Assembly (NCBI RefSeq): GCF_034479635.1
Contig: NZ_CP140153.1
Span: 1,681,501 to 1,745,500 of the forward strand
DNA: 64,000 nt
From: Guyparkeria halophila
GTDB lineage: Bacteria > Pseudomonadota > Gammaproteobacteria > Halothiobacillales > Halothiobacillaceae
Direction of reading: 5' to 3'
The translations under genes were made by a program, and so were the position numbers. This document shows, piece by piece, positions 1 through 64,000 of this stretch (its first letter is position 1; each line of letters opens with the position of its first letter). A model generated the notes under the pieces. It searched no databases, was not told the origin of the DNA, and saw only the letters and a list, made by a program, of their open reading frames with translations.

Positions 1-372
1 TGGTGGTTCCACGTCGGCGTCGGGCCCGGACGACGGGATGCCCGCCTGCGCATCGCCATGCTGGTTGGGGCGGCGGCCATCGCGTTGGTGGGCCTCTTGA
101 CCGTGTTCTTCGGTCGGATCCTGCAGGCGGCCGTCAGCCGCCAGCGCGAATTCCTAGCCGACGCCTCCGCCGTGCAGTTCACCCGCTATCCGGACGGGCT
201 GAAGAGCGCCTTCGAGAAGCTCAAGGGCGGCGCGTCTTCCCGCGTGGAGTCCGATGCCGCCGCGGAGATGAACCACGCCTTTCTGTTCCGTGCCGGCGGC
301 GCGCGCCTGTTCGACACCCACCCGCCGCTCGAGGAACGGATTCGCCGACTGGAAGGCCAGCCGTCAGCGTAG
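1..372 (+). CDS. M48 family metalloprotease, C-terminal part (5' end outside window)
   Basis: The reading frame is open from base 1 and ends at TAG 370-372, giving 123 residues. A hydrophobic segment (about residues 20-40) is followed by SRQREFLADASAVQF, which matches the conserved stretch carrying the third zinc ligand (Glu) and Asp of M48 peptidases. The HEXXH motif would lie upstream of the window. Family members are membrane-bound zinc proteases of the HtpX/Oma1 kind that handle damaged membrane proteins. The stop codon lies inside the first REPIN-like repeat (GTAGGAGC), so the repeat may have set the present C-terminus. Family assignment is fairly secure; substrate is unknown. Confidence 0.8.
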   Translation, partial: WWFHVGVGPGRRDARLRIAMLVGAAAIALVGLLTVFFGRILQAAVSRQREFLADASAVQFTRYPDGLKSAFEKLKGGASSRVESDAAAEMNHAFLFRAGGARLFDTHPPLEERIRRLEGQPSA

Positions 373-438
373 GAGCGGCTTTAGCCGCGAAGCGCGCGAC
401 TGCCAACATCAAGCCATCGCGCCTGAAGGCGCTCCTAC
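369..438. repeat. REPIN-like repeat, unit A (70 bp)
   Basis: The unit starts GTAGGAGCGGCTTTAGCCGC and ends GCGCCTGAAGGCGCTCCTAC. The outer ends GTAGGAGC/GCTCCTAC are inverted repeats, and each end also folds on itself (AGCGGCTTTAGCCGC and GCGCCTGAAGGCGC). This is the layout of two REP sequences in inverted orientation. It shares the TAG stop of the upstream protease gene. Confidence 0.85.
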
Positions 439-455
439 ATCGATGACCAACCCCC

Positions 456-525
456 GTAGGAGCGGCTTTAGCCGCGAAACGCACGGCTGCCAACATCCAG
501 CCATCGCGCCTGAAGGCGCTCCTAC
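456..525. repeat. REPIN-like repeat, unit B (70 bp)
   Basis: Nearly identical to unit A in both ends and exactly the same length; 17 bases separate the two. The central part (ACGCACGGCTGCCAACATC) differs slightly from unit A. Confidence 0.85.
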
Positions 526-539
526 AACAATCACCCCCC

Positions 540-609
540 GTAGGAGCGGCTTTAGCCACGAAACACAGGGATGGCAACATCAACCCATTGCACCTCAAGC
601 CGCTCCTTC
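540..609. repeat. REPIN-like repeat, unit C (decayed)
   Basis: The left end is intact except for one change (TAGCCACGAA instead of TAGCCGCGAA). The right end has decayed (GCACCTCAAGCCGCTCCTTC), so its hairpin is weaker. Same 70-base spacing as the other units. Confidence 0.75.
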
Positions 610-624
610 GGCGACCCTGGCGGA

Positions 625-1074
625 TCACAACCAGACCGCATCCCAATGCGGATACTCGCCCACACGACGGACCAGACCCGCGCGAACGGGATTGGAAACA
701 ATGTAGCGAGCCAGTCGCCGCAGATCCTCGTCATTGCGCACCGCATGATCGTGAAAGCCACGCTGCCAGCGCAACAGCGGGATATGACGTGCACTGCGGC
801 CCTTCAACTGTCCAACCACCACAGACAGATCATCGCCGTGTCCTAGTCGAAACCGCCAGTGCAGGTGATCCGGCATCAGGCAAAAGGCCAACGTTTCCGA
901 ATGGCCCATCTCCTCCATGTCGCGCAGACAGCCGATGACGCGCCGCGCCACCGATATATCCGCCAGCCCGGGCCATCGTCCGTGGGTAACGAGGGTCACC
1001 GAATACACCTGCCCGGGGATCGACACGCGACCACGACGCAAACGCCATCCATGGCGCATTTGCTCAGTAGGCAT
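625..1074 (-). CDS. REP-associated tyrosine transposase (RAYT)
   Basis: 149 residues, a usual length for the Y1 transposase family (Transposase_17). The HUH-type metal site is visible as MPDHLHW near residue 70, and the C-terminal RYIVSNPVRAGLV region is typical of RAYTs and holds the candidate catalytic Tyr. The start ATG at 1074 has a good Shine-Dalgarno (GAAGGAGG) just upstream. Known family members are single-copy, domesticated relatives of IS200/IS605 transposases that bind and cut REP hairpins and mobilise them in trans. Three REPIN-like units lie beyond its 3' end and one beyond its 5' end, so this looks like the cognate enzyme and its substrate. The protein appears complete. Confidence 0.9.
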   Translation of the reverse strand: MPTEQMRHGWRLRRGRVSIPGQVYSVTLVTHGRWPGLADISVARRVIGCLRDMEEMGHSETLAFCLMPDHLHWRFRLGHGDDLSVVVGQLKGRSARHIPLLRWQRGFHDHAVRNDEDLRRLARYIVSNPVRAGLVRRVGEYPHWDAVWL

Positions 1075-1160
1075 CCTTGCCTCCTTCGTCCTACGTCAGA
1101 ATTTCCGCGAAACGAATCCATCCTAAATTTCGCGTCCCCACGAGTCCGAGCACCTAGATT

Positions 1161-1230
1161 GCAGGAGCGGCTTTAGCCGCGAAACCCACGGGTCGCAGCA
1201 TCAGGCCATCGCGCCTGAAGGCGCTCCTAC
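1161..1230. repeat. REPIN-like repeat, unit D (70 bp)
   Basis: Starts GCAGGAGCGGCTTTAGCCGC and ends GCGCCTGAAGGCGCTCCTAC, exactly 70 bases. It sits on the other side of the RAYT gene from units A-C, in the same orientation. Confidence 0.85.
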
Positions 1231-1262
1231 GCGGCGCGATGGCCCAACGACCGCCGCCGTTC

Positions 1263-2408
1263 TTAGTGGATCGGCTCGTGGGTAAACTCGATCACCGCGC
1301 GGGCGTCGTCGGCGGCTTGGGCGAAGGCATCGGCGCCGGTGCCGCTGTAACCCGAGCCGCCGAACACGGCATCCAGTATCGACTGGGTCCGCTCGACGTA
1401 GACCCCATCGCCATCCGGGTCGGTCAGGTAGGTGATGCTGCCGGTGTGAACCCCGCTGCGGTCGTAATTGAATCCCGACAAGTCGTAGTAGCCGTCCTCG
1501 GGGTTGTTGATGCCAAGGATGGTGTTCAGGTAGACCACCGTGTCCGTGGTGATCGCCTTGGTCTTGGACGAGGCACCCCCGAGGAACACCGCGGCATCCT
1601 GCAGTGTCCAGCTGCCATCGGTCAGCGCCGCCCGATAGAGCGACAGGTTCGCCAGCGGCGAATCAATGGTGTACTCGTTGCCCTCGGCGTCCACCACCAC
1701 GAGACGGCCGGCGGCGTCGGTCTCCAGTTCGCCATCGGCATCCAGTGACAGTGTGCGCAGCGCCTCTTCGAAGGCGTGGTCGAGCACGGATGGCGGGGCG
1801 CGACCGACGTTCAGCCGCTCGAACTCGACCTCCTGCAATGCCGACTCGTCGACCACCTCGGTAAAGCCTTCCGCGTCGGGGTCGTTCGAGGCGTAGGCAA
1901 TCACGTTGCCGGCGGCATCGATGAACTGCACGCGGCCGAGATCGTCCAGGTCAGGCGAGCCGTCGGCTTCACGCAGGATCACGTACAGATCGCCGTACAG
2001 GCTGCCCTTGCCCGCCGAACCGCCCTGAATACGATCGAGGCTGTCTCGCCCGCCACCGCGAAACACGCTGTCGACCAGGTGCTGGCTGCCGGCGCCGGCA
2101 TGACCACCGCCCTTGCCACCGGCGCCGCCCTTTCCGCCCGGGCCTTTCTTGCCGTGATCGCTATCGGCGTGATCGTCCGTGTGGTCATCGGTGTGCGTGG
2201 TACCGGTGTCGTGTCCGCCGCCGGACGAACGCCCGCCGCCGGCGTACCCACCGGAATGACCACCCTCGGCCGCCTGAACGGTCGCGATGGCCGTGAACGG
2301 CGCAAGATGGGCCGGGGCGGTGAACAGCGGCACGGCCATCAGGCCCGCCGCAAGCAAGCCGGCCGCCACCGGTTTGAAATTCAACGTCTTTGTCTTGTCG
2401 GTATTCAT
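1263..2408 (-). CDS. Exported protein of unknown function, paralogue of the next gene
   Basis: 381 residues. A signal peptide is visible (KPVAAGLLAAGLMAVPLF..., likely cleavage after VQAA near residue 47), followed by a Gly/His/Asp-rich linker (about residues 48-110). The rest is an acidic domain with YGDLYVILRE, several DxDG-type acidic loops (DPDGDGVY) and a conserved end EFTHEPIH. The neighbouring gene at 2539-3735 encodes the same architecture and the same C-terminus, so this is a tandem duplication. Start ATG 2408 has GGGAGG seven bases upstream. I know similar secreted proteins only as uncharacterised proteins of gammaproteobacteria; the acidic loops could bind calcium, which is inference. 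No enzyme motif is recognised. Confidence 0.8.
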   Translation of the reverse strand: MNTDKTKTLNFKPVAAGLLAAGLMAVPLFTAPAHLAPFTAIATVQAAEGGHSGGYAGGGRSSGGGHDTGTTHTDDHTDDHADSDHGKKGPGGKGGAGGKGGGHAGAGSQHLVDSVFRGGGRDSLDRIQGGSAGKGSLYGDLYVILREADGSPDLDDLGRVQFIDAAGNVIAYASNDPDAEGFTEVVDESALQEVEFERLNVGRAPPSVLDHAFEEALRTLSLDADGELETDAAGRLVVVDAEGNEYTIDSPLANLSLYRAALTDGSWTLQDAAVFLGGASSKTKAITTDTVVYLNTILGINNPEDGYYDLSGFNYDRSGVHTGSITYLTDPDGDGVYVERTQSILDAVFGGSGYSGTGADAFAQAADDARAVIEFTHEPIH

Positions 2409-2475
2409 GTGGGCCTCCCAATGGATTACCCGGGCAATTGCCTATCGCGGATTGACTCGTGGTGAAGCACAAAAA

Positions 2476-2502
2476 GAAGGCCCCGGTCATCACGGGGCCT
2501 TC
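2476..2502 (-). terminator. Rho-independent terminator of the gene at 2539-3735
   Basis: Perfect 10-bp stem GAAGGCCCCG / CGGGGCCTTC with a 7-base loop, followed on the minus strand by TTTTTG. It separates the two paralogues transcriptionally. Confidence 0.9.
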
Positions 2503-2538
2503 AAGGTGGCTACCAGCCATTCCACCTCACCACGTGCT

Positions 2539-3735
2539 TCAGTGAATCGGTTCGTGGATGAACTCGATGACCTGAAGCGCGTCATCCGTCGACTGCGCGT
2601 AGCCGGCCGCGCCGTCACCCGTTGCGGTCTCGCCATCGAACACCGCATCCAGAAGCGGCTCGGTGACCGTGATGTAGGTCCCGTCGCCCTCCGGATCGCT
2701 CAGGTACGACACGGTAACTCCGTCATACGCATCGGAGCGGTCGTAGCTGAAGTCCGCCAGATCGGCCCACGCGATGGAGGTCTCGCCCGTGTCGGGGTCG
2801 GTGACCTTACGGTTCAGACCCAGGATCGTGTTCAGGTAGACGACCATATCGAGATTCACGTTGCCGAACTTGCTCGCCGCCGCGGCCAGCAGGGAATCCG
2901 TCTGGTCCAGGGTGAACGTCTCGTTACCGTCGATGTCGTCGTTCAGTCGCACCATGGCGTCCTGGTAGAGCGCCAGGTTCTCCAGCGGAGAATCGATGGT
3001 GTAGACCACACCGTCGGCATCCTCGATCACGATGCGGCCGGCTGCGTCGAACTCGAACACACCATCGGCGTCAAGGGCGATGGTCTCGAGCGCCGTGTCG
3101 AGGGAGTGACTCAGAACCGACTGCGGTGACCGCGCCAGATTCAGGCGATCGAAGGCGACTTCCTGCAGCAGGGCCTCGTCGGCCACCTCGGTATAGCCCT
3201 CGTCCTCGGGGTCGTCCGAGAGGTACGGAATCACGTTGCCCTCGGCATCGAGGAACTGCACGCGTCCTTCATCGTCCAGAATCGGCGAGCCCGTTGACTG
3301 GTCGCGTAGCACCACGTAGAGATCGCCGTAGAGATCGCCCTTGGTGGTGCCCGCGTTGGGGTTGCCGCCGCCCATGTCGCCGGTCGGACCATCGCCTTCC
3401 GGCGGGCCCTTGTCGTCGGGCCGTCCGCTTCCACCAGCGGCATCACGGCCACCGGAACCCTTGCCGCGCAGGACGTCGTTCACGTCCATGCTCTGGTGAC
3501 CGCCGGAGACGCCGCCGGCGCCACCGATGCCACCCTGACCCTTCATGGCACCACCCGCGCCCTGGCCGCCTTGACCGCCTTGGCCATGATCGGAGGCGGC
3601 ATGCGCCACGGACACGGGCATCAGGTTATGTGTATAGGTGTTACCGACCAGCATGGGCACCGCGAACACGCCGGCAGCCACCAGGCTGACAGTCAGGTGT
3701 TTGCGGTTGGTATCAAAGAGCGATTTCGTATTCAT
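2539..3735 (-). CDS. Exported protein of unknown function, second tandem paralogue
   Basis: 398 residues with an N-terminal signal peptide (likely cleaved after AHAA, about residue 48), a Gly/Gln-rich low-complexity linker (about 50-130) and a C-terminal domain. It shares with the downstream paralogue KGDLYGDLYVVLRD, EVADEALLQEVAFDRLNLARSP, TIDSPLENLALY, VVYLNTILGLN and the end EFIHEPIH. It has an insert around LNDDIDGNETFTLDQ that the other copy lacks. The start ATG 3735 has AAGGAGG and a strong sigma-70-type promoter directly upstream. Its own terminator follows. Probably secreted or envelope-located; function unknown. Confidence 0.8.
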   Translation of the reverse strand: MNTKSLFDTNRKHLTVSLVAAGVFAVPMLVGNTYTHNLMPVSVAHAASDHGQGGQGGQGAGGAMKGQGGIGGAGGVSGGHQSMDVNDVLRGKGSGGRDAAGGSGRPDDKGPPEGDGPTGDMGGGNPNAGTTKGDLYGDLYVVLRDQSTGSPILDDEGRVQFLDAEGNVIPYLSDDPEDEGYTEVADEALLQEVAFDRLNLARSPQSVLSHSLDTALETIALDADGVFEFDAAGRIVIEDADGVVYTIDSPLENLALYQDAMVRLNDDIDGNETFTLDQTDSLLAAAASKFGNVNLDMVVYLNTILGLNRKVTDPDTGETSIAWADLADFSYDRSDAYDGVTVSYLSDPEGDGTYITVTEPLLDAVFDGETATGDGAAGYAQSTDDALQVIEFIHEPIH

Positions 3736-3768
3736 GAAGGTGCCTCCTTTCTCAGCTTTCCCAATTCA

Positions 3769-3797
3769 CTTATATGCCCATAAGCTTCTATTGGCAA
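3769..3797 (-). promoter_or_regulatory. Sigma-70-type promoter for the gene at 2539-3735
   Basis: On the minus strand TTGCCA (-35), a 17-base spacer and TATAAG (-10); each box differs from consensus at one position. The predicted start of transcription is about 25-30 bases before the ATG at 3735. The surrounding 3740-3900 is markedly AT-rich compared with the rest of the window. Confidence 0.7.
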
Positions 3798-3961
3798 GGT
3801 GGTAAGCCCATCAAATTTCAAGGGCCAGGCCAATACAAATTTATCAAACCGACTATCAAATAAAGTCACAGCATATCAGTCACTTAATACAGCGAACGGC
3901 TGATGCCATTTGCGCGACCTAACGCCCGTTACCACGGCGCATCTTTCCCCATAGAAACAAC

Positions 3962-3985
3962 GAACCCCGCTCGGTGGCGGGGTTC
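3962..3985 (-). terminator. Terminator of the outer-membrane protein gene
   Basis: Stem GAACCCCGC / GCGGGGTTC with a 6-base loop, followed on the minus strand by GTTGTTTC. It lies just past the stop of the 4029-6707 gene. Confidence 0.75.
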
Positions 3986-4028
3986 TTCTCACTCAGGGGA
4001 AATGGCGTTTCCCCAACCCAGGAACCGG

Positions 4029-6707
4029 CTAGAAACGGAAGCCCACCCCGAGCCGGAACTGATCGATCTCGTTGTCCAGGCTCACTGTGTCGGTGTTGTC
4101 GTGCGTGGTCGCGAAATCGATGTCTCCGTAGTCCGTGCGGTTGTAGTCCAGGCGCACGAAGGTGTTGGGCGTCAACGGCAGCTCGGCGCCCAGGCCGATG
4201 CGGGTGCCGATCTCGCTGACATCACGGTTGACGTCGTTATCGAGATTCTCGCCCTTGCGATAGCGGTAGTTGAACTGGCTGCGCGCCTTGCCCAACCGGG
4301 CGTAGAGCAGCGTGCCGTTATCCAGCTGGTAACCCAGCCGCGCCGACAGGGCCTGTCCGCCCTTCTGCTCGGCGGAGAACTGGCGACCGGTCGGCTCGCG
4401 CACGTGCTGCCACTCGGCGCCGCTGTTCTCGACGTCCAGTTCGAGACCGAGGTAGATCCGATCCCATTGCCAGCCGTAACCGGCGAACACGCCCGTGCTC
4501 ACGCCGTCATTGCCGAAGCTGGCCTGAAGCCGGTAGGGTCCGTCGCCGGAATCGAAGTGTTCGGCGTCCATGTCGCTGGTCAGTAAGGTATGACCGACCT
4601 GGGCGCCGGCGTAGAAACCGCCGATATCGCCCTCGGTCGGATCGATCGGCGCATAGTCCTGGGCACCGAAGCGCCAGCCGAGACCGAGACGGAACAGGCC
4701 TTCCCGGGTCTCGAACCGTTCCACACCATCGGGCGTGGTGTCGAAGACTACGTCATAACCGTCGTAATCCGTGATGCTGTAGCCCATGCGCCAGAACAGG
4801 TGCTTGCCGGCCGGCACGTCGACACCCACCCCGTAGCGGATGCCGGTCTGGTCGTCCGACCCGTCAGCAGCGTTCTGCGGCGCGTCGTTGGCCTGATAGA
4901 AAGTGTCGAACTCGCTTCGTACCATGCCGAGGCGTCCGAACAGCAAGGCGCCGTTGGCCAGCACGCGACCGCCGCGCAGGCTCGCGCCCAAGCTGTCGTT
5001 CATGTCGAGCGAAAAGGTGCGGCTGTCCGGCTTGTTCTTGCCGTGATCCCAGTCGGCAGCACTGCGCGCGCCCTCGAGCTCGATACCGCCGTACCAGTGG
5101 TCGGCAGTCGTCAGGCCCCAACCGGCAAACAGGCCGGTGTTCCATCCCCGGCCCACCATGGTGGCGGTGTCCGTGCCTCGCTCGCCGCGCGGGCCGCTGG
5201 TGTCGGTGGCCATGCCACTCACCCCGGCCTGGGCACCGGCGTAGAACCCGCCACCCAGGCCCGTGCCGCGCGTGTCGGCCAGCCCGGAGAAGGTGCCGGC
5301 GACCACCGCCGGTTCGCGCACCGGGTACAGCAGTGCCTTCAAGCGCAGGTAGAACTGGTCGCGCTGGTAGTTGCCGTCGAACAGGTCGCCGGTGAACTGC
5401 CCCCGGTTTTCGTTGAACGGATCACGGAAGTCCGAATCACGCTGGAAATGGCGGTAATCAAACTGCAGCAAGAGGTTCTTGGTCAGCTTGTACTCCACGC
5501 CCACGCCGGCACCGATCAGGTCGTCGGTGCGATCGACCTCCTGATAGTCGACCTGACCATAGGAAGCCAGTGCGGACAGGGTCATGCGGGGCGTCAAGCG
5601 GTGCTCGACGCTGGCCTCGGCACGCGTGTACAGGTAACTGGACGCCACGTCGCCGGGGGCGGCCGACAGGGCATAGGTCGTTTCCTCAAGCGACCGGTCG
5701 ATCGCGCCGCGCAGCCGCGTGAACGGCGTGACCTGCCAGTTAACCTGCGCACCGACGTCGGGCGTGGTGATCGAGGAAAAGCGCGGGTCATCGAAATCCT
5801 GGTACAGCAAACCGCCGTAGACCTCGCCGCTCACGCCTGCGCCGGAATCGAAGGTCGCACCCAGGGCGAGCCGCTGACCGTCCGAATCGCGCTGGTAGTC
5901 CAGATCGTCGCGGGAATCGCGGTAGCGCCGGGTCTCGGTGGATGCCTGGACGAACGGCTGAATCTGAGGCGAACGCAGGTAGGTGAGTCGCGCGCCCAGG
6001 GCATAGATGTCTCGGTCCCGGTCGTCGTGGTTGATCGACGTGCCGTCGGCGTTGATCCCGCTGTCGTAGTCCAGCCGCTGGGCCGTGCCGCCGACGCGCA
6101 GCACGGTGCGCCCAATGCGCCGCGCGTAACCGCCGTGGGCATCGAGGCTGTCGTAGGTCACCGGCTCGACCCCGGCCTCGCCCTCGGGCGAGGTGCGATC
6201 CTCGTGGCTGCGGCTGTAACCCAGGCCACCGAAGACGTTCGAGACGGTATTGATGTCGTAGCGACCGTCGGTGTTGAGCCAGAAGTCGTCGTAGTTCTCG
6301 TCGCTGTTATCACGGTAGCGGGCGAGATCGGCCCCGGCGTTGAAATTGAGCTCGTGGCTGTCCCAATCCGAGCGCACGGCCAGGCTCGGCGTGAAAATGC
6401 CGACGGTATCGGCGGTTTCGTCCGTGATAAGGCCGCGGGCGTCAGGATCGCCCTTATTGACCGGCACCGAGCCGTTCACGCCGAAGATATTGGTGTCGTA
6501 GAGCGTGGTGACGGTGAGCTGGGGAAAGAAGAGAAAACCTCCCGCAGCGAGACCGCTGCGCGGCGCAGCGCTTGACTCGGCTGCCGCCAACGGTGCCGCA
6601 CCGGGCTTGGCCGGCAGCGGGACCTCGTCCTGTGCGTATGCGGTCAAGGGGCCAACGGATACCACGCCGAGGGCCATGGCGATCGACCGGGAAAGGCGTG
6701 AGGACAT
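4029..6707 (-). CDS. Large outer-membrane beta-barrel protein with two extra C-terminal barrel repeats
   Basis: 892 residues. Signal peptide at the N-terminus (cleavage near AYAQ, residue 25). Residues about 58-470 resemble the BBP2-type outer-membrane barrel, starting with FFPQLTVTTLYDTNIF and holding many alternating aromatic strands. Two homologous segments follow, each beginning GGFYAGAQ (about 500-690 and 725-892) and each resembling an 8-stranded OmpA-like barrel with repeated FAGWG/FAGYGW and RLGLGW/RLGVGFRF strands. The chain ends in Phe, as outer-membrane proteins usually do. Start ATG 6707 has AGAAGGAG. Single barrels of these types are common; three predicted barrels in one polypeptide is unusual. 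BBP2 proteins are sometimes linked to polysaccharide export, but no such genes are beside it. Confidence 0.8.
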   Translation of the reverse strand: MSSRLSRSIAMALGVVSVGPLTAYAQDEVPLPAKPGAAPLAAAESSAAPRSGLAAGGFLFFPQLTVTTLYDTNIFGVNGSVPVNKGDPDARGLITDETADTVGIFTPSLAVRSDWDSHELNFNAGADLARYRDNSDENYDDFWLNTDGRYDINTVSNVFGGLGYSRSHEDRTSPEGEAGVEPVTYDSLDAHGGYARRIGRTVLRVGGTAQRLDYDSGINADGTSINHDDRDRDIYALGARLTYLRSPQIQPFVQASTETRRYRDSRDDLDYQRDSDGQRLALGATFDSGAGVSGEVYGGLLYQDFDDPRFSSITTPDVGAQVNWQVTPFTRLRGAIDRSLEETTYALSAAPGDVASSYLYTRAEASVEHRLTPRMTLSALASYGQVDYQEVDRTDDLIGAGVGVEYKLTKNLLLQFDYRHFQRDSDFRDPFNENRGQFTGDLFDGNYQRDQFYLRLKALLYPVREPAVVAGTFSGLADTRGTGLGGGFYAGAQAGVSGMATDTSGPRGERGTDTATMVGRGWNTGLFAGWGLTTADHWYGGIELEGARSAADWDHGKNKPDSRTFSLDMNDSLGASLRGGRVLANGALLFGRLGMVRSEFDTFYQANDAPQNAADGSDDQTGIRYGVGVDVPAGKHLFWRMGYSITDYDGYDVVFDTTPDGVERFETREGLFRLGLGWRFGAQDYAPIDPTEGDIGGFYAGAQVGHTLLTSDMDAEHFDSGDGPYRLQASFGNDGVSTGVFAGYGWQWDRIYLGLELDVENSGAEWQHVREPTGRQFSAEQKGGQALSARLGYQLDNGTLLYARLGKARSQFNYRYRKGENLDNDVNRDVSEIGTRIGLGAELPLTPNTFVRLDYNRTDYGDIDFATTHDNTDTVSLDNEIDQFRLGVGFRF

Positions 6708-6927
6708 AGGGCAGATCTCCTTCTGCTAAGACGGCCAAGATGGCTGATCCAATCATGGATCGTTCGCCTGTATGCCCACGTTGATACGCCTGATGAGGCA
6801 AAAAGTCGATTAGGTTATTAACCACCTGTTGCGAAATTGCGACATCGCGCGTTGCCGTGGCGGCAGACGACCGCTACGGAACACCGCCACGGTCAGGGGG
6901 TCGCGAGAGACGCCAAGCGAGGGTGGC

Positions 6928-7233
6928 TCACCCCCGAACGAGCACCGCGCCGGCCGGGACGGCACGCTGCAGATCACGACAGTCGCCCGGGTGCGGCTGG
7001 TCATCCGGCGCACGATCCGGGTACCAGATGCGGCATTCGCCCGCTGGCGGCAGGGCACTCGCCGGCAGGATCACCGGGTCGAGGGAGGTATCCCCACCGG
7101 GATAGACAATTACCGTGCGTTGGTCGCCTGCCGGCTCGGCATCGAACAGGGCACAGCCACCGAGTGCGCCCATTGCCGCGATGAGAATGACCGCCCGACC
7201 GGGCAGCCCCAGCCATGGTCTCAATGCGCTCAT
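6928..7233 (-). CDS. Small lipoprotein with a conserved Cys-Trp C-terminal motif
   Basis: 101 residues starting MSALRPWLGLPGRAVILI. The signal peptide ends in a lipobox (ALGGC, Cys about residue 26), so the mature protein should be lipid-anchored. The C-terminus GECRIWYPDRAPDDQP...PAGAVLVRG is a motif I know from many small uncharacterised periplasmic proteins. The start was placed at ATG 7233 because ATGA overlaps the stop of the upstream symporter gene and a G-rich Shine-Dalgarno lies before it. Translational coupling to the symporter is therefore likely, but a functional link is not shown. Confidence 0.75.
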   Translation of the reverse strand: MSALRPWLGLPGRAVILIAAMGALGGCALFDAEPAGDQRTVIVYPGGDTSLDPVILPASALPPAGECRIWYPDRAPDDQPHPGDCRDLQRAVPAGAVLVRG

Positions 7234-8591
7234 CGTCCGCCCCCCTGGTTCTCGGCCCGGGCGAAGTACTCGCGGGTGATGGCGAACACGGTGCCCGACA
7301 GGGCGATCAGTGCGATCAGGTTCGGGATTGCCATCAGGGCATTGAGGACGTCGGCGACCAGCCAGATCAGTTCGAGGTTGGCGATCGCGCCGAGGAACAA
7401 GGCCCCGACCCAGACGTAGCGGTACGGCTTGATCACCTTCACGCCGAACAGGTACTCGGCGGAACGTTCGCCGTAGTAGCTCCACGCCACGATGGTGGTG
7501 AAGGCAAACAGCACCAGACCGGCGGTGACCACCCAGTTGCCGCCGCCCAGGGTCGCGGCGAAGGCCGCCGAGGTCAGCGCCGCACCGCTCTCGCCGGTCT
7601 CCCAGACACCGGAAAGTACGATCACCAGCGCGGTCATGGTGCAGATGATGATGGTGTCGATGAAGGTGCCGAGCATCGCGATGGTGCCCTGGCGGACCGG
7701 ATCATTGGTCTGGGCCGCGGCGTGGGCGATCGGCGCGGAGCCCAGACCGGCCTCGTTGGAGAAAATGCCCCGGGCGACGCCGAAGCGGATCGCCGCCCAG
7801 ACCGCCGCGCCGGCAAACCCACCCGTCGCCGCCGTGCCGGTGAAGGCATCGGATACGATTTGCCCCAGGGCCGCCGGCACGTCCGTGATATTCAGCAGGA
7901 TGATCACCAGCGCGAAGCCGACGTAGAGAATCGCCATCGACGGCACCAGGTATTCGGCCAGGTGCGCGATGCGACGGATGCCGCCGATGATCACCACGAA
8001 CACCAACGCGGCCAGCACCAGCCCGGTGGCCCAGTCGGGAATGGCGAGATTGGATTCGAGCACGTCGGCCACGGAATTGGCCTGCACGGTGTTGCCGATG
8101 CCGAAGGCGGCGATCATGGCGAACAGCGCGAAGGCCGCGCCCAGCCATTTCCACTTCGCGCCCATGCCGTTCTTGATGTAGTACATCGGCCCGCCAACGT
8201 AGCGACCGCGCTCGTCGACCTCGCGATAACGCACCGCCAGCACCGCCTCGGAATACTTGGTCGCCATGCCCACCAGCGCGGTCAGCCACATCCAGAAAAT
8301 CGCGCCGGGGCCACCCAGGGCGATCGCGGTGGCCACCCCGGCGATGTTGCCCGTGCCGATGGTCGCCGAGAGTGCCGTGGCCAGTGCCTGGAAGGGCGTG
8401 ATGTCGCCGCGATCATCCTTGCCGGCGTGCCGACCGCGAACCAGCTGGCGAAACCCGTAGCCGATGCGCCGAATCGGCATGCCGCGCAGCCCGGCGGTGA
8501 GATACACCCCCGTGCCGAGCAACAGGGCCAGCATCACCGGCCCCCAGACGAATCCACTGATGCTGCCAAGAAACTCGGTCACTGCGTCCAT
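7230..8591 (-). CDS. Sodium:alanine symporter family (AGCS) transporter
   Basis: 453 residues with about ten hydrophobic segments. Family signatures are plain: FQALATALSATIGTGNIAGV, GGPGAIFWMW, and GGPMYYIKNGMG. AGCS carriers import alanine or glycine with Na+. The start ATG 8591 has AGGGAGTGAG upstream. The length is normal for the family. It shares ATGA with the downstream lipoprotein gene. The upstream neighbour (Lon-like protease) is divergent, so the 184-base gap 8592-8775 must hold both promoters; I could not pick clear boxes in it. Confidence 0.9.
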   Translation of the reverse strand: MDAVTEFLGSISGFVWGPVMLALLLGTGVYLTAGLRGMPIRRIGYGFRQLVRGRHAGKDDRGDITPFQALATALSATIGTGNIAGVATAIALGGPGAIFWMWLTALVGMATKYSEAVLAVRYREVDERGRYVGGPMYYIKNGMGAKWKWLGAAFALFAMIAAFGIGNTVQANSVADVLESNLAIPDWATGLVLAALVFVVIIGGIRRIAHLAEYLVPSMAILYVGFALVIILLNITDVPAALGQIVSDAFTGTAATGGFAGAAVWAAIRFGVARGIFSNEAGLGSAPIAHAAAQTNDPVRQGTIAMLGTFIDTIIICTMTALVIVLSGVWETGESGAALTSAAFAATLGGGNWVVTAGLVLFAFTTIVAWSYYGERSAEYLFGVKVIKPYRYVWVGALFLGAIANLELIWLVADVLNALMAIPNLIALIALSGTVFAITREYFARAENQGGGR

Positions 8592-8775
8592 TGTGTCTGC
8601 TCACTCCCTTTGGTGATTTCGCGTCGGTGGTTGGCGGGCGATAGCTGCAAACCCTAACCGGTTTTCCTGCCGATGCGCCAGTGCGATGGGCACGTGACGC
8701 CCGTTTGACCGCTACCACGGTGTCAAGCGCATGCTAGTCTCGATTGCATCGCTCCCACGGATTCGAGAGGCACTC

Positions 8776-11181
8776 ATGGCCGACGCGCCGACCCGGCTGG
8801 AAGCCGATCAACTCTACCGCCCCTGCCCGGCGAACTCGTTGCCGTTCGAGACCACCGCCGAGCTCGATCCCCCGGCCGCCCCGCCCGGCCAGGAACGGGC
8901 GCTGGAGGCCCTGTCGTTCGGCACCGAGATCGGGGACGGCGGCTTCAACCTCTATGCGCTGGGCGCGACCGGCAGCGGCAAGTATGCGGTGGTGCGCGAC
9001 TTTCTCGAACGTCGCGCCCGTCGCGACGCCCCGCCGCCCAGCTGGGCCTACGTCTACAATTTCGACGACCCCGACAAGCCCCGCTTGCTGCAATTGCCGG
9101 CGCGGGCCGGACGCGATCTTCAGGCGGATCTGGACAACCTGATCGACGAATTTCGCACCGCGATCCCGGCGGTGTTCGAGAGCGATGAGTACCACAACCG
9201 CATCCAGGAGCTGCGCGAGACCTACAAACGCCGCCAGCACGAGGCTATTGCCGCGATCAGCAAGGAGGCCGAAAGCCGGCACGTGGCGATGGTGAACACG
9301 CCCAACGGTTTCACGCTGGGCCCGTACCGCGACGGCAAGATCCTCGATCCCGAAGCCTTCAGCAAGTTGCCCGAAGAAGAGCAGAAGGCATGGCAGGCCG
9401 CCATCGATGAACTCGAGGAAAAGCTCAAGCAGACCCTGCACCAGGTGCCGAAATGGCAGAAGGAGGCAGGCGAGCGACTGCAGGCACTCAACGAGGAGAT
9501 GCTGCGCGTGGCCGTGGGCCAGCAACTTCAGGCGCTCGAGGAGCGCTGGGCGCACCTGCTTGACGTGACCCGGTTTATCCACGCGATTCGCGATGACATC
9601 ATCTCGCACGTCAACGATCTGGAGGACGACAGCAGCGCTGTCCCCGAGGAAATCCTCAACCAGTACCAGATCAACCTGATCGTCGATAACGCCGAGCTTC
9701 ACGGTGCGCCGGTGATCTACGAGGACCTGCCTACCCACGCGCGACTGATCGGACGCATCGAGCACCACTTCCGGGAAGGCGCCCTGCTGACCGACTTCCG
9801 CCTGATTCGCGCCGGCGCCCTGCACCGTGCCAACGGCGGCTACCTGATCCTGCACGCCCGGCAAATACTCATGCAGCCGTTCGCCTGGGAGACCCTCAAA
9901 CGGGCAATCTACGGCAAGCAGGTGCGCATCGAATCGCTGGAACAGCTCTATGCCGTGTTCACCACGATCACGCTGGAGCCCGACCCGATCCCACTGGACG
10001 TCAAGGTCGTGCTGATCGGCGACCGCCTGCTCTACTACCTGCTCGCCGAGTACGATCCGGACTTCGCCAAGCTGTTCAAGGTGCAGGCCGACTTCGAGGA
10101 CACGCTGCCTCGACAGGCGGAAAACGAGCTCGACTACGCCCGCACGCTGGCCGCGATTGCCCGACGAGACGGGCTACGACCGCTTGACCGCGGGGCCGTG
10201 GCCCGCAGTATCGAGCATGCCAGCCGCCTGGCCGACGATCGCGAGAAACTGGCCGCCGGCACCCGCCCGCTGGCCGACCTGCTCGCCGAGGCGAACCACC
10301 TTGCGGCCTCGAGCCATGCCGAACTCCTCAGCGCCCACCATATCGAGGCCGCCATCCGCCGCCAGGAGCAGCGCGCCGAGCGGCTGCGCGAACGCGCCGT
10401 CGAGGCGATCCTGCGCGAGACGCTGAACGTGCCGACCCAGGGCGAGCGTATCGGCGCAATCAATGGCCTGGCCGTCAGCGAGCTGGGCGGGTTCCGTTTC
10501 GGCCTGCCCACGCGCATCACCGCCACCGCGCGCCCGGGTCGAGGCCAGGTAGTCGACATCGAGCGCGAGGCCAAGCTCGGCGGAAACATCCACGCCAAGG
10601 CGGTGATGATCCTGTCGCGATACCTTGCCAGCCACTATGCGCCGGAGGGCGAACTGTCCCTGTCAGCGAGCATTGCCTTCGAACAGCTCTACGGCACGGT
10701 CGACGGCGACTCGGCCTCGGTGGCCGAACTCTGCGCGCTGGTCTCGGCGGTCGCACGCGTGCCCATCCGCCAGTCGTTTGCCGTGACCGGATCGATGAAC
10801 CAGTTGGGCGAAGTCCAGGCCATCGGCGGCGTCAACGAGAAGATCGAGGGGTTTTTCCGCATTTGCCGCGACCGCGGGCTGGACGGCAGCCACGGCGTGC
10901 TGATCCCGACCAGCAACCTTCCGCACCTGATGCTCAGCCACGAAGTGCGCAGCGCGGTCGCCGCCGGGCGCTTCCAGCTCCACGCCATCAGCCACGTCGA
11001 ACAGGCGCTGGGCCTGCTCACCGGTCTCGAGCCCGGCGAAGCCGATGCCCACGGCGTGTTCCCCAAGGACAGCCTCAACCGCCGGGTGGTCGACCGGTTG
11101 GCCCGGTTCGAGCGGGCCACGCGACACGACCGCCACCGTGAGCGCGATGACCCGGGACGAGATGGGGTCGGACCGGGATGA
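8776..11181 (+). CDS. Lon-like ATP-dependent protease (AAA_32 / Lon_C type)
   Basis: 801 residues. N-terminal ATPase region with a P-loop-like GATGSGKYAVV (about residues 65-75), where the usual Thr/Ser after Lys is Tyr. A long charged helical region follows (about 135-290). The C-terminal Lon protease domain (about 560-770) has the catalytic Ser in GDSASVAELCAL and the catalytic Lys in GGVNEKIEGFF. Start ATG 8776 was chosen over an in-frame ATG 45 bases earlier because GAGAGG lies at the right distance. The stop overlaps the next gene (ATGA), so it forms an operon with a Usp-like gene. The family is linked to protein quality control; substrates are unknown. Confidence 0.88.
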   Translation: MADAPTRLEADQLYRPCPANSLPFETTAELDPPAAPPGQERALEALSFGTEIGDGGFNLYALGATGSGKYAVVRDFLERRARRDAPPPSWAYVYNFDDPDKPRLLQLPARAGRDLQADLDNLIDEFRTAIPAVFESDEYHNRIQELRETYKRRQHEAIAAISKEAESRHVAMVNTPNGFTLGPYRDGKILDPEAFSKLPEEEQKAWQAAIDELEEKLKQTLHQVPKWQKEAGERLQALNEEMLRVAVGQQLQALEERWAHLLDVTRFIHAIRDDIISHVNDLEDDSSAVPEEILNQYQINLIVDNAELHGAPVIYEDLPTHARLIGRIEHHFREGALLTDFRLIRAGALHRANGGYLILHARQILMQPFAWETLKRAIYGKQVRIESLEQLYAVFTTITLEPDPIPLDVKVVLIGDRLLYYLLAEYDPDFAKLFKVQADFEDTLPRQAENELDYARTLAAIARRDGLRPLDRGAVARSIEHASRLADDREKLAAGTRPLADLLAEANHLAASSHAELLSAHHIEAAIRRQEQRAERLRERAVEAILRETLNVPTQGERIGAINGLAVSELGGFRFGLPTRITATARPGRGQVVDIEREAKLGGNIHAKAVMILSRYLASHYAPEGELSLSASIAFEQLYGTVDGDSASVAELCALVSAVARVPIRQSFAVTGSMNQLGEVQAIGGVNEKIEGFFRICRDRGLDGSHGVLIPTSNLPHLMLSHEVRSAVAAGRFQLHAISHVEQALGLLTGLEPGEADAHGVFPKDSLNRRVVDRLARFERATRHDRHRERDDPGRDGVGPG

Positions 11182-12125
11182 CCGGGCCACACGTCCTGCT
11201 GCTGATCGATGCCTCGCCGACCAGTCTGGCGGCGTTGTCCAGTGCCGCCAGGTTGGCACGGCACCACCATTGCGAACTGATCGCGCTGTTCGTCGAAGAC
11301 CAGGATCTGCTTGCCTCGGCCGGTCATCCATTCACCCGAGAAATCAGCGCCCTGTCGGGTGAATCCCGACCCTTTGATCGCGAGATCCTGCTCACGCGCC
11401 TGACCCAGCAACGCCGCCAGATCGAGGCGGTGCTGACCGAACTCAATCGGGATGCACCGCTGCGCTGGCATTTCGAGGTGGTCGCCGGCCCGGTGTTCGA
11501 AAGCATCCACGCCGCGGCGCAGGCCGCCGACTGGGTCGTGATGGGCAAGGCGGGTTGGTCGGCGGATCACGGGGCACAACTGGGCTCGGTGGCCAGACGC
11601 CTGCTGGAAACCGGCGGCAACCGGTTGCTGCTGTGGCAGAGCGAGACCGGCGGTAATGCCCGCCCAGAACCTCCGCATCACCCGGCGAGGACTCGCCAGC
11701 CACGCCGGGCATTGCTGCCTGGCGGCAGGCCATCTCCGGTCGCGGAACGGCTGACTCCCGTGGTCGGTCTGCTGGCGACGCAGCGGGCCGCGGAAACCGT
11801 GGTGCAAACGGCCCATGCACTCGCCGTGGCTACCGACAGGCCCTGCCACCTGTTCCTGCTCTCGTCGGTCGACCCCGCCACCCTGCCGTCGCTGGTGGCC
11901 TGGCGACAGCTGGGAGAGCCGCCGCTGGTGCTGGAGATTGTCGAGTCCGGCACCACCGAGGCGGATTCGCCACCGGACCCGTCACTGTTTCGAACCTTGC
12001 AACAAAGCTCGGTCTCGGCGCTGGTGGTTGCAGACGACGCGGCCGAGGCCCTTGGCCTGCCTCTAGCCGACCTGATCACCGCGATCCATGCCCCGGTCAT
12101 CCGGGTGCCCCTGAGCGGTCGCTGA
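11178..12125 (+). CDS. Universal stress protein-like (UspA fold), coupled to Lon-like protease
   Basis: 315 residues. The first half has the Usp pattern: VLLLIDASPTSLAALSSAARLA at the start, then a helix-rich insert, DWVVMGKAG and LGSVARRLLETGGNRLLLW, close to the GSVA ATP-binding turn. A Pro/Arg-rich linker (about 160-185) leads to a second, weaker Usp-like half (VGLLATQRAAETVVQTAHALAV... ending HAPVIRVPL). It is therefore probably a tandem Usp protein. The ATG overlaps the stop of the Lon-like gene by four bases. A shared role in stress response is likely but inferred from context. Confidence 0.75.
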   Translation: MTGPHVLLLIDASPTSLAALSSAARLARHHHCELIALFVEDQDLLASAGHPFTREISALSGESRPFDREILLTRLTQQRRQIEAVLTELNRDAPLRWHFEVVAGPVFESIHAAAQAADWVVMGKAGWSADHGAQLGSVARRLLETGGNRLLLWQSETGGNARPEPPHHPARTRQPRRALLPGGRPSPVAERLTPVVGLLATQRAAETVVQTAHALAVATDRPCHLFLLSSVDPATLPSLVAWRQLGEPPLVLEIVESGTTEADSPPDPSLFRTLQQSSVSALVVADDAAEALGLPLADLITAIHAPVIRVPLSGR

Positions 12126-12243
12126 GCGGTTCGCATGACTACGCGAACGCCGGCCACGCTCTCCGACGGCGTGGTAGGATTCCGGCGCGCCGATGCGCCG
12201 CGCCGTGCGCGAACCATCGGAAATCCCGACCGCAGGAGCCCCC

Positions 12244-13158
12244 ATGACGTCCAGCCAACCGCTCGCCCGATCCCTCGTCCTGCTCGCCATCAGCGCGCTG
12301 CTGGCCGTAATGCTGAGCACGCCCGCCGAGGCCAAACGCTTCGGTGGCGGCAAGAGCTTCGGCTTTCAGGGCCAGAAGAGCTCGCAGACCACCAACCAGC
12401 GGCAGGCCGCCACCGACCAGAAGGCCACCCGCAGCCCGGGCGCCGGGCTGGGCGGCATGTTCGCCGGGCTGGCCGCCGGCGGCCTGCTGGCGTGGATGTT
12501 CATGGGTGGTGCCTTCGAGGGATTCCAGCCGATGGACTTTCTCGTGATCCTGCTGCTGGCCGCTGGGGCGTTTTTCCTGATTCGTCACCTGCGCGGCGGT
12601 GCCATGGCGACCCGCCCGGCCTATGCCGGCGCTTCCCGTCCGGAGCCGATGGTCGAGCCACCGACCCACCAGGCCCGGGCATCGAACGAGACGCTCGGCG
12701 GCTCGACCAACGACAAAGGGGGCGCGCGCCCTGGCTCGCTGATGGACGAGTTCGGCTTTGGCGGCACGTCCGGCTACCAGCCTCCCAGCTGGTTCGACGA
12801 GACCCGATTCCTTGGTGCGGCACGCACCCATTTCACCAACCTGCAGCTCGCCTGGGATGCGAATCGCATGGACGAGATCCGCGAATTCGTCACCCCCGAG
12901 CTGTTCCGTGAGCTGGTGCGCGAACGCGCGGCCCTGGGTGATGCCGAGAACGTCACCGAGGTGCTCGACCTGACTGTCTCGCTGGAAGAGCTTGGCGAGG
13001 AGAGTGGCGACCTGATTGCGGCCGTGCGCTTTGACGGCCGAATCCGTGAGGGCAGTGAGGCCCCGGCCGAGTCGCTCGACGAGACCTGGCTGGTCAGCCG
13101 CAATCTCGATGACGAGAACGCCAACTGGCTCATCGCCGGGATTCGTCAGAACCGCTGA
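12244..13158 (+). CDS. Tim44-like domain protein, exported/membrane
   Basis: 304 residues. A signal sequence ends near AEAKRFGGGKSFG, which is the usual beginning of bacterial Tim44-domain proteins. A Gly-rich hydrophobic segment (GAGLGGMFAGLAAGGLLAWMF) and a second one (FLVILLLAAGAFFLI) suggest membrane insertion. The C-terminal domain (about 175-304) carries the Tim44-like pattern AARTHFTNLQLAWDANRMDEIREFVTPELF. Start ATG 12244 has AGGAG at the right distance. The gene stands alone with a strong terminator. Function in bacteria is poorly known. Confidence 0.85.
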   Translation: MTSSQPLARSLVLLAISALLAVMLSTPAEAKRFGGGKSFGFQGQKSSQTTNQRQAATDQKATRSPGAGLGGMFAGLAAGGLLAWMFMGGAFEGFQPMDFLVILLLAAGAFFLIRHLRGGAMATRPAYAGASRPEPMVEPPTHQARASNETLGGSTNDKGGARPGSLMDEFGFGGTSGYQPPSWFDETRFLGAARTHFTNLQLAWDANRMDEIREFVTPELFRELVRERAALGDAENVTEVLDLTVSLEELGEESGDLIAAVRFDGRIREGSEAPAESLDETWLVSRNLDDENANWLIAGIRQNR

Positions 13159-13195
13159 GCCGTTCGGCAACCGAACACCCGTTCGTCACACAGAC

Positions 13196-13232
13196 AAAAC
13201 CCCGCGCATCCGACGATGTGCGGGGTTTTTTC
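13196..13232 (+). terminator. Terminator of the Tim44-like gene
   Basis: 15-bp stem AAAACCCCGCGCATC / GATGTGCGGGGTTTT with loop CGAC and a following TTCT; one G-T pair. The strongest terminator in the window. The A-run on its left also makes it usable for the minus-strand gene ending at 13258. Confidence 0.92.
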
Positions 13233-13257
13233 TGGTCCCGTTTGCTTGTACCGGGAA

Positions 13258-13596
13258 TCAGAGAAAGAACGCTTCGCGCGCCAGCCCCTTCATCACGTCG
13301 GTCAGGTTGGCCTCGGCATTATCGACCACCGCCACCATGCTCGCCACACCACATACGGTGCGCTGCCCACCATGGACGATCCAGCCGTTGGCCGGGGTCC
13401 AGCCCGGCTGGTTGACGAACAGGGCCAACTGGTCGGCATGCCCCTGCGTCATGCGCTTGAAGTCGTGCGCCAGGCGAGTCAGACGGTTGGCGTCCGCCTC
13501 GGACAACTCGCCGTGCACCTGCCACGGCTCGCCGGACTCCTCACGAAAATGGGCGACGGCCTGCACGCCCTTGATATCGAGCAGTTGCTTGAGCAT
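13258..13596 (-). CDS. DUF2173-like protein, copy 1
   Basis: 112 residues, cytoplasmic, no signal peptide. The pattern MLKQLLDIKGVQAVAHF ... GELS ... NGWIVHGGQRTVCG matches what I know of the DUF2173 family, small proteins found mainly in sulfur- and iron-oxidising bacteria. The two genes upstream (13607 and 14002) are related, so this is a three-gene array in one orientation. Start ATG 13596 has GAGGAGG. Fold may be roadblock/LC7-like, which is inference. No catalytic residues are evident. Confidence 0.72.
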   Translation of the reverse strand: MLKQLLDIKGVQAVAHFREESGEPWQVHGELSEADANRLTRLAHDFKRMTQGHADQLALFVNQPGWTPANGWIVHGGQRTVCGVASMVAVVDNAEANLTDVMKGLAREAFFL

Positions 13597-13606
13597 GAGA
13601 TCCTCC

Positions 13607-13945
13607 TCATCCCGCCAGGGCCTTGTAGGCGGCGTCGTAGTCGGCCTGGTCATTAGACAGGACAACGCCTTGCCGGCCGCGCGAGACGGCGGACCAGTCC
13701 AGACCGACAAACGTGAAACCCTCGACCGGGTAGAAGCCCCTGACGTCGCTCATCCCTTCCCAGCCACGCGCCTGCATGGCACCGATCGCCATGTTGGCAA
13801 TGCAGAGGTGGCCCAGCAGGTCCAGGGTGTCTCGATCGATGGCCTCCTCATCGGCAATCACCGCATCCTCGAGGCGGCCGTCATCGTCGAACTGAAAGGC
13901 GGCAACCGCGCCGGGCATCGAGCTGAGTGTCTTGAGATCAGACAT
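13607..13945 (-). CDS. DUF2173-like protein, copy 2
   Basis: 112 residues, identical in length to copy 1 and only ten bases upstream of it. MSDLKTLSSMPGAVAAFQFDDDG matches the start of the family. The most divergent part is the middle, with GFYPVEGFTFVGLDWSAV in place of the GWIVHGG turn. Start ATG 13945 is preferred over the in-frame ATG six bases earlier because AGGAGG then has normal spacing. Likely co-transcribed with both neighbours. Confidence 0.68.
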   Translation of the reverse strand: MSDLKTLSSMPGAVAAFQFDDDGRLEDAVIADEEAIDRDTLDLLGHLCIANMAIGAMQARGWEGMSDVRGFYPVEGFTFVGLDWSAVSRGRQGVVLSNDQADYDAAYKALAG

Positions 13946-14001
13946 GGTCATTCCTCCTTGCAGGGAGCCTCGTCGTCGAGGCAAGTCCCACCGTGATCAG
14001 A

Positions 14002-14379
14002 TCAGTGCATATCGGGCGCGTTGGCCAGCCGCTCGCGCATCAGGCCTAGCACCTTCGTCAACGATGCCTTTTCGTTGTCGAGCACGCAGTACACGTTGGA
14101 GATCACGCAGATACTGCGCGACTCGCCGTGCACCACCCAGCCCTTGGTTGGCTCGAAGCCGCAACCACCCGCCCCGGGCTGACAGACTCGGGAGAACATC
14201 GCCAGCACGTCGCCCTCCATGCGAACCGCCGCCGTATTCGCGCGACACAACGTCGAAACCAGCTTGGTCTCGGATTCGGACAGAGCGCCCTTGTGGTGGT
14301 AATACTGATCGCCGCGGTAGGCGAAATCGCCTGCCGCCACGACGCCGGGCTGGCCCATCAGGTCGGTCACCAGATTCAT
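14002..14379 (-). CDS. DUF2173-like protein, copy 3
   Basis: 125 residues, first gene of the array. MNLVTDLMGQPGVVAAGDF ... GALSESETKLV ... TKGWVVHGESRSICVI aligns with copy 1 along its whole length. It has five cysteines (four around residues 45-75) that copies 1 and 2 mostly lack. Start ATG 14379 has AGAGAGG. Three diverged copies in a row suggests different partners or hetero-oligomers, which is inference. Confidence 0.7.
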   Translation of the reverse strand: MNLVTDLMGQPGVVAAGDFAYRGDQYYHHKGALSESETKLVSTLCRANTAAVRMEGDVLAMFSRVCQPGAGGCGFEPTKGWVVHGESRSICVISNVYCVLDNEKASLTKVLGLMRERLANAPDMH

Positions 14380-14512
14380 GTTGTCGCCTCTCTTCTGGAC
14401 TCCGTAGAGGGGTTATAGACCCCCGGAAGATGAAAGGCGCCGTTTCGCATATTCAATCTTTTGATTTCAACGAGTTCTGGCTTATGCGCGTTTGCTCAAA
14501 GGAGAGAAGGCA

Positions 14513-15280
14513 TTGATCACGTCACCGGACCAGGGCAGCCACTTCGACCCGTTGGCAGCCGACTATGCTCGACACCGACCGGTCTATCCCGAGGCATTGA
14601 TCGAGTGGCTGGCGGACCGTGCACCAGGTCGGAGCCTGGCCTGGGACTGCGGCACGGGGAACGGACAGGTCGCCGGGATGCTCGCCCGCCATGTCGAGCA
14701 GGTCGTCGCCACGGATATCAGTGCCGCACAACTCGCCCAGGCGCCGCGCTTGCCAACGGTGACATTTCGCCGGGCACCGGCAGACGAGTCGGGCTTGGCG
14801 CCCGGCAGCGTCGACCTGGTGGTCGTCGCCCAGGCCCTGCACTGGTTCGATATCGACAACTTCAACCGCGAGGCCGAACGCGTGCTTCGCCCCGGTGGCT
14901 TGATGGCGCAGTGGTGCTACGGACTGATCAAAACGGGTGTGCCGCCGATCGACGCTGCGCTGTCCACCTTCTACCGGGATATCGTCGGCCCGTACTGGCC
15001 CGCTGAACGTCGCCACGTCGAAAACGGCTACCGTGACCTGCCCTTCCCGTTTCGACGCATCCCGGCCAGGGAATTCTCGATGACAGCGGAATGGACACTG
15101 GCCGACCTGCTCGGCTACCTGCGCAGTTGGTCGGCCACGGCGCGGTATGCCCAAATGACTGGTACCGATCCCGTCTCCGATCTGGCCGATCGGCTCGTGC
15201 TTCTTTGGGGCAACCATGAGCGCACACGACACGTGGGCTGGCCGCTCACGCTACGCGTCGGTCGGACCGATAGGTCCTAA
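14513..15280 (+). CDS. Class I SAM-dependent methyltransferase
   Basis: 255 residues. Motif I is AWDCGTGNGQVAGML (residues about 42-56), an Asp follows at VVATDIS, and motif DLVVVAQALHWFD with RVLRPGGLMA completes the Rossmann methyltransferase pattern. Similar proteins methylate small molecules such as trans-aconitate or ubiquinone precursors; the substrate here is not visible. TTG 14513 was chosen as start because AAGGAGAG sits seven bases before it and no ATG or GTG fits. A 10-codon ORF from ATG 14484 ends over this start. Confidence 0.85.
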   Translation: MITSPDQGSHFDPLAADYARHRPVYPEALIEWLADRAPGRSLAWDCGTGNGQVAGMLARHVEQVVATDISAAQLAQAPRLPTVTFRRAPADESGLAPGSVDLVVVAQALHWFDIDNFNREAERVLRPGGLMAQWCYGLIKTGVPPIDAALSTFYRDIVGPYWPAERRHVENGYRDLPFPFRRIPAREFSMTAEWTLADLLGYLRSWSATARYAQMTGTDPVSDLADRLVLLWGNHERTRHVGWPLTLRVGRTDRS

Positions 15281-15316
15281 CGTATTCGATCACGGTGTCC
15301 CGCCAGCGCACCTCGA

Positions 15317-16042
15317 TCACCGGGTAGCCAGCATTGCCCGAAGACGCTTAGCATCACGCGGCGCCTGTGCCTCGGTATCGTTGTCGAAATAGGCATGAAT
15401 GGCCCGACCCTCACCCAGCCATCCCCGAAAACGCTGAGCCAGTGACCGCAATTGCGCGTCGCTGTATCCACCCCGATACGGTCCGGCTGCCCCGTGCCAG
15501 CGCAAGTAGACGAAATCCGCAGTCTCGATGAACGGGCTGGTCTGCCCGTCGAGATCGAACACGCAAAACGCCGCTCCTTGCTTGGCCAACAGGTCGGTCA
15601 CCGCCGCATCCCACCAACTGGGATCGCGAAACTCGAAGGCGTAGCGATACCCGTCGGGCAGTGCATCGAGGAAGGCGGACAACCGTTCGATGTTGGCATG
15701 CCAGCGGGGCGGCAACTGGAACAGGATCGGCCCCAGCCGGTCGCCAAGCCGATCGATGCGCTCGAAGAAGGCGGCGATGCTGGATTGCGGATCCTTGAGC
15801 TTTTTCAGGTGGGTGATGTAACGGCTGGCCTTCACCGCGAAGCGAAAATCGGCCGGGACGGCGTCCCGCCAGGTTGCCAGCGTCTCGGGGCTGGGCAGGC
15901 GGTAGAAGGTCGCGTTGATCTCGACGCTGGAGAAGTGCCGCGCATAGAACGACAACCACTCGGCCGTTGGCATTCCGGACGGGTAAAAGGCTTCCCGCCA
16001 ATGGGGGTAATTCCAACCGGATGTGCCGATATAAAGCGCCAC
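15317..16042 (-). CDS. DUF72 (YecE-like) family protein
   Basis: 241 residues with a TIM-barrel type sequence. Family marks: VALYIGTSGWNYPHWREAFYP at the start, FSSVEINATFYRLPS, FAVKASRYITHLKKL, LGPILFQLPP, EFRDPSWW and YLRWHG. The biochemical role of DUF72 proteins is not established. The start is GTG 16042, placed by a GAGGAG seven bases upstream; it is convergent with the methyltransferase gene. Length is normal. Confidence 0.88.
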   Translation of the reverse strand: MALYIGTSGWNYPHWREAFYPSGMPTAEWLSFYARHFSSVEINATFYRLPSPETLATWRDAVPADFRFAVKASRYITHLKKLKDPQSSIAAFFERIDRLGDRLGPILFQLPPRWHANIERLSAFLDALPDGYRYAFEFRDPSWWDAAVTDLLAKQGAAFCVFDLDGQTSPFIETADFVYLRWHGAAGPYRGGYSDAQLRSLAQRFRGWLGEGRAIHAYFDNDTEAQAPRDAKRLRAMLATR

Positions 16043-16152
16043 GTCTGGTCTCCTCAAGATCAAGACAATCGAGGTTAGACGATGGAATCAGGACGCTTGG
16101 TTCGTTGGCTCAAATGAAAACGTGCCTTGAACAGACGATCCGGCCAAGAAAA

Positions 16153-16184
16153 ACGCCCCATCCCCGCAACCGGGAATGAGGCGT
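16153..16184 (-). terminator. Terminator of the diguanylate cyclase gene
   Basis: Stem ACGCCCCATCCCCG / CGGGAATGAGGCGT (two mismatches) with loop CAAC; on the minus strand it runs into GTTTTTCTT. Lies 24 bases past the stop at 16208. Confidence 0.8.
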
Positions 16185-16207
16185 GCTTCAATTCGTGGTG
16201 GAAGCAA

Positions 16208-17587
16208 TCAGCTCGCGAGCGCCTGGCCGGCCCCCTCGGCGATCACCCGGTCACGTCCTCCCGACTTGGCGGCATAGAGGCGCGAGTCGGCCAGCTTCAT
16301 CAACGGTTCGGCGCTGGTGAGACGGTCGTCGGCGGTGCAGGAGACCCCGAGGCTGGCCGTGACCGACAGCGTATGCCCGGCAATCTCCACCTGGCTCTGG
16401 GCCAGGGCAAACCGGATGCGCTCGGCCACATCCTGACCATCCTCGATATCCGAGCCGGGCAGGATGGCGATGAACTCCTCGCCACCGTAGCGCATCACCA
16501 CGTCGCCCTTGCGCAGCATGTCGCGGATGACGCTTGCGGCACGCACCAGCACCTTGTCGCCGGCCAAATGGCCGTAGGTGTCATTAAGGCGCTTGAAGTG
16601 ATCCAGGTCGACAATGATCAACGAGAGTGGCGTCTGGTTGCGCTGGATGCGAGCCAGTTCCTCCTCGAGACGCTTCATGCCGAAGCGGCGGTTGTACAGC
16701 CCGGTCAGCGGATCGAGTGCCGCGACCCGCTGCAGGTCGTCGTGCAGCAGCGCGTTGTTCAGTGCCAGGCCGAGCCCCTGGATCATCAATGGCAACAGGC
16801 GGGTGGTCTTGTCGCTGAAGGGAGAGGCCGCCGCCAGCACGACCCAGCCAAGCAGCAGGCCGTGGTGCTTGATCGGCAGCAACAGCACGTCACTGGGCAT
16901 GAAGTGCGAGAGCACCGCATCGACCTTCACCTCGGCCGGCAGGTCGTAGCGTCGAACCGCCGCCTGCTCGTGGGCCGCCTGCAGCGCGGAGCTCTTGAGG
17001 ATCGCCTCGGGCTCGATCAACCCCGTGGAGGCGGGGATGGTCCATTCGCCCTGCTTTTCCAGGATGATCGCGCCGCCATCGGCCTCGGAATGCTCGATCA
17101 GCAGTGCCAGTGCCTGCTCGCTCAAGTCGTGCAGGTCGAGCTGACTGGAAAGGGTGTTGTTAAAGTTCTGGATGCGCTCCTCAACGCGATGGGCGGCGTG
17201 AAGTGCCTGCAACAGGGCGTTGTAGCTGTCGGCCACGTCGCCGAGTTCATCCTCGGCCTGCTCCTGGAGCTGGCAAACCGACGGATCGCATTCCGACCAG
17301 TCACCCGAATAGGTGGCCTGGTCCATTGCCGAACGCACCTGACGCATCCGATCGGTCAGCCGGCGCAGCCGTGGCCGCACGATGCGACTGGCCAACGCGA
17401 AGTTGAGCCCACCCACGATCAGGCCCGCGGCCAAGGTGGTGACGATAAAGCTTGGTGACAGGGCCAAGTCGGCCGACACCCCCAGCTCCATCGCGACGAG
17501 CGGGAAGATTGCGCCGGTGAGAATCCCCAGTGACACCATGCCCCAGGCAAGCGCTCGAAACACATGCTTCGATCGGTAGAAACTCAT
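16208..17587 (-). CDS. Membrane GAF-type diguanylate cyclase (GGDEF)
   Basis: 459 residues. Two membrane segments (about 11-36 and 45-70) are followed by a HAMP-like linker, a GAF-like sensor region (about 150-290) and a GGDEF domain. The active site is RYGGEEF at about 366-372, and RKGD five residues before it is the inhibitory I-site. It should make c-di-GMP from two GTP at the inner membrane. Start ATG 17587 has AGGG and AAGG upstream; an earlier TTG 45 bases before is less likely. Ligand of the sensor part is unknown. One of three GGDEF proteins in the window. Confidence 0.9.
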   Translation of the reverse strand: MSFYRSKHVFRALAWGMVSLGILTGAIFPLVAMELGVSADLALSPSFIVTTLAAGLIVGGLNFALASRIVRPRLRRLTDRMRQVRSAMDQATYSGDWSECDPSVCQLQEQAEDELGDVADSYNALLQALHAAHRVEERIQNFNNTLSSQLDLHDLSEQALALLIEHSEADGGAIILEKQGEWTIPASTGLIEPEAILKSSALQAAHEQAAVRRYDLPAEVKVDAVLSHFMPSDVLLLPIKHHGLLLGWVVLAAASPFSDKTTRLLPLMIQGLGLALNNALLHDDLQRVAALDPLTGLYNRRFGMKRLEEELARIQRNQTPLSLIIVDLDHFKRLNDTYGHLAGDKVLVRAASVIRDMLRKGDVVMRYGGEEFIAILPGSDIEDGQDVAERIRFALAQSQVEIAGHTLSVTASLGVSCTADDRLTSAEPLMKLADSRLYAAKSGGRDRVIAEGAGQALAS

Positions 17588-17803
17588 CCTTGTTTCCCTC
17601 GCTATGTACGATTTGACGCCGGACGTTAGCATGCCGCGACGGATTAATAACCCCCTGGTTTGCGCGGAAATATCACCGACAATCGATCGGGCTTCCCCAG
17701 CGATTCTCCCTGTGGTCTACCCTTTCCGGCAGCCGAATCGGCGCATCAGCCGACGACCCAACCGTCATCCCCCACGCTGAGTCCACCACACCGAGGTAAT
17801 CGC

Positions 17804-18403
17804 ATGAGCAAGGTTCTCGTTCTCTACTACTCCATGTACGGCCACATCGAGACGATGGCGCAAGCGGTAGCCGACGGCGCCCGTGAAGTCGACGGCACGG
17901 AGGTAGTCATCAAGCGTGTACCGGAGCTGATGGACGAGGAAACCGCCACACGCGCCGGCGCCAAGCTCGACCAGGCCGCTGCGATCGCCAGCCCCAAAGA
18001 ACTTGGCGACTACGACGCGGTAATCTTCGGCACGCCCACGCGCTTCGGCAACATGGCCGCGCAGATGCGCAATTTCCTCGACCAGACGGGCAGCCTGTGG
18101 GCCGAGGGCAAGCTGATCGGCAAGGTCGGCAGCGTCTTTACCTCCACCGGCACCGGCGCAGGCAACGAGACCACCATCACCTCCACCTGGAACACCCTCG
18201 CCCACCTCGGGATGGTGATCGTCGGCACGCCCTACGGGATTCCCGAGATGTTCGATATCTCCGAACCGCGTGGCGGTGGTCCCTACGGCTCCGGCACCCT
18301 GGCGGGCGGCGATGGCAGCCGCCAGCCCAGCGAGATGGAGCTGACCATCGCCCGCTACCAGGGCCGGCACGTCGCGGAGATCGCCGGCAAGCTCTGCCGC
18401 TGA
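17804..18403 (+). CDS. wrbA: NAD(P)H:quinone oxidoreductase WrbA
   Basis: 199 residues, the typical WrbA length. The flavodoxin-like FMN site is seen in [15 protein letters not shown] and in [22 protein letters not shown]; the C-terminal half has [20 protein letters not shown]. WrbA is a tetrameric FMN enzyme that reduces quinones by two electrons and protects against redox stress. Start ATG 17804 has GAGGT upstream. It is a single gene, convergent with the ZIP gene ten bases away. Confidence 0.95.
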
Positions 18404-18413
18404 ATGCCTCGGC

Positions 18414-19121
18414 TCAGTGAATGAGCATCGCGCCGATCAGACCGAGGAGGAACCCGGCCACTGCCCCCATCGCCGGCAGGGTTTCACGCGACATGTGTGC
18501 ACCCGGCGCGATGTCCTCGAAAATCAGGTAGAGAATCCCTCCGCTGCAAAACAGCATCAGCAGGGCGAGCACCTGGTCTTCCGCGGCTAGCAGGGCGAAC
18601 CCGAACCACGCCGCAAGCGGGCCAGCCAACGGGGCGAGCAGGAAGATGGTCCAGAGTCGGCCAAGACGCATGCCGCCCCGGCGCATCTCGTGGAAGGAGG
18701 CGAATCCCTCCGGCATGTTCTGCAGGGCGATAAGCAGGGCGAGCAGGTAGGCGACGTTCGACCCGGTCGCCACCGCCGCTCCCAGGGCGATCCCTTCGGG
18801 AATGAAGTCGAGCAGCATGCCGAGAAACTGCGCGACCGCCGTGCCTCGGCGCTTGAGCCACGAACTGACCTGCCAGAAGACCAACCCGCCGATCAGAAAG
18901 GCCACCGCCGCACTGGCGACATGCGCGTGTTCCATGCCGAACGGCACCAGGACCAGGGCCACGGCCGCCAACAGGGCCCCGCCCCCGAAATACGACACGA
19001 AGCTGTCGATCTCGTGCTCGACCCAGTACGAGCGCATCCGGTGGTGCGCCGAGACCAGCGCCCCGGCGGGGATGGCCAAACCCGCCATCAGGGCCAGACC
19101 AAGCGTAGCTTCCAGGGTCAT
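18414..19121 (-). CDS. ZIP family divalent metal transporter
   Basis: 235 residues, about eight membrane segments. The two metal-site helices are recognisable: LLDFIPEGIALGAA (helix IV) and LIALQNMPEGFASFHE (helix V), each with the conserved P-E-G. ZIP permeases bring Zn2+, Fe2+ or similar ions into the cytoplasm. A His-rich loop is absent. Start ATG 19121 has CAGGAGAG upstream. Metal specificity cannot be told from the sequence. Confidence 0.88.
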   Translation of the reverse strand: MTLEATLGLALMAGLAIPAGALVSAHHRMRSYWVEHEIDSFVSYFGGGALLAAVALVLVPFGMEHAHVASAAVAFLIGGLVFWQVSSWLKRRGTAVAQFLGMLLDFIPEGIALGAAVATGSNVAYLLALLIALQNMPEGFASFHEMRRGGMRLGRLWTIFLLAPLAGPLAAWFGFALLAAEDQVLALLMLFCSGGILYLIFEDIAPGAHMSRETLPAMGAVAGFLLGLIGAMLIH

Positions 19122-19233
19122 GGGCTCTCCTGTCGGGGCGACCGCGGATCACGCACCGGGCCGGTTCTGCTTTAATCCCAGCATAGGTCAGGCCGGCCGG
19201 ATCGGCGCCGGATCAGCGAAAGGGCGAGAGACC

Positions 19234-20361
19234 ATGTCCACCCGTCATCACACGACGATCGAGGATTCATTGCCGCTACTGCTTGCCGGGGACGTGATGC
19301 TCGGCCGTGGCATCGACCAGATCCTGCGCTCGCCTTCCGACCCTGTCCTCTACGAGGATTACCTCAAGGACGCCCGAGACTACGTCCGGCTGGCTGAGCG
19401 CGCCAATGGGACGGTGCCCCGTACCGTCAATCCCGACTATGTCTGGGGCGCGTCCCGGGATGCGCTGACGGATCGCTCCCGTGTGCGCCTCCTCAATCTC
19501 GAGACCGCGATCACCACCAACGACTCGCCGTGGCCGTCCAAGGGCATCCATTACCGCATGCACCCGGCGAATATCGATTGCCTGAAAGCGATCGCGCCGG
19601 ACTGCCTGGTCCTGGCCAACAACCACGTGCTCGACTGGGGCCGGGCGGGGTTGATCGAAACCCTGCGGACACTCGAGGCCGCTGGCATTCCATTCGTCGG
19701 CGCAGGCCAAGATCAACGCGAGGCCGAGCGCCCCGCCATCCTGCCCGCCGCGAAAGGCAAGCGGCTGCTGGTATTCGCCGCCGGTCACGGCGACAGCGGC
19801 ATCCCGACCGACTGGGCGGCCGACGAGTCGAGCCCCGGCGTGCACTACCTCCCCGCGCTCGACGAGGCGGCAATCGAGCAGCTGGCGCGCCTCGTCCACT
19901 CCCACCGCCAACCGGGTGACACGGTGGTGTTCTCGATCCACTGGGGCAGCAACTGGGGCTACCAGGTCCCCGAGGCGCACCGGCGCTTTGCCCGTTCACT
20001 GATCGACCAGGTGGGCGTCGACCTGGTCCACGGGCACTCCTCGCACCACCCGCGGACCTTCGAGGTCCACCACGGTCGACTGATCCTCTACGGCTGCGGC
20101 GACCTGATCAACGACTACGAGGGCATCGGTGACACCGCCCCCTACCGCTCGGATCTGGCCCTGCTCTATCGACCGGTATTGCGTGGCGGGCAGCTGACCC
20201 ATCTCGAACTCGACCCGTTCGCCATCCGCCGCCTGCAGCTACAGGCCTGCGAGCCACCCGAGCGAAGCTGGCTGGTCGGTGTTCTCGACCGGCAGGCACA
20301 ACGCTTTGGTGGGCGGGTCATCGATAACGGCTCTCACCTGACCTGCCGTTGGCAGACGTAA
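19234..20361 (+). CDS. CapA family protein (metallophosphatase-like)
   Basis: 375 residues. LLLAGDVMLGRGID, NLETAITTN, LANNHVLDWG, FSIHWGSNWGY and HGHSSHHPRTFEVHHGRLILYGCGDLINDYEG are the metal-site motifs of the CapA/PgsA family, related to calcineurin-like phosphatases. No signal peptide is seen, so it may act in the cytoplasm, unlike CapA of poly-gamma-glutamate systems. No other pgs genes are near. Start ATG 19234 has AGGG upstream. Often called poly-gamma-glutamate synthesis protein, but that role is unsupported here. Confidence 0.85.
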   Translation: MSTRHHTTIEDSLPLLLAGDVMLGRGIDQILRSPSDPVLYEDYLKDARDYVRLAERANGTVPRTVNPDYVWGASRDALTDRSRVRLLNLETAITTNDSPWPSKGIHYRMHPANIDCLKAIAPDCLVLANNHVLDWGRAGLIETLRTLEAAGIPFVGAGQDQREAERPAILPAAKGKRLLVFAAGHGDSGIPTDWAADESSPGVHYLPALDEAAIEQLARLVHSHRQPGDTVVFSIHWGSNWGYQVPEAHRRFARSLIDQVGVDLVHGHSSHHPRTFEVHHGRLILYGCGDLINDYEGIGDTAPYRSDLALLYRPVLRGGQLTHLELDPFAIRRLQLQACEPPERSWLVGVLDRQAQRFGGRVIDNGSHLTCRWQT

Positions 20362-20369
20362 ACGGCCGC

Positions 20370-22178
20370 TCAGTCCGACTCGCGCTCGATCCCGCAGCAG
20401 GGCGTGGCCGTGTCCACGTCTTGCAGGATCGCGCCAGTGATCGGGTTGGGCCGATAGGTGGTGCAGCCCTTCAGTCCCAGGTTGAAGGCGCGCTGGTAAA
20501 TGGCCTCGAAGTCGGTGAACGGCATCGATTCGGGCACGTTGATGGTCTTGGAGATCGCGCTGTCGACATACGGCTGCAACGCGGCCTGCATCGCCAGATG
20601 CGCCTCGGGCAGCAGGGCCTCGGCCTCGACGAACGTATCCGGTGCCGGGCCGTGCGGATGCCCGGCGCGCCACTGCTGCCAGGCGCGGTCCTCGAGACGA
20701 TACGACTCGCGCGAGCCGTCGCCGGTCAGCACCGAGCGGCACAGCTCGCGGCGAAAGATCGGCTCGACGCCGGAGGACACGTTCCCCGCCAGCAGACTGA
20801 TGGTGCCGGTGGGCGCGATCGCGGTCAGATGGCTGTTGCGGATGCCATCGCGGGCAATGCCCGCTCGGATGTCGCCCGGCAGTCCCCGAACAAACGGCCG
20901 GTCGAGAAAGCGGGCCACCTCGAACAACGCAAACGGCCGCTTCTCCCGTGCCAGTTCGATCGAGGCGCGATAGGCAGCGTGCGTGATCGCCTGCATGATC
21001 GCGCCGGCCTGTTCGCGCGCCTCGGGACTGTCGTAATGCCACCCCAGCATGATCAGCGTATCGGCCAGCCCGGTGACGCCCAGGCCGATCCGCCGGCTGC
21101 CGCGCGCCTGCTCGGCCTGCGACGGCAAGGGGAACGACGAGGCATCGATCACGTTGTCGAGAAAGCGCACCGCCAGTCGGGCGGTCTCCTCCAGCCCGTC
21201 GTGATCCAGCGTCGCCCGTGACGTGAACGGGTCGCGTACGAAACGCGTCAGGTTGATCGAGCCGAGATCACAGGCCCCATAGGGCGGTAGCGGGATTTCG
21301 CCGCAGGGGTTGGTGGCCGAAATCCGCTCAAGACCGCCCAGGTTGTTCCACTGATTGATCCGGTCGATGAACAACACACCCGGCTCGGCGTGATCGTAGG
21401 TCGCCCGCATTATGTGCTCCCAGAGCTCGCGGGCGCGCACCCGGCGGATCACCCGACAGGCAACCGGCTGGTCGAATCCGGGCCAGTCGCGCCGAACCGC
21501 ATCCCCCCTGCCCTCGCCGCTCGCGCCGTCCAGCGCGGCAGCCGGAAAGACCAGCGGCCAGTCGGCATCGGCGTGTACCGCGGCCATGAAGGCATCGCTG
21601 ACCAGCACCGAGCAGTTGAAATGCGTGAGCTCCCCGGAGCGATGCTTGGCATCGACAAACGCCTCGATATCCGGGTGATCGACCCGCAGGGTGGCCATCA
21701 TCGCCCCGCGCCGGGCGCCGGTGGAGAGAATGGTGGCGCACATGCTGTCCCAGATGCGCATGAAGGAAACCGGTCCCGAGGCGATCGTGCCGGCGTGCCG
21801 CGCCGCCGTGCCGGCCGGCCGCAACGTGGAGAAGTCGTAGCCGACACCCCCGCCCTGCTGCATGGTGATCGCGCCTTCCTTGAGCGCCTCGAAGATCCCG
21901 TCCATCGAATCCTGGATCGTGCCCATGACAAAGCAGTTGAACAGTGTCACCTGGCGGTTGGTGCCCGCCCCGGCGAGGATGCGCCCCCCCGGCAGGAACC
22001 GAAAGTCAGCCAGCAGGTCGGCAAATCGCCGTTCCCAAACCGCCGGCTCGGCTTCGACCGTCGCCAGGGCGCGTGCCACGCGTCGCCACGTGGCCTCGAT
22101 ACCGGGCTCGTCGGCATACCGGTAGCGGCTGGCCCAGATCTCTCGGGCGATGGCCGTATCGAGTGCCTCCTGTCCCAT
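20370..22178 (-). CDS. nrdJ: Adenosylcobalamin-dependent ribonucleotide reductase (class II)
   Basis: 602 residues. The catalytic N-C-E triad is in ATNPCGEIPLPPYGACDLGS, FLPGGRILAGAGT and QQGGGVGYDFSTLRP are class II marks, and the C-terminus has GCTTYRPNP plus a CC pair likely used for reduction. It converts ribonucleotides to deoxyribonucleotides with coenzyme B12 and works with or without oxygen. No N-terminal ATP-cone and no NrdB are present, which fits the short class II form. Start ATG 22178 follows GACAGGAGG. The downstream hydrolase pair lies upstream in transcription with 14 bases between. Confidence 0.93.
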   Translation of the reverse strand: MGQEALDTAIAREIWASRYRYADEPGIEATWRRVARALATVEAEPAVWERRFADLLADFRFLPGGRILAGAGTNRQVTLFNCFVMGTIQDSMDGIFEALKEGAITMQQGGGVGYDFSTLRPAGTAARHAGTIASGPVSFMRIWDSMCATILSTGARRGAMMATLRVDHPDIEAFVDAKHRSGELTHFNCSVLVSDAFMAAVHADADWPLVFPAAALDGASGEGRGDAVRRDWPGFDQPVACRVIRRVRARELWEHIMRATYDHAEPGVLFIDRINQWNNLGGLERISATNPCGEIPLPPYGACDLGSINLTRFVRDPFTSRATLDHDGLEETARLAVRFLDNVIDASSFPLPSQAEQARGSRRIGLGVTGLADTLIMLGWHYDSPEAREQAGAIMQAITHAAYRASIELAREKRPFALFEVARFLDRPFVRGLPGDIRAGIARDGIRNSHLTAIAPTGTISLLAGNVSSGVEPIFRRELCRSVLTGDGSRESYRLEDRAWQQWRAGHPHGPAPDTFVEAEALLPEAHLAMQAALQPYVDSAISKTINVPESMPFTDFEAIYQRAFNLGLKGCTTYRPNPITGAILQDVDTATPCCGIERESD

Positions 22179-22192
22179 GGGTCACCCAGCGA

Positions 22193-22840
22193 TTAGCCAG
22201 GCACCAGCCAGCGCGTGAACCACTCGGCCGCCAGCCGCGCGGCCTGAAACAGGGTGCCCGGTTCCTCGAACAGGTGCGTGGCCCGCGGCACGATGGCCAG
22301 TTCGGTGGTTGCCTGCATGCGTTCGCGGGCCTGCTGGTTGAGTTCGATCACCTGGGTATCCGCCCCGCCGACGATCAGCAGGGTCGGGGCGACCACGCGA
22401 GGCAATGCCTCGCCCGCCAGATCCGGTCGACCGCCGCGCGAGACCACCGCCCGAATCGAATCGGGCAACTGCGCGGCGGCCTTGAGGGCGGCGGCCGCCC
22501 CGGTACTGGCGCCAAAATACCCCTGCGGCAACACGGCCAGCTCGGGCTGTTCGGCCACCCAGGCGGAGGCCTGCGTCAGGCGTTCGGCAAGCCGGTCGAT
22601 GTCGAAGCGATTCTCGTAAACCGCGTCCTCCGACTCGCTCAACAGGTCGAACAGGAGCGTGGCCAACCCCACCTCGTGCAGCTGGCGTGCGACGAACTGG
22701 TTGCGCGAGCTGTGGCGGCTGCTGCCGCTGCCATGCGCGAACAGCACCAGCCCTTGCGGCTGGGGCGGCACCGCCAGCATGCCCTCGTGAATTGCCCCGC
22801 CCAGCCGCATCTCGACGTTCTGTTGTCTATCGGCGTTCAT
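22193..22840 (-). CDS. Alpha/beta hydrolase (dienelactone hydrolase-like)
   Basis: 215 residues. The fold is shown by GLVLFAHGSGSSRHSSRN (oxyanion region), a nucleophile elbow GASTGAA in place of GxSxG (Ser 110 region), an acid in VGGADTQV, and the catalytic His in PRATHLFEEPG. The ATG at 22840 overlaps the stop of the phosphoribosyltransferase gene by 14 bases. In other bacteria the same two domains occur fused in one polypeptide, so a joint function is likely. Substrate unknown. Confidence 0.85.
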   Translation of the reverse strand: MNADRQQNVEMRLGGAIHEGMLAVPPQPQGLVLFAHGSGSSRHSSRNQFVARQLHEVGLATLLFDLLSESEDAVYENRFDIDRLAERLTQASAWVAEQPELAVLPQGYFGASTGAAAALKAAAQLPDSIRAVVSRGGRPDLAGEALPRVVAPTLLIVGGADTQVIELNQQARERMQATTELAIVPRATHLFEEPGTLFQAARLAAEWFTRWLVPG

Positions 22841-23480
22841 GGCGCGCCTCCCGGTCGGTAGCCTGCTCGAGCATGGCGATGACCTCGTGGTCGCTCACCT
22901 GCGGAAAGCTGTCGTAGTAGGCGCCGACCGCCCCCAGGTACTGGTCGGTGATCTCCAGCGCCACCAGCTCGTCGGCCTCCGTTTCCAGTTGAGCGGCAGT
23001 CGAGGCCGGCACAACCGGGATGGCGACCACCACCCGGGCCGGATCACGGGCGTCGGCATCGCGAATGGCCGCACGCATCGTCAGCCCGGTGGCAATACCG
23101 TCATCCACGATGATCGCGAGCTTGCCCTCAACCGTCGGGGCATCCGCACGCCCGTAGAGCGCCCGTCGCCGGGAGGCCTCGACCCGCTCGCGCGTTTCGG
23201 CATCCGCGAGCCAGTTCGGATCGACGGCCGCCTCCTCACGCGCATTGCAGACCCGCTCGCCCTGCTCGGGCACCGCGCAGATGGCGTATTCCGGCTGCAT
23301 CGGGTGACCGATCTTGCGCGGAATCAACACGTCCAACGGCATATTCAGGTGGCGCGCCACTTCCAGGCCGAGGGAGACCCCGCCCCGGGGGAGCGCATAG
23401 ACCACGCCGGGCTGCCCCCGGAAGCGTTCCAGGGCCTCGGCCAACTGGCACCCGGCCTCGCGTCGATCGGCAAATCGCAT
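22827..23480 (-). CDS. Phosphoribosyltransferase-like protein
   Basis: 217 residues. The PRPP-binding loop is AIIVDDGIATGLTMRAAI (acidic pair, then ATG-L), and VYALPRGGVSLGLEVA is the typical substrate side. The hood region (IPRKIGHPMQPEYAICAV) is shared with the phosphoribosyltransferases fused to dienelactone hydrolase domains. Start ATG 23480 has GGGGAGGG four bases away, preferred over a GTG/ATG further upstream. Substrate unknown; not a clear purine or uracil enzyme. Confidence 0.85.
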   Translation of the reverse strand: MRFADRREAGCQLAEALERFRGQPGVVYALPRGGVSLGLEVARHLNMPLDVLIPRKIGHPMQPEYAICAVPEQGERVCNAREEAAVDPNWLADAETRERVEASRRRALYGRADAPTVEGKLAIIVDDGIATGLTMRAAIRDADARDPARVVVAIPVVPASTAAQLETEADELVALEITDQYLGAVGAYYDSFPQVSDHEVIAMLEQATDREARHERR

Positions 23481-23951
23481 GACACCCTCCCCTGACATCG
23501 TGGGTGGAGGACCCGCACGTCGGGCCTGACACGACTATAGCCACTTGGCCGAGGAACGCTGTCACAAATCGCTATTTTTCACGCTCAAACAGTAGGTTGC
23601 GAACGATAACGCGGTAATTTGCTGTGCTATGTTTCCTGGTGGAATGCCGGTTCGTTAATCGTGCCACCTGCGCCCCCGCCATCAGGCGATGTCAAATCGA
23701 CTGATGCCCTATCGATCAGGAAGCCACGATGGTTGGCCGCGTTCCGGGACATCCGCGCCAGCGGGTGATCAGCAACACGGGGAATCAGCCGAGCGCGTCG
23801 TGACAACCGCCTGCTCGGCGTTCCTCAATCGGGCCGTCTGGAAAATTCGTGTGTCGTCGCATTCTGGGGGCAACGTCGCTCCGAGTAATGAGCTGACCCA
23901 CCGGGATTTCCGCGACCCTGGCCTTCAACCCGAAAAAGGAGGAGAAGCGCC
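23481..23951. other. Intergenic region between divergent genes
   Basis: About 470 bases between two divergent genes. 23560-23680 is the AT-richest part (CTATTTTTCACG, GCGGTAATTTGC, GTTCGTTAATCG) and probably holds promoters. An 88-codon frame at 23689-23955 overlaps the next start; its composition is not protein-like. No terminator or clear repeat was found. Confidence 0.5.
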
Positions 23952-24680
23952 ATGATCAGGAAGCGACTGTTACGAGAACTGACCGCCTGCGGGCTTGCGG
24001 CAACCATGCTGACCGCCGCCCCGGCGGTACTGGCCGATGACGACAAGCCGCGGCGCGGCATGTACGGACCGGGCATGATGGACGGCTCCGGCCCCTATGG
24101 ACCCGGCTATGGCCAAGGCTATGGACAGGGCTATGGCCCCGGTTACGGCATGCAGGGTGGCGCCCCGTGCACGCCCGGCGCCGGCTACGGTCAAGGCATG
24201 ATGGGCCCCGGCATGATGGGGCCGGGCATGATGGGCCCCGGCTATGGCGGTGGTTACGGCGGTGGCTACGGCCACGGCATGATGCAGCCGGGCTACGGCC
24301 CGGGCATGATGGGCCCCGGTTACGGTGCGGGTTACGGTCCCGGCATGATGGGCCCGGGTTACGGCCAAGGCATGATGGGCTCTGGTGGTTACGGCCCGAT
24401 GATGAACGGCTCTGGACCGGGATGGGGTGGCCAACCGCTTTCCGAGAAACAGCGCGAGCGGATGCGCGAGCTTCAGCAGGAAGAACAGAAGGCGCACTGG
24501 GAGCGCATGCAGAAAATGCAGGATCGCCAGCGCGAACTCCAGCGCCTGCAGCTCGCCGAGGAACCCGATTACGACGCCATCAAGGAGAAATCACGGGAGA
24601 TCGGCGAGCTCCAGCAACAAATGGCCGAGGAACGCATCGAGATGCACAAGCGCATGCGCGAGGCCCTGGATCAGAACTGA
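23952..24680 (+). CDS. Periplasmic Met/Gly/Tyr-rich protein with Spy/CpxP-like C-terminus
   Basis: 242 residues. Signal peptide (cleavage after VLA, about residue 28). Residues 36-155 are built from repeats of GYG-PGMMGPG type, with about 20 Met, many as MM pairs. The C-terminal part (about 160-242) is a charged amphipathic helix pair (LSEKQRERMRELQQEEQ ... EIGELQQQMAEERIEMHKRMREAL) like the Spy/CpxP/LTXXQ chaperone and metal-resistance family. Met-rich segments often bind Cu(I); that is inference here. Start ATG 23952 has AAAGGAGGAG. Followed by a strong terminator. Confidence 0.75.
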   Translation: MIRKRLLRELTACGLAATMLTAAPAVLADDDKPRRGMYGPGMMDGSGPYGPGYGQGYGQGYGPGYGMQGGAPCTPGAGYGQGMMGPGMMGPGMMGPGYGGGYGGGYGHGMMQPGYGPGMMGPGYGAGYGPGMMGPGYGQGMMGSGGYGPMMNGSGPGWGGQPLSEKQRERMRELQQEEQKAHWERMQKMQDRQRELQRLQLAEEPDYDAIKEKSREIGELQQQMAEERIEMHKRMREALDQN

Positions 24681-24708
24681 CCGTCTGTTTCGATCCGACA
24701 CGAAACCA

Positions 24709-24738
24709 GGAAGGCCGCCCACGAATGGGCGGCCTTCC
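24709..24738 (+). terminator. Terminator of the Met-rich protein gene
   Basis: Perfect 13-bp stem GGAAGGCCGCCCA / TGGGCGGCCTTCC, tetraloop CGAA, then CTTTTG. Confidence 0.92.
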
Positions 24739-24780
24739 CTTTTGCCGCTGGCGATTGGCGTGGGATGGCGCGTCAAGCCA

Positions 24781-25001
24781 TCAATCGTTCACCCGTCGTC
24801 GGCGCTCCTCGAACTCCTCGTGGTCGATCTCGCCGAGCGCACAGCGTTCCTTGAGTATGTCCAGTGCCGTGCGCCGACCGTCACGCGGCTCGAATGGCCG
24901 CTGATGGCCCGAGGAACGCAGCCATTTGAACAACGCGACGATGCCGATAATCAGCAGTACAGAAGCACCCAGCCTGCTCCATACATGCCGCCATGCGGCA
25001 T
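24781..25001 (-). pseudogene. SHOCT-domain small membrane protein, frameshifted
   Basis: The C-terminal part reads LLIIGIVALFKWL (membrane helix) ... ALDILKERCALGEIDHEEFEERRR and stops at 24781: a clear SHOCT domain. That frame has no ATG, GTG or TTG start before the membrane helix. The other frame supplies a start: ATG 25001 with GAGG upstream gives MPHGGMYGAGWVLLYC and then stops, and the MYGxGW beginning is usual for these proteins. The total of 221 bases is one short of a whole number of codons, so a one-base deletion near 24955-24965 has split the gene, or the sequence has an error there. Confidence 0.65.
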
Positions 25002-25072
25002 CCAGCCATACCTCAGTCGTACATCCCCGGCCTCCGTGGAGTTCAGCAACGGTTCGGGCACCTTGGCGGTTG

Positions 25073-25216
25073 TCAGAAACCGTAACCCAGCAAACCCAGC
25101 ACCCCGAGGGTGATCAGGTAGATCGCCACGATGTAGTTGAGCAGCTTGGGAACGATCAGGATCGCGATGCCCGCGCCCAGGGAGATCAGCGGAACGAGTT
25201 CGATATGGAGGGTCAT
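25073..25216 (-). CDS. DUF3096 small membrane protein
   Basis: 47 residues: MTLHIELVPLISLGAGIAIL then IVPKLLNYIVAIYLITLG and a Gly-Leu end. This is the whole pattern of DUF3096, two membrane helices with a central PxLLNY turn. Start ATG 25216 follows AAGGAGCATGAC. Its function is unknown. It lies downstream of no obvious operon partner; the SHOCT remnant follows it in the same direction. Confidence 0.85.
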   Translation of the reverse strand: MTLHIELVPLISLGAGIAILIVPKLLNYIVAIYLITLGVLGLLGYGF

Positions 25217-25321
25217 GTCATGCTCCTTGTTACGACGACCAATTATCTGGATATCGATCGTGCCGCGCCGAGGACCGGTTGTCCACTGACGGCCAGACGA
25301 AAACACGGAGTAACCGATCGA

Positions 25322-25936
25322 TCACAGGGCCCCCTCGTCGCGCAATACCTCGGCGATGCGCTCGGCCATGGCACGATAACCGTCGGCGTTCAGATGGACG
25401 GCGTCGGCCTTGTACCCCGGGCGACGTAACAGGCCGGCGACCAGGTCATCCAACAGGACCACGCCGTGCTCCTCGGCCAGTTCCTCGTAGAGGGGCGCGG
25501 ACTGCGAGAACAAGGACTTCTCCGGCACCCCGACGAGCACCACGGCCACGTCATGTGCCTGAGCCTCTTCGATCATCCGGGCCAGGTTGCGCTTGGCCTC
25601 GGCCAGATCCTGGTTGCGCAGCACGTCGTTGCCGCCCATCAGGAGGATCATCAGGGCCGGCGCCTGTGTCTCGATGGTCTCCGGCAGGCGGGCCAGCCCG
25701 TCGGCGGTAGTCTCGCCGGCCACGCCGGCATTCACCACGGTACGTCCCGTCAGCCGGGCAAGCTGCGCGGGATAGGCCGCCCCGTCCGGCGCACCCACGC
25801 CCTCGGTCAGGCTATCGCCAAACGCCAGAATGGTCGCATCACGTGGCAGCGGCTCGAGTGCCGGCTCGCCGCAGCCCGCCAATGCCAGCACGACAATGGC
25901 CAACAGCCAGCGGCCTGATCGTCCCCACCCTGTCAT
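25322..25936 (-). CDS. GDSL-family esterase/arylesterase lipoprotein (TesA-like)
   Basis: 204 residues. The signal peptide ends in the lipobox LALAGC, so the enzyme is probably lipid-anchored in the periplasm. SGNH blocks are present: AFGDSLTEGVG (block I, Ser), VVNAGVAGETT (II, Gly), LLMGGNDVLR (III, Asn), and DAVHLNADGY (V, Asp and His). Such enzymes hydrolyse thioesters, aryl esters or lysophospholipids. Start ATG 25936 shares one base with the stop of the GGDEF gene (TGATG), so the two are coupled. Confidence 0.9.
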   Translation of the reverse strand: MTGWGRSGRWLLAIVVLALAGCGEPALEPLPRDATILAFGDSLTEGVGAPDGAAYPAQLARLTGRTVVNAGVAGETTADGLARLPETIETQAPALMILLMGGNDVLRNQDLAEAKRNLARMIEEAQAHDVAVVLVGVPEKSLFSQSAPLYEELAEEHGVVLLDDLVAGLLRRPGYKADAVHLNADGYRAMAERIAEVLRDEGAL

Positions 25937-26901
25937 CAATGACTTGTCGCCTCCTTTCGCGCGGCGCGTTTCTCCTCGAGCATGGCGCGATCCGCCTCGA
26001 TCACCGCCGACTCGATACCCTGACGCGGGTCGCGTGCCGACCAGCCCACCGAGGCTTCGACACCAACCTCCGCCAGTGCCCGGCGGATCTTGGCCTCGAT
26101 GCGCCGGCCCGCGTCGGCCCCGCTCTCCATGCAGAGCACGGCGAACTCGTCGCCGCCAATGCGTGCCACGGCATCGGTGTCGCGCATTGCAGTGCGCAGC
26201 GACTCGCCGGCAAGTCTCAGCAATTCGTCGCCGGCGTCGTGCCCGTGGGTGTCGTTGATTTCCTTGAGGCGGTCCAGGTCGATGATGACCACCGTCGCCG
26301 GACTACCGTAGCGGCGGGCCCGGCGTTCCTCGATCTCGAGCCGTTCGTGCCAACCACGGCGGTTGAGCAACCCGGTCAGCGGATCGAGGCTGGCCTCTTC
26401 TCTGACCGCCTGCAGTGTGCGCGCCAGTTCCACGCGCTGGAGTTCGGCCTCGAGGAGGCTGCCCAGCAGGCGGGCGAACAGCCGGATCAGGGGCAGCTGC
26501 ACGTTGAGTGCCTCAGGCTGCGGATCGGGATCGATTGCGCACAGGGTGCCGAACAGCTCGCCATCGGCGCGCCGAACCGGCACGCCGATGTAGGCCCCGA
26601 TCGGCACCTGACGTCCGATGGGGGCCTCCCGGTAGCTCGCGACCTCGTTGGCATCGGGCGCGGTCTGCGGCCCCTCGCCCGCCACCATCAGCGCACAGAA
26701 CGAGTCGGCCCAGCGCAGCACATCGCCATCGCCCACCGAGTAGCGATCTCCCTCCGCCTGCAGGATGATCCAGTCCTCGCCCTCGGTGCGGGTCATCATC
26801 CATAACCCCAACCCGGTGCGTTCGCGCAATTCCGCCAAGACGTTCCGACAGGCGGAATCAAATCCCGTGAATGGCAATGCGTCGTCGGGGTTTCCGGTCA
26901 T
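25936..26901 (-). CDS. GAF-GGDEF diguanylate cyclase, soluble
   Basis: 321 residues with no membrane segment. The N-terminal GAF domain (about 15-150) has GAYIGVPVRRADGELFGTLCAID. The GGDEF domain carries RIGGDEFAVL (GGDEF at about 249-253) and an I-site RDTD five residues before. It should make c-di-GMP in response to a small ligand or light/redox cue sensed by GAF. Start ATG 26901 has GAGGG upstream. Operon with the GDSL esterase. Confidence 0.92.
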   Translation of the reverse strand: MTGNPDDALPFTGFDSACRNVLAELRERTGLGLWMMTRTEGEDWIILQAEGDRYSVGDGDVLRWADSFCALMVAGEGPQTAPDANEVASYREAPIGRQVPIGAYIGVPVRRADGELFGTLCAIDPDPQPEALNVQLPLIRLFARLLGSLLEAELQRVELARTLQAVREEASLDPLTGLLNRRGWHERLEIEERRARRYGSPATVVIIDLDRLKEINDTHGHDAGDELLRLAGESLRTAMRDTDAVARIGGDEFAVLCMESGADAGRRIEAKIRRALAEVGVEASVGWSARDPRQGIESAVIEADRAMLEEKRAARKEATSH

Positions 26902-27130
26902 CGAACGAGACCCTCACTGGGAGACGAGATCGATCATTCATCGACCCTATGGAAAGACCGAGTGTAGCGGTAAGGAATGGATCCTGCGCGTCGTTGCCAT
27001 TCACTTTCCTGGCTCCTACGTATGGCAACCATAAGGGATCGCAATTCCTCCCCCTTCTTCCTGATGGTAGACTCGCCGCCATTCGACCTTTCCTGATACT
27101 TGAACTGGCCCGCGCCAAGGTCCCCGCTCG

Positions 27131-27745
27131 ATGATCGAACTTCGGACGTACGTCTTTATCGACTCGCTCCAGCCCCAGTTGGCTGAGTACTTGGCGACGG
27201 CGTCCCAGGGCTTTTTGCCGGTCCCGGGCGATGCCTGCCTGTGGGTGGAAGTCTCGCCGGGCATGGCCGTCCACCGGCTGACCGACATCGCGCTCAAGGC
27301 CTCCAGCGTCCGTCTGGCGCAGCAGGTGGTCGAGCGGGCCTTCGGCTCGATGGTCATCCACCACCGCGTGCAGAGCGACGTGGTCCAGGCCGGCAACATG
27401 GTACTCGAGTACCTCGGCCGCGAGCAGACCGAGCGCCAGCCCTGCGAAATCGCCTGGCAGGAAATCATCCGCGGCATGACGCCGGACCACACGGTACTGA
27501 TCAACCGCCAGAACCGCCGCGGCAACATGATCCTGCCGGATCAGAGCATGTTCATTCTCGAGGTCGAGCCGGCCGGTTACGTCGTCTACGCTGCCAACCA
27601 GGCGGAGAAGGCGGCCAACATCTCGCTGATCGACGTGCGCGCGGTGGGCAAGTACGGCCGCCTGACCATCGCCGGCACCGAAGGCAACGTCGACGAAGCC
27701 GCCCGCGCGGCCATCGCCGCGGTCAAGAACCCCGCCATGACCTAG
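27131..27745 (+). CDS. csoS1D: Tandem BMC-domain shell protein, CsoS1D-like
   Basis: 204 residues with two BMC domains (about 1-98 and 99-204). The start [20 protein letters not shown] and the blocks [38 protein letters not shown] and [20 protein letters not shown] match my memory of carboxysome CsoS1D. The Glu-Arg pair that gates the CsoS1D pore is kept (E68-R69). The Prochlorococcus protein has about 50 extra N-terminal residues, which are missing here, as in sulfur bacteria. CsoS1D trimers stack in pairs to make a gated shell pore. No Rubisco, csoS2, csoS3 or csoS4 genes are within the window, so it stands apart from any main cso cluster. A Nudix gene follows by 12 bases. Confidence 0.85.
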
Positions 27746-27757
27746 GGGCGCCGACTC

Positions 27758-28309
27758 ATGCATCGCTGCGACCTGCTTGACCAACTCGCCCGCTACGACA
27801 CGCGCTACCTCGACGAGGCCGCCTTCGTTCAGCGTGCGCGACAGTTCGTCGCCACGCACCCCGACACCTTCTACCGCGAGCACCTGCCCGCCCACGTCTC
27901 GGCCTCCACCTGGGTGGTCAACCCCTCGCGCACCGCGGTGCTCTTGATGCACCACCGGAAGCTCGACTGCTGGCTGCAGCCCGGCGGGCATGCCGACGGC
28001 GACACCGACATGCGCAGCGTGGCCCTGAAGGAATGCATCGAGGAGACGGGCGTCTCGCCCGAGCATGTCCGACTGGTCGGCGACGAGATCTTCGACGTCG
28101 ATATCCACGCCACACAGGAACCGCACCCGGATGCCCAGCTCCATCACCACATCGACGTGCGTTACCTGGTGGAAGTCGACGACAACGTGCCCGTGCCGGG
28201 CAACGACGAATCCTTCGAGCTGCGTTGGGTGCCGGTCTCCATGGTCACGCGACTGAACAACAGCCGTTCGACCCTGCGCATGGTGGACAAGACGCGCAAG
28301 ATGCGTTGA
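27758..28309 (+). CDS. Nudix hydrolase
   Basis: 183 residues. The Nudix box reads GHADGDTDMRSVALKECIEETGV: the core E-x-x-E-E is kept, but the usual Glu after Gx5 is Thr and the Arg of the REUxEE is Lys. The LQPGGHADGD start is typical of one Nudix subfamily, so it may still be active. An N-terminal helical extension (about 1-45) precedes the fold. It follows csoS1D by 12 bases in the same direction and is probably co-transcribed. Substrate (nucleotide diphosphate derivative) unknown. Confidence 0.87.
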   Translation: MHRCDLLDQLARYDTRYLDEAAFVQRARQFVATHPDTFYREHLPAHVSASTWVVNPSRTAVLLMHHRKLDCWLQPGGHADGDTDMRSVALKECIEETGVSPEHVRLVGDEIFDVDIHATQEPHPDAQLHHHIDVRYLVEVDDNVPVPGNDESFELRWVPVSMVTRLNNSRSTLRMVDKTRKMR

Positions 28310-28481
28310 CGCCATCGCCCAGGGGCACCGACCGTATCGGCCGGAGCCCCGACGCCTCCCCGCCTCCCCGCCTCGTCCGATTCCGGCCGCTCCCCCCGCC
28401 CCGCGACACGACCAGATTGACCCTGCCCCCTCCTCGCGGGACACTCGCCTGCGGACGTTTCGCCCGCACGGAGTTCCACGA

Positions 28482-29270
28482 GTGTTCTGGTATTTCGGCT
28501 TCGGATCCAATCTGGACATGACGTCGCTGCGTGCCAAGGGTGTGCAGCCGGTCCGTTCGCAGCCGGCGGCACTGCCGGGCTGGCGGCTGCGATTCAACGT
28601 CCGGCATTTCTTTCGTCACGAAGGCGGCGTGGGCAATATCGAGCCCTCCGACGCCCCGGGCGACCAGGTATTGGGCGTGCTGCACGAGTGCCCGGACGAC
28701 AGCCTGCCGACACTCGACCAGGCCGAGGCGCGAGGTGTCGGCTACGACCGGATCGTGGTCGACGTGGAAACCGCCGCGGGCACCGTGCCCGCCTTCGCCT
28801 ACGTGGGACGTCCCGATTTCATCGATGAGAGTTGTCTGCCGAGCCGCCGCTACCTCAACATCCTGTTGCGCGGTGCGCGGCTGGCGGAACTCGACCCGGC
28901 CTACATCAAGCGACTGGCGCACCAGCCCACCCTGGCCGTCGTCGCTGCCCCACCATTCGAGCATCCCCCGGGTCCCCACCCGATCTTCAACGCCGACTCA
29001 CTGCGCGCCCACCCCGACTACACCGCCCTCTACGGCGCCGTCTTCGACATGAGCGACGCGCGACCCAGCCACGACTTCCTCAAGGGCCTGTTCGGCGGAC
29101 GCGACATGACCCTGTTCCACCTGCAGCGCATGGACTCGAGCGATGGCAACGAGACGCTCGATGACATCCGCGCCGACCGTCTCGACGAGGCGCAGCGACG
29201 CTACCTGAACGGCTATCTGCAGGAATACAAACGGGAATACCGATATATCGGCCGCTTCGCGTACTATTGA
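28482..29270 (+). CDS. Gamma-glutamylcyclotransferase-like protein
   Basis: 262 residues. FWYFGFGSNLDMTSLRAKG is the glycine-rich BtrG/GGCT substrate loop, and VLHECPDDSLPTLDQAEARGVGY carries the conserved Glu region (about residue 85). AFAYVG follows. These enzymes release 5-oxoproline from gamma-glutamyl compounds. A C-terminal extension of about 100 residues beyond the GGCT fold (after residue 155) is unassigned. Start is GTG 28482 with GGAG upstream. The 170-base gap before it is C-rich with short CCTCCCCG repeats. Confidence 0.82.
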   Translation: MFWYFGFGSNLDMTSLRAKGVQPVRSQPAALPGWRLRFNVRHFFRHEGGVGNIEPSDAPGDQVLGVLHECPDDSLPTLDQAEARGVGYDRIVVDVETAAGTVPAFAYVGRPDFIDESCLPSRRYLNILLRGARLAELDPAYIKRLAHQPTLAVVAAPPFEHPPGPHPIFNADSLRAHPDYTALYGAVFDMSDARPSHDFLKGLFGGRDMTLFHLQRMDSSDGNETLDDIRADRLDEAQRRYLNGYLQEYKREYRYIGRFAYY

Positions 29271-29301
29271 TCGTTGGCGACCGTTTCCAAGGAGGACCCC
29301 G

Positions 29302-30045
29302 ATGACCGCACTGCCCGATGCCCTTTCGCATGGCCCCATCAAGGAGATCTTCCCGGACGTTTTCTTCGTCTCTGGCGCGATGGAAACCTGTCTGATGGAT
29401 ATGGACTGGAAGTTCAGTCGCAACATGACGGTGGTCCGCGACGGCGATCGACTCACTATCATCAACAGCGTCCGGCTGGACGACGAAGGGCTCGCCGCGC
29501 TCGACCAGCTGGGCCAAGTGACCGACGTGGTTCGCCTGGGCTCGCTGCACGGTCGCGACGACCCGTTCTACGTCCAGCACTACGGCGCCCGCTACTGGAT
29601 GATGCCGGGCATGGAGCACGAAACCGGCCTGCCGGCGGACGAAACGCTTTCGGCGGATGCGCCACTGCCGATCGCCGACGCCGAGCTGTTCACCTTCGAG
29701 ACCACCGCGATCCCCGAAGGTATCCTCCACATCGACCGGGCCGGCGGCATCCTCGTGGCCTGCGACGCGCTGCAGAACTGGGAGGCACCAGACGAGTTCT
29801 TCTCCGACGGCTCGCGCGACATGATGCAGGAAATGGGCTTTTTCAAACCGGCCAACATCGGCCCGTTGTGGATGCAGAAGGCCGAACCGCAGGCCGATGA
29901 CTTCCACCGGCTCATGCAGCGGGATTTCCGGCACGCCCTCTGCGGCCATGGCTCGCCGCTGTGCGATACCGCCCGCGACGACTTCGCCGCCACCGTCGAT
30001 CACTTCTTCGGCCGCCCGGGCACCGCCCAGACCGCCACCGAATGA
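29302..30045 (+). CDS. Metallo-beta-lactamase-like protein of unknown function
   Basis: 247 residues. The strand pattern and spacing (MTVVRDGDRLTIINSV, then GSLHGRDDPFYVQHYG, ILHIDRAGGILVACDALQNW and LCGHGSPL) resemble a metallo-beta-lactamase fold. Of the usual HxHxDH ligands only H and DD remain, so metal binding may be changed or lost. Start ATG 29302 has AAGGAGG. It lies between the cyclotransferase and the large signalling gene, in the same direction, but no link is evident. Confidence 0.55.
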   Translation: MTALPDALSHGPIKEIFPDVFFVSGAMETCLMDMDWKFSRNMTVVRDGDRLTIINSVRLDDEGLAALDQLGQVTDVVRLGSLHGRDDPFYVQHYGARYWMMPGMEHETGLPADETLSADAPLPIADAELFTFETTAIPEGILHIDRAGGILVACDALQNWEAPDEFFSDGSRDMMQEMGFFKPANIGPLWMQKAEPQADDFHRLMQRDFRHALCGHGSPLCDTARDDFAATVDHFFGRPGTAQTATE

Positions 30046-30145
30046 TCCCGACGCGCATCTTGCCCGACCGGTCGGCGCGCCAGTCCTCGTCATGCCCGGC
30101 CAAGGTCGTGGGCAGGGTCGTCGAGCGGCTCGCCAGGGGCTGATC

Positions 30146-33100
30146 ATGCACGGCAACGGCCCGCCACTTCCCGGCTACGAGATCGGTCCCGTATTGCGAC
30201 GGGGCCGCGATCGGATCATCTATGAGGCCCAGCGGGGCGAAAGCGAGCAGCGAGTCGTCATCGAGACACTCGCCAGCGACTATCCCACTCAACGCCAGGT
30301 CGCCGAGATCCAGCGTGACGGGCGACTCGCCCGCCGCCTCGCCTCGGTCGCCGGCGTGCTCAAGGTCCACGCGGTTCGACCCCATGGCAGCGGCAACGTC
30401 GCGCTGATCACCGAACCGATCGTGGACACCCTGGCCGACCGGCTGGCGCGCAATGGCGGCGACGGCCTCCCCCTGGCCGAGGTGCTCTCGGTCGGCCGGC
30501 AACTGACCCACATTCTCGATGGTCTCCATGCCAGCAGCATCGTCCACAAGTCGATCACCCCGGAGCATGTCCGGCTCGACTCGGTCGATGGCACCTTGCG
30601 ACTCGCCGGCTTCGGCATCGCCTCGGAACTGGATCGCGAGCGCCAGTCCCGGCTGGACCACGGCCTCGAATCGCTACTGCCCTACCTGTCCCCCGAACAG
30701 ACCGGCCGCATGAACCGCGAACTGGACTACCGCAGCGATTACTACTCGCTGGGGGTGACCCTGTTCGAGCTGCTCACCGGCCGGCCGCCGTTCCAGGCCG
30801 ACAGCGTGCTTGAGTGGGTTCACCACCACATCAGCCGGCGGCCGCCCTCGCCCCGCGATTTCGTGCCCGGCATCCCCACCGCTGTCTGTGACATCGTGCT
30901 CAAGCTGCTCGCCAAGAACCCGGACGAGCGCTACCAAAGCGCCCATGGCCTGACCATGGACCTGCAACGCTGTGTCGAGTCGATCGAGGCCGGCCAGTCG
31001 CTGAGGACGTTCAACCCCGGCCAGGACGACCGGTCGCGCCGATTCACCCTGCCTCAGACGCTCTATGGGCGCGAACGGGAACTCGACATCCTTGGCGAGC
31101 TGTTCGAAAACGCGGCCGACGGCGGCAACGAACTGTGCCTGGTGCATGGCTTCTCCGGCGTGGGCAAATCGGCGCTGGTTAACGAGATCGATCGCCCGCT
31201 TGTCCGCCAGCGCGGCTTCTTCGCCCAGGGCAAGTTCGACCAGTTTCACACCGCCAGCTACGGTGCGGTGGCCGCCACCCTGCGCAGCCTGGTCCGCCAA
31301 CTGCTGTCCGAGTCCGAAGACCGGCTCGCCGGCTGGCGTCAGAAGCTGACGCAGGCGCTCGCACCCAATGCGCGGCTGGTGATCGACCTGGTGCCCGAAC
31401 TCGAGCTGATCATCGGACCGCAACCGCACGTCGCCGACCTGCCACCAGCCGAGGCACGCAATCGCCGACAGATCGTCCTGGTCACGTTCGTCCGCCTGTT
31501 TGCCACCGCCGATCATCCACTGGTGCTGTTTCTCGACGACCTGCAATGGAGCGACGGACCGACACGCGATCTGATCGCACAGCTGGCCGTCAGCCGCGAC
31601 CTGGGCCATCTGCTGCTGATCGGCGCGTATCGCAGCAACGAGGTCGGTCCCGGACACCCGCTGCGGCTGATGCTCGACAACCTGCGCTCGGCGCGCACAT
31701 TCCATGACCTGCCGGTAAAACCGCTCGACCGGACCTCCATTCACCACCTGGTCACCGACACCCTGAAAGCCGATGCCGACCGAGTTCGCCCCATGAGCGA
31801 TCTCATCTACAGCAAGGCACAGGGCAACCCGTTCTTTACCAACGAGTTGTTGCAGACACTGCACGACGAGGAGGTGATCCGCCCCACGCCGAACCACGAC
31901 AGCTGGGACTGGGATCTGAATGCCGCCATCTGGGCGGGGTTCAGCGACGATATCGTCGAGTTCATGGTCTCGACGCTGAAAAAGCTTCCCGGCGAGACGC
32001 AGCACGCCCTCCAGCTCGCCGCCTGCATCGGCAGCACCTTCGATCTGAAGACCCTCGCGATCATCTTCGAGCGCTCCAGCGACGAAACCGCCAACGCCCT
32101 GATGCCCGCGTTGCGACAGCACAGCGTCGTTCCATTGCATCCCGAATACCGTCTCGTGGGCCGGACAGCGCCCCGGGACGACGAACGGGTCACGACGTTC
32201 GACTGGAACCCGGCCTACCGATTCGTCCATGACCGAGTGCAGCAGGCGGCCTACACGCTTTCCGACGCCCGTCACATGGAGGCAGTCCACCTGTCCATCG
32301 GCCGGCTGATGCGCCGCCACGCCGGCGGCGAGCCTGAAGGCGACCGCCTGATGGAAATCGTCCGCCACCTCAATGCCGGGCGGGCGCTTATCGACGACCC
32401 GGGCGAACGACTGACGCTGGCCGGCCTCAACTTGCGAGCTGGCCGCCAGGCCCACGGTGTCGCGGCCTACGAGACCGCGCTGACATGCCTGCAGACCGGC
32501 TGGGATCTGTTGCCGGCCAATCCCTGGTCAACGCATCCCGATCTCGCCATCGATCTCGGGCGGGAAATCCAGCAATGCGCCTACCTCACTGGCCGGCAGG
32601 ACGAAGCCGAACGCTGGACCGAGATCCTGCTCCACCAGGCGAGAAACGACTTCGAGAGAGTGGAATTCCTCTCGGCCCGGACGCGCCAGTACGCCACCCT
32701 GGGACGCATGGACGATTCCATTCGTGCAGCCATTGACGGCCTCGTCCTGCTCGGCATGCCGGTCGACCACCATCCGAGCGAGGCGCTGGTCCGCGAGGAA
32801 CGCGAACGGATCACCATCAATCGCGCCGGTCGACGCTCCGAAGAACTGGTCGACGCCCCGCCGGTGAACGATCGCTCGGTCCTGCTGGCCATGCGCCTGC
32901 TGATGGAAATCTTCCCGGCGTCGTTCCTCTCGGGCAGCGGCAACCTGTTTCCCTATCTCGTCCTCCGGGCGGTGAACCTCTCGCTGCGCCACGGCAACTG
33001 CCCCGAGTCGGCCTTCGCCTACGCCGCCTACGGCATGCTGCTCTGCGGCGATCTGGACGACCCCGCCGCCGGCCACGAATACGGCCGGATCGGTCTCGCC

Positions 33101-35236
33101 ATCAACGAGCGCCTTGACGACATCACCCTGAGAGCACGGGTGATCTACGTCTACGCGATGTTCGTCCATCACTGGAACGAACACTGGTCCACGCTCACGC
33201 CCTGGTTTCACGAAGGTATCGAGGCGGGCTATCAGTCCGGCGACCTCCTCTACCTGGCCTACAGCGCGCAGGACTGCGTCATCTGGGACCCGACTCTCGA
33301 CCTCCCGGAAGCGACCCGTCGGCACGAGGAGAACCTCGAGATCGTCCGCGAGTGCGATTACCGCGACTCGCTCGATTCCGCCACCCTGTTCCTGCAGATG
33401 CAGTACGCCCTGCAAGGTCGCACCGAGCATGTCTGCTCCCTGAACGACCCGCAGTTCGACGAGGCCGCCTGCCTCGCCGGCATGCACGACCGCCAGTTCA
33501 TGACGGGGGTGGCCAACTATCACATCTACAAGGCCGAGGTTTGCTTCCTGCACGGTCAGGCCGGGCAGGCGCTCGACCACCTCCAGGACCAGGCGCGGCT
33601 GATCCGCTCGGCGATGTCGCTGCCGCAGCTGGTGCGTTTCTACCTGATCGACTTCCTCGCCAACGTCACTTGCTTCCCCGAGCGCGCCGACCAGACCGAG
33701 GATCCCGTCGCCCAGCGCCTGCAACGCGACCTTGGCCGGATCCGTCGCTGGGCGGACAACTGTCCCGAGAACTTCCGTCACCTGCAATACCTGATGGAGG
33801 CCGAGCTGGACGCGGTGGCCGGAGAACCATCAGCGGCCATGGAACGCTTCGATGCCGCCATCGCCGCTGCCGGCGAAAGCGGTTTTAGCCGCGACGAGGC
33901 CATGGCATGCGAACGCGCTGCCATCTACCTGCTCAACCTCGGCCGGCAACGGGCCGCCGAAGGCTACCTGCGGGCGGCACACCGCCTTTATTCGCGCTGG
34001 GGCGCCCGGCGCAAGGTTGCCCTGCTCGAGGATCAGCATCCGGTCCTGCACGAGATCACCGGTGAAGGCGCACGGGGACGCATTGATGGCTTCCACCTCG
34101 ACCTTGCATCGATAATGAAGGCATCGCGCGCCATTGCCGGCGAAATGCGAACAAAAAGCCTGCTGCGCACCAGCATGGACATCCTGCTGGAAAATGCGGG
34201 CGGCCAGTGGGCCTGCCTGGTCCGCCATCATGACGGCCAGACGCAGGTAGAGGCCGTGGGCGGCGACGTGCCCGAACCCGGGACCGGCCTGCCCCGCTAC
34301 GCACGCGCCATCGACCCGGTCGGCCGCATCGTGCCGATCCCGATGACACTACTCAGCCACGTCCTCGCTAGCGGCGAAACCGTGGTGCTGGACGACGCCG
34401 CCGAAGTGGGCGCCTACAGCGAAGACCCTTGCATTGCCGCCCGGCGCCCCCTGTCGGTCCTCTGCGTCCCATTGCAACGCGAAGGCTTCGTCGGCGCGCT
34501 CTACATGGAAAACAATCTCGCCGCCGGGGCATTCACCCAGGATCGGGCCGAGGTAGTGCGCCTGCTCGCCGCTCAGGCCGCGGTCGCCCTGGAGAATGCC
34601 CGCCTCTACGAACAGATCCAGGACTATTCCCATACGCTCGAGGCCCGCGTGGCCGAACGCACCGAGCGCCTCGAACAGCTCAACAGCGAGTTGCAGAACC
34701 TCGCCGAACGCGACGAACTCACCGGGCTGGCCAACCGGCGCCGCGGCAGCAGCTACCTGCGGGAGACCTGGGAGACCCTGCGCCGCGAACAACGCCCGCT
34801 GTCCGTGGTCATGTTCGACGTCGACCATTTCAAGGCCTACAACGACAACTACGGCCACCCAATGGGCGACCGCTGCCTCAAGGCCATCGCCCAGACCGTC
34901 AACGAGACGCTCAAGCGCCCGGCCGACCTGGCGGTCCGCTACGGCGGCGAGGAATTCCTGATCATCCTCCCCGGCACGGACGCACCGGGTGCCGCCACCG
35001 TCGCCGAACGGCTGCGCCAGGCGGTCAACGACAAGGGAGTGCCGCATGCCCACTCCTCGACCGAAACCGTCGTGACCATCAGTGTCGGCGCCGCCACCCG
35101 CATCCCAAGCGAGGACGATGCCGAAGACCTCTTGATTCACCACGCCGACGCCGCGCTCTATCGGGCCAAGCGCGCCGGGCGAAACCGCGTGGAAGTCGGC
35201 GAAGCGATACACAGCGACGACCGCGCGCCATCCTGA
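30146..35236 (+). CDS. Giant signalling protein: pseudokinase, AAA ATPase, TPR-like, GAF and GGDEF
   Basis: 1696 residues. N-terminal Ser/Thr kinase fold (about 8-285) with the three catalytic positions lost: beta-3 Lys is Glu 40 (VVIE), HRD is HKS (134-136), DFG is GFG (155-157); the SPEQ segment and C-lobe remain. An AAA_16-type ATPase follows with Walker A GFSGVGKS (335-342) and Walker B VLFLDDLQW. A long helical repeat region leads to GAF (about 1340-1490), a short coiled coil and an active-looking GGDEF (GGEEF at 1600-1604, I-site RPAD). Relatives end in a histidine kinase; here the output is a cyclase. Start ATG 30146 has AGGGG upstream. Likely cytoplasmic. Confidence 0.88.
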   Translation: MHGNGPPLPGYEIGPVLRRGRDRIIYEAQRGESEQRVVIETLASDYPTQRQVAEIQRDGRLARRLASVAGVLKVHAVRPHGSGNVALITEPIVDTLADRLARNGGDGLPLAEVLSVGRQLTHILDGLHASSIVHKSITPEHVRLDSVDGTLRLAGFGIASELDRERQSRLDHGLESLLPYLSPEQTGRMNRELDYRSDYYSLGVTLFELLTGRPPFQADSVLEWVHHHISRRPPSPRDFVPGIPTAVCDIVLKLLAKNPDERYQSAHGLTMDLQRCVESIEAGQSLRTFNPGQDDRSRRFTLPQTLYGRERELDILGELFENAADGGNELCLVHGFSGVGKSALVNEIDRPLVRQRGFFAQGKFDQFHTASYGAVAATLRSLVRQLLSESEDRLAGWRQKLTQALAPNARLVIDLVPELELIIGPQPHVADLPPAEARNRRQIVLVTFVRLFATADHPLVLFLDDLQWSDGPTRDLIAQLAVSRDLGHLLLIGAYRSNEVGPGHPLRLMLDNLRSARTFHDLPVKPLDRTSIHHLVTDTLKADADRVRPMSDLIYSKAQGNPFFTNELLQTLHDEEVIRPTPNHDSWDWDLNAAIWAGFSDDIVEFMVSTLKKLPGETQHALQLAACIGSTFDLKTLAIIFERSSDETANALMPALRQHSVVPLHPEYRLVGRTAPRDDERVTTFDWNPAYRFVHDRVQQAAYTLSDARHMEAVHLSIGRLMRRHAGGEPEGDRLMEIVRHLNAGRALIDDPGERLTLAGLNLRAGRQAHGVAAYETALTCLQTGWDLLPANPWSTHPDLAIDLGREIQQCAYLTGRQDEAERWTEILLHQARNDFERVEFLSARTRQYATLGRMDDSIRAAIDGLVLLGMPVDHHPSEALVREERERITINRAGRRSEELVDAPPVNDRSVLLAMRLLMEIFPASFLSGSGNLFPYLVLRAVNLSLRHGNCPESAFAYAAYGMLLCGDLDDPAAGHEYGRIGLAINERLDDITLRARVIYVYAMFVHHWNEHWSTLTPWFHEGIEAGYQSGDLLYLAYSAQDCVIWDPTLDLPEATRRHEENLEIVRECDYRDSLDSATLFLQMQYALQGRTEHVCSLNDPQFDEAACLAGMHDRQFMTGVANYHIYKAEVCFLHGQAGQALDHLQDQARLIRSAMSLPQLVRFYLIDFLANVTCFPERADQTEDPVAQRLQRDLGRIRRWADNCPENFRHLQYLMEAELDAVAGEPSAAMERFDAAIAAAGESGFSRDEAMACERAAIYLLNLGRQRAAEGYLRAAHRLYSRWGARRKVALLEDQHPVLHEITGEGARGRIDGFHLDLASIMKASRAIAGEMRTKSLLRTSMDILLENAGGQWACLVRHHDGQTQVEAVGGDVPEPGTGLPRYARAIDPVGRIVPIPMTLLSHVLASGETVVLDDAAEVGAYSEDPCIAARRPLSVLCVPLQREGFVGALYMENNLAAGAFTQDRAEVVRLLAAQAAVALENARLYEQIQDYSHTLEARVAERTERLEQLNSELQNLAERDELTGLANRRRGSSYLRETWETLRREQRPLSVVMFDVDHFKAYNDNYGHPMGDRCLKAIAQTVNETLKRPADLAVRYGGEEFLIILPGTDAPGAATVAERLRQAVNDKGVPHAHSSTETVVTISVGAATRIPSEDDAEDLLIHHADAALYRAKRAGRNRVEVGEAIHSDDRAPS

Positions 35237-35282
35237 TTCCGCTTCGCAACCAACCGCCCGAGGCACTCACCAGGAGATTCAC

Positions 35283-36641
35283 ATGACCACCCCGCCCTTC
35301 ATCATGGGTGCCCGCTCACGGGCGGCGCTGTTCGCCCTGGCGCTGACCGCCGCCCTCGCGACGCCACAAGTGCAAGCGACGACCGAATCGGACGGTGTCG
35401 TCTACGACCTTGGATCAGAGTCCACACTGCGCAACCTTTATCCGGACGCCTCCTGGCTGCCTGCGGCCTACGCCGGGGACTACACGAACCTGGCCGAGAC
35501 AATCGAGCACTACACCGAGCAGTCACTGCGCCGGGATGGTGTCGAAGCCCCACGGGTCGACGTCCGATTCGTCGATCGGGACTCAACCCGGACCGTCCGG
35601 GTGACGATTCACCCAGAAAACGAAATCACACGCCGCTATGCCGACTTGCATCCGGCCTTCTTCGATTCGGATCACGCCGGCCAGGCCCGCGCCGGTGTGG
35701 AAGCTTGCAAGGCAGCAAAGGGCTGCTGGGACCCAAAACCGCGCCAGGGCCAACCTTGGGCGATGTTCCTGCCGCTTGGCCTGCCCATGGCGACCCAACA
35801 GACCGTGCTGTTTCTCGATTACCCACCCATTCCCGCACTGACCGGCCGCGATTACCTCAACAACTACACCATGTGCCGCTGGGGCCGGGTCATGGGTGCG
35901 GCAGGCGCGGATACCCCCACGGCCTTTGAAACCATCGTCGATGCCCGCCCGATCGCCGCGCCCGGAAGTGGCGAATCGCAGTATCTTCCCGACCCGATCA
36001 CGCGTTTCGACACCAACACGGCTACCGGCGCTGACTACCTCAGCCCCATGCTGCGGTTGCTAACCGAGACCGATCAGGCCTCCCGCCCGGTCGCGGTATT
36101 CGGTTCCGATGCCCGAAACGCGTGGGCCCGCATGGTGGGTCGCACGTCGGTGGATGTGCTCGACGCCGGTACCACGCATCTGGCAAAGGACGCCCCGGCC
36201 ACACCCTGGATTGCCACCAACCACCCCGACGTCACCTCGTACAACTGCTGCCCCGGCGATCCGGCCTCCCGCTGTGGCGACAGTCACAATCTGGTCGCTG
36301 ACGAGAAAAAGGATTTTGTCGCCGCCTGCTGGCTGATCACCATGAGTGAAAAGCCGGGACAGTCCCCCGAGACCGTCCGGCAACAATGCGAGAACCGCTG
36401 GATGAACGCCCCCGACGATCAGGCGCAGCAGGCACTGTGTGTACAGGCCAAACTCGACAACAACAATCCAGCAGCCACCTGCCGTTCATACACCGACGCC
36501 TGGAATTACTGCTCGGCGCACAACACGAATGCCTGCGCCAGCTACGACTGTCACTACGATCTGGACAAGGTGAGCCAGCCGGTGCCCGCGCCATCTGAGC
36601 GACCGGCGGGGTGGGGCCAGACCTGCAACCAGTACCGTTGA
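35283..36641 (+). CDS. Exported Cys-rich protein of unknown function
   Basis: 452 residues, not recognised. A signal peptide (ALFALALTAALATPQVQA, cleavage near residue 33) is clear. The last 200 residues have about 14 Cys, in pairs and short spacings (CCPGD, CACASYDCHYD-like), which suggests many disulphides outside the cytoplasm. The N-terminal part has VYDLGSESTLRNLYPDASWLP. The mid part has YLNNYTMCRWGRVMG. Conjugation pilus-type (TraU-like) proteins have similar Cys-rich ends, but no transfer genes are near, so I do not claim that. Start ATG 35283 has CAGGAG. It follows the giant GGDEF gene by 46 bases, so both may be one transcript. Confidence 0.65.
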   Translation: MTTPPFIMGARSRAALFALALTAALATPQVQATTESDGVVYDLGSESTLRNLYPDASWLPAAYAGDYTNLAETIEHYTEQSLRRDGVEAPRVDVRFVDRDSTRTVRVTIHPENEITRRYADLHPAFFDSDHAGQARAGVEACKAAKGCWDPKPRQGQPWAMFLPLGLPMATQQTVLFLDYPPIPALTGRDYLNNYTMCRWGRVMGAAGADTPTAFETIVDARPIAAPGSGESQYLPDPITRFDTNTATGADYLSPMLRLLTETDQASRPVAVFGSDARNAWARMVGRTSVDVLDAGTTHLAKDAPATPWIATNHPDVTSYNCCPGDPASRCGDSHNLVADEKKDFVAACWLITMSEKPGQSPETVRQQCENRWMNAPDDQAQQALCVQAKLDNNNPAATCRSYTDAWNYCSAHNTNACASYDCHYDLDKVSQPVPAPSERPAGWGQTCNQYR

Positions 36642-36650
36642 GGGTCGCGT

Positions 36651-38816
36651 TCAGCCATCTTGCGGAAATGACTTGTCGTAGGGCGGTGTGAAACTCGGCG
36701 TAGTGGTGCGCGGCTGGGCTGCCTGAAGCACCGTCTCGAAGGTCGGTGCGACCGCGACGCGGTCACCCAGACCCCACTGGGGCCGGGGCACGCCGAACCA
36801 GTCCAGCAGGGTGGCGGCGAACGAGGTCGAATCGAACGGCACCTCGCCCTCCGCCCGGACGACCGTCCCTTCCTGAATCCAGGGCGACACCATGATGGCC
36901 GGCACGCGCGGCCCCATCAGGTCGTAGGCAAAGCCATCGTGGCAATCGTTGGGCCAGGGCTTGCGCGCATACGGCGGCGGCACGTGGTCGTATACGCCGC
37001 CGTTCTTGTCGAAGGTGACCACCAGCAGGGTGTGCTCCCAGCCGGGCCCGTTACTGATCGCCTCGTAGATCTCGTTGAGGGCGCGCTCGCCGGGTATGGG
37101 GTCCGTCCCCGGGTGATATGACGTCGTCCCCGACGGTGCGTACCAGATCGGTTCCAGGTAGCTGAATGCCGGCAGCTTGCCGTCTTTCGCGTCCTGCGTG
37201 AACTGGTCGAGCCCGGCAATGTAATGCGACGGGTCAGCATCGACCGTGGGAATTTGCCCCTTCAGATAGAGCTGGTAGGTGAAGACATGCTTCTTCCAGA
37301 GCATGGCATCGTAGATCTTCCAGTCCGTGATGCCCTGGCTCCACAACACCTTCCAGATCGACTGACGGTGACGCGATTTGGGCCAGTATTCGTAGGCGTT
37401 CCCGCCCTCCCACGTGCCGAGCCGATTGAACGCTGAGCCGGTGACCGAGAAGGCCCGATTGACGTCCGTACCACCGGGAATCGAGGAAAACCATCGATCC
37501 GAGACGGCGAACCTGGCCGCCAAGCCGTTCAATACCGGCAACTGTTCGGCGCTGAACGTCTCCATCACCTGATCGTTGGCGTTGTTGAGGACGAAACCAC
37601 CCATGTCCGGCGTGGCGCGCTCCCAGTAGTCCGCCGGATCGACGAACATCTGCTGCAAGACGTCGGTGGTGTCATGAAATGGGTCTTGGTCGAGGGCCTT
37701 GAGATCCCAGTTGTCACTCAGCCGCCCGTCCTTGTACTGACTGACGTGGACCTTGCGGTCACCGTGCCAGTTGTAATCGTCCGTGTTGGCCCCGTCGAAG
37801 TCCCCCGCCGGACCGATGACATGGTTCGGCTCACCCTTCTCACACAACCAGCCGCAGACGTTGTCGAACGAGCGGCTTTCGAGCATGTAATAGACGACAT
37901 GCCGAATCTTGGAACGCATGAAGTCCATGGTGCCGGGTGTTTCGGCTCGGCTCGAGTCGACCGGAACACGCGACTGAAAGCCATTCAGGCGCGCTCCAGG
38001 GCCGATCTTTGCGGGCAGCCAGCCTTCGCGAACCGGACCGATCAGCACCTCGGGGCTCTCCGGGTCAAACCCCCATAGGCGGTAACGACCGTCCTCGGGA
38101 CGCCAGTCAAGCAGGTGCTCGCCGATCGCCACGATTTCGTGGCTCGCGTCGATCTCGTCCCAGCGGCCCGCCTGGATCGCAGGTAGGGAAAGCGGCATTT
38201 CCTTCTGGGGGTCGAAGCTCCACAGCCGGAAGTCCCGACCATCCGGGAGCCGATCGAGAACGTAATTGCCAACGGGAATCAGTGCATGCCCCTGCCGGAT
38301 AAGCGGGAAGCCACCCTGCCCCGTATAGGGTTCGGAAAGCGGATCGGCATGTCCTGGCTCTTCCGGCTTCGGATCGAAGTTCCATAGTTCGAATGTCCCC
38401 CGCCCCTTCGCCGGGATCAAGCTGAACACGAAGCTCGCCACGGGCAGCAGATCGAGATGCTCGTCCTCGTTGGGGTCATCGCTGTAGTAGTCGCGGTACC
38501 CCCAGAACTTCGTCTTTTTCCAGATACCGTGCTGCAACAGCGGACCGTTGAGCGGGTCGGCCGCTTGCGGATCGAACGTTCTCAGCGCGAATCGGTACCC
38601 GGGAACCCCGTCGTTATCGCACAGCGGGCTCCACTGCAGCAGGTAGCCGCCTACCTGCGCCACGGCATACGAACGATCGAAACTCGCCTCGGCTCCCACT
38701 GGGACAAAGACCTCGGCTGCCTCCGGGTCCACCCGATAGAGCTGATACGAATCACTCTGTCGCTGGCGACAGATCAGAAAATCGTTGCAACTCGACGTCG
38801 AGGGTGACACGGACAT
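36651..38816 (-). CDS. Phospholipase C / phosphoesterase family protein with an N-terminal repeat domain
   Basis: 721 residues. About 300-700 is the PF04185-type phosphoesterase: HVVYYMLESRSFDNV (307-320), SSIPGGTDVNRAFSVTGSA, VVTFDKNGGVYDHVPPP (599-615) and GPRVPAIMVSPWI. The usual ENRSF is ESRSF (N to S at 314) and DENGG/DEHGG is DKNGG (E to K at 604); both residues bind metal in acid phosphatase AcpA. Before it, residues 20-290 hold about five repeats with a YRLWGFDP-type strand, probably a beta-propeller-like domain. No signal peptide is seen. Start ATG 38816 has AGGGAGAG. Enzyme activity is therefore uncertain. Confidence 0.82.
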   Translation of the reverse strand: MSVSPSTSSCNDFLICRQRQSDSYQLYRVDPEAAEVFVPVGAEASFDRSYAVAQVGGYLLQWSPLCDNDGVPGYRFALRTFDPQAADPLNGPLLQHGIWKKTKFWGYRDYYSDDPNEDEHLDLLPVASFVFSLIPAKGRGTFELWNFDPKPEEPGHADPLSEPYTGQGGFPLIRQGHALIPVGNYVLDRLPDGRDFRLWSFDPQKEMPLSLPAIQAGRWDEIDASHEIVAIGEHLLDWRPEDGRYRLWGFDPESPEVLIGPVREGWLPAKIGPGARLNGFQSRVPVDSSRAETPGTMDFMRSKIRHVVYYMLESRSFDNVCGWLCEKGEPNHVIGPAGDFDGANTDDYNWHGDRKVHVSQYKDGRLSDNWDLKALDQDPFHDTTDVLQQMFVDPADYWERATPDMGGFVLNNANDQVMETFSAEQLPVLNGLAARFAVSDRWFSSIPGGTDVNRAFSVTGSAFNRLGTWEGGNAYEYWPKSRHRQSIWKVLWSQGITDWKIYDAMLWKKHVFTYQLYLKGQIPTVDADPSHYIAGLDQFTQDAKDGKLPAFSYLEPIWYAPSGTTSYHPGTDPIPGERALNEIYEAISNGPGWEHTLLVVTFDKNGGVYDHVPPPYARKPWPNDCHDGFAYDLMGPRVPAIMVSPWIQEGTVVRAEGEVPFDSTSFAATLLDWFGVPRPQWGLGDRVAVAPTFETVLQAAQPRTTTPSFTPPYDKSFPQDG

Positions 38817-38972
38817 GAAAGATCTCTCCCTGTGTTGATTCGAGGACGTCACCTCCGCGTCGTCCCTTCCGGCGCTGATCGGCGCCCTTGAGGCATTCTC
38901 GGCGGACCGGCACATCCAGCACAAGCACAGCCTTTGCCCGGCAAATCTCGGCCCGATCAACCGGACACGAAA

Positions 38973-38999
38973 AAGCCCGGATCCGTCGGATCCGGGCTT
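38973..38999 (-). terminator. Terminator of the small gene at 39038-39268
   Basis: Inverted repeat AAGCCCGGATCCG / CGGATCCGGGCTT with almost no spacer, followed on the minus strand by TTTCGTG. Confidence 0.8.
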
Positions 39000-39037
39000 C
39001 GTCGTCATGGGGCCGCGCTGGGCGGCCCGCAAGGCCG

Positions 39038-39268
39038 TTAGCTTGCCTTGGCTAGGCCGCGGGCGTGGTCGACCGCATCGTCGAAAACCGTGGTCTCGTA
39101 GAGGGTCTCCATGTCGCCCGGCACGGTCATGCGGCCGTTGGTCGATCCCTTGCGGGGTCGCCGAGCAGGTCGCTGCACCAGATACATGCCGTCGGTGGCC
39201 TGTTCAACCAGGATGTTGCCGTTGCGGTAGAAACCGCGTTCCGCGTCCATCTTCTCTGCCATGAGCAT
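39038..39268 (-). CDS. Small hypothetical protein
   Basis: 76 residues from ATG 39268 (or 74 from ATG 39262); AAAGG favours the first. Sequence runs MLMAEKMDAERGFYRNGNILVEQATDGMYLVQRPARRPRKG and ends DDAVDHARGLAKAS. No signal, membrane or known motif. A basic patch (RPARRPRKGST) sits in the middle. It stands alone with its own terminator, so it is probably real. Function unknown. Confidence 0.6.
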   Translation of the reverse strand: MLMAEKMDAERGFYRNGNILVEQATDGMYLVQRPARRPRKGSTNGRMTVPGDMETLYETTVFDDAVDHARGLAKAS

Positions 39269-39684
39269 CACACCTTTGTCGTGATCAGGCCGTACCGCGA
39301 AACGGCGGCCGGCCATGGTGAGTGACAGCCCCGGAACACTCCGAGGCGCCCACCGGTCCACTGTAGGCCAGTCGTCACCGTTGTGTCATGGAAAAATATC
39401 GAAGCGAGCCGAGCCCTGATTCCCGTGGCACCCCGTCTCGACGAAGCTCGTCAGGATGCGGGCACCGGCGCTACCCGGTGATTTCGAAGATGTCGAACAA
39501 GGCATGAAAACCGAACCCCGCCATTCGACTCCGCCGGAAATGACATCGCCGCCCGGAATCCCTACAATGGCGGGCTTCCCGAGGGCTTCCCCGCTGAATT
39601 CCCTGGCAGTATTCCAGGCAACATGCCTGGCAGCATTCCTGGCAGGCATTCCCGGCCCCATCGAATTGTGACGGAGACCAATCA
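39269..39684. other. Intergenic region with short CCTGGCA repeats
   Basis: No convincing gene. About 39595-39655 carries four imperfect copies of a CCTGGCAgcATTC-type 12-13-mer, one in inverted form (CCAGGC...GCCTGG). Two overlapping frames here have no good start. Confidence 0.5.
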
Positions 39685-40245
39685 GTGACCAGCAGCAACC
39701 GCCCGCGTATCAGTGGCTCTCGCTTTCTCAGCGCCGACGATGCGCCCAATTCGCGCCTGAGCATGGGCTCGTCACACCGTGATGCCTACCGCGCGGTCAC
39801 TGGCACCGGGAGCCATTACGGCGCGATCGACGTACCCGCCGACGAGAGCTGCATGGTCTGTGCACCGGCCACACGTCGACTGGCCGAGGACCTCTTCAAC
39901 CAGTGGAATGACGCCCTGCAGACCGGCGATGCCCGCCAGGTCACGGCCCTGTACGCCGAGGACGGCGTGCTGCTGCCCACCGTCTCCAACGTGCCGCGCA
40001 CCAGCCACGCGGAAATCCAGGACTACTTCGAGCACTTCCTGGAAAAAAGCCCGGTCGGCACCATCAACACGCGCAACGTCAAGATCGGTTGCAACAAGCT
40101 GACCGACGCCGGCACTTACACCTTCCGCGTCACCGACGGTGACGAGACCCGCGACGTCCCGGCCCGCTACACCTTTGTCTACGAGAACCGCGACGGACGC
40201 TGGCTGATCGTGCATCACCACTCCTCGATGATGCCGACCGAATAA
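39685..40245 (+). CDS. SnoaL/CaMKII-association-like protein with an N-terminal extension
   Basis: 186 residues. Residues about 60-186 form an NTF2-like fold of the SgcJ/CaMKII-association type: LAEDLFNQWNDALQTGDARQVTALYAEDGVLLPTVS ... YTFVYENRDGRWLIVHHHSS. The first 50 residues are different: unstructured and Arg/Ser-rich (NRPRISGSRFL) with RAVTGTGSHYGA, which resembles the VTGT...YG repeats of carboxysome scaffold CsoS2. This could be a targeting tag (inference). Start is GTG 39685 with GGAGA upstream. Terminator follows. Alternative: an unrelated linker with a chance match. Confidence 0.75.
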   Translation: MTSSNRPRISGSRFLSADDAPNSRLSMGSSHRDAYRAVTGTGSHYGAIDVPADESCMVCAPATRRLAEDLFNQWNDALQTGDARQVTALYAEDGVLLPTVSNVPRTSHAEIQDYFEHFLEKSPVGTINTRNVKIGCNKLTDAGTYTFRVTDGDETRDVPARYTFVYENRDGRWLIVHHHSSMMPTE

Positions 40246-40276
40246 CACCGCTCGCGCTCACCACGCTCGTACGACC

Positions 40277-40302
40277 ACGCCCGCAATCATGGCGGGCGTT
40301 TT
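40277..40302 (+). terminator. Terminator of the SnoaL-like gene
   Basis: Stem ACGCCCGC / GCGGGCGT with a 7-base loop and a following TTTT. Confidence 0.88.
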
Positions 40303-40312
40303 GCGTCAGATA

Positions 40313-41239
<927 letters not shown>

Positions 41240-41275
41240 AGGTAATATCTCTCCGCGTCGGTAAAACCATTAAAC

Positions 41276-41311
41276 AAAACGGCCTGCCCAGATGAGCTGT
41301 CCGGGCAGGCC
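41276..41311 (-). terminator. Terminator of the 1106-residue protein gene
   Basis: 9-bp stem GGCCTGCCC / GGGCAGGCC with a 13-base loop, followed on the minus strand by GTTTTG. It lies between the DUF808 start and the stop of the large gene. Confidence 0.75.
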
Positions 41312-41373
41312 TTCGATAATTCACTCGGGTTCCGGCCGACAACCGCACGGCCGTCCCCTTTGCTGTCATGCGC

Positions 41374-44300
41374 TCATATAGGCGTAGTGGTCGGCCCGCT
41401 TGGTCGCATGGGCACTTCGCGCCACCCATGATCGGGATCAATTTCCCCACTGCCAAAAAGCGATGCCGGAGTGTGCCCCGTGGCTACAGGATCATGGGCA
41501 TACGCCAGTTGTCCATTGAGATAGAGCTCATAGGCTGGAAACCCGTCATGCTGGCCACGCAGTCGATAAAGCGTTTTCTTCTGCAGGGCGTCGGCAGTGA
41601 GATATAGATCCATATCTCCCGTAATCTCGGGCGCCGGCCAAAACACTTCGTCCGGTATCGCCGCATTGATCACGATATTCAACTTGATGGTGGGTGATGG
41701 CGAATCGGTGACTCGTGACGAATACAACGGGTTGTCTTCAAATCGCTGAGCTCGGGCCGCGATGTGAGCATCGGTCACAGACTGTGTAGCTCGTTCCGTC
41801 GGCGTAGCGCCAGGTTTGATCGCCATGAACCAACTCGGCTTGCCCGAGACCTCGACCGCATCCTCTTCGGCATACGCCGTGGATTCACCGAATTCGCGTC
41901 GGTACGAACCAATGATCGGCGAGGCCAGATCGGGGTCGAGCCCCAGCACGCACTCGACCATGGCGCGATGTGTGCCGCCATCATAGGAAAAACCCCGACC
42001 GTCGCCTCCCAAAGGCGGAGCGCCCGGGAGGTCGACAGCTTCGCTGGGGATGAAGAGTCGCAGTCGAACATCGACGGGCTCTGTCTGGATGTGACTGGCA
42101 AACATGACACCGGACTGGGAGGTGTCACCCAGACGATTGCTGGTGGCGGACTGCCGGCCCTCATCCGTGAGGGCACCACGATCGTAGGCCTCCTCAATCA
42201 ATTGCAGATCGTCGTAGGTCCGGGCCGGATCGCCTAAGGATTTCGATGTCGATCCCTGACCGGCGGACGAGCCGTCCGAAGCGCCACCACCTCCATTCTG
42301 CATGATCTCGCGCGCACGCTGCTGAGCTTCGTCCGCACCAACCGATCCGGTCGCCAGGCCCGTCATCAGGTCGGCAAGCTCCTGACGACCCGACATGTCA
42401 CGGAAGATATTCGACTGCCCGAGCAGACCGAGCGCGCCGGCCATACCGGTGGGATCGGGCGCCGGCTGCGGATTGACGATGTTGACCACCGAGTCCGGCA
42501 TTGAAGTTGGCTCGAGGTCCGGGTCACGGGCGCGCGAACCGGGGCTCACGCCGCTGATTTCCGGCGCCTCGGCGTCCCGGCACGGCGATTGGCTCCAATC
42601 CTTCCGTCGGCTCACATCACGCTTCTCACAGACGCTGCAACTGGAGAGCTGCGCCTCGGCGAAGACACCGCGCGCCGGCAAGCTAACCACCCGTTCGGCC
42701 ACTGAATCGCTCGCTGACTCCGATGCCCGTTCGGACACCTCGCGCAGCGGATAAGCCAGGTAACGGCCCTGAACTGCCAGCGGCCGATCCACGACGTAGT
42801 CCAGCAGCGTGCCCTGACCATACGCCTGAGCATCGAGTGCGGCGGTCCGAGCGGTGTTGCTCTGATTCAACCAGATCAGCCGGCTGTAGTGGTATTGCTG
42901 GGCGTTGAGATGGTCCAGCAAGCGCTGCTGACAGAAGCGATCACGTCGTTGGGCCGTCGCCGTCGCCTCATCGGCGTCCGACGAGCCTTCCTCCTCGTCC
43001 GGTTCGGTTGCGAGCGACACGTCATCCCGCCACTCGCCGTCGGCGGAAAACATCTTGTTCACGCCCAGATTGCGATACAACGGGCGCAGCTCGCTCTCGC
43101 CCTCGAGCAAATACTCGACCTGCACGCCCTTGAACTTCCAATCGTCGCCGACGGATTTGTTGTAGCGCACCCCGACTTCGCGCACGTCCTCGATGCGCAC
43201 GCCCTGACCCATGACGGGAAAGTCATAAGTCTTGCTGCTGTTGGAGCCGTAATCGCTGCCCTGCGCGGTAAGCTTGTGCTCCTTGTCGCCACCGTTTGCC
43301 AGACTGACGATGGCGAATACCGTGCCGACCCACGCGCCCTCGTCACCGGTATACAGCCGCACCTTGAACCGTTCCACGGTGCCGATTGCCCCCGACGAAT
43401 CCGCGTCCGGTTCGGGCGCATCCACCTCATGCATGCCATGCACGAGCCGAGCGTTAGCGTCGAAACATTCGCGCAACCGGGGGGCCTGTAATGCAGGCTC
43501 CAGGATGTGACGGTAGCGGGGGAGATTGTCGGGCGTGAAATCGATCAGATCCTGCTCAACCAGCAGCACCTCGACTTCGCGATTGAATTCGGTCCGAACC
43601 AGATAATTGCGCAGCACCTCGTGGTAAAGAACGGTGAGCGCATGGCAGTTATTGTGATTGCGCACGGTGCGCGTCTCGATCACCTCGGATTCGCTCTGAT
43701 CCGATTGTGTGACGATGGTGCTGTTGCGGGAGCGCACCGACGCACTAGACTGCACGATGGTGTCTGCGAGTTCCTGCGTGGTTTCCGCCGAGGTCTGACG
43801 ACGGCCGCCGGAAAACGACAAGCCGGAACCCGCCGCAGCGTTTACCTCCACTGCTTCGATCGGGATAGTCGCCGCCGCGGCCGACATCAGCGAACCGCCG
43901 CCCTGAATCTCGCGGACACTTGCCTCGACGGTCTCCTCGATCGAGCGATCGCGTCGCTGGCGATGACGCAGGTTCTCGGTAACGGTCGTGTTCTCGCCGC
44001 GACTGGCGTCATCGCTTCTGGACCAATCGATCACGGCGAGATTAACCGCCTCGCACGGCGCTAGGGGCACGCTGTACACCACCTCCCCCAAGGTGTGCCG
44101 GGCTGGAGACCAGGTGACGCGATACTCGCGGACCTTACCGGTGCGAACGCCAGCCTCCGACTTCACCCAATGTCCGCGGCCCTCGGGGCTCTCTTCCCAG
44201 GGCACGTCGCGAATCACCTCCCGCAGGAAGTAGCTCTTGGTGGCCTTGTTGCTGGGTATGACCTGGCGGCAATCATCCTCGCCGAGCGAGAGATCGGCAT

Positions 44301-44694
44301 TCCCACCGAACGCGCCTGGCGAATGACGAAAGTCGAACACCGAAGGCATGACGGACTGCGGCGCATCGTATCCGCTAGCGCCAATCGCCCCGCTTGCCTT
44401 GGGAACACCGAGCGTCACCACGTCACCGCCCCGACCGTATTGCGCGTCGGCCACGACGTCGATGCGGGCCTCAGCGTCGTCCAGCGGCTGAACCCAGAGG
44501 TGTTTCAATGGGCCGATCGCTTTCGTCGGCACCAGATCGAACGCCAAGAAGCCGTTGGCATTCGACGCCAACACACCGAGATTGACTAAGTTTCCCTTCT
44601 CGTCCTCGGCCATGCTCGACACGAGCATGTTGGGCACGCGCTCACCGTTTTCGGCGTCACGAACCACGACGCCAAGCTTGGATTCCCTATCCAT
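41374..44694 (-). CDS. 1106-residue protein of unknown function with PLAT-like and DUF3238-like parts
   Basis: No signal peptide. Residues about 1-95 look like a beta-sandwich (VVVRDAENGERVPNMLVSS). Then VVYSVPLAPCEAVNLAVIDWSRSD (about 205-230), a polar helical stretch (TENLRHRQRRDRSIEETVEASVREI) with Gly/Ser-rich segments, and NHNNCHALTVLYHEVLRNY (about 345-365). VKVRLYTGDEGAWVG... suggests a PLAT-like domain (about 450-560). The C-terminal third has VRLRLFIPSEAVDLPGAPP ... GRGFSYDGGTHRAM, like DUF3238. I have seen related long proteins in scattered bacteria and fungi without a known role. Start ATG 44694 has GGAGGTAGGG. Confidence 0.75.
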   Translation of the reverse strand: MDRESKLGVVVRDAENGERVPNMLVSSMAEDEKGNLVNLGVLASNANGFLAFDLVPTKAIGPLKHLWVQPLDDAEARIDVVADAQYGRGGDVVTLGVPKASGAIGASGYDAPQSVMPSVFDFRHSPGAFGGNADLSLGEDDCRQVIPSNKATKSYFLREVIRDVPWEESPEGRGHWVKSEAGVRTGKVREYRVTWSPARHTLGEVVYSVPLAPCEAVNLAVIDWSRSDDASRGENTTVTENLRHRQRRDRSIEETVEASVREIQGGGSLMSAAAATIPIEAVEVNAAAGSGLSFSGGRRQTSAETTQELADTIVQSSASVRSRNSTIVTQSDQSESEVIETRTVRNHNNCHALTVLYHEVLRNYLVRTEFNREVEVLLVEQDLIDFTPDNLPRYRHILEPALQAPRLRECFDANARLVHGMHEVDAPEPDADSSGAIGTVERFKVRLYTGDEGAWVGTVFAIVSLANGGDKEHKLTAQGSDYGSNSSKTYDFPVMGQGVRIEDVREVGVRYNKSVGDDWKFKGVQVEYLLEGESELRPLYRNLGVNKMFSADGEWRDDVSLATEPDEEEGSSDADEATATAQRRDRFCQQRLLDHLNAQQYHYSRLIWLNQSNTARTAALDAQAYGQGTLLDYVVDRPLAVQGRYLAYPLREVSERASESASDSVAERVVSLPARGVFAEAQLSSCSVCEKRDVSRRKDWSQSPCRDAEAPEISGVSPGSRARDPDLEPTSMPDSVVNIVNPQPAPDPTGMAGALGLLGQSNIFRDMSGRQELADLMTGLATGSVGADEAQQRAREIMQNGGGGASDGSSAGQGSTSKSLGDPARTYDDLQLIEEAYDRGALTDEGRQSATSNRLGDTSQSGVMFASHIQTEPVDVRLRLFIPSEAVDLPGAPPLGGDGRGFSYDGGTHRAMVECVLGLDPDLASPIIGSYRREFGESTAYAEEDAVEVSGKPSWFMAIKPGATPTERATQSVTDAHIAARAQRFEDNPLYSSRVTDSPSPTIKLNIVINAAIPDEVFWPAPEITGDMDLYLTADALQKKTLYRLRGQHDGFPAYELYLNGQLAYAHDPVATGHTPASLFGSGEIDPDHGWREVPMRPSGPTTTPI

Positions 44695-44953
44695 TCAACC
44701 CTACCTCCATGTCTTTGGTCTACACTCAAGTCATTGACATATTTGACGTTAACATCAATCGACATCGGGATTCCAACAACTTCCGTGAGCCTTTCTCGGG
44801 GCCCCGCCAGCCGGAAAATCCACGTCTCTCGACACCGGCCGCGCCCGAACATTGACAGCGGCAGCTTTCGACGCGGCGAGAGTATTTCCAACCCGTTCAA
44901 CCGGCAGTGACTCGCACCAATCGAACCCCACCCGGCGACCCAATCAGACAAAT

Positions 44954-45016
44954 TCAGTCCTGATGCACCGCCAGCCAGATCATATCCAGGTCCGGATCAG
45001 TCCAGACCACGCGGTG
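44954..45016 (-). pseudogene. Remnant of a cupin gene (C-terminal 20 codons)
   Basis: On the minus strand it reads [20 protein letters not shown] then stop. The complete cupin gene at 47301-47618 ends HRVAWTDPDQDTVWLAVHYD. The match stops abruptly at 45016, where DUF808-like sequence begins. Confidence 0.85.
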
Positions 45017-45126
45017 GGCGGATCTTCTCCGCGCCCTCGAAACACAAGAACAGCCCACCGAGCATCATTTGTGGGGTTATCAGCCAAGGCAGGAAGGCGC
45101 TGATCAGCAAGGCCGCCGGTACCGGA
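45016..45126 (-). pseudogene. Remnant of a DUF808 gene (internal fragment)
   Basis: The minus strand reads [17 protein letters not shown] then [16 protein letters not shown], almost the same as residues about 75-110 of the intact DUF808 protein (40313-41239). Around seven of eight bases agree at DNA level. No start or stop of its own. It joins the cupin remnant directly. Confidence 0.88.
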
Positions 45127-45206
45127 TGGTCGCGTATCCACGGCACGGCCAAGGCATGCGAAGATAACGCCCTCGCCCAGACGGGTCTTTTCGCAACGGA
45201 AGCGAC

Positions 45207-46058
45207 ATGAATTCCTACCGACGCAAGGCAGCCATACTGATCGCCGTGGTGAGCGTCGCGCTCGCCCTCGTCGCGGGCAGCGTCGCATGGTTGATCGTGC
45301 CGGGCGAGGGGGCTGTGGATGGCGCGCTGATGGCCGCCCTCGCGGCGATCGCCTGCGGGCTGGCGATCTACCCGATCGTGGTGCATCTCAACAACGAGAA
45401 CGACCGCAAGTCGCGTGACCTGCTGAAATCGCACATCGCGCTGCTCGAGGCCATGGGCAAAGCCGTGGCCAAGCGCGACTCCGACACCGGCGATCACAAT
45501 TACCGCGTCACCAACATCGCCATGGCCATCGGCGAAAAGCTCGGCCTGGCCGACAAGCCCATGCGCGCCCTGCTCTCCGGCGCCCTGCTCCACGACGTCG
45601 GCAAGATCGGCGTGCCGGATCGGATCCTGCTCAAGCCCGGCCGCCTGGACGACCAGGAAATGGCCCTGATGCGCTCCCACGTGCCGCAGGGCGAGGACAT
45701 CGTCGACGGCATCCCCTCGTTGGCCGATGCCCGCGACGTCATCGCCTACCACCACGAAAAGTGGGATGGCACCGGCTACCCGCGCGGGCTGGCCGGCGAG
45801 GACATCCCGCTCAGTGCCCGCATCTTCGCCGTCGCCGACGTGTTCGACGCGCTGTGCTCGCCGCGCCCCTACAAGGACGCCATGTCCTTCGAGACCGCCT
45901 GGGGCATCATCCGCGACGACGCCGGCAGCCACTTCGATCCCAGGGTGGTCGAGGCCTTCCGTCCCCTCGCCCGCAGGCTCCACCGGCAGCACTTCGGCGA
46001 GAACGGCGGCCGCTCGCGCGAGATCCTGGAACGCGGCATCGCCAAGTACTTCTTCTAA
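45207..46058 (+). CDS. HD-GYP domain c-di-GMP phosphodiesterase
   Basis: 283 residues. Two N-terminal membrane helices (about 8-30, 38-58), a short helix and then the HD-GYP domain: [22 protein letters not shown] (HD pair), [20 protein letters not shown] (HHE and GYP), [13 protein letters not shown]. All metal and signature residues are present, so it should cleave c-di-GMP. Start ATG 45207 has ACGGAAG upstream. It lies just past the two-gene remnant and probably provides the counterweight to the three GGDEF proteins here, which is inference. Confidence 0.92.
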
Positions 46059-46076
46059 GCGTCGCGCCGACCCTGC

Positions 46077-46982
46077 CTACTCGGGCATTTCCACCTCGGC
46101 GTCCGGCACGACCGGACGACTGCGATAGGGATAGTTCTTCAGCCGCGTATCGCCGCGCGTGTGCGGCTCGACCAGAGTCTTGTCGGGATCGATCCAGTCC
46201 TCCCAGACAAAATCCTCGATCACCTTCGCCTGGTAGCTTGCCGCCAGCGGGTGCTCGAGGATGTCGTTGACGTGCTGCCACTGGTAGTGGCGCATCAGAT
46301 CGACCTGGTAGGGCGTCGGGTTCCCGCCGGCCTGCTTGACCACGGCCTTGAGCGCCTTGACCCGCTCCATCGAGACCCTGGGCTGCCAATCGATTTCGCC
46401 GGGCAACATCACCGGCTCGTCGGGGATGTTGTTGATACCCGTTCTCCAAGTGGCGAGCACGGCCACGTCGGTGTCCTCGCGGTACAGCAGGATCGCGTGG
46501 CTGTAACGTTTGTCCTTGAAGAAACCGAGCGTGCCGTATTGCAGGCGCGCCCCGGTCAGATAGGCGACCGCGTCCGACCAGCACGGCGAGGTACCGCTGA
46601 TGCCGCGCAGTACGCTGCGATCGATGATCCCGTCCGGGAACAGCGTCCGGAAGGCCACCCACGCCGCGTTCGCCGCGTGCGTGGTGCCCTCGCAGTCGTG
46701 GCCGTGGAAGCGCACCAAATCCTTCAGCGTGACCGGATAGGTGTAGGGGTAGTAGCGCCCCTGCGTACCCCGCGTCGCCAGTATCTGAAACACCGGCGCA
46801 TGGGGTTTCGCCACCATCGAGGCGTACCACGTCGGCTCGCGATCCGGCGCCTCAACGTCCGTCTCGATAAAGATCGTCCGGCCCTGATCGAAGATTGGCT
46901 CAGCGGCCAGCGCGGCCGACGGCAGCCCCCACAGGCCGATTGCAGCCAATGAGACCACCAGGGTTATCCAACTCGGCTTCAT
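46077..46982 (-). CDS. FmdE-like exported protein
   Basis: 301 residues. Signal peptide WITLVVSLAAIGLWGLPSAALA (cleavage near residue 27). VRFHGHDCEGTTHAANAAWVAF is the FmdE signature (FHGHxCxG), the metal-binding start of that domain; GISGTSPCWSDAVAYLTGARLQYGTL continues it. Archaeal FmdE belongs to formylmethanofuran dehydrogenase; in bacteria stand-alone exported forms have no known role. C-terminal 100 residues are unassigned. Start ATG 46982 has GGAGG. Convergent with HD-GYP gene. Confidence 0.78.
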   Translation of the reverse strand: MKPSWITLVVSLAAIGLWGLPSAALAAEPIFDQGRTIFIETDVEAPDREPTWYASMVAKPHAPVFQILATRGTQGRYYPYTYPVTLKDLVRFHGHDCEGTTHAANAAWVAFRTLFPDGIIDRSVLRGISGTSPCWSDAVAYLTGARLQYGTLGFFKDKRYSHAILLYREDTDVAVLATWRTGINNIPDEPVMLPGEIDWQPRVSMERVKALKAVVKQAGGNPTPYQVDLMRHYQWQHVNDILEHPLAASYQAKVIEDFVWEDWIDPDKTLVEPHTRGDTRLKNYPYRSRPVVPDAEVEMPE

Positions 46983-47114
46983 GGCGAGATCCTCCACGCC
47001 GGCCCCTATCAACCGCCCCCATCGGGGACGGCGCCATGGACAGGTCTCGCGCATCCATGCCCAGCGCACGCCCTGCCCTCTGTGGAGCATAGGCGCCGAC
47101 ACCCCGGAAACAAC

Positions 47115-47140
47115 AAGGCCCGTCGAATGACGGGCCTTTC
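47115..47140 (-). terminator. Terminator of the cupin gene
   Basis: Stem AAGGCCCGTC / GACGGGCCTT with loop GAAT, then TTGTTGTTT on the minus strand. Confidence 0.75.
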
Positions 47141-47300
47141 TGGATACGTGGGCGTGCCCCGATTGAGGCGGTCGGCAACCCCGAAACGCCCAAGGGCGTG
47201 CTGAGATCGACGCGACAAGGCGACAACGCGACATCCGCGCGCCGGCAAGCCATTCCCCTGCGTCATCAGATCAGGGCAACCGGGTCCGGCGCATTGACGC

Positions 47301-47618
47301 TCAATCGTAATGCACGGCCAACCAGACGGTGTCCTGATCCGGATCGGTCCAGGCCACGCGGTGGCGGCAATGGGCCGGAATGCGCAGATGGTCACCCGGA
47401 CCAAGCGTCACCTCCTCGCCCGTCTCGAACGCCACCACGCCCCGCCCCCTGAGGACGACAACCCATTCATGCCGTGGCTGGTCGTACCAGCCGGAAGCCG
47501 GCGAGGTATGACCACGCGAGACGATGCGTTCAACCGTCACGTTCTCGGCCTCGACCAGGGTGTCGAACCACTCGTCCCGAAGACGCTCGGGCAGGTTCTC
47601 GAACAGACTGGCACTCAT
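47301..47618 (-). CDS. Small cupin-domain protein
   Basis: 105 residues forming a single cupin barrel. HEWVVVLRGRGVVAFETGEEVTLGPGDHLRIPAHCRHRVAWTDP carries both cupin motifs (His of the first, PxxxxH of the second). No partner domain. Start ATG 47618 has AAAGGAGAAG. A remnant of a second copy lies at 44954-45016. Substrate unknown. Confidence 0.87.
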   Translation of the reverse strand: MSASLFENLPERLRDEWFDTLVEAENVTVERIVSRGHTSPASGWYDQPRHEWVVVLRGRGVVAFETGEEVTLGPGDHLRIPAHCRHRVAWTDPDQDTVWLAVHYD

Positions 47619-48199
47619 GCGCTTCTCCTTTGTCGGCTACCGGCCATGGATGCCCATCCTGCCTCACCCGGCAACCGCAATCAGCCAGCGCGCTCCTCTC
47701 CGCCCCGTTGTCCAGCGCGGAAAACCGTTCGATTACGGGTAAACCCATAAAAACCAAAGGGTCAATTCGACCCTCGAACACACCCTCCATTGTCCGAACA
47801 TAATACCCTCAAACACTTCGTGGTTTTCTGGAATAAAAATCAGTTATAAATCGCTGGACAAACACTGTTGCATCGAGAGCAATTCACTCATCCAGAGCGA
47901 CACCGGGAGGGCATCGTGGCGGGCCTTACGGGAGATTATCGCCGGACTAACAACCGCTGATCAATCACTTGTGGCCACACCCTGCACACGCCCCACGCGC
48001 CCCTCGTCAAACGAACCCGCCATCCCTGGAAAACGAAAGGGGTTGTACTCGAAACCGAAATCTATGCTAAGAATTCACGGAAGAAATCGCTAAGTCGCAC
48101 TCAATATTAAGTATTAAAGGTTTTTCTAATTAACTAAAAACGGTTTCGATTCCGTCCACCCGCATTCCGAGAGCTTTTAAGCCAAGGAGGGCCACGATC
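47619..48199. other. Intergenic/upstream region of the oxidase operon
   Basis: About 580 bases with no gene. 47760-47880 and 48050-48180 are AT-rich (TATTAAGTATTAAAGG, TTAACTAAAAACG), likely the oxidase promoter and control region. GGGTCAATTCGACCC at 47759-47773 is a perfect 5-bp inverted repeat with 5-base spacer. I could not assign -35/-10 boxes with confidence. Confidence 0.5.
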
Positions 48200-49336
48200 A
48201 TGTGGAAACGACTGATACTGGCTTTAATGACCCTGCCCACAGCGGTGGGAGCCGCTGCGCAGGAGGAACCAAGCGCGCTCAACATGACCCGCGGGGTCAC
48301 CGAGATCAGCCGCGACGCCTACGACATGCACATGCTGCTGTTCTGGATCTGCGTCGCGATCGGCGTTGGCGTGTTCGGCGTCATGACCTGGTCGCTTATC
48401 CGTCACCGCCGATCTCGCGGCGCGAAGGCCGCCAAGTTCTCGGAAAACACCGTGGTCGAGGTGGTCTGGACCGTCATCCCGGTGCTGATCCTCGTCGGGG
48501 TAGCCGTTCCCGCAACGGCAATCCTGCTAAAGACCAACGGGGAGTCTCCCGATCCCGAGGTCGTGGTCGATGTCCACGGTTCGCAATGGAAGTGGGAATA
48601 CGTCTACCCCGACGAGGAGATCTCCTTCTTCAGCAACCTGTCGTCCACTAGCCGCGATGCGAGCCAGCTGGACGCCAAGGAATCCCCGGCCAACGCCCCC
48701 AATTACCTGCTGGATGTCGACAACCCGCTGGTCGTGCCGGCGGGCAAGGATGTTCGTCTGCGCATCACCAGTGACGACGTGATCCACGCCTGGTGGGTGC
48801 CGCAACTGGGCTTCAAGAAAGACGCGGTCCCCGGCCAGTTCAACAACATCGACATCCGTATTGATGAACCCGGCACCTACCGTGGCCAGTGCGCGGAGCT
48901 GTGCGGCTCGGGGCATGCCTACATGCCCGTCGTCGTCGAGGCGGTAAAGCCCGCGGCCTACACCGAGTGGGTAGCTCAGAAGAAAAAGGCCGCGGCCCAG
49001 GAGGCGGAGAAGGCTTCCGCCCCGTATAGCCGCGAGGTGGCCATGTCGCAGGGCAAGAAGATCTACGAATCGGCCTGTGCGTCCTGCCACCAGACAAACG
49101 GCCAAGGCATCGAGGGCACGTTCCCCGCACTGGAAGGCGGCAAGATCACCACCGGTCCGGTGGAAGGCCATCTCAAGATCGTGATCCACGGCAGTGAGAA
49201 GAACCCGGTCATGCAGGCCTACGGCGACCAACTGAGCGATCGCGAGATCGCGGCCGTGATCACCTACGAGCGCAATGCCTGGAGCAATGACACCGGTGAC
49301 CTGGTCACCCCGCAAGCAGTGGAGGCGGCACGATGA
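48200..49336 (+). CDS. coxB: Cytochrome c oxidase subunit II with fused cytochrome c (caa3 type)
   Basis: 378 residues. Signal peptide, two membrane helices (MLLFWICVAIGVGVFGVM and TVIPVLILVGVAVPAT), the CuA cupredoxin domain (CAELCGSGHAYM: C231, C235, H239, M242) and a C-terminal cytochrome c domain (CASCH at 293-297, axial Met in NPVMQAYGD). It passes electrons from the periplasm to subunit I. Start ATG 48200 has AAGGAGGG. First gene of the oxidase operon; its stop overlaps coxA by four bases. Confidence 0.95.
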   Translation: MWKRLILALMTLPTAVGAAAQEEPSALNMTRGVTEISRDAYDMHMLLFWICVAIGVGVFGVMTWSLIRHRRSRGAKAAKFSENTVVEVVWTVIPVLILVGVAVPATAILLKTNGESPDPEVVVDVHGSQWKWEYVYPDEEISFFSNLSSTSRDASQLDAKESPANAPNYLLDVDNPLVVPAGKDVRLRITSDDVIHAWWVPQLGFKKDAVPGQFNNIDIRIDEPGTYRGQCAELCGSGHAYMPVVVEAVKPAAYTEWVAQKKKAAAQEAEKASAPYSREVAMSQGKKIYESACASCHQTNGQGIEGTFPALEGGKITTGPVEGHLKIVIHGSEKNPVMQAYGDQLSDREIAAVITYERNAWSNDTGDLVTPQAVEAAR

Positions 49337-50964
49337 GTCAAACAGCGGATTCTGTAGTCGATCAGATCGAACACGATCACAGCCATCACGGGCCGAGGAA
49401 AGGCCCGCTGCGCTGGCTGCTGACGGTCAATCACAAGGACGTCGGCACGATGTACCTGGTGCTTGCGCTGGTGGCCCTGCTGGTCGGCGGCGTCATGGCA
49501 TTGGTTATCCGGGCCGAGCTCTTCCAGCCGGGGCTGCAACTCACGCAGCCTCAGTTCTTCAACTCGCTGACCACCATGCACGGCCTGACCATGATCTTTC
49601 TGGCGATCATGCCCGGACTGACGGGGCTGGCCAACTGGATGGTGCCGTTGCAGGTCGGAGCCGACGACATGTACTGGCCGCGGGTCAACAACTGGGCGTT
49701 CTGGATGCTGCCACCGGCGGCACTCCTGCTGTGGTGGGGTTTCTTCATGCCGCAGGGGGCGCCTGGTGGCGGCTGGACCATGTACGCACCGCTCTCGTCG
49801 ACCTACGCCCCGCCATCGATCGACTACGTGATCATGGCGATCCACATCATGGGCATCTCCTCGATCCTGGGTGCACTGAACATCATCCTCACGATCCTCA
49901 AGATGCGCGCCAAGGGGATGAAGCTGTGGGACATGCCGCTGTTCACCTGGACCTGGCTGATCACCGGCTTTCTGCTGCTGCTGGCGATGCCGACGCTGGC
50001 CATCGCGGTCACCATGCTCCTGACCGATCGGCACCTGGGCACCAACTTCTTCGAGGCCGCGGCCGGCGGGGACCCGGTGTTGTTCCAGCACATCTTCTGG
50101 TTCTTCGGTCACCCCGAGGTCTACATCATGATCCTGCCGGCCTTCGGCGTGGTCTCGGAGATCGTGCCGGCCTTCAGCCGCAAGCCGCTGTTCGGGCGCA
50201 CGTCGATGATCTGGGCGGTGATCGCGATCACCTTCCTGTCGGCGATCGTCTGGGCGCACCACATGTTCACCGTGGGGCTGCCGGTCGAGGCTCAGGTGCT
50301 GTTCATGTACACCACGATGCTGATCGCGATACCCACGGGCATCAAGATCTTCAACTGGGTCGCGACGATGTGGCGAGGATCGATGACCTTCGAGGCACCG
50401 ATGCTCTGGGCGCTCGCCTTCATCTTCCTGTTCACCATCGGCGGCTTTTCCGGGCTGATGCTGGCCGACGTGCCGGCTGACTACCAGTACCACGACACCT
50501 ATTTCGTCGTGGCGCACCTGCACTACGTCGTGGTGACCGGCTCGCTGTTCGCGATCATCGCCGGGGTCTACTACTGGCTGCCCAAGTGGACCGGCCACAT
50601 GTACAACGAGAGGCTCAGCCAGTGGCACTTCTGGTTGTCGGTGATCTCGGTCAACGTCACGTTCTTCCCGATGCACTTCGCCGGGCTGGCGGGCATGCCT
50701 CGCCGGATTCCCGACTACCCGATGCAGTTCATGGACTTCAACATGATCTCGACGGTGGGGGCGTTCGTCTTCGGTTTTTCCCAGCTGTTGTTCATCTGGC
50801 TGATTATCCAGACGATCCGTGGCGGCAAAGAGGCGGGCGACCGGCCCTGGGATGGGGCGAAAGGTTTGGAATGGACGCTGTCCTCACCGCCGCCGTACCA
50901 CACGTTTACCGAACCGCCGTCTCCCCAGACGGTGCATAACGAAGGCCCGCACGGCTACCACTGA
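49333..50964 (+). CDS. coxA: Cytochrome c oxidase subunit I
   Basis: 543 residues, 12 membrane helices. GHPEVYIMILPAFG holds the Glu of the D-channel and the His-Tyr crosslink pair, WAHHMFTVG the CuB histidines, and HDTYFVVAHLHYVVV the haem ligands; it is an A1-type aa3 core. At 543 residues it has no fused subunit III. The C-terminus ends just past the last helix. ATGA overlap with coxB shows coupling. Confidence 0.97.
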   Translation: MSQTADSVVDQIEHDHSHHGPRKGPLRWLLTVNHKDVGTMYLVLALVALLVGGVMALVIRAELFQPGLQLTQPQFFNSLTTMHGLTMIFLAIMPGLTGLANWMVPLQVGADDMYWPRVNNWAFWMLPPAALLLWWGFFMPQGAPGGGWTMYAPLSSTYAPPSIDYVIMAIHIMGISSILGALNIILTILKMRAKGMKLWDMPLFTWTWLITGFLLLLAMPTLAIAVTMLLTDRHLGTNFFEAAAGGDPVLFQHIFWFFGHPEVYIMILPAFGVVSEIVPAFSRKPLFGRTSMIWAVIAITFLSAIVWAHHMFTVGLPVEAQVLFMYTTMLIAIPTGIKIFNWVATMWRGSMTFEAPMLWALAFIFLFTIGGFSGLMLADVPADYQYHDTYFVVAHLHYVVVTGSLFAIIAGVYYWLPKWTGHMYNERLSQWHFWLSVISVNVTFFPMHFAGLAGMPRRIPDYPMQFMDFNMISTVGAFVFGFSQLLFIWLIIQTIRGGKEAGDRPWDGAKGLEWTLSSPPPYHTFTEPPSPQTVHNEGPHGYH

Positions 50965-51060
50965 TGCGGACCTGAGACGACTCGGCAGCAGGCGCAGTGG
51001 AACGGAACCGCGTCGTCAATGAAGGACACTCGCGGCAACACGACAGAGCGAGGGGCAAAC

Positions 51061-51855
51061 ATGGCAACGGCCAGGGAAAACCGAGCGGCCGACCTCACTG
51101 GAGGGGCTGCATCGGTGAAAGGGCGCAACCCCGGGGGGCCTCGATTTCGCCCTGCCCTGGTGCAAAGCCTCGCCACGCTGGTCCTGCTGCCCATCTTTCT
51201 CGGGCTGGGCTCCTGGCAGATCCAGCGCGCGGCGGAAAAGCAGCTCCTGCTCGACGCCGAGTCGGCGGCCAGGCACGCCTCGCCGGTACCGGTCGAATCA
51301 CTCGGTCCGACCAACGTGCCATTGCATGCCCGAGCCAGCGGGCAGTACGGCGAACACCGGTTCCTGCTGGACAACCGGGTACGGAATCGCCGCCCGGGCT
51401 ACGAGGTGCTGGCCCCCTTGCGAATCGCGGACGATCAGGCCGTGCTGGTCAATCTGGGGTGGGTGGCACAAGGCGCGAGCCGCGCGCAACTACCGACCGT
51501 CGAGGTGCCCACGGGAACGGTGCAGGTCACCGGCCTGGCCATGACGCCCCAGCCACCGCCGTTCGAGCTGTCGGATCGCGAGACCTTCGCCGCCGGCTGG
51601 CCCAAGGTGGTCCAGACCGCGGTACCCGACACGCTCGAAAAGGAACTGGACTATCAACTGCGGCCGGTCGTGCTCTACCCCGACGGCTCGGAGGTTGCGG
51701 CCCACAAGGTCAAAGTCATGCATGAGTTCGGGCCGTCACGGCACCACGGCTACGCGGCACAGTGGTTCGGATTCGCCGTGGTGCTGATGATTGTTTACCT
51801 GTGGCACGGCCTGCACCGGGGCCGGCAAAGGAGAAATCGAGAATGGAAGCAGTAA
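51061..51855 (+). CDS. SURF1 family oxidase assembly protein
   Basis: 264 residues. Two membrane helices frame a periplasmic domain: PALVQSLATLVLLPIFLGLGSWQIQRAAEK and YAAQWFGFAVVLMIVYLWHG, the latter with the family's HxxYAxQWF. SURF1 helps insert haem a into CoxA. Start ATG 51061 has GAGGGG; an earlier ATG at 51019 lacks a Shine-Dalgarno. 96 bases separate it from coxA and hold no other gene. The end overlaps the next gene. Confidence 0.92.
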   Translation: MATARENRAADLTGGAASVKGRNPGGPRFRPALVQSLATLVLLPIFLGLGSWQIQRAAEKQLLLDAESAARHASPVPVESLGPTNVPLHARASGQYGEHRFLLDNRVRNRRPGYEVLAPLRIADDQAVLVNLGWVAQGASRAQLPTVEVPTGTVQVTGLAMTPQPPPFELSDRETFAAGWPKVVQTAVPDTLEKELDYQLRPVVLYPDGSEVAAHKVKVMHEFGPSRHHGYAAQWFGFAVVLMIVYLWHGLHRGRQRRNREWKQ

Positions 51856-52415
51856 TGACGACTTCGAGTCGGCGGCAATGGTTCATTCTGGGCAGCCTGG
51901 CGGCAATCTTCATACTGCCGCTGGCCGCGTCATGGACCATGTACGCCCTTCAGCCGTTCGAGAAGCCAGGTGGACTCGAACATGGGCAATTGCTCACCCC
52001 CGTCGAGCAAGTGCCGGTCGCCGGGCTCAAGACACTCGACGGCGAGCCCGTCGACACCGACTTTTTCCAGGGAAAATGGACGTTGCTCCATCACGTGCCC
52101 GCGGCCGAAAACCAGGTCGGTTGCGACACGGAATGCCGTTCGCTGATGGATACCCTACGCCGGGTCCGCCTGGCACAGGACGAAGGGATGCGATCGGTCC
52201 AGCGGGTGCTGCTGGAGCCTGCCGGCACAAGCCGCCCCGCGGATTTTGACCAGGGGTTGCAGGTGCTCGAAAGCACCCAGTGGCCGCTGGCAAAAGGGGC
52301 CGTCTATCTCGTCGACCGGCAGGGTTACCTGGTGTTGCGCTACGACGCCGGTTTCGATCCGCAGGGATTGCTGGACGATCTGGAACGTCTGTTGCGTCTG
52401 GCCGGGGAGGGTTGA
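51843..52415 (+). CDS. Sco-like membrane protein of the oxidase operon
   Basis: 190 residues. One membrane helix (WFILGSLAAIFILPLAASWTM) and a thioredoxin-like periplasmic part with GKWTLLHHVPAA and a Cys pair NQVGCDTECRSLM; a copy of this kind is known from other proteobacterial cox operons beside SURF1 and CtaA. Unlike Sco it lacks the usual CxxxCP and late His. Perhaps a redox helper. Start ATG 51843 has AAAGGAG; ATG 51855 is possible (TAATG overlap). Confidence 0.78.
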   Translation: MEAVMTTSSRRQWFILGSLAAIFILPLAASWTMYALQPFEKPGGLEHGQLLTPVEQVPVAGLKTLDGEPVDTDFFQGKWTLLHHVPAAENQVGCDTECRSLMDTLRRVRLAQDEGMRSVQRVLLEPAGTSRPADFDQGLQVLESTQWPLAKGAVYLVDRQGYLVLRYDAGFDPQGLLDDLERLLRLAGEG

Positions 52416-52419
52416 GCTG

Positions 52420-53472
52420 ATGGTTCACCTGTCCGCAAAGCAGCGTAAGACAACCCCGGGGGACGGCCGTACCTACCGCCGCCTCACCTACCTGGCCACG
52501 ATCCTGGCCCTGGTGGTCGTCGTACTCGGCGCCTACGTCCGCCTGACCGACGCCGGCCTGGGCTGCCCGGACTGGCCGGGCTGCTACGGCCATCTGACGG
52601 TCAGCTCGGCCCAGGCCAACGAAAGCCAGGTCAATGCCATGTACCCCGATCAGCCGCTGGAGGCCGGCAAGGCCCTCAACGAGATGGTGCATCGCTATGC
52701 CGCCGGGACGCTCGGCCTGCTGATCCTGATGCTGGTCGGCATCGGCTGGTGGTACAAGCGCCACCGCGCCATCCTCTCCACCCTCGCCGGCCTGGTCGTG
52801 TTCCAGGCCCTGCTGGGCATGTGGACCGTGACCATGCTGCTCAAGCCACTGGTGGTCACCGCCCATCTGCTCGGCGGCATGACCGTGCTGTCCATGCTCT
52901 GGTGGATATGGCTCGACAACCGGCACCGATGGCTGCGTCAGGCCGGGGCAGAACCGTCGCCACCATCGACGGTCACGTCCGGCATGCGCTGGTTCGCCGC
53001 AGTCGGCCTGGTGCTGCTGATCGTGCAGATCTTCCTCGGCGGCTGGACCTCGACCAATTACGCCGGCCTGGCCTGCAGCGGCTTTCCCACCTGCAACGGG
53101 CAGTGGTGGCCGGACGCCGACTACAGCAACGTATTCGGGCTGCATGAGGTGAACGACCTGCATGGCGCGGGCTTGATCGCCATTCAGTGGCTGCATCGAC
53201 TCGGGGCACTGGCCGTGTTCATCACCCTGCTGGCGCTGGCGATCAAGGCAAGTCCGATCGCCCCGAGGCTCGCCCTGGCCATCGGCATCCTGTTGGGGGC
53301 GCAGATAGCGATCGGTGTCGGCAATGTCCTCTTCGGACTGCCCCTGCCGCTGGCTGACGCCCACAACGCGGTCGCAGCGTTGTTGCTGCTGGCGGTAATC
53401 GCGCTCAACCACCACCTCAATTATCCGCTGACCCCCTCGACGGGTCAGGCATCGAAGGGAGTGCTGACATGA
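52420..53472 (+). CDS. ctaA: Haem A synthase (CtaA/COX15)
   Basis: 350 residues, eight membrane helices. GAYVRLTDAGLGCPDWPGCYG (first helix end with Cys pair), LNEMVHRYAAGTLG, TAHLLGG, and WLHRLGALAV with DAHNAVAALLL hold the four haem-ligand histidines. It oxidises haem O to haem A in the membrane. Start ATG 52420 has GGGGAGGG; end overlaps ctaB by four bases. Confidence 0.95.
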   Translation: MVHLSAKQRKTTPGDGRTYRRLTYLATILALVVVVLGAYVRLTDAGLGCPDWPGCYGHLTVSSAQANESQVNAMYPDQPLEAGKALNEMVHRYAAGTLGLLILMLVGIGWWYKRHRAILSTLAGLVVFQALLGMWTVTMLLKPLVVTAHLLGGMTVLSMLWWIWLDNRHRWLRQAGAEPSPPSTVTSGMRWFAAVGLVLLIVQIFLGGWTSTNYAGLACSGFPTCNGQWWPDADYSNVFGLHEVNDLHGAGLIAIQWLHRLGALAVFITLLALAIKASPIAPRLALAIGILLGAQIAIGVGNVLFGLPLPLADAHNAVAALLLLAVIALNHHLNYPLTPSTGQASKGVLT

Positions 53473-54395
53473 ATGTTCGAGCCCAGACGGTCGCCGCGAT
53501 CGGCGCCTTCCCGTGGCGCAGCTATGTCAAGCTGTGCAAGCCCAAGGTCGTCTCGCTGGTGGTGTTCACGGCGCTGGTTGCCATGCTCCTGGCGACACCA
53601 CCGGGGGATCTGCCCTGGACGCTGCTCCTGGCCGGCACCATCGGCATCACGCTCGCCGGTTTTTCGGCGGCGGCGTTCAACCACGTCGCCGACCGCGAGA
53701 TCGACGCGGCGATGGGCCGGACCAAGGCCCGGCCGCTGCCCACGGGCGACGTCTCCCGAAGCGCGGCGACGATCTTCGCCGCCCTGCTGGGCGGGGTGTC
53801 GCTGGCGCTGCTGTGGTTCGCGGTCAACCCGCTCACCGCGGTGCTGACCCTGTTCACCCTGATCGGCTACGCCGTGATCTATACCCGCTACCTCAAGTGG
53901 ATCGGCCCGCAGAACATCGTGCTGGGCGGCGCCTCGGGTGCGGCACCCGCCTTGCTGGGCTGGACTGCCGTCACCGGCCAGGTTGGCTGGGAGGCCATCG
54001 CGCTGTTCCTGATCATCTTCGTCTGGACGCCACCGCATTTCTGGCCGCTGGCCATCGCCCGGCGCGAGGAATATGCCGCCGCCAAGGTGCCGATGATGCC
54101 GGTCACCAACGGCGTGGCCTACACCAAGCGCCAAACCCTGTACTACGCCATCGCCCTGCTCCCGGTGAGCCTGCTGCCGGTGCTGGTGGGCATGAGCGGC
54201 CCGGTCTACCTGGTTGGCGCGACCTTGCTCAGCGGCAGCTTCATCCTGCGCGCCTGGCGGTTGCTGCACGTCGACAGCGACCAGCAGGCGATGAAACTGT
54301 TCGGTTTCTCGATCACCTACCTGACCGCCCTGTTCGCCCTGATGCTGGCCGATCACTACCTGCCACTCGGCTCGCTGCCGACCGTGCTCGGCTAG
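53469..54395 (+). CDS. ctaB: Protohaem IX farnesyltransferase (haem O synthase)
   Basis: 308 residues. YVKLCKPKVVSLVVF, NHVADREIDAAMGRTKARPLP (the prenyltransferase NxxxDxxxD site with following KxRP) and HFWPLAIARREEYAAAKVPMMPVTNG show CtaB/CyoE. It attaches the farnesyl tail to haem B. Starts at ATG 53469 inside the stop of ctaA; eight or nine membrane helices. Confidence 0.95.
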   Translation: MNVRAQTVAAIGAFPWRSYVKLCKPKVVSLVVFTALVAMLLATPPGDLPWTLLLAGTIGITLAGFSAAAFNHVADREIDAAMGRTKARPLPTGDVSRSAATIFAALLGGVSLALLWFAVNPLTAVLTLFTLIGYAVIYTRYLKWIGPQNIVLGGASGAAPALLGWTAVTGQVGWEAIALFLIIFVWTPPHFWPLAIARREEYAAAKVPMMPVTNGVAYTKRQTLYYAIALLPVSLLPVLVGMSGPVYLVGATLLSGSFILRAWRLLHVDSDQQAMKLFGFSITYLTALFALMLADHYLPLGSLPTVLG

Positions 54396-54422
54396 GCTGA
54401 CCGGCCGAATGGGGAGCCGACC

Positions 54423-55286
54423 ATGACGTTGCCAACCCTGCTCGAGCAGACCGTCGCCTTCCTTGTGCCGTACGAGTTCTCGCCGACGGTGCTGCTGGTC
54501 TGTGCCGGCGCCGCCCTGCTCTACCAGCGGGGCTGGCGCCGGGCGGGCGGCGGTGTTGGCCAGGCGGTGATGTTCTGGATCGGGCTCGTGGGCATGTATG
54601 TCGTCCTGCAGACCCAGTTCGAGTACTACGCCCAGCACAGCTTCTTCATGCACCGCCTGCAGCACCTGGTGCTGCATCACATCGCCCCGTTCCTGATCGC
54701 CGTCTCGGCACCGGCCGCGATCCTCGGGGCCGGCCTGCCCGCGAGCCTCCATCGTTACATCGTGACGCCGCTGCGGCGCAATTGGCTGCTGCGCCACCTG
54801 TACGCGGCCATTCAGGAACCGATGGTGGCCGGCGCGATCTTCGTCGGCCTGATCTACTTCTGGTTGATCCCGTCGGTGCACTTCTACGCCATGCTCAACG
54901 TGCCGCTCTACAACACGATGAACTGGGGCATGGCCATCGACGGGCTGCTGTTCTGGTGGATGATCTTCAACCTGCGCGCGCCGGGCGCGAGCGACATGCG
55001 CCACTACGGCTATCGCTTGCTGGTGCTGTTCCTGGTGATGTTCCCGCAGATCGCGCTGGGCGCCTACATCGCCCTGAGCAACCACGACCTGTTTGGCATC
55101 TACGCCGCCTGCGGGCGCATCCTGCCGATCACCCCACTGGTAGATCAGTCGATCGGCGGGCTGCTCACCTGGGTGCCCGCGGCGATGATGAGCTTCGTCG
55201 GCGGGCTGGTGCTGGTGTATCGATGGAACCGCCAGAACCGTCACGTCGAGAAAACCGCTTCCCCCACCCTTGGCTGTGCGAGGTAA
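54423..55286 (+). CDS. ctaG: Oxidase assembly protein CtaG, caa3 type
   Basis: 287 residues, seven membrane helices. HSFFMHRLQHLVLHHIAPFLIAVSAPA with several His is the PF09678-type CtaG, not Cox11. In Bacillus it is needed for active caa3 oxidase, probably for CuB. Its presence explains how the core gets CuB although Cox11 is absent. It follows ctaB by 27 bases, with GGGGAG before ATG 54423. Confidence 0.88.
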   Translation: MTLPTLLEQTVAFLVPYEFSPTVLLVCAGAALLYQRGWRRAGGGVGQAVMFWIGLVGMYVVLQTQFEYYAQHSFFMHRLQHLVLHHIAPFLIAVSAPAAILGAGLPASLHRYIVTPLRRNWLLRHLYAAIQEPMVAGAIFVGLIYFWLIPSVHFYAMLNVPLYNTMNWGMAIDGLLFWWMIFNLRAPGASDMRHYGYRLLVLFLVMFPQIALGAYIALSNHDLFGIYAACGRILPITPLVDQSIGGLLTWVPAAMMSFVGGLVLVYRWNRQNRHVEKTASPTLGCAR

Positions 55287-55290
55287 GACC

Positions 55291-55887
55291 GTGTCGCGAT
55301 TCAAGAGTCTTCTGATCCTGGGGCTGCTCCCCCTCATGCTGCTCGGCTGCAGCGAGGAGCCACCGGGTGGCTGGCACGGCCACGACATCACCGGTGTCAT
55401 GCCAGACCTCGAGTTTGACCTGACCAACCACAACAGCGAGCCGGTCACCGCCGAGAAGTACCGCGGCAAGATCACGATGATGTTCTTCGGCTACACCAGC
55501 TGCCCGCACGTCTGCCCGGTCGCGCTACGCAAGCTGGCCGCGGCAACCCGGGACCTGGGCCAGCAGGCCGACCAGGTCGAAATCCTGTTCGTGGCGGTGG
55601 ACCCAAAGCGCGACAAGAAGGTCCTCGACGAGTACGTCAGCGATTTCACGCCCGAACTGGTCGGGCTGACCGGCACCCAGGAACAGCTCAAGGAGGTGGC
55701 CAAGCGCTACCGCGTCGCCTTTAGCTATGAAGAACCTCAGGATGACGGGTTTTACATCGTCAACCACAGCGGCGCGGTGTTCGTTTTCGACCAACAGGGC
55801 AAGGTACGTCTGCTGATCGACGAGCAGTCCAAGACCGCCAATATCACCGAGGACCTCCGCCACCTGCTCGAGCAATCGAGCAGTTAA
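55291..55887 (+). CDS. Sco1/SenC copper-delivery lipoprotein
   Basis: 198 residues. Lipobox LMLLGC, then a thioredoxin-like fold with the copper site TSCPHVCPVAL and the distal His in YIVNHSGAVFVFD. Sco proteins deliver copper to the CuA site of CoxB. Start GTG 55291 lies four bases after the ctaG stop, with GAGGT before it; upstream TTG/GTG are less likely. Last gene of the operon. Confidence 0.93.
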   Translation: MSRFKSLLILGLLPLMLLGCSEEPPGGWHGHDITGVMPDLEFDLTNHNSEPVTAEKYRGKITMMFFGYTSCPHVCPVALRKLAAATRDLGQQADQVEILFVAVDPKRDKKVLDEYVSDFTPELVGLTGTQEQLKEVAKRYRVAFSYEEPQDDGFYIVNHSGAVFVFDQQGKVRLLIDEQSKTANITEDLRHLLEQSSS

Positions 55888-56072
55888 CCCGCAGCCACGC
55901 CCCTCGCCGACCCGGCACCACCGGCTCGCGTAGACCACCGGCAGCTCATTGATTCCGGGAGGCAGCGAAGGCGGCTGCCGAATGACAGCAACCGGAGCCC
56001 GGCGCACGCCACAAACCCGCCGTTTGCGGCGAGCTTCGGCATCTCGGGGACCCCCGATCTCTCCGCCCCACC

Positions 56073-56633
56073 CTACTCGATCCACAACTCCTCGTGATCG
56101 ACCGCCGTGGCGCAGCGCACCCGGCCGGTGATACAACCGAGCCAATCGGGACGCAACGCCTTGACCATCCAGGCCGCCGAGTGCCGCTCGGGAATGGGAT
56201 AGGGAGCGGAAAACCCGCGCGCGCCGGCCGGCTCGAAACCCGAGCGCGGGTAGTAGTCGGGATGCCCGAGGACGAACACCAAGCCGACATCCATCGCCTC
56301 GAGTGCCGCAAGGCCAGCGGTGATCAGGCGTGCGCCGATGCCCTGACCCTGACAATCCGGGTCGACGGCCATCGGCGCGAGCAGGCTTGCCGCGATGGAT
56401 TCGGTCCCCGTGTCGACCTCGGCATGGGTGAACAGGATGTGACCGATCACCCGGTCGCCACGAACGGCAACCAGCGACAGCAGCGGGCGCGCGCTCGGAT
56501 CGGCCACTGCCTCGTCGACCATGCGGATAATGCGCGGGGCATCCTTCACGCCAAACGCGGCTGTCAGCAGTGCGTGGATCGCAGGCAGTTCGTCAGGGCG
56601 CGCCGGACGGATTTTGACCGGTTCCGAAGTCAT
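56073..56633 (-). CDS. GNAT family N-acetyltransferase
   Basis: 186 residues. VIGHILFTHAEV, LLAPMAVDPDCQGQGIGARLITAGLAAL (acetyl-CoA loop QGQGIG) and VFVLGHPDYYPRSGFEPAGARGF make a YhbS-like GNAT enzyme. The C-terminal 40 residues (KALRPDWLGCITGRVRCAT) are usual for that group. Start ATG 56633 overlaps the stop of a short ORF upstream (ATGA), with GGGAGAGG before it. Substrate unknown. Confidence 0.9.
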   Translation of the reverse strand: MTSEPVKIRPARPDELPAIHALLTAAFGVKDAPRIIRMVDEAVADPSARPLLSLVAVRGDRVIGHILFTHAEVDTGTESIAASLLAPMAVDPDCQGQGIGARLITAGLAALEAMDVGLVFVLGHPDYYPRSGFEPAGARGFSAPYPIPERHSAAWMVKALRPDWLGCITGRVRCATAVDHEELWIE

Positions 56634-56836
56634 CGTTCCTCTCCCAGAATCACCGCAAGCGGCGGTGAGATCAATCGTACTGAATCGCAAGAAGGCATTT
56701 TCCCGAACCGATTGGGGACGCAGTCGATCTGGGTGCTGCCGTCCTGGGTGCGCATCGTGACAATGTGATACGGGTGGTAGACGCCGGCAGGCAGCCTGGC
56801 CCGTGCCACGAGCCTTACCCGGCACTCGCCAACCAT
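56630..56836 (-). CDS. Possible small protein coupled to the GNAT gene
   Basis: 68 residues from ATG 56836 (AGGGG nine bases before), sequence beginning MVGECRVRLVARARLPAGVYHPYHIVTMRTQ. Its stop overlaps the GNAT start as ATGA, which argues for translation. The frame also reaches much further upstream towards the LysR gene without ATG. It may be a truncated gene. No known motif. Confidence 0.42.
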   Translation of the reverse strand: MVGECRVRLVARARLPAGVYHPYHIVTMRTQDGSTQIDCVPNRFGKMPSCDSVRLISPPLAVILGEER

Positions 56837-56982
56837 GCAGCCAAGCCCCTGAACCACGGCGTCTCGAGCACCCCGGCAGTGACGATAAGCGGGATCAGCC
56901 ACCAGATCCGCGCCGAGCGCATTGCCGGACCCCGAGAGGTAGTCCGTTACCCAAGTTTCGCCGGCAAATGCGATCTGTCGGT

Positions 56983-57873
56983 TCAGCGTTTCAGCCAGGC
57001 TTGCAGTTCCTCGGCGACGATGTCGACGAAGGCTCGCAGTTTGGGCGGCACGAATCGCTGCCATGGATAGACGAGGTGGATCGGGTCGGCCCTGGCGTGC
57101 CAGTCGGGCAGTACCCGGACCAGGCGACCTGACTCCACCTCCGCTCGGCAGTCGTATGTGGGTAGCAGCCCGATGCCGTCGCCGGCCAGCATCATCTCCC
57201 GCACCACACTGAAATCATTGACGATCACCCGTCCGTCCATCGGCACGGAGAGCCGGGTGGCCGAATCGGAAAGCTGCCATTCCTCCCGCCCCAGGGAGGC
57301 GAACTGGACGCACTCGTGCCCGGCCAGGTCGTCGGGGTGTGTCAGCCGAGGCGCGGATTGCAGATAGTCGGGGCTGGCAAACAGGGCCCAGCAGGCCATG
57401 CCGACGCCCTTGGCCACCAGGGATGAGTCCTCGAGCTCCCCCGCGCGGATGGCCACGTCCAGACCTTCCCCCACCAGGTCCACCAAGCGGTCGGTCAGAA
57501 ACAGTTCGATCTCGATGCCCGGGTGCGCCTGACGCACCCGGCGGATGATCGCGGCCAGCAAGGCATCGCCGAAGTCGGTCGGTGCCGTGACCCGCAAGAG
57601 CCCACAAGGCGCCTCGGTTGTCGCATTGACGGCGGCCTCGGCCTCGTTCAGGTGGTCGAGACCGACCGTCGCGTGGCGATAGAAGAGCTCGCCGACATCC
57701 GTGAGCGTGACCTTGCGCGTAGTGCGCTGCAACAGCGTGACGCCGAGCCGCTTCTCCAGGCGCGCGACCCGCTGGCTGACGGTCGAGGTCGGCAACCCCA
57801 TCTGTCTCGCCGCGGCACTGAAGCCACCGGCCTGCACCACCTTGACGAAGACCGCCGCCTCGTTGAAATCCAT
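56983..57873 (-). CDS. LysR family transcriptional regulator
   Basis: 296 residues. The N-terminal winged helix is FVKVVQAGGFSAAARQMGLPTSTVSQRVARLEKRLGVTLLQRTTRKVTLT, in the form typical of the PA-type LysR subgroup; the remainder is a ligand-binding domain. It is divergent from a pirin gene 101 bases away, with an isochorismatase gene after it, a layout that usually means regulation of those genes. Start ATG 57873; Shine-Dalgarno is weak. Confidence 0.93.
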   Translation of the reverse strand: MDFNEAAVFVKVVQAGGFSAAARQMGLPTSTVSQRVARLEKRLGVTLLQRTTRKVTLTDVGELFYRHATVGLDHLNEAEAAVNATTEAPCGLLRVTAPTDFGDALLAAIIRRVRQAHPGIEIELFLTDRLVDLVGEGLDVAIRAGELEDSSLVAKGVGMACWALFASPDYLQSAPRLTHPDDLAGHECVQFASLGREEWQLSDSATRLSVPMDGRVIVNDFSVVREMMLAGDGIGLLPTYDCRAEVESGRLVRVLPDWHARADPIHLVYPWQRFVPPKLRAFVDIVAEELQAWLKR

Positions 57874-57974
57874 GTCGATTGTCCAGCCAGATGAAAAGTG
57901 TTTCCCGCGTTTGCCGGCTAGTCGCCCGTCGCGGCGGCGCCTAGTGTGTCGGAAACAGCCAACGGGAGACCCCG

Positions 57975-58844
57975 ATGAAAACAGTATCCCTGATCAAGCG
58001 CAGCAACGGCAGCCACTTGGTCGGCGACGGCTTCCCGGTGCGCAATATCTTCTCCTATCACGATCTCGCACGCGAGCTCTCGCCCTTCGTGCTGATGGAC
58101 TACGCCGGCCCGGCGGACTTCGAGCCGACCGACGCCCGCCGCGGCGTCGGCGCCCATCCGCACCGCGGCTTCGAGACGGTGACCATCGTCTATGCCGGCG
58201 GCGTATCGCACCGCGATTCCGGCGGAGGCGGCGGCACCATCGGCCCCGGCGACGTGCAATGGATGACGGCCGGCTCCGGTGTGGAGCACGAGGAATTTCA
58301 CAGCCCCGAGTACGCCCGTCGTGGCGGGCCGTTCGAGATGGTGCAGCTGTGGGTCAACCTGCCCGCCCGAGACAAGACGACCCCGCCCGCCTACCAGGGA
58401 ATCACCGATGCCGACATTCCCGAAGTCATGCTGCCCGGCGGCGCCGGCGCGGTACGTCTGATCGCGGGCGAGTACGCAAACGTCCCGGGTGCAGCGGACA
58501 CCTTCACCCCGATGAACGTGTGGGACATGCGTCTCGATGCCGGGCACGAGGTGAGTTTCCGGCTGCCTGAAGGCCACACCACCGCCCTTTTCGTCCTCGA
58601 GGGCGAGATCCGCATCGACGACCAACGCGTCGGGGACGCGGAACTCGCCATCATGGAGCGCGACGGCAGCGAGCTTGCCTTCGAGGTGAATACCGAGGCC
58701 CGGGTGCTGCTGCTTGGCGGCGAACCCATCGACGAGCCCATCGCGGCGCAAGGCCCCTTCGTCATGAACAGCCAGACCGAGATCACCCAAGCAATCAACG
58801 ACTACCAGGCCGGTCGCTTCGGCCGGATCCCCGCAACCACTTGA
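57975..58844 (+). CDS. Pirin family protein
   Basis: 289 residues, bicupin. GAHPHRGFETVTIVYAG carries the metal-site His pair, MTAGSGVEHEEFHS the third His and Glu, and the C-terminal cupin has ALFVLEGEI. Pirins of this kind can cleave quercetin-like flavonoids or act as redox sensors. Start ATG 57975 has GGGAGA. In operon with the isochorismatase gene 25 bases later. Confidence 0.92.
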   Translation: MKTVSLIKRSNGSHLVGDGFPVRNIFSYHDLARELSPFVLMDYAGPADFEPTDARRGVGAHPHRGFETVTIVYAGGVSHRDSGGGGGTIGPGDVQWMTAGSGVEHEEFHSPEYARRGGPFEMVQLWVNLPARDKTTPPAYQGITDADIPEVMLPGGAGAVRLIAGEYANVPGAADTFTPMNVWDMRLDAGHEVSFRLPEGHTTALFVLEGEIRIDDQRVGDAELAIMERDGSELAFEVNTEARVLLLGGEPIDEPIAAQGPFVMNSQTEITQAINDYQAGRFGRIPATT

Positions 58845-58869
58845 CCCACAACCCTACGAGGACAACGCC

Positions 58870-59496
58870 ATGAGCACTTCCTACACCCGGCTTGACAAGA
58901 ACGACGCCGCCGTCCTGCTGGTCGACCACCAGACCGGACTGGCCTCCCTGGTGCGGGACATCGAGCCCGACAAGTTCAAGAACAACGTCATGGCCCTGGC
59001 CGATCTGGCGAAGTACTTCGAGCTGCCGACCATCCTGACCACCAGCTTCGAGACCGGACCCAACGGCCCGCTGATGTCGGAGCTCAAGGAGACGTTCCCG
59101 GAGGCGCCCTACATCGCCCGTCCGGGGCAGATCAACGCCTGGGACAACGACGACTTCGTCGAGGCCGTCCGGGCCACCGGCAAGAAACAGCTGATCATCG
59201 CGGGCATCGTCACCGAGGTGTGCGTCGCCTTCCCGACGCTCTCCGCGCTGGCCGAGGATTTCGAGGTGTTCCTGGTCACCGACGCCTCGGGCACCTTCAA
59301 CGCGCTCACCCGCGATTCGGCACTCGACCGCATGTCCGCCGCCGGCGCCCAGCTGATGACCTGGTTCGGCGTGGCCTGCGAACTGCACCGCGACTGGCGC
59401 AACGACATCGAAGGACTGGGCACGCTGTTCGCCAACCACATCCCCGACTACAAGCACCTCATCGAGAGCCACAACACCCTGCAATCGACCCCGTAA
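58870..59496 (+). CDS. Isochorismatase-family hydrolase (YcaC-like)
   Basis: 208 residues. The catalytic Asp is in VLLVDHQTGL, Lys in ATGKKQLIIAGIVTEVCVAFP, which also carries the Cys nucleophile (VTEVCV). Length and the C-terminal HRDWRN fit YcaC. Exact substrate of this group is not known. Downstream at 59507-59538 there is an imperfect hairpin CCCGGGAGGCG / CGCCGCTCCCGGG without a T-run. Confidence 0.92.
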   Translation: MSTSYTRLDKNDAAVLLVDHQTGLASLVRDIEPDKFKNNVMALADLAKYFELPTILTTSFETGPNGPLMSELKETFPEAPYIARPGQINAWDNDDFVEAVRATGKKQLIIAGIVTEVCVAFPTLSALAEDFEVFLVTDASGTFNALTRDSALDRMSAAGAQLMTWFGVACELHRDWRNDIEGLGTLFANHIPDYKHLIESHNTLQSTP

Positions 59497-59692
59497 CCCA
59501 TCAAATCCCCCGGGAGGCGCGTGCAACGCCGCTCCCGGGCGACCCCGGTACCACCGGCCTTCACTTCATTGCCTGCCACACACCGAGGATCAGGCAAGAC
59601 ACCGCGCGATCAAATGGCCCCGCCCTTCGCCGAGCCCAACTCACAGTGCACGGACAGCCAGACCGTGATCTCGTCCCGGATGGCCTCCTCGC

Positions 59693-60319
59693 TTATCGTG
59701 GCGCTTTCACCCCGTCGGCACCGGTCACTTTCCACCAGGCCCACAAGGCACTCCCCTCGATAGCGCAGCCCAGCCGCCGCAGCCATTCGGCGACCTTGTG
59801 ATTGGAATTATTCCAGAACGCATACGTCTCCGGGTGCTCGACAAAGGCGAGATCGTAGACGGCGTTGTACTTCAGGCTGGCGAAATGATCCTGGTAAAGC
59901 CCTTCAAGCGACGAGCGCAAGGCGTCCACTCGAGCCGTCTCCACCTGAATCTCGTGGAGTTCCTGGATGCCGACCTTGAGACCGGCACGCACCTCGCCCG
60001 CGGTTGCGGACCGTCCCGTCACACTTCGCCCCAATCCGGCACGGGTCGGCAAAAGCACGGCCCGGCTCGCCTCCGCCACGCCCGTCTCGACCTCGGCATA
60101 CCAACCCCAGTCACCGTAGGCATAGCGGACAAAGCCGTCGGGGTGCGGGAGCACCAGACTGGAATGACGACCGTGGTCCAGAACGAAAACCGCCTGCGGC
60201 TGCTCCACCGACGCCGGAGGAACGATGGTCGTGCTGCACCCACCCAGCAGCAAGGCCGCCCCACCCGCGAGGGCAATGGCAGCGGCAAACCGAAAAACAC
60301 GCCGGAGACTTCGTGTCAT
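59693..60319 (-). CDS. Lipoprotein, DUF2459-like
   Basis: 208 residues. Lipobox LLLGGC. The body has AVFVLDHGRHSSLVLPHPDGFVRYAYGDWGWYAE, which resembles the DUF2459 start, and YNAVYDLAFVEHPETYAFWNNSNHKVAEWLRRLG. It may be a periplasmic NlpC/P60-like fold, which is inference. Start ATG 60319 has a weak Shine-Dalgarno. Confidence 0.7.
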   Translation of the reverse strand: MTRSLRRVFRFAAAIALAGGAALLLGGCSTTIVPPASVEQPQAVFVLDHGRHSSLVLPHPDGFVRYAYGDWGWYAEVETGVAEASRAVLLPTRAGLGRSVTGRSATAGEVRAGLKVGIQELHEIQVETARVDALRSSLEGLYQDHFASLKYNAVYDLAFVEHPETYAFWNNSNHKVAEWLRRLGCAIEGSALWAWWKVTGADGVKAPR

Positions 60320-60697
60320 AGCAGCTCGTTGATTTTTGGCACTCGACAAGCACGGCAGATGCCGGTGCGTGCCGATAGAACCGAGCGTAAGCCAGAACGG
60401 CTCACCTGACCGACGGTGACGTCGATGGCGACAGTCGGATGAACCCGACCCGGGGAAGACGGACTCGGATCCTTTGTCCCACGAGTCAACGGAAACGTAG
60501 CAGGCAGCGGATAGGAGCATAGTGGCGCGGGTGGGATTTCCCCCTTCGCCTTGCTGAGCCACCTGGGTGCGCACGTCAATAAGGGCGCTGCCCCCCTTTT
60601 CCTTTTGCTAATCCCCATCGTCGGTACTAGCTTCCTCAGGCAGCTCGCCTCGCGAGTGCACGGACTTGTGTCGTTCAAACCACTGGGAGGAATTCTC
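60320..60697. other. Intergenic region before csbD-like gene
   Basis: 378 bases, no gene. It shares CCCCTTCGCCTTGC-GAGC (60541-60560) with the element at 63572-63590 on the right, so it may hold a decayed piece of the same dispersed element. Confidence 0.45.
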
Positions 60698-60895
60698 ATG
60701 GATTCAGATCGCATCAAAGGCAGCTGGAAACAGATCAAGGGCCGTATTCAGCAGGAATGGGGAGAGCTGAGCGATGACGACCTTAGCGAGGCCGAAGGTC
60801 ATCGCGATTACCTGATCGGCAAGGTGCAGGAGCGATACGGCATCGCCAAGGAAGAGGCTCGCAAGCAGGTCGAGGCGTTCGAGAAAAAGCTCTGA
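60698..60895 (+). CDS. CsbD family stress protein (YjbJ-like)
   Basis: 65 residues: MDSDRIKGSWKQIKGRIQQEWGELSDDDL and KVQERYGIAKEEARKQVEAF, the complete CsbD pattern. A small, highly soluble protein that rises under general stress in other bacteria. Start ATG 60698 has GGGAGG. A weak hairpin GGCCGCTG / CAGCGGCC follows at 60910-60936. Confidence 0.92.
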   Translation: MDSDRIKGSWKQIKGRIQQEWGELSDDDLSEAEGHRDYLIGKVQERYGIAKEEARKQVEAFEKKL

Positions 60896-61150
60896 CCGGC
60901 TGCCCTACCGGCCGCTGCATCCGAAACACAGCGGCCCCTTGAATCCAGCTTTCCCCTGCTCGTGCTGGCACACCCGCCTGCCACGGGCAGGGGAAAAATC
61001 GGTCAGGCCGCTCACTCCCAGCCGACGAGTGCCACCCCCAAGCAAGCCGGGGCGATGCCACAAGGCAGCGGAAGGCCGCGGGGGTCGGGCCGAGACCAAA
61101 TATCCGTTTTCGGGCCGCTCAAGCGCCACTCATCGGGTGGTCAAACGCGG

Positions 61151-62467
61151 CTAGGGCTCTAACGGAGGCCGGGAGTCGGATTGCGGCGCGGGACGGCCGC
61201 GTTCCGAACCGAGCACATGCCGGAGCAGTTCCACCACCGAGGCCCAGGCTATCCCCAGCGCCAGCCCCAAGACGACCCCCGAGGGGGCCGCCGAGCCGGC
61301 CACGAGGGTTCCCAGCCCCACGGCAAAGAGCACGAACGTGCCGACCCCGGCACAGACCACCGCGGACCGCCAGTTCGACATTCGGAACGTGAACGCCGTC
61401 GTTTGCACCAACAGGGCGGCCACGGCCGTGACCGGCACCGAAGGAAACTCGGCATTGGGCACGACGCCTGTCAGCGCAAAGCGGTCAAGCAGATAGGCGC
61501 CGCCGGCGGCGAAGACCAGCCCGACGCCGATTCGAAGCGCGGCGCCCCACCCGGCACGCCAGAGCACGAACGCCATTAACGGGATCAGCACCACAAGGAT
61601 TCCGGGCCAGTAAAACGCCTGGAGACCGCCGCGCGCGAACGCGACCGCCTGGTCGGTTCTCACGGCACCAATCCACTCGAGAACGGGGAAGTCGATCAGG
61701 GCCAGACCGGCAACCGCCCGCGTCTGGCTGAGCACCAGGACGATACCGCCAACGGCACCGAACAGGGCCAGAAAGCCAAACGTTAGACTCAACCCATGCG
61801 CCACACCCGGATTGAGCCGCCGAGCCAGCCAGCGAACCCCCGGGGCGAGCGTGCGGACGACACCGTCGGTGCCGGTCACCCGCAGGGCGACGCGGACCAC
61901 CTCCTCCACCCGTTGCCGGTTTGCCGCAATGCGGGCAGCCGCCCAGCGAATGACCAGCGCCATGATGAACAGGATCAGCACCAGCAAAGCGGCGGTGCCC
62001 GTTGCCTCCTGCAGAACATCCCAGGAGGCCCCGAGCACGACCCCGAGCGTGCTGAACGTGACGGCCCAGATGATGCTTGCCGGCACGTCGAACAGCAGGA
62101 AACGGCGATACGGCACCTCAGAGGCGCCCGCGAGAAACGGCACGATGATCCGGGTGGGGGTGGACACCCGGCCCAGGACGATGGCCCATTCGCCCTTGCG
62201 CTGCATGAAGCCCTGCACCCGCCGGATGGACGGGCCGAAGAAACGCTCCAGCGGCGCCCACTGCAGCATGCGGGTGCCCCAACGACGCCCGATATAAAAA
62301 CCGGTCGCATTCCCCATGAGCGTGGCCGACACCACGACACCCAGCAGCGGTCCCATCTCGATCTGACCACGGGAGGCCAGGATGCCCCCGATCACCACAG
62401 CCACCTCGCCGGGCGTGAAAAAGCCGAGAAAGAATGCGGCCTCCGCCCAGCAGAGCACCCCCAGCAC
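61151..62467 (-). CDS. DedA family membrane protein with a C-terminal PAP2-like tail
   Basis: 438 residues from GTG 62467. DedA part (about 1-200): FFTPGEVAVVIGGILA, GRRWG, GRVSTPTRIIVPFLAGASEVPYRRF. The C-terminal half (about 230-420) has the six-helix layout of PAP2 phosphatases fused to DedA in other bacteria, but KxxxxxxRP, PSGH and SRxxxxxH are all absent (PSVP in place of PSGH). The frame is DedA-like further back (ELIDKLLQSALELSPLTIYVV, to about 62520) without ATG, GTG or TTG, so the true start is unclear. The tail is probably not a phosphatase. Confidence 0.78.
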   Translation of the reverse strand: MLGVLCWAEAAFFLGFFTPGEVAVVIGGILASRGQIEMGPLLGVVVSATLMGNATGFYIGRRWGTRMLQWAPLERFFGPSIRRVQGFMQRKGEWAIVLGRVSTPTRIIVPFLAGASEVPYRRFLLFDVPASIIWAVTFSTLGVVLGASWDVLQEATGTAALLVLILFIMALVIRWAAARIAANRQRVEEVVRVALRVTGTDGVVRTLAPGVRWLARRLNPGVAHGLSLTFGFLALFGAVGGIVLVLSQTRAVAGLALIDFPVLEWIGAVRTDQAVAFARGGLQAFYWPGILVVLIPLMAFVLWRAGWGAALRIGVGLVFAAGGAYLLDRFALTGVVPNAEFPSVPVTAVAALLVQTTAFTFRMSNWRSAVVCAGVGTFVLFAVGLGTLVAGSAAPSGVVLGLALGIAWASVVELLRHVLGSERGRPAPQSDSRPPLEP

Positions 62468-62520
62468 GACATAGATCGTCAGGGGCGAGAGCTCCAGAGC
62501 CGACTGAAGAAGCTTGTCGA

Positions 62521-63004
62521 TGAGTTCACCCGTGTGCGGTTCAAAGGGAGCCGAAAAGTATAGCTATCGCGCCCGAGACCGCGCGGACGGCGATCAACGC
62601 CATGACGCGAACAGGGACTGTTCGCCAGCCGACTGCCTGTTCGGACACTCGCCGGTCCGACTTAGTTCTCTCATAGCCGACGAACAGCCGACGGGGCGAA
62701 CAGGCACTTAAGGACGAGGAACTGCACCCGAGATACGCGACAGTCCGAGAGCGTGGCCGTTGGGAGCTAGGCGTTCGTCGAAGGGGGGCCAGGCGCAACA
62801 TGGGGCCTGGGCACCGGCAAGACGAGTGGAAGACGCTGACGGTGCGGCGCGCCTGCGGGAGTCGCCAGCCGTTTACGCTGCGTATTTCAGGCGCGAAAAC
62901 GTGACTCTAAAGCCGAATTAGCAGCGCCGAGCGGGGCAGCGTTGCCAACAATCAGTCGCTTCGCTAGATCCGACCCCGCCTAGCCCACCTGCACCACCTA
63001 TTTG
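62521..63004. other. Intergenic region with the first copy of a duplicated element
   Basis: No convincing gene; frames here look like chance. It carries a 138-bp element at 62766-62903 that recurs at 63863-64000. Confidence 0.5.
62766..62903. repeat. 138-bp dispersed element, copy 1
   Basis: Begins GCTAGGCGTTCGTCGAAGGGG and ends TTTCAGGCGCGAAAACGTG. Copy 2 begins CCTAGCGTTTGTCGAAGGGG and ends TTTCAGGCCCGAAAACGCGG. They keep CCTGGGCAC-GGCAA, GATGCGGC/GGTGCGGC and AGTCGCC in the same order. Confidence 0.7.
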
Positions 63005-63394
63005 TCAGGAGCCGGGAACGGGGGTCTGGCAACGTTTACTCAAAGAATTGTGAGCCAGCCACGCCCCCACTACCAACAGCGCCACGTACGCGAAAATTTC
63101 GTAAACCACGATGACGGTGGTGATTCCATGAAGCGTCGTGTCAAACAACGCCGGACCTCGAAACACCAGAACGGGAGAAGCGACGGCAAGAGCGGCCCAA
63201 AAGGCATACCTACCGGTAAGCCAGGCGATGGGGTAACTCATCAACCCGCCTACCACCAGCGCGGCCAGGAAACCCTGCAACACCAACAGAGCGATGGCCG
63301 ACCGAAGATCCTGACCGGGTGGGAACAAGTTTGGAAGAAGCTCAAGCAAATACCCATAGGCTATAAACCCGATCAACGCCAGCACGATCAGCAC
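63005..63394 (-). CDS. Small membrane protein of unknown function
   Basis: 129 residues from GTG 63394, four membrane segments (IVLALIGFIAYGYLLELLP, AIALLVLQGFLAALVVGGL, YAFWAALAVASPVLVF, IVVYEIFAYVALLVVGAWLA). Not recognised. A 13-codon frame (MDSAMFILFAFLC) just before it ends over this start, either as a leader or because of a frameshift. No clear Shine-Dalgarno at the GTG. Confidence 0.5.
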   Translation of the reverse strand: MLIVLALIGFIAYGYLLELLPNLFPPGQDLRSAIALLVLQGFLAALVVGGLMSYPIAWLTGRYAFWAALAVASPVLVFRGPALFDTTLHGITTVIVVYEIFAYVALLVVGAWLAHNSLSKRCQTPVPGS

Positions 63395-64000
63395 AAGAAA
63401 GCGAACAAAATAAACATAGCGGAATCCATTCCCAAGGTCAGGAAAGGCACGATATCAGTAATGGCACCGCACGTTCACCGAACACATCGTGCGCAAAACT
63501 GAATCGCCCCCGGGGGTTTCTAGACACTCGCGAGCCGGTTGAAATAGCGCTCCATTCATCGGGCTGGGCGTCCCCTTCGCCTTGCCGAGCGGCCGGGGTG
63601 TCGCAGGGTCGGCGCCACAGGGACGTGGCGCCGAGGCTCGCCGCGACAGGAGGTCGCGTCGAACCGACCCGTACGCGGCACCCGGGACGGGAGGGAAGCC
63701 CGCAGGACCAAGGCGAGGGGTGCCCTTCTCTTTGGGTATTTTCTCTTGGGCAAGCAAGAGAAAGTGCCTCGCGCGCTGGGCACCGCTCAGTAAAGAAACC
63801 ACTTTACGTAACAGCGTGCGAAAAAAGCAGCCTGTCGCGCTAAATGGTTCTGACCCCCTTTTTCCTAGCGTTTGTCGAAGGGGTTCCGGCACCACTCGGG
63901 ACCTGGGCACAGGCAAAACCTGTGGGTGACGCGAACGATGCGGCCCACCTACGTCAGTCGCCTGTCGCTTACATCGCCGATTTCAGGCCCGAAAACGCGG
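63395..64000. other. Non-coding right end with a hairpin and the second element copy
   Basis: 606 bases. The frames here are not protein-like. TTTCTCTTG / CAAGAGAAA (63740-63763, loop GGCAAG) is a perfect 9-bp hairpin in a part whose translation resembles spurious proteins annotated near many proteobacterial genes. The window ends inside the repeat. Confidence 0.55.
63863..64000. repeat. 138-bp dispersed element, copy 2 (to window end)
   Basis: See copy 1; may continue past the window. Two copies 1.1 kb apart in the same orientation. Confidence 0.7.

Follow-up and report, generated by a model that had tools for sequence, protein, structure and literature searches.

The 64,000-nucleotide stretch of the Guyparkeria halophila genome analysed here (hereafter the window) contains a three-gene operon, absent from the preliminary description of this DNA, in which genes A (28482-29270), B (29302-30045) and C (30146-35236) follow one another on the plus strand. 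Just upstream of the operon, on the same strand, lie genes for a CcmP-like BMC shell protein (27131-27745; NF053796, 230 bits, under the cut-off of 340) and a Nudix hydrolase (27758-28309). Directly 3′ of gene C, also on the plus strand, is a gene (35283-36641) for a 452-aa protein with a signal-peptide-like N-terminus and no Pfam or NCBIfam match.

Gene C encodes a 1696-aa product in a single uninterrupted open reading frame, and homologue alignments begin near residue 7, favoring the start at 30146 over a longer frame from 29897. Four Pfam domains within this one frame bear out the original view of a giant kinase-like/ATPase/GAF protein ending in a diguanylate cyclase. These domains, all on the plus strand, are a kinase-like domain at residues 23-267 (30212-30946; Pkinase, E 6e-18, 66 bits), also recognized by AlphaFold and Foldseek; a STAND-like AAA_16 ATPase domain at residues 305-492 (31058-31621; E 3e-38, 133 bits); a GAF domain at residues 1338-1482 (34157-34591; E 4e-10); and a GGDEF diguanylate cyclase domain at residues 1521-1681 (34706-35188; E 1e-48), with the motif GGEEF at residues 1600-1604. 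An RxxD I-site at residues 1591-1594 (34916-34927) was identified from the alignment of close homologues, and alignment with sister proteins delimited a putative signaling-helix linker at residues 1487-1520 (34604-34705). The middle region of about 830 aa (residues 496-1320; 31631-34105) belongs to no recognized family, giving no Pfam match at E<=5 and no PDB sequence match. Gene C is present in single copy in the complete, single-contig genome of 2.45 Mb. Its GGDEF region matches more than 30 places in this 2.45 Mb genome, a high density, and two further GGDEF genes within the window, at 25936-26901 and 16208-17632 on the minus strand, have GAF-GGDEF and HAMP-GAF-GGDEF arrangements.

Gene A, the first of the operon, has a GTG start and encodes a 262-aa protein that Pfam places among the GGACT/AIG2-type gamma-glutamyl-cyclotransferase-like proteins, with both AIG2_2 (41 bits) and GGACT (34 bits) scoring over cut-off. 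The motif YFGxGSN and E82, which we take to be the catalytic Glu, are invariant among 16 homologues, so that gene A combines a match to the GGACT/AIG2 family with the putative catalytic Glu of a gamma-glutamyl cyclotransferase. Gene B encodes a 247-aa protein without a Pfam or NCBIfam match, and its predicted structure (AlphaFold pLDDT 93) has a metallo-beta-lactamase fold. The best PDB match by Foldseek was 2P97, a putative metal-dependent hydrolase (E 1.5e-11, probability 1.00), followed by the VIM/GIM metallo-beta-lactamases, with 345 PDB chains in all matching at E<=0.001. Where the HxHxDH metal motif is expected, gene B reads HGRDDP, retaining the first His and the Asp alone, and its invariant residues are H83, D86, D87, D155 and H216; lacking part of the metal motif, the product of gene B may be no enzyme. 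On a 1.85 Mb replicon of Vibrio, a relative of gene B (L221, 8001-8747; 37% identity) stands alone, with neither A nor C.

We assembled 142 distinct homologous sequences from GTDB genomes and from whole-genome searches of relatives, the class, the order and the groups containing positive genomes. The search recovered 37 other proteins with a GGDEF end, and together with the window protein these form a clade of 38 spanning several gammaproteobacterial orders, in which the kinase domain could be read in 37 members, the window included. As proposed earlier, the kinase has lost its catalytic Lys (of the VAIK motif) as well as the Asp of both HRD and DFG, with E40 (30263-30265), S136 (30551-30553) and G155 (30608-30610) standing at those three positions, and the losses are common to all 37 readable kinases: position 40 is E in 36 and V in 1, position 136 is A in 30, S in 6 and G in 1, and position 155 is G in 36 and R in 1. 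Homologues outside the clade have K, D and D at these positions in 92, 82 and 88 of 93 sequences, respectively, and the metal-binding Asn is found in 13/37 kinases of the clade versus 86/93 of the other homologues. Since close homologues share the losses, the objection that homologues keep these residues and that the three changes are sequencing errors fails, and losses fixed across 37 proteins likewise exclude chance. The clade also carries Arg at position 19 (30200-30202 in gene C) in 35/37 members where relatives mostly have Glu or Asp, so that where relatives commonly show E19/K40 the clade shows R19/E40, a combination found in 34/37. R19 is a possible charge-swap partner of E40.

The kinase domain of gene C is nevertheless under purifying selection. 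Its predicted structure is confident (AlphaFold pLDDT 90.7) and has Mycobacterium tuberculosis PknB as its best PDB match by Foldseek, giving a pseudokinase: a predicted kinase fold without the catalytic Lys, HRD Asp and DFG Asp. The catalytic-loop HK and an SPEQTGR segment are retained in the clade as structural landmarks. That the domain is a decaying vestige, phosphorylation having become dispensable once the output changed, would fit the loss of all catalytic positions and the presence of the metal-binding Asn in just 13/37. However, this explanation is improbable given the pattern of constraint. Kinase-domain dN/dS was 0.03-0.16 in six close pairs, close to and within the range of the AAA, GAF and GGDEF domains, so that decay is unsupported by dN/dS; within-clade identity was 63% for the kinase domain, similar to 62% for GAF and 65% for GGDEF; the domain was lost in none of the 37 members; and the substituted residues are in turn conserved (E40 36/37, G155 36/37, R19 35/37). 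Together, the fixed losses, the low dN/dS and the confident predicted fold suggest that the kinase domain has been retained for a purpose other than phosphotransfer.

We considered whether the domain could be an unorthodox active kinase using other residues, or an ATP-binding pseudokinase acting as an ATP/ADP sensor. Some proteins lacking the canonical kinase residues are active or bind nucleotide, and ATP is still bound, or even used, by certain pseudokinases whose motifs have eroded; in the clade, the acidic residue of helix alpha-C is mostly retained (E in 32 and D in 4 of 37). Set against this are the replacement of Lys, HRD Asp and DFG Asp together, the last by Gly, the variability of the metal-binding Asn and the absence of the Mg-ATP ligands, which make such a function rather unlikely. 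We infer that the kinase domain of gene C is biochemically inactive.

The remaining two nucleotide-handling domains gave the opposite picture, consistent with the earlier view that the P-loop ATPase and the GGEEF motif look active. The AAA_16 domain of gene C contains both a Walker A (GFSGVGKSA) and a Walker B (LVLFLDDLQWSD) motif, with membership in the STAND ATPases assigned by Pfam alone and the nSTAND6 profile reaching 19.8 bits, under its 27.7-bit cut-off. Across the clade, the Walker A residues K341 and S/T342 are present in 37/37 members covering them and the Walker B DD in 38/38. The GGEEF motif and the other GGDEF catalytic positions (the metal Asp and the Lys/Asn substrate residues) are conserved in 38/38, pointing to an active cyclase, and the RxxD I-site is nearly as well kept (R 36/38, D 37/38), so that product inhibition would be expected.

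Phylogenetic analysis of the AAA-middle region, from which the kinase and output domains were excluded, placed the diguanylate cyclase-ended proteins in one clade of 38 (SH-aLRT 100). The sister group comprises L046, from a gammaproteobacterium, and L049 and L050, from Bacteroidota, all with class III cyclase outputs, and L048 and L188, from Gallionella, with SpoIIE outputs. All of these sister proteins retain intact K/D/D kinases. Among 82 C-termini of the wider family, Pfam detected HATPase/HisKA in 46, class III cyclase in 12, GGDEF in 9, SpoIIE in 4, EAL in 2 and STAS in 1. The expectation that relatives have a working kinase and a histidine-kinase end thus holds for the majority of distant relatives, whose kinase looks functional (46/82 C-termini), but not for the closest, which are the 37 GGDEF-ended proteins with every readable kinase dead; for the immediate sister group, the part concerning intact kinases stood, but the ends are nucleotide cyclases or SpoIIE phosphatases rather than histidine kinases. 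Homology between the clade and its sisters extends through the GAF domain and ends at the linker helix before the output, so that the output is an exchangeable cassette with its swap point at the GAF-linker boundary.

The tree and the intact sister kinases map kinase loss and GGDEF gain to the same branch, as far as sampling resolves; the sequence of L190, the basal clade member, is cut off by the end of its contig ahead of the kinase domain. The two changes amount to one main event, and across independent GGDEF acquisitions their association was not significant, with just 4 independent pairs. A strict rule that a GGDEF output implies a dead kinase is not supported in the wider family, where L139 has a GGDEF output with an intact K/D/D kinase; L127 and L138, with GGDEF-EAL outputs, have lost the HRD Asp as their only catalytic residue. 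In the family of the Amphritea genome, the histidine kinase-type paralogues L167-L175 mostly have Gln or Lys in place of the HRD Asp and retain the VAIK Lys, and by these residues are a second, independent origin of putative pseudokinases within that family. A copy at 52-61% identity (L129, L143, L144; G060 C1:794504-797017) is interrupted by stops and frame changes, the mark of a pseudogene or else of a fault in the assembly.

Analysis of the surrounding genes revealed that A and B are almost obligate companions of gene C. Clustering of neighbors at the 12 clade loci with long flanks showed A and B alone to be conserved, in 12/12, on the same strand and directly upstream of C; most loci have 18-24 nt between B and C, with wider gaps of 57 nt in Thioalkalivibrio halophilus and 100 nt in the window. 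Among 116 genomes of the Amphritea family, the diguanylate cyclase-type giant was present in 21, with adjacent A and B in 21/21, and none of the 95 genomes without the giant had both A and B (A alone in 1 and a 42% B-like protein in 1); because these genomes are related, the counts are not independent events. At the loci of four sister proteins (L046, L048, L049 and L050), genes A and B again lie directly upstream at short distances; they were not found in the flanks searched around L052 and L054. Their presence upstream of sister proteins with other outputs indicates that the partnership predates the output swap.

This linkage raises the possibility that C itself senses nothing, the sensing (or the making of the ligand) falling to A and B, with C a mere c-di-GMP transducer whose pseudokinase docks A or B. 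Both the near-obligate A-B-C linkage and its occurrence in operons with other outputs and intact kinases would be expected from such an arrangement. The same operons, however, show the linkage to be independent of the state of the kinase; A and B accompany C whether its kinase is dead or intact, so docking specifically on the dead kinase is not indicated, and we hold this explanation to be tentative, with less than an even chance of being right.

The giant was found in 2/27 genomes of the window's own order, both in the window's own genus, and its nearest outside relative in the tree is from Thioalkalivibrio halophilus, a patchy distribution as after transfer or repeated loss. No plasmid-borne copies were found at >=60% identity, the best being 36%. 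Patchiness, and the occurrence of STAND-like ATPases in defense, would suit a defense or stress module in which the ATPase senses an invader and the cyclase makes an alarm messenger. We give this very little credence, since GGDEF/c-di-GMP signaling is usually regulatory, the typed neighbors in the window resemble ordinary metabolic and signaling genes, and the output may be a cyclase, a phosphatase or a GGDEF domain, depending on the protein.

Instead, with moderate confidence, we favor a model in which a conserved A-B-C module controls c-di-GMP, C being a soluble STAND-type switch whose kinase domain is a folded, non-phosphorylating element for allostery or docking. The signal would probably be a metabolite that A and B produce, remove or carry, and its detection in C would fall to one or more of the pseudokinase at the N-terminus, the middle region and the GAF domain; in view of gene A, the obvious first candidate is a gamma-glutamyl compound. 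ATP binding by AAA_16 would then alter the oligomeric state or conformation of C, and this change would be relayed via the GAF domain and signaling helix, pairing two GGDEF domains to make c-di-GMP, while inhibition by the product through the I-site would keep output in check. In this model we infer the direction of signaling, the ligand and any physical contact among A, B and C, and the input could equally be the ~830-aa middle region, the GAF domain or the two partner proteins rather than the dead kinase.

On a broader scale, we put at about even chances the proposal that a GGCT-like protein, a degenerate MBL-fold protein and a pseudokinase/STAND/GAF chassis constitute a horizontally spread three-gene module whose output has been exchanged among a c-di-GMP cyclase, a class III nucleotide cyclase and a PP2C-type phosphatase, and that the change to a c-di-GMP output was accompanied by conversion of the kinase into a pseudokinase whose ATP site has swapped charges (R19/E40), making the module the bacterial equivalent of the receptor guanylyl cyclases. 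The family offers a natural experiment on kinase-like domains in giant bacterial sensors, in which the same chassis and partners occur with the kinase intact or dead: versions with an intact kinase pair with cyclase or phosphatase outputs, and the fixed dead kinase with a c-di-GMP output.

Comparison with published systems suggested that several parts of this architecture have precedents. In the HstK-type dual kinases (cbSTKIII), such as Anabaena Alr2258, a Ser/Thr kinase domain and a GAF domain precede HisKA (PMC2176072). The kinase, AAA, middle and GAF regions of gene C are homologous to this chassis in full-length alignment with family members from cyanobacteria and elsewhere. For cyanobacterial relatives sharing the HstK architecture, about 1300 residues align and identity is 32-36%, Alr2258 itself being likened by architecture. 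Unlike these proteins, gene C has a GGDEF rather than a histidine-kinase output, lacks competent Ser/Thr kinase residues and sits in an operon with A and B. The A-B-C operon also gives a defined set of three genes through which to seek the signal of the HstK-type family. A Clostridium thermocellum protein of 1826 aa with kinase, TPR and GGDEF domains was reported in 2005 in a survey that lists it as a kinase and set aside sequences without catalytic residues (PMC1262709). By description, it resembles gene C in its size, N-terminal kinase domain and C-terminal GGDEF domain, and differs in that the kinase of gene C is dead and accompanied by an A/B operon, none being reported there. Kinase-GGDEF proteins were thus known before, whereas the conserved A-B-C module looks undescribed: in the open-license literature we found no description of the A-B-C operon or, by title and abstract, of a pseudokinase-diguanylate cyclase fusion.

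In gene C the AAA_16 domain keeps its Walker motifs and precedes a long stretch devoid of catalytic motifs, an arrangement similar to that of MalT-like STAND ATPases; gene C differs in its fused kinase-like, GAF and GGDEF domains. The hybrid histidine kinases of the Candida albicans CHK1 type (PMC9069115) by description also place a Ser/Thr kinase-like domain and a GAF domain ahead of the output, but are eukaryotic and end in a histidine kinase. Finally, in receptor guanylyl cyclases such as GC-C and GC-A the pseudokinase is believed to serve as a scaffold and to relay the signal (PMC10400071), and by analogy the gene C pseudokinase would act as an allosteric or docking part. The likeness, a pseudokinase and dimerization domain ahead of a nucleotide cyclase, is one of analogy and not descent, since the receptor guanylyl cyclases are membrane receptors that produce cGMP and have no AAA or GAF domain; gene C thereby offers a bacterial pseudokinase-cyclase for comparison with them.
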